Source of the DNA: Chloroflexota bacterium
GTDB lineage: Bacteria; Chloroflexota; Limnocylindria; Limnocylindrales; CSP1-4
NCBI GenBank assembly: GCA_021812735.1
Contig: JAKAMV010000526.1
Coordinates: 1 to 7,183 of the forward strand
Reading direction: 5' to 3'
DNA: 7,183 nt
Every line of letters starts with the position of its first letter. Within the stretch, counting starts at the first letter, position 1. Positions 1 to 7,183 of this stretch are shown piece after piece. The notes beneath the pieces are model-generated. The model ran no database searches. It was not told the origin of the DNA and was given only the letters and a program-made list of their open reading frames with translations. The position numbers were made by a program, and so were the translations under genes.

Positions 1-926
1 CGGTGTGCGACACGGATCGACTCGCGCGCCTGTGCCTGCCGGGCGAGGACGGCCGCGCGCCCCTCCGGTGAGGCGAAGCGGGGGAGCGCCGTGGTGCGGG
101 CGAAGGTGATCCGCGACCGGAACAGGCCGAGGGTCGCCACGACGTACATGCCCTGCCGGGCCATGGTCGCGGCGAGGTCCGCGTCGAGCTCGAACCCGTG
201 CTCGATCGCGTCGACGCCGGCGTCCGCGCAGGTTCGCGCCCCGTCCAGGTGCGTCGTGTGTGCCGTCACGCGGGCGCTTCGTCCGTGCACGGCCTCGACC
301 ACCCGTCGCACCTCGTTCGCCGACCACGGCGGCGTCGCCGGATCCGGGCCGTCCATGTACAGCTTCACCAGGTCGGCGCCGTCGTCGAGCTGTCCGAGGG
401 CCAGCGCCAGCAGTTCGTCGCCGTCGTGCGCGTCGACGCCCAGGCCGGCCGGAAGCGTGCCGGCACGGGTCACCCACGTGCCCGCGGCGCGGATCTCGGG
501 GTACCCTCGCCGCCCGCGCCAGCGGTCGCGCGCCCCGAGGCTCAGCGCACGCCGGCGCCCATCGACGGGGTCCACCGCGACCGGGGCGCCCACGTCGCGG
601 GCCCAGCGGACACCGGCCTGCGTCAGCAGCCGCGCGTTCCGCTCGGCGACCGCCAGGAGCGTGCCGGCCGGGTCCAGGCCCCGGTCGATCCAGTGCGCGC
701 CCCCGGGCATCGTGAGGTGGCTGTGGGAGTCGACCATGCCGGGGACGATCGCGCTGCCGCTCGCATCGATGACCTCGAGGCCGTCGGCCGGTCCCGGGTC
801 TTCCTCCGCGTCGGCGGGCCGGATCCAGCGGATCACGCCGTCCTCGACCAGGACGCTGACGCCGCGCCGCAGCTCCGGCGACCGGCCGTCGGCGAGCGCT
901 CCATCGCGCAACAGGACTCGGGTCAC
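1..926 (-). CDS. Amidohydrolase, imidazolonepropionase/Xaa-Pro dipeptidase-like (3' end off the left edge)
   Basis: Metal-dependent hydrolase of the amidohydrolase superfamily (TIM barrel), probably cytosolic. The visible part is 308 residues starting at GTG 926-924; the C-terminus, including the expected late barrel Asp, lies off the window. Seen: an N-terminal beta-sandwich segment (about 1-60), then the metal-binding HxH motif (DSHSH, His68 and His70) after 'VPGMV', a Lys in 'DLVKLY' (Lys188, position of the bridging carboxylated Lys), His223 in 'TAHTTH', and His243 in 'IEHG'. This order is that of the imidazolonepropionase-like and Xaa-Pro dipeptidase/carboxypeptidase (Sgx9260/Cc-type) subgroup. 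No signal peptide is visible. The start is supported by GGGAGGAA 6 nt upstream. It follows the greA fusion by 56 bp with no promoter-like hexamer in between, so co-transcription is inferred. Substrate cannot be read from the sequence; proline dipeptides or a cyclic amide are possible. Confidence 0.9.
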   Translation of the reverse strand, partial: MTRVLLRDGALADGRSPELRRGVSVLVEDGVIRWIRPADAEEDPGPADGLEVIDASGSAIVPGMVDSHSHLTMPGGAHWIDRGLDPAGTLLAVAERNARLLTQAGVRWARDVGAPVAVDPVDGRRRALSLGARDRWRGRRGYPEIRAAGTWVTRAGTLPAGLGVDAHDGDELLALALGQLDDGADLVKLYMDGPDPATPPWSANEVRRVVEAVHGRSARVTAHTTHLDGARTCADAGVDAIEHGFELDADLAATMARQGMYVVATLGLFRSRITFARTTALPRFASPEGRAAVLARQAQARESIRVAH

Positions 927-932
927 GGCGGG

Positions 933-940
933 TTCCTCCC
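933..940 (-). promoter_or_regulatory. Shine-Dalgarno site of the amidohydrolase gene
   Basis: Read on the minus strand, GGGAGGAA ends 6 nt before the GTG at 926; the GGAGG core is 8 nt away. This decides the GTG start. It contrasts with the missing Shine-Dalgarno sequence of the upstream greA fusion and fits a downstream operon gene translated from its own site. Confidence 0.75.
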
Positions 941-982
941 GTTGCGTTGCGAGGGTCCGGTGCCGGGCATCACGGCTCGACG

Positions 983-2362
983 TCAGCGCAGCTCGACGAT
1001 CCGGTAGTGCAGCTCGCCGACCGGCGCGCGCACCACCACGTCGTCCCCGGCGTGGTGGCCGAGCAGGGCCAGGCCGATCGGCGACGTGTTCGAGATGCGG
1101 CCCTCGGCGGGCCGTGCCTCGCTCGACCCGACGATCGTGTAGGTCTCCTCGCCGTCGGGCGACTCGACCAGCACCGTGGAACCGAGCACCACCTCGTCTC
1201 CGCCCGACGGGGCCTGGATGATGGTGGCGTGGCGGATCATCGACTCGAGCTGCGCGATGCGGCCCTCGGCGAACGACTGCTCCTTGCGCGCGGCCTCGTA
1301 GTCGGCGTTCTCGCTCAGGTCGCCCAGCTCCCGCGCGGCCCGGACGCGAGCGATGATCTCGGGGCGCCGGACGCGGACGAGGTCGTCGAGTTCCTCGCGC
1401 AGGCGCAGGAGACCCTCGGCCGTGACGTGGACGGCCGCGGGCTGCCGGGATGGCGGCGGTGGCGCCGCGGCGCGCCGCTGGGCGGCCGTCGGCGACGTGG
1501 CGCCGCGGCGCCGTGGCTCGATCGACGATGACGCGGCGCCGGCAGTCGAGCTCTTCGCGCCTCCGGGCGCGCGCCTCGTTCCGCCGGTGGCATGGGTCCT
1601 CGGCGCCATGCCGAGCTCGCTCGAGACCGCGTTGCCCGGTGGAAGGGTCACCACCCGGCGCGGCGCGGCGCGCGGCGCGGCGACCGGCGGGTCCAGCAGG
1701 TCGCCGGTGATGCCGTGATCCTTGGGCAGGCCGGTGGGCGTCGCCATGTTGGCGAAGGGCACCACCACGGTCGGGTCGTGCAGGGCGGCTGCCGAGGCCG
1801 GGTCGACGGCCTGCGCGAACGCGGCGAGGAGCGCGTCCGCGTACTCCTCGGGGGCGTCGGTCTCCGCCCACCAGACGCGCGCCTGGTCCAGGCCGCGGAG
1901 CGTCTTGAGCCACCCGCCGCCGGCATGCGGCGCGGCGTCGCCGAGTGGCGTCCGCACCATCTCCTCAACGCGGCGCCCGATCACCTCGGCGGTGGAACCC
2001 ACGTACAGCACGACCTGGTCGGGGAGCCAGAACGACGCCAGCCGCTGGGCCAGCTCCTTGCCGGCCGGCCGGTGCCCGTCCAGTTCCAGCGTGGGGACGC
2101 GTTCGATCCAGCTGCCGACGGGCGAGAGGTCGACGGGGGCATGGGCGAGCGGCGCGGGCAGCTCCACGAGATACACGCCCGGGCGCGTGCTGCGGACAGG
2201 CATCCCCCACCTGACCGGTCCGTCTGCCAGCAGCCCCACCTCCCGCAGGAGATCCACGGCCCCTGCCGTCCGCCTGATCACGTCCGCCACCCGTTCACCT
2301 CGCGCTGCTGGATGCCGCCATCGGCCGGGATCGGCGGCTGGGCCGTCCACGGCGCGGGCCAT
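983..2362 (-). CDS. Fusion protein: N-terminal GIY-YIG-like nuclease domain plus C-terminal transcription elongation factor GreA
   Basis: One uninterrupted frame of 459 residues. Residues about 311-459 are a full-length GreA: a coiled coil with 'RRPEII' and 'GDLSENADYEAA', tip acids Asp348 and Glu351 (equivalent to E. coli Asp41 and Glu44), then the globular FKBP-like domain ('SPIGLALLG', 'GDDVVV'). GreA enters the RNA polymerase secondary channel and stimulates cleavage of backtracked RNA. Residues about 60-225 resemble a GIY-YIG domain: 'GVY' 62-64, 'LYVGST' 119-124, Arg130/131, 'PHAGGGWLKTL' 145-155, acidic helix Glu172/Glu173, and a terminal 'VPFAN...HGITG'. The half-motifs are about 55 residues apart, far more than in UvrC. 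Residues about 226-310 are a Pro/Ala/Arg/Ser-rich, probably disordered linker. Normal GreA is about 155-160 residues, so some 300 are extra. ATG 2362 has no Shine-Dalgarno but fits a leaderless promoter; GTG 2290, preceded by AGGTGA, is the alternative. GreA call is firm; nuclease call is inference. Confidence 0.85.
   Translation of the reverse strand: MARAVDGPAADPGRWRHPAARGERVADVIRRTAGAVDLLREVGLLADGPVRWGMPVRSTRPGVYLVELPAPLAHAPVDLSPVGSWIERVPTLELDGHRPAGKELAQRLASFWLPDQVVLYVGSTAEVIGRRVEEMVRTPLGDAAPHAGGGWLKTLRGLDQARVWWAETDAPEEYADALLAAFAQAVDPASAAALHDPTVVVPFANMATPTGLPKDHGITGDLLDPPVAAPRAAPRRVVTLPPGNAVSSELGMAPRTHATGGTRRAPGGAKSSTAGAASSSIEPRRRGATSPTAAQRRAAAPPPPSRQPAAVHVTAEGLLRLREELDDLVRVRRPEIIARVRAARELGDLSENADYEAARKEQSFAEGRIAQLESMIRHATIIQAPSGGDEVVLGSTVLVESPDGEETYTIVGSSEARPAEGRISNTSPIGLALLGHHAGDDVVVRAPVGELHYRIVELR
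1656..1682. repeat. Five CGGCG units at the junction of the GIY-YIG-like and GreA halves
   Basis: On the plus strand three consecutive CGGCG units (1656-1670), a CG dinucleotide (1671-1672), then two more units (1673-1682). In the minus-strand frame it encodes Ala/Pro/Arg-rich linker just after the nuclease-like half. The unit is 5 bp, so gain or loss of a unit changes the frame of everything downstream, including GreA. Gain of one unit (or of the CG pair) would lead the frame to a TGA at 1650-1648. Confidence 0.7.
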
Positions 2363-2370
2363 GCCCGCCC

Positions 2371-2399
2371 ACCCTACGCGACCGGCGCGTCCTTGTCAT
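2371..2399 (-). promoter_or_regulatory. Putative promoter of the greA fusion, giving a leaderless or near-leaderless mRNA
   Basis: On the minus strand a -35 box ATGACA (2399-2394, five of six to TTGACA), a 17-nt spacer, and a -10 box TAGGGT (2376-2371). Eight nt separate the -10 box from ATG 2362, so transcription would start within a few bases of the start codon. This supports ATG 2362 over the internal GTG 2290. Not experimentally known. Confidence 0.5.
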
Positions 2400-2432
2400 G
2401 GAAGCGGGCTCGCGCCGGGGTGGCGCGGGGCG

Positions 2433-2438
2433 TACGAT
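2433..2438 (+). promoter_or_regulatory. Possible -10 box of ppk2
   Basis: TACGAT lies 49 nt before the ppk2 start in an otherwise extremely GC-rich 125-bp divergent region. No convincing -35 box is found at 16-18 nt; TTGTCA at 2393-2398 is 34 nt away, too far. It would give a leader of about 43 nt containing the Shine-Dalgarno site. Weak evidence. Confidence 0.25.
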
Positions 2439-2475
2439 CGGCACGGCGCGCGTCCTCCGCCGGTCGCAGGGCGAC

Positions 2476-2480
2476 AGGAG
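2476..2480 (+). promoter_or_regulatory. Shine-Dalgarno site of ppk2
   Basis: AGGAG followed by a 7-nt spacer to ATG 2488. It selects this ATG over the in-frame ATG at 2398, whose upstream sequence lacks a site. Confidence 0.75.
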
Positions 2481-2487
2481 AACGGCC

Positions 2488-3453
2488 ATGCCGAAGGACC
2501 AGGGTCGGCGCGATCACCACGGGCACGGCGCGGCGGCGTCGGAGAACGCGCCGGGTCCGCCGCCGGCCGTCCCGATCGGGATTGCGGGTGCCCACGGTGA
2601 CACAAGCGGTGCCGTGGAAGCCCAGGGTGACGCCCTCGGTGCGGCGGAGGTCCACGGAGACGCCCGTGTGGTGCCCGGCACCCTCGACCGCCGGAGCTAC
2701 GAGAGCGAGCTCGCGCGGCTGCAGATCGAGCTGGTCAAGCTCCAGGAATGGATCCGCGCGCAGGGCCGGAAGCTGGTCGTCATCTTCGAAGGCCGTGATG
2801 CGGCCGGGAAGGGCGGCGTGATCCAGCGGATCACCGAACCCTTGAACCCTCGGTACACGCGCGTGGCGGCCCTGGCGGCGCCCACCGAGCGCGAACGCAC
2901 GCAGTGGTACTTCCAGCGCTACGTCGCCTACCTGCCGTCCGCCGGCGAGATCGTGCTGTTCGACCGCAGCTGGTACAACCGCGCGGGGGTCGAACGTGTG
3001 ATGGGGTTCTGCACCGAGGAGGAGTACCGCGAGTTCCTGCGCTCGTGCCCGGAGTTCGAGCGGATGCTGATCCGATCCGGCATCACCCTGGTCAAGTACT
3101 GGTTCTCGGTCAGCGACGAGGAGCAGGAGCGTCGGTTCCAGGAGCGCATCGCGAACCCGACCAAGCGCTGGAAGCTCAGCCCCATGGACCTCGAGTCGCG
3201 GGCGCGGTGGGTGGAGTACTCGAGGGCGAAGGACGAGATGTTCGCCTACACGGACATCAAGCAGTCACCCTGGTGGGTGGTGCCGTCCGACGACAAGCGC
3301 CGGGCCCGGCTCAACTGCATCCACCACCTGCTCTCGATGGTGCCCTACGAGGACCTCACGCCCGAGCCGATCGTGCTCCCGCCGCGCCAGCCGGACTCCG
3401 GATACGTCCGGCCGCCCATGAGCGACCAGACGTTCGTGCCACAGGTGTACTGA
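2488..3453 (+). CDS. ppk2: Polyphosphate kinase 2, class I
   Basis: Cytosolic P-loop kinase transferring phosphate between polyphosphate and nucleoside diphosphates, usually favouring ADP/GDP phosphorylation in class I. 321 residues from ATG 2488. Seen: residues 1-65 are a low-complexity tail rich in Gly, Ala, His and Asp; from about 70 the PPK2 domain begins ('SYESELARLQIELVKLQEW'). Walker A is 'EGRDAAGKGG' (101-110), Walker B 'VLFDRSWYNR' (156-165), and the lid region carries 'KRWKLSPMDLESR' (226-238), followed by 'WVEYSRAKDEMF' and the C-terminal 'SPWWVVPSDDKRRARLN' typical of PPK2. All catalytic motifs are intact. The gene is divergent from the greA fusion and convergent with sppA, so it is probably transcribed alone. 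The tail before residue 65 is not part of the family fold and is described separately. Confidence 0.95.
   Translation: MPKDQGRRDHHGHGAAASENAPGPPPAVPIGIAGAHGDTSGAVEAQGDALGAAEVHGDARVVPGTLDRRSYESELARLQIELVKLQEWIRAQGRKLVVIFEGRDAAGKGGVIQRITEPLNPRYTRVAALAAPTERERTQWYFQRYVAYLPSAGEIVLFDRSWYNRAGVERVMGFCTEEEYREFLRSCPEFERMLIRSGITLVKYWFSVSDEEQERRFQERIANPTKRWKLSPMDLESRARWVEYSRAKDEMFAYTDIKQSPWWVVPSDDKRRARLNCIHHLLSMVPYEDLTPEPIVLPPRQPDSGYVRPPMSDQTFVPQVY
2578..2667 (+). repeat. Three 30-bp (10-residue) degenerate repeats in the ppk2 N-terminal tail
   Basis: Units 2578-2607, 2608-2637 and 2638-2667 encode GIAGAHGDTS, GAVEAQGDAL and GAAEVHGDAR. The shared core is Gly-Ala-x-x-x-(His/Gln)-Gly-Asp. Both amino acids and bases (GGTG start, GGTGAC or GGAGAC near the end) are related, suggesting tandem duplication in a disordered tail. 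Confidence 0.6.
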
Positions 3454-3516
3454 CCTCGCGGCGAGAGCTCGCGTGGCGTGCGCGGCGCCGACGCTCGACC
3501 GCGCATCGACGCAGGT

Positions 3517-3533
3517 GCGCGCCATCGGCGCGC
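3517..3533. terminator. GC-rich hairpin in the ppk2/sppA convergent gap
   Basis: GCGCGCC, loop ATC, GGCGCGC: a perfect 7-bp stem lying between two converging genes and so able to fold in either transcript. It lies 64 nt past the ppk2 stop and 30 nt past the sppA stop. There is no U-tract, so it is at best a non-canonical terminator or RNA 3' end stabiliser. Confidence 0.35.
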
Positions 3534-3540
3534 CTGGACG

Positions 3541-3559
3541 CCGGTCCGTCAGTGACCGG
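3541..3559 (-). terminator. Hairpin directly after the sppA stop codon
   Basis: CCGGTC, 7-nt loop, GACCGG: a 6-bp stem starting 3 nt after the sppA stop (minus strand), followed by the second hairpin at 3517-3533. No U-run follows. The tandem arrangement suggests transcript ending for sppA but is not proof. Confidence 0.35.
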
Positions 3560-3562
3560 CCG

Positions 3563-4435
3563 CTACAGGCCCCGGTACCGATCCGCCAGGCGCGCCTCGA
3601 CCTCGTCCGCGAGGGCGACCGCGGCCCGGCCCACCACCCGGTCCATCAATCTGCCCAGGAGCGGCTGCCGCAGCCGGACCCGGGCGGCCTTCGCCGGAAC
3701 GCCGGCCAGCTCGGCCGCCACCTCGACCGCCCGCTCGAGGTCGCCGATCTCGTCGACCAGCCCGAGTTCCATGGCGCGCCGGCCGAGCCACACCTCGCCG
3801 GTCGCCAGCTCCCGGACCCGCTCCGGCGGCAGGTGCCGCGCGGCCGCGACGCGCTCGACGAATGCCTCGTAGATGGCGTCCACGAGCTCCTGTTCCTTGG
3901 CACGCTCCTCGTCCGAATCGTCGCGCCATGGAGCGCCCATGTCCTTCAGGCGTCCCGCCTTGCGGACCGCCACCGTGACCCCGGCGCGCTCGAGCAGGCG
4001 CGGCACGCGCGGTCCGGCCGAGATGACGCCGATGGAGCCGACGATGGCCGTGGGGTTGGCCAGGATGCGCCGCGCGGGGAGGGCGGCAAGGTAGGCGCCC
4101 GAGGCGCCCGTGCCCCGGATCGCGGCCACCAGCGGCTTGGCCCTCGCCAGTCGCTCGAAGGCCAGGAACAGGTCGTCGGACGCGGAGGCGGAGCCGCCGG
4201 GCGAGTCGATGTCGAGGACCACCGCCGGGACTCGCCGCGAATCGCGGAGCCGCGCCGCGAGCTCCACGAGGGCAGTGCTCCGTCCCGCGCCGGCGATCGG
4301 ACCGTACAGGCGGATCAGTGCCACGCGGCCGCGCGGCACGCGCACGTGGATGCCCGGCACGAGACGCGCCAGGCGCTCGCGCAGCTCCTGCGTGGGGCCG
4401 GCGGAAGTCGCCGTCTGGATCGATCGGGCGGGCAT
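3563..4435 (-). CDS. sppA: Signal peptide peptidase SppA-type S49 serine protease, without membrane anchor
   Basis: S49 peptidases cut remnant signal peptides and other small peptides. The protein has 290 residues. Seen: 'DIDSPGGSASASDDL' (75-89, ClpP/crotonase-like oxyanion region), the nucleophile in 'GASGAYLAAL' (Ser112), 'GSIGVI' (133-138), Lys164 in 'GRLKDMGAPWRD', and the C-terminal 'ATGEVWLGRRAMELGLVDEIG' (211-231). The Ser112-Lys164 distance of 52 equals that of the Bacillus subtilis SppA dyad Ser147/Lys199, so the enzyme is probably active. It is oddly lacking the N-terminal transmembrane segment of canonical SppA; an in-frame TAG 13-15 nt before ATG 4435 excludes a longer N-terminus unless there is a sequence error. 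No Shine-Dalgarno is seen; a -10-like box lies 9 nt upstream. Divergent from the sigma factor gene and convergent with ppk2. Confidence 0.92.
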   Translation of the reverse strand: MPARSIQTATSAGPTQELRERLARLVPGIHVRVPRGRVALIRLYGPIAGAGRSTALVELAARLRDSRRVPAVVLDIDSPGGSASASDDLFLAFERLARAKPLVAAIRGTGASGAYLAALPARRILANPTAIVGSIGVISAGPRVPRLLERAGVTVAVRKAGRLKDMGAPWRDDSDEERAKEQELVDAIYEAFVERVAAARHLPPERVRELATGEVWLGRRAMELGLVDEIGDLERAVEVAAELAGVPAKAARVRLRQPLLGRLMDRVVGRAAVALADEVEARLADRYRGL

Positions 4436-4444
4436 GGTCCCGGG

Positions 4445-4473
4445 AGCCTACCGCATCTCGGGCAGCGCGACAG
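4445..4473 (-). promoter_or_regulatory. Putative promoter of sppA, near-leaderless
   Basis: Minus strand: -10 box TAGGCT (4450-4445), 9 nt from ATG 4435; at a 17-nt spacer the -35 position reads CTGTCG (three of six to TTGACA). The TAG of this box is also the in-frame stop upstream of sppA. No Shine-Dalgarno is present. Moderate to weak evidence, strengthened by the same arrangement at two other genes here. Confidence 0.4.
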
Positions 4474-4511
4474 GGAGCGTCATCCGTCTGCCGGTCGCGC
4501 CCGAAGGATCG

Positions 4512-4525
4512 GGCATGACCATGCC
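4512..4525. promoter_or_regulatory. Palindrome GGCATG-AC-CATGCC, possible operator
   Basis: A perfect 6+6 inverted repeat with a 2-bp centre, located almost midway between the divergent sppA and sigma factor starts (about 76 and 67 bp away). A shared half-site GGCATGA recurs at 4555-4561. Such a symmetric site could bind a dimeric regulator; no regulator is identified. Confidence 0.35.
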
Positions 4526-4544
4526 GGCCACTCCGCCTGCCGCT

Positions 4545-4574
4545 GCCACGCCGTGGCATGATGGACGAGCCACG
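4545..4574 (+). promoter_or_regulatory. Overlapping inverted repeats over the presumed sigma factor promoter
   Basis: GCCAC (4545-4549) and GTGGC (4553-4557) form one inverted repeat; CGTGGC (4552-4557) and GCCACG (4569-4574) form a second with an 11-bp centre. The shared arm means the two are mutually exclusive as hairpins. CATGAT (4557-4562), a poor -10 candidate, lies within. Could be an operator or a leader structure. Confidence 0.3.
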
Positions 4575-4579
4575 TACCC

Positions 4580-4586
4580 GAGGGAG
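4580..4586 (+). promoter_or_regulatory. Shine-Dalgarno site of the ECF sigma factor gene
   Basis: GAGGGAG with a 6-nt spacer to GTG 4593. It fixes the start; the frame stays open far upstream but without sigma factor homology. Confidence 0.65.
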
Positions 4587-4592
4587 TCCCGC

Positions 4593-5198
4593 GTGACCGA
4601 CCCCGATCGCCCCGGCGACGCGCGGCGCGACGAGGAAGCCAGGCTCTTCCTGCGCGTCCGCGGGGGCGACGAGCGTGCCCTGGAGGAGCTGTACCAGCGG
4701 TACTCCGGCGCCCTCTACTCGCTGGCGTACCAGGTGACCGGCGGGGACCGGTTCGCGCAGGACGTGGTGCAGGAAGTGTTCATCGCCGCGTGGCGCGACG
4801 CGGCCCGCTTCGACCCCGCCCGTGGCAGCGTCGGCGCCTGGCTCTTCGGGCTCGCGCGCCACAAGGCGATCGACGTGCTCCGGCGAGAGACCACGGCTCG
4901 TCGCCGGGTGGCACCGGAGGCGGATCTCGAGCTCGAGGTGGCGCCCGACGACGTGGACCGTGACGCCTGGGAGCGCATGCGCCGGGAGCGCGTGCTCGAG
5001 GCGCTTCGCCAGCTGCCCGAACCCCAGCGCGTCTGCGTCGAGCTGGCGTTCTTCTCCGGGCTGACGCACGTGGAGGTCTCGGAGCAGCTCGGGATCCCGC
5101 TCGGAACAGCCAAGACGCGGATCCGCACGGGCCTGCTGCGGCTTCGCGACCTCCTCGGCGATTCGCTCGCCGAGCTGCCGGCGGGTGGTGCGGCGTGA
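4593..5198 (+). CDS. ECF-type RNA polymerase sigma factor (sigma-70 family)
   Basis: Two-domain alternative sigma factor that redirects RNA polymerase to a stress regulon. 201 residues from GTG 4593. Seen: region 2 from about 28-100 ('LEELYQRYSGALYSLAYQVT', 'FAQDVVQEVFIAAWRDAARFD' and 'GSVGAWLFGLARHKAIDVLRR'); an acidic linker 105-128; region 4 from about 132-188 with 'LRQLPEPQRVCVELAFFSGL' and the helix-turn-helix 'THVEVSEQLGIPLGTAKTRI'. The lack of region 3 and the short length are typical of ECF factors, most like SigK/RpoE-type groups paired with zinc-binding anti-sigma factors. Its stop codon overlaps the next gene's start (GTGA), so the two are translationally coupled. ECF group and target promoters cannot be determined; no clear copy of a typical ECF -35/-10 pair was recognised upstream. 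Confidence 0.95.
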   Translation: MTDPDRPGDARRDEEARLFLRVRGGDERALEELYQRYSGALYSLAYQVTGGDRFAQDVVQEVFIAAWRDAARFDPARGSVGAWLFGLARHKAIDVLRRETTARRRVAPEADLELEVAPDDVDRDAWERMRRERVLEALRQLPEPQRVCVELAFFSGLTHVEVSEQLGIPLGTAKTRIRTGLLRLRDLLGDSLAELPAGGAA

Positions 5199-5461
5199 GC
5201 CACCGTCGGTACCTGGAGCTGGCCGCGGGCGGTGTGCTCGATGACCTCGACCCGGACGAGCGGGCGCTCCTGGAGCAGCACCTGGCGGAGTGCCGGAGCT
5301 GCCGGCTCGGCGCCCGCGACATCGGGGAGGTGGTGACGGCGCTCGGGATGGCCACGCCTCGCCGCGCGGTGCCCACCGGCACCTGGGGATCCATTCTCTC
5401 CGCGATCCGCGAGGCGCCGTCCGGGTCCTCCGGGTCCCGCGTGCCGCCCGCTACTCGATAG
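5195..5461 (+). CDS. Short zinc-finger (ZAS-type) anti-sigma factor, no transmembrane segment
   Basis: Presumed inhibitor that binds the ECF factor encoded just upstream. 88 residues from GTG 5195; a GGGTGG lies 6 nt upstream, and the start overlaps the sigma stop by GTGA. Seen: '[24 protein letters not shown]' followed by His29-x3-Cys33-x2-Cys36 ('HLAECRSC'), the ZAS signature of zinc-binding anti-sigma factors, then '[10 protein letters not shown]' and '[16 protein letters not shown]', which resembles the stretch that precedes the membrane helix in longer relatives. Here the protein stops with a polar Ser/Gly/Pro tail and no hydrophobic segment, so it would be cytosolic. Signal sensing could be redox- or zinc-based at the Cys pair; this is inference. 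The 3' end overlaps the convergent AI-2E gene by 11 bp. Confidence 0.85.
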
Positions 5462-6563
5462 CCGGGGGCGCGGAGGCTGTCGTGTCGGTTGCCGGTACCG
5501 GTGCGGGGGTCGCGGCCGCGGGTGGTGGGGCCTCCGGGTAGAGCTCGGTCAGGGTGACGTTGAGCGCCGCGGCGACCGGGACCGCGAGCAGGCCCCCCAG
5601 CACCCCCCACGCCGAGAGCCCGACGAGCACCGCGAAGATCGTGACCACCGGGTGCAGGTGCACGGCCCGTCCGATCACGACCGGCATCACCAGCTGGTCC
5701 TCGACCTCCCGGACGACGAGGTAGACGCCCAGGACCACCAGCGCGAACTCGCTCCCGCCGTGCGAGTACGCGACGGTTCCGGCGAGCGCGGCGGCCACGA
5801 TCGGCCCGAGCAGCGGGACGATCTCGAGGATCCCGCTCAGCATCGACAGGGCGAGCGCATAGGGGAGGTGCAGCAGCGGGCCCAGCACCACGTACAGCAC
5901 GAGCGCGACGAGCAGGATCAGGAGGAACTGCCCTCGCAGCCAGTGGCCCAGCACCACGTGGATGCGGCCCGCGATCCCGGCGACGCGCTCGCGCTGGTCC
6001 GGTCCGAAGAACCGCAGCGCGAACGCCCAGAAGCGTCCGCCGTCCAGCAGCAGGTAGAAGGAGACGATCACCACCAGGACGGTCTGTGCCGCGACGTCCC
6101 CGACCAGTTCCGCCATGTGCAGTGCGCCGCCCGGCGTCGCGACCGCCTGGCCGATGGCAACGTTCAGCTGGCGTGCGATCTCCTCGACCGTGATCCGGCG
6201 CGTCCCGATCTGGATGGCATCGTGACCCAGGATGGCCCGCAGCGCCTCCGCGAGCGCGGTGGCCCCGCCGGTCGCCAGCTCCTCGAGTTCGCTGACCAGC
6301 TGCCCCGAGACGATCCAGGCCGCCACCCCGATCGCAGCCAGGGCCGCGACGTACAGTGCCAGGACCACCAGCACGCGCGGAAGACGCGTGCGCGCCTCGA
6401 TCGCGGCCACGAGCGGGCTGAAGGCATAGGCGAGCACGGCCGCGATCACGAAGGGAGGCAGGACGTCGCGCGCGAGCCACCCGACGACGAGGACGGCGAC
6501 GGCAAGCCACGTCAGCCGGCGCCGCTGTCCGTTCCAGGAGGCATCCGCCCCGGCTTGCACCAC
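5451..6563 (-). CDS. AI-2E (PerM/TqsA) family transporter
   Basis: Polytopic inner-membrane protein. 370 residues. Hydrophobic segments lie at about 17-33, 35-54, 62-86, 157-174, 211-231, 233-265, 272-285 and 300-335. Family marks: the soluble stretch 88-155 between the third and fourth helices, '[15 protein letters not shown]' (165-179), '[16 protein letters not shown]' (243-258), '[18 protein letters not shown]' (288-305), and '[16 protein letters not shown]' (319-334). The C-terminus is a Pro/Ala/Thr-rich tail from about 344. Characterised relatives export AI-2 or move Na+/H+; substrate here is unknown and the quorum-sensing name should not be taken literally. Start GTG 6563 is followed immediately by a second GTG (6560); neither has a Shine-Dalgarno site, and the promoter geometry (6 or 9 nt from TAAGCT) allows both. 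Confidence 0.92.
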
Positions 6564-6569
6564 GCGCAG

Positions 6570-6598
6570 AGCTTAGTGCCTCGGTGTCGGTTTGCTAC
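6570..6598 (-). promoter_or_regulatory. Putative promoter of the AI-2E family gene, leaderless
   Basis: Minus strand: -10 box TAAGCT (6575-6570), 6 nt before GTG 6563 and 9 nt before GTG 6560; a 17-nt spacer leads to GTAGCA (three of six to TTGACA). It overlaps the oppositely directed msrA promoter candidate, so the two may compete. Confidence 0.4.
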
Positions 6599-6601
6599 AG
6601 T
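6573..6601 (+). promoter_or_regulatory. Putative promoter of msrA
   Basis: -10 box TACAGT (6596-6601) and, at a 17-nt spacer, TTAGTG (6573-6578; only the first two bases match). It would give a leader of about 22 nt with no strong Shine-Dalgarno before ATG 6630. Confidence 0.35.
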
Positions 6602-6629
6602 GAGGGCCCCATCGCAGCGAGACCCAGCC

Positions 6630-7183
6630 ATGTTGTTCACCGATCCGCGCAAGCTCCGCATGCCGTCTCCCTCGGAGGCCCTGCCCGGCCGTCCCGAGCC
6701 GTTGGCCGTGCCGGAGACCCACGTCGTCAACGGCGCGCGCCTGCAGCCGCCGTACCCCGACGGGAGCGAGCTCGCCACGTTCGCGCTCGGCTGCTTCTGG
6801 GGAGCGGAGAAGCTCTTCTGGCAGGTGCCGGGAGTCATCGTCACGGCCGTCGGGTACGCGGGCGGGTTCACGCCCAATCCGACCTACGAGGAGGTGTGCT
6901 CCGGGCGGACGGGACACGCCGAATCGGTCCGTGTCGTGTTCGATCCGCGCATCGTGTCCTACGGCGAGCTGTTGCGGCGCTTCTGGGAGAACCACGACCC
7001 GACCCAGGGCAACCGCCAGGGCAACGACATGGGCACGCAGTACCGCTCCGCGGTCTTTACCCATTCGGATGGGCAGCTCCGCGAGGCCGAGACCTCGCGC
7101 GACGCGTATGCGCGCGAGCTCGCGGCGGCCGGCTACGGCCCGATCACGACCGAGATCCGCGACGCGCCGGCGTTCTACTTCGC
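6630..7183 (+). CDS. msrA: Peptide methionine (S)-S-oxide reductase MsrA (3' end off the right edge)
   Basis: Thiol enzyme reducing methionine-S-sulfoxide in proteins and free form, repairing oxidative damage in the cytosol with thioredoxin. 184 residues are visible from ATG 6630. Seen: an N-terminal extension like that of E. coli MsrA ('[13 protein letters not shown]', residues 13-25), the catalytic motif 'GCFWG' with Cys55, '[24 protein letters not shown]' across 75-98, '[16 protein letters not shown]' (118-133) and 'GTQYRS' (135-140), all highly conserved. By comparison with the 212-residue E. coli enzyme about 25-30 residues are missing, which would include the resolving cysteines. The gene is divergent from the AI-2E gene with 66 bp between them. 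Whether an msrB follows cannot be seen. Confidence 0.96.

Follow-up and report, generated by a model that had tools for sequence, protein, structure and literature searches.

GreA fused to a GIY-YIG-type domain with a frequently incomplete active site in a class of Chloroflexota

Organisation of the locus

The window, meaning the whole 7,183-nucleotide stretch of DNA analysed here, carries on its minus strand an open reading frame (983-2362) that, read from an ATG, encodes 459 residues comprising a GIY-YIG-type domain, a linker and GreA. Residue numbers refer to this 459-residue reading throughout. Its first 24 residues are doubtful, the GTG at 2288-2290 (minus strand), which gives a protein of 435 residues, being the likelier start because AGGTGA lies upstream of it and it agrees with the start of P0001, the closest relative, which is 96% identical to the window protein.

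All of the following features are on the minus strand. The N-terminal domain spans approximately residues 35-222 (1697-2260), as delimited by a model with a pLDDT of 92.8, the rows of the structural comparison and hhalign. It contains the half-motifs GVY (residues 62-64, with Tyr64; 2171-2179) and YVG (residues 120-122, with Tyr120; 1997-2005), both visible in the sequence and aligned by hhalign, and in the model these are separated by 55 residues with two helices. Arg131 (1970-1972) follows, and a helix of residues 171-185, containing codon 175 (1838-1840), lies between YVG and the PFAN motif (residues 202-205), which ends in Asn205 (1748-1750). A linker rich in Ala, Pro, Arg and Ser and with a net charge of +11 (approximately residues 228-310; 1433-1681) leads to the GreA N-terminal coiled coil (PF03449, residues 312-381; 1220-1429), with both tip acids present in the stretch from Asp348 to Glu351 (1310-1321), and to the GreA C-terminal domain (PF01272, residues 389-457; 992-1198). 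An earlier note, made from the sequence, had described a GIY-YIG domain, a Pro/Arg-rich linker and a full GreA in one frame; Pfam, NCBIfam, the model and hhalign bear this architecture out, and the two half-motifs, Arg131, the helix, PFAN, Asp348 and Glu351 are all as it described them.

Divergent to the fusion gene is a PPK2 polyphosphate kinase gene (2398-3453, plus strand), in which the Pfam match begins only at residue 96 of the frame as read here. Further along the plus strand, an ECF sigma factor gene (4593-5198) overlaps a zf-HC2 gene (5195-5461) that is likely to encode its anti-sigma factor.

The GreA half

The C-terminal 149 residues are those of an ordinary GreA. PF03449 (E 1.2e-26) and PF01272 (E 1.9e-21) both score above the Pfam cut-off, as do the NCBIfam greA models NF001263 and TIGR01462, and the PDB search matches GreA (1grj, E 1.7e-31), which we take to be the E. 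coli protein. Both domains and both tip acids are common to 1grj and the window GreA; the window protein adds to these the N-terminal GIY-YIG-type domain and the basic linker. The equivalents of Asp348 and Glu351 are present in every row (121/121) of alignment A1, which consists of the window protein and the best 120 of 1171 matched proteins, and in all 73 fusions in which the tip was inspected, 72 by pattern and the 73rd by eye. The best reading of these sequences is that the fused GreA would be competent for transcript cleavage.

Relationship of the N-terminal domain to GIY-YIG nucleases

The GIY-YIG relationship proposed in the earlier note was not recovered by direct profile searches, but it is supported by transitive profile-profile links and by structural ones. 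No match to the N-terminal domain below E 0.01 was found in Pfam, NCBIfam, PADLOC or PHROGs; the best stray match (E 0.012) was to P22_Cro, which turned up in 3 of the 31 rows. PF01541 was matched neither in the whole window protein nor in any of the 31 N-domain rows, window included. A search of PDB sequences with the N-domain profile returned one row (E 1.7), taken as chance, Foldseek alone gave no significant row, and direct hhalign against UvrC gave a probability of 2. With a family of small stand-alone GIY-YIG proteins, on the other hand, hhalign aligned the domain at a probability of 98.8 over 129 columns, and this family is itself linked to UvrC by hhalign, so that the link of the N-terminal domain to UvrC is transitive. 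In the VIA-align structural comparison GIY-YIG nucleases occupied rows 2-6 of 7. Taken together, the model and the profiles indicate that the domain has the GIY-YIG core fold.

By the hhalign register, the two Tyr, the Arg, the Glu and the Asn of GIY-YIG enzymes correspond to residues 64, 120, 131, 175 and 205. The window protein thus has the Tyr of each half-motif, the catalytic Arg of helix 1 and the Asn that follows the acidic helix, while the metal-binding Glu is replaced by Ala175. The acidic helix of the earlier note is therefore present, but the position of the catalytic Glu falls at residue 175 and not at Glu172 or Glu173; Glu173 was considered for this role and dropped on the same register. 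Compared with the UvrC N-terminal domain (1yd6), R.Eco29kI (3mx1, 3mx4 and 3nic) and R.Hpy188I (3oqg), the window protein differs in the 55 residues and two helices between its half-motifs, in the Ala at the metal-Glu register and in having no PF01541 match.

The small stand-alone family, which is widespread, comprises P0244-P0363 and ORFs at two of the loci (L104:1740-2237 and L105:1887-2375, both minus strand), the second of which is near a large ORF that looks helicase-like by eye. Its members share GVY, YIG, Arg, Trp and PFAN with the N-terminal domain. In contrast to the fusions they have no GreA, and their active site is complete, the five equivalents being invariant in 34/34 rows of alignment A3 and in 11/11 in the joint alignment. 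In a further group the N-terminal domain is joined not to GreA but to a winged-helix-like C-terminal domain (L108:2324-3457, plus strand; L110:1805-2875, minus strand; also L106, L147-L150, L168, P0133, P0154, P0163 and P0171). These proteins keep the catalytic Glu and Asn. The full-length model of one of them was poor (pLDDT 52) except for the C-terminal domain, and Foldseek gave no significant rows for it. Neither the small proteins nor the winged-helix type had a match in Pfam or NCBIfam.

Distribution of the fusion

Of 7993 candidates scored in the protein search, 1171 matched, and the best 120 of these all have both of the GreA Pfam domains, at query covers of 45-96%. Scanning genomes yielded 52 loci; the N-terminal domain is encoded in 32 of them, all under Chloroflexi or Chloroflexota titles. 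Within one Chloroflexota class (that of G002), the N-domain profile matched in 93/177 genomes, at 95 places. The class is probably Limnocylindria, since several source names read Limnocylindrales; three names point elsewhere (Gaiellales, Binatia and Patescibacteria), and these were taken for misbinned records. In a phylum sample of 400 genomes 32 had a match, every one of them already known from the class.

At 82 of the 95 places a GreA C-terminal domain lies within 1.5 kb downstream on the same strand, in 80 of them in the same ORF; in G024 and G066 the two are in different frames. The remaining 13 comprise three at contig ends (G011, G043 and G050), two of the small stand-alone proteins (L104 and L105) and eight of other architecture (L106, L108, L110, L147-L150 and L168). 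The recurrence at 82/95 places, the 1171 matched proteins and the GreA domains in the best 120 of them argue that the fusion is not a chance event. Proteins with both domains thus occur well beyond the window, and the relatives are mostly fused rather than always encoded as separate genes. The linker is a basic, low-complexity segment across the fusions, 40-126 residues long and net positive in 73/74.

The matches are confined to one block of genomes, 93/107 in G001-G107 (92 without G100, whose sole match is a small stand-alone protein) against 0/70 in G108-G177; we infer that the numbering tracks kinship. rpoB was detected in 64 of the 107 block genomes, and 58 of those 64 (57 without G100) have the N-terminal domain, which makes the fusion core-like in this block. 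It is usually single, with one N-domain place in 91/93 genomes (G041 and G059 have a second) and one copy in 25/25 genomes of a copy check. Six of the 14 block genomes in which the N-domain profile had no match (G044, G065, G074, G076, G090 and G104) nevertheless have at least two GreA matches, which counts against a simple picture.

When 31 loci and the window were compared for a conserved neighbour, the clusters shared by at least four loci reflected mainly the synteny of close relatives. A DEAD-box helicase ORF lies on the strand of the fusion, at approximately 3.7 kb or less, in five loci by motif (L005, L016, L022, L023 and L025) and in six by cluster; in L005 it comes directly after the fusion. 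No viral relative was confirmed in 102 viral-contig stretches. Among plasmids there was a weak N-domain match (31%, E 2e-4) to a Nocardia hypothetical protein (NZ_CP109567.1:229942-230355, minus strand).

In the literature searched, which left most subscription papers and bioRxiv outside its scope, no description of this architecture and no paper naming both GreA and GIY-YIG was found, in keeping with the impression of the earlier note that it was undescribed.

The second GreA

The earlier note had also asked whether the host has another GreA. A further PF01272 match is present in 77/82 fused genomes (one in 70, two in 7) and absent from 5, some of the further matches possibly being contig-end fragments. 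Among the 70 genomes G108-G177, a single GreA match is present in 58, two in five and none in seven. A rapidly built tree of 115 GreA domains, with support given as SH-aLRT, places 19 of the 20 sampled stand-alone GreAs in one clade (support 93) and all 73 fused GreAs inside another clade of 78 rows (support 92). The five other rows of that clade are L130, a GreA that stands unfused in G053 but is of the fused type by the tree, L036, a contig-edge Chloroflexi row, and L029, L030 and L033, which are unclear. Because these five lie inside the clade, the fused label requires six changes on the tree, at least three of them forced by starred branches. The separation of the two clades suggests that the fused GreA is most likely an old paralogue, rather than the housekeeping GreA with an addition; in this it would differ from GreA proper, a stand-alone copy of which is also found in most of the genomes.

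State of the active site

The 75 distinct fusions, which represent all the loci fetched, keep all five canonical residues in only eight cases, at least one being missing in 67. Arg131 is retained in all 75, Tyr64 in 41, Tyr120 in 44, Glu175 in 48 and Asn205 in 40, with one Asn cell masked. In A1 a complete set is found in 39/121 rows, a count added by hand. Conservation among the fusions is close to average in the four columns that erode (percentiles 48-60) and highest at Arg131 and at structural Trp and Gly positions. Changes at Tyr64, Tyr120, Glu175 and Asn205 number at least 14, 15, 11 and 6 on the GreA tree and at least 13, 15, 7 and 7 on the N-domain tree.

Every fusion has Glu173 or Glu175. 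The 27 fusions without Glu175 all retain Glu173 and Asp176, so that a shifted acid may possibly serve as metal ligand in these. The fusions of one group of MAGs, mostly from peatland (fen) (L008, L010, L013-L015, L017-L021, L027, L028 and L033), have Leu in place of Glu173 in 13/13, Glu175 kept in 13/13 and Asn205 replaced in 12/13.

According to PMC1952068, the Y49A and E142A mutations of Eco29kI, at a matching Tyr and the matching Glu, abolish cleavage and leave DNA binding. PMC2630997 describes an unusual GIY-YIG site in Hpy188I and states that the Arg equivalent to Arg131 is thought to contact phosphate in the GIY-YIG superfamily.

Discussion

The reading that we favour, to which we give about an even chance, is that the fusion is a GreA paralogue particular to this lineage and competent for cleavage, and that its GIY-YIG domain, eroded in most cases, serves as a tether by binding nucleic acid. 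It would be a second GreA in part of one Chloroflexota class, mostly found beside another GreA and joined by the basic linker to a domain that has its relatives in the small GIY-YIG family. In most members, the window included, this domain would no longer cut; bound instead to DNA or RNA close to the elongation complex, it may either raise the local concentration of GreA or limit GreA to certain stalled complexes. Nuclease activity may persist in a minority of the fusions.

It is also conceivable, if unlikely, that the N-terminal domain is a protein-interaction module, the old fold setting the time at which GreA acts by binding to polymerase, to a repair protein or to another copy of itself. 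The domain is acidic, it is strongly conserved outside the catalytic set (Trp85, Trp112, Trp151, Trp164, Trp165, Gly141 and Pro202) and its top VIA-align row is the N-terminal domain of a plant glutaredoxin. The invariance of Arg131, the putative phosphate contact, is however not needed by such a module, and the winged-helix-like partners of the sister proteins hint at nucleic acid.

The earlier note had suggested that the fusion brings nuclease activity to the polymerase, GreA docking on a stalled complex and the GIY-YIG half nicking DNA nearby, as in repair or the clearing of R-loops. The fold, the unvarying Arg131, the complete sites in a minority and the acid kept at 173 or 175 in every fusion would all suit this, and Hpy188I offers a precedent for an unusual site. 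Against it stand the losses at the other four positions and the inactivity of Eco29kI once either the Tyr or the Glu is gone. With Ala175 in the window and at least one residue missing from 67 of the 75, the suggestion finds no support in its general form, and it seems quite unlikely even where the chemistry is assigned to Glu173 or Asp176 or to the complete members only. The specific form in which GreA would deliver the domain to backtracked polymerase, there to nick template, R-loop or branched DNA, in the complete members and also in the rest if Glu173 or Asp176 binds metal, we regard as improbable.

The nearest published idea is that of the effector-TPR-GreA/B-C-PIN conflict proteins of PMC8195603, in which, as in the fusion, an effector, DNases among them, is coupled to a GreA-type domain, in their case to bring it to phage-hijacked polymerases; the term GIY does not occur in the text of that paper. 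Those proteins are described there as having only the GreA/B C-terminal domain, with TPR and a C-terminal PIN, whereas the fusion has a full GreA with its coiled coil at the very C-terminus; at E up to 1 Pfam finds just two families in the window protein, neither TPR nor PIN being among them, and since its GreA C-terminal domain extends to residue 457 of 459, a PIN domain could not fit behind it. A defence role of this type, or the phage DNA cleavage raised in the earlier note, is very improbable, given the presence of the gene in most genomes of one block and usually at one place in each (91/93), with no PADLOC match and no confirmed viral relative.

Gre factors are usually regarded as small diffusible proteins. 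Part of one bacterial class keeps a core-like second GreA, its tip acids intact, tied to a nuclease-descended domain whose catalytic residues have repeatedly changed. The natural range of complete and incomplete active sites means that the tether and nuclease readings can be tested side by side. If complete members cut, there would be a direct physical link from backtracking to DNA cleavage, and a nuclease guided by polymerase would amount to a repair pathway tied to backtracking as such. If, as we favour, the domain is a tether, the fusion would be a natural means of directing transcript cleavage to specific stretches of DNA or RNA.
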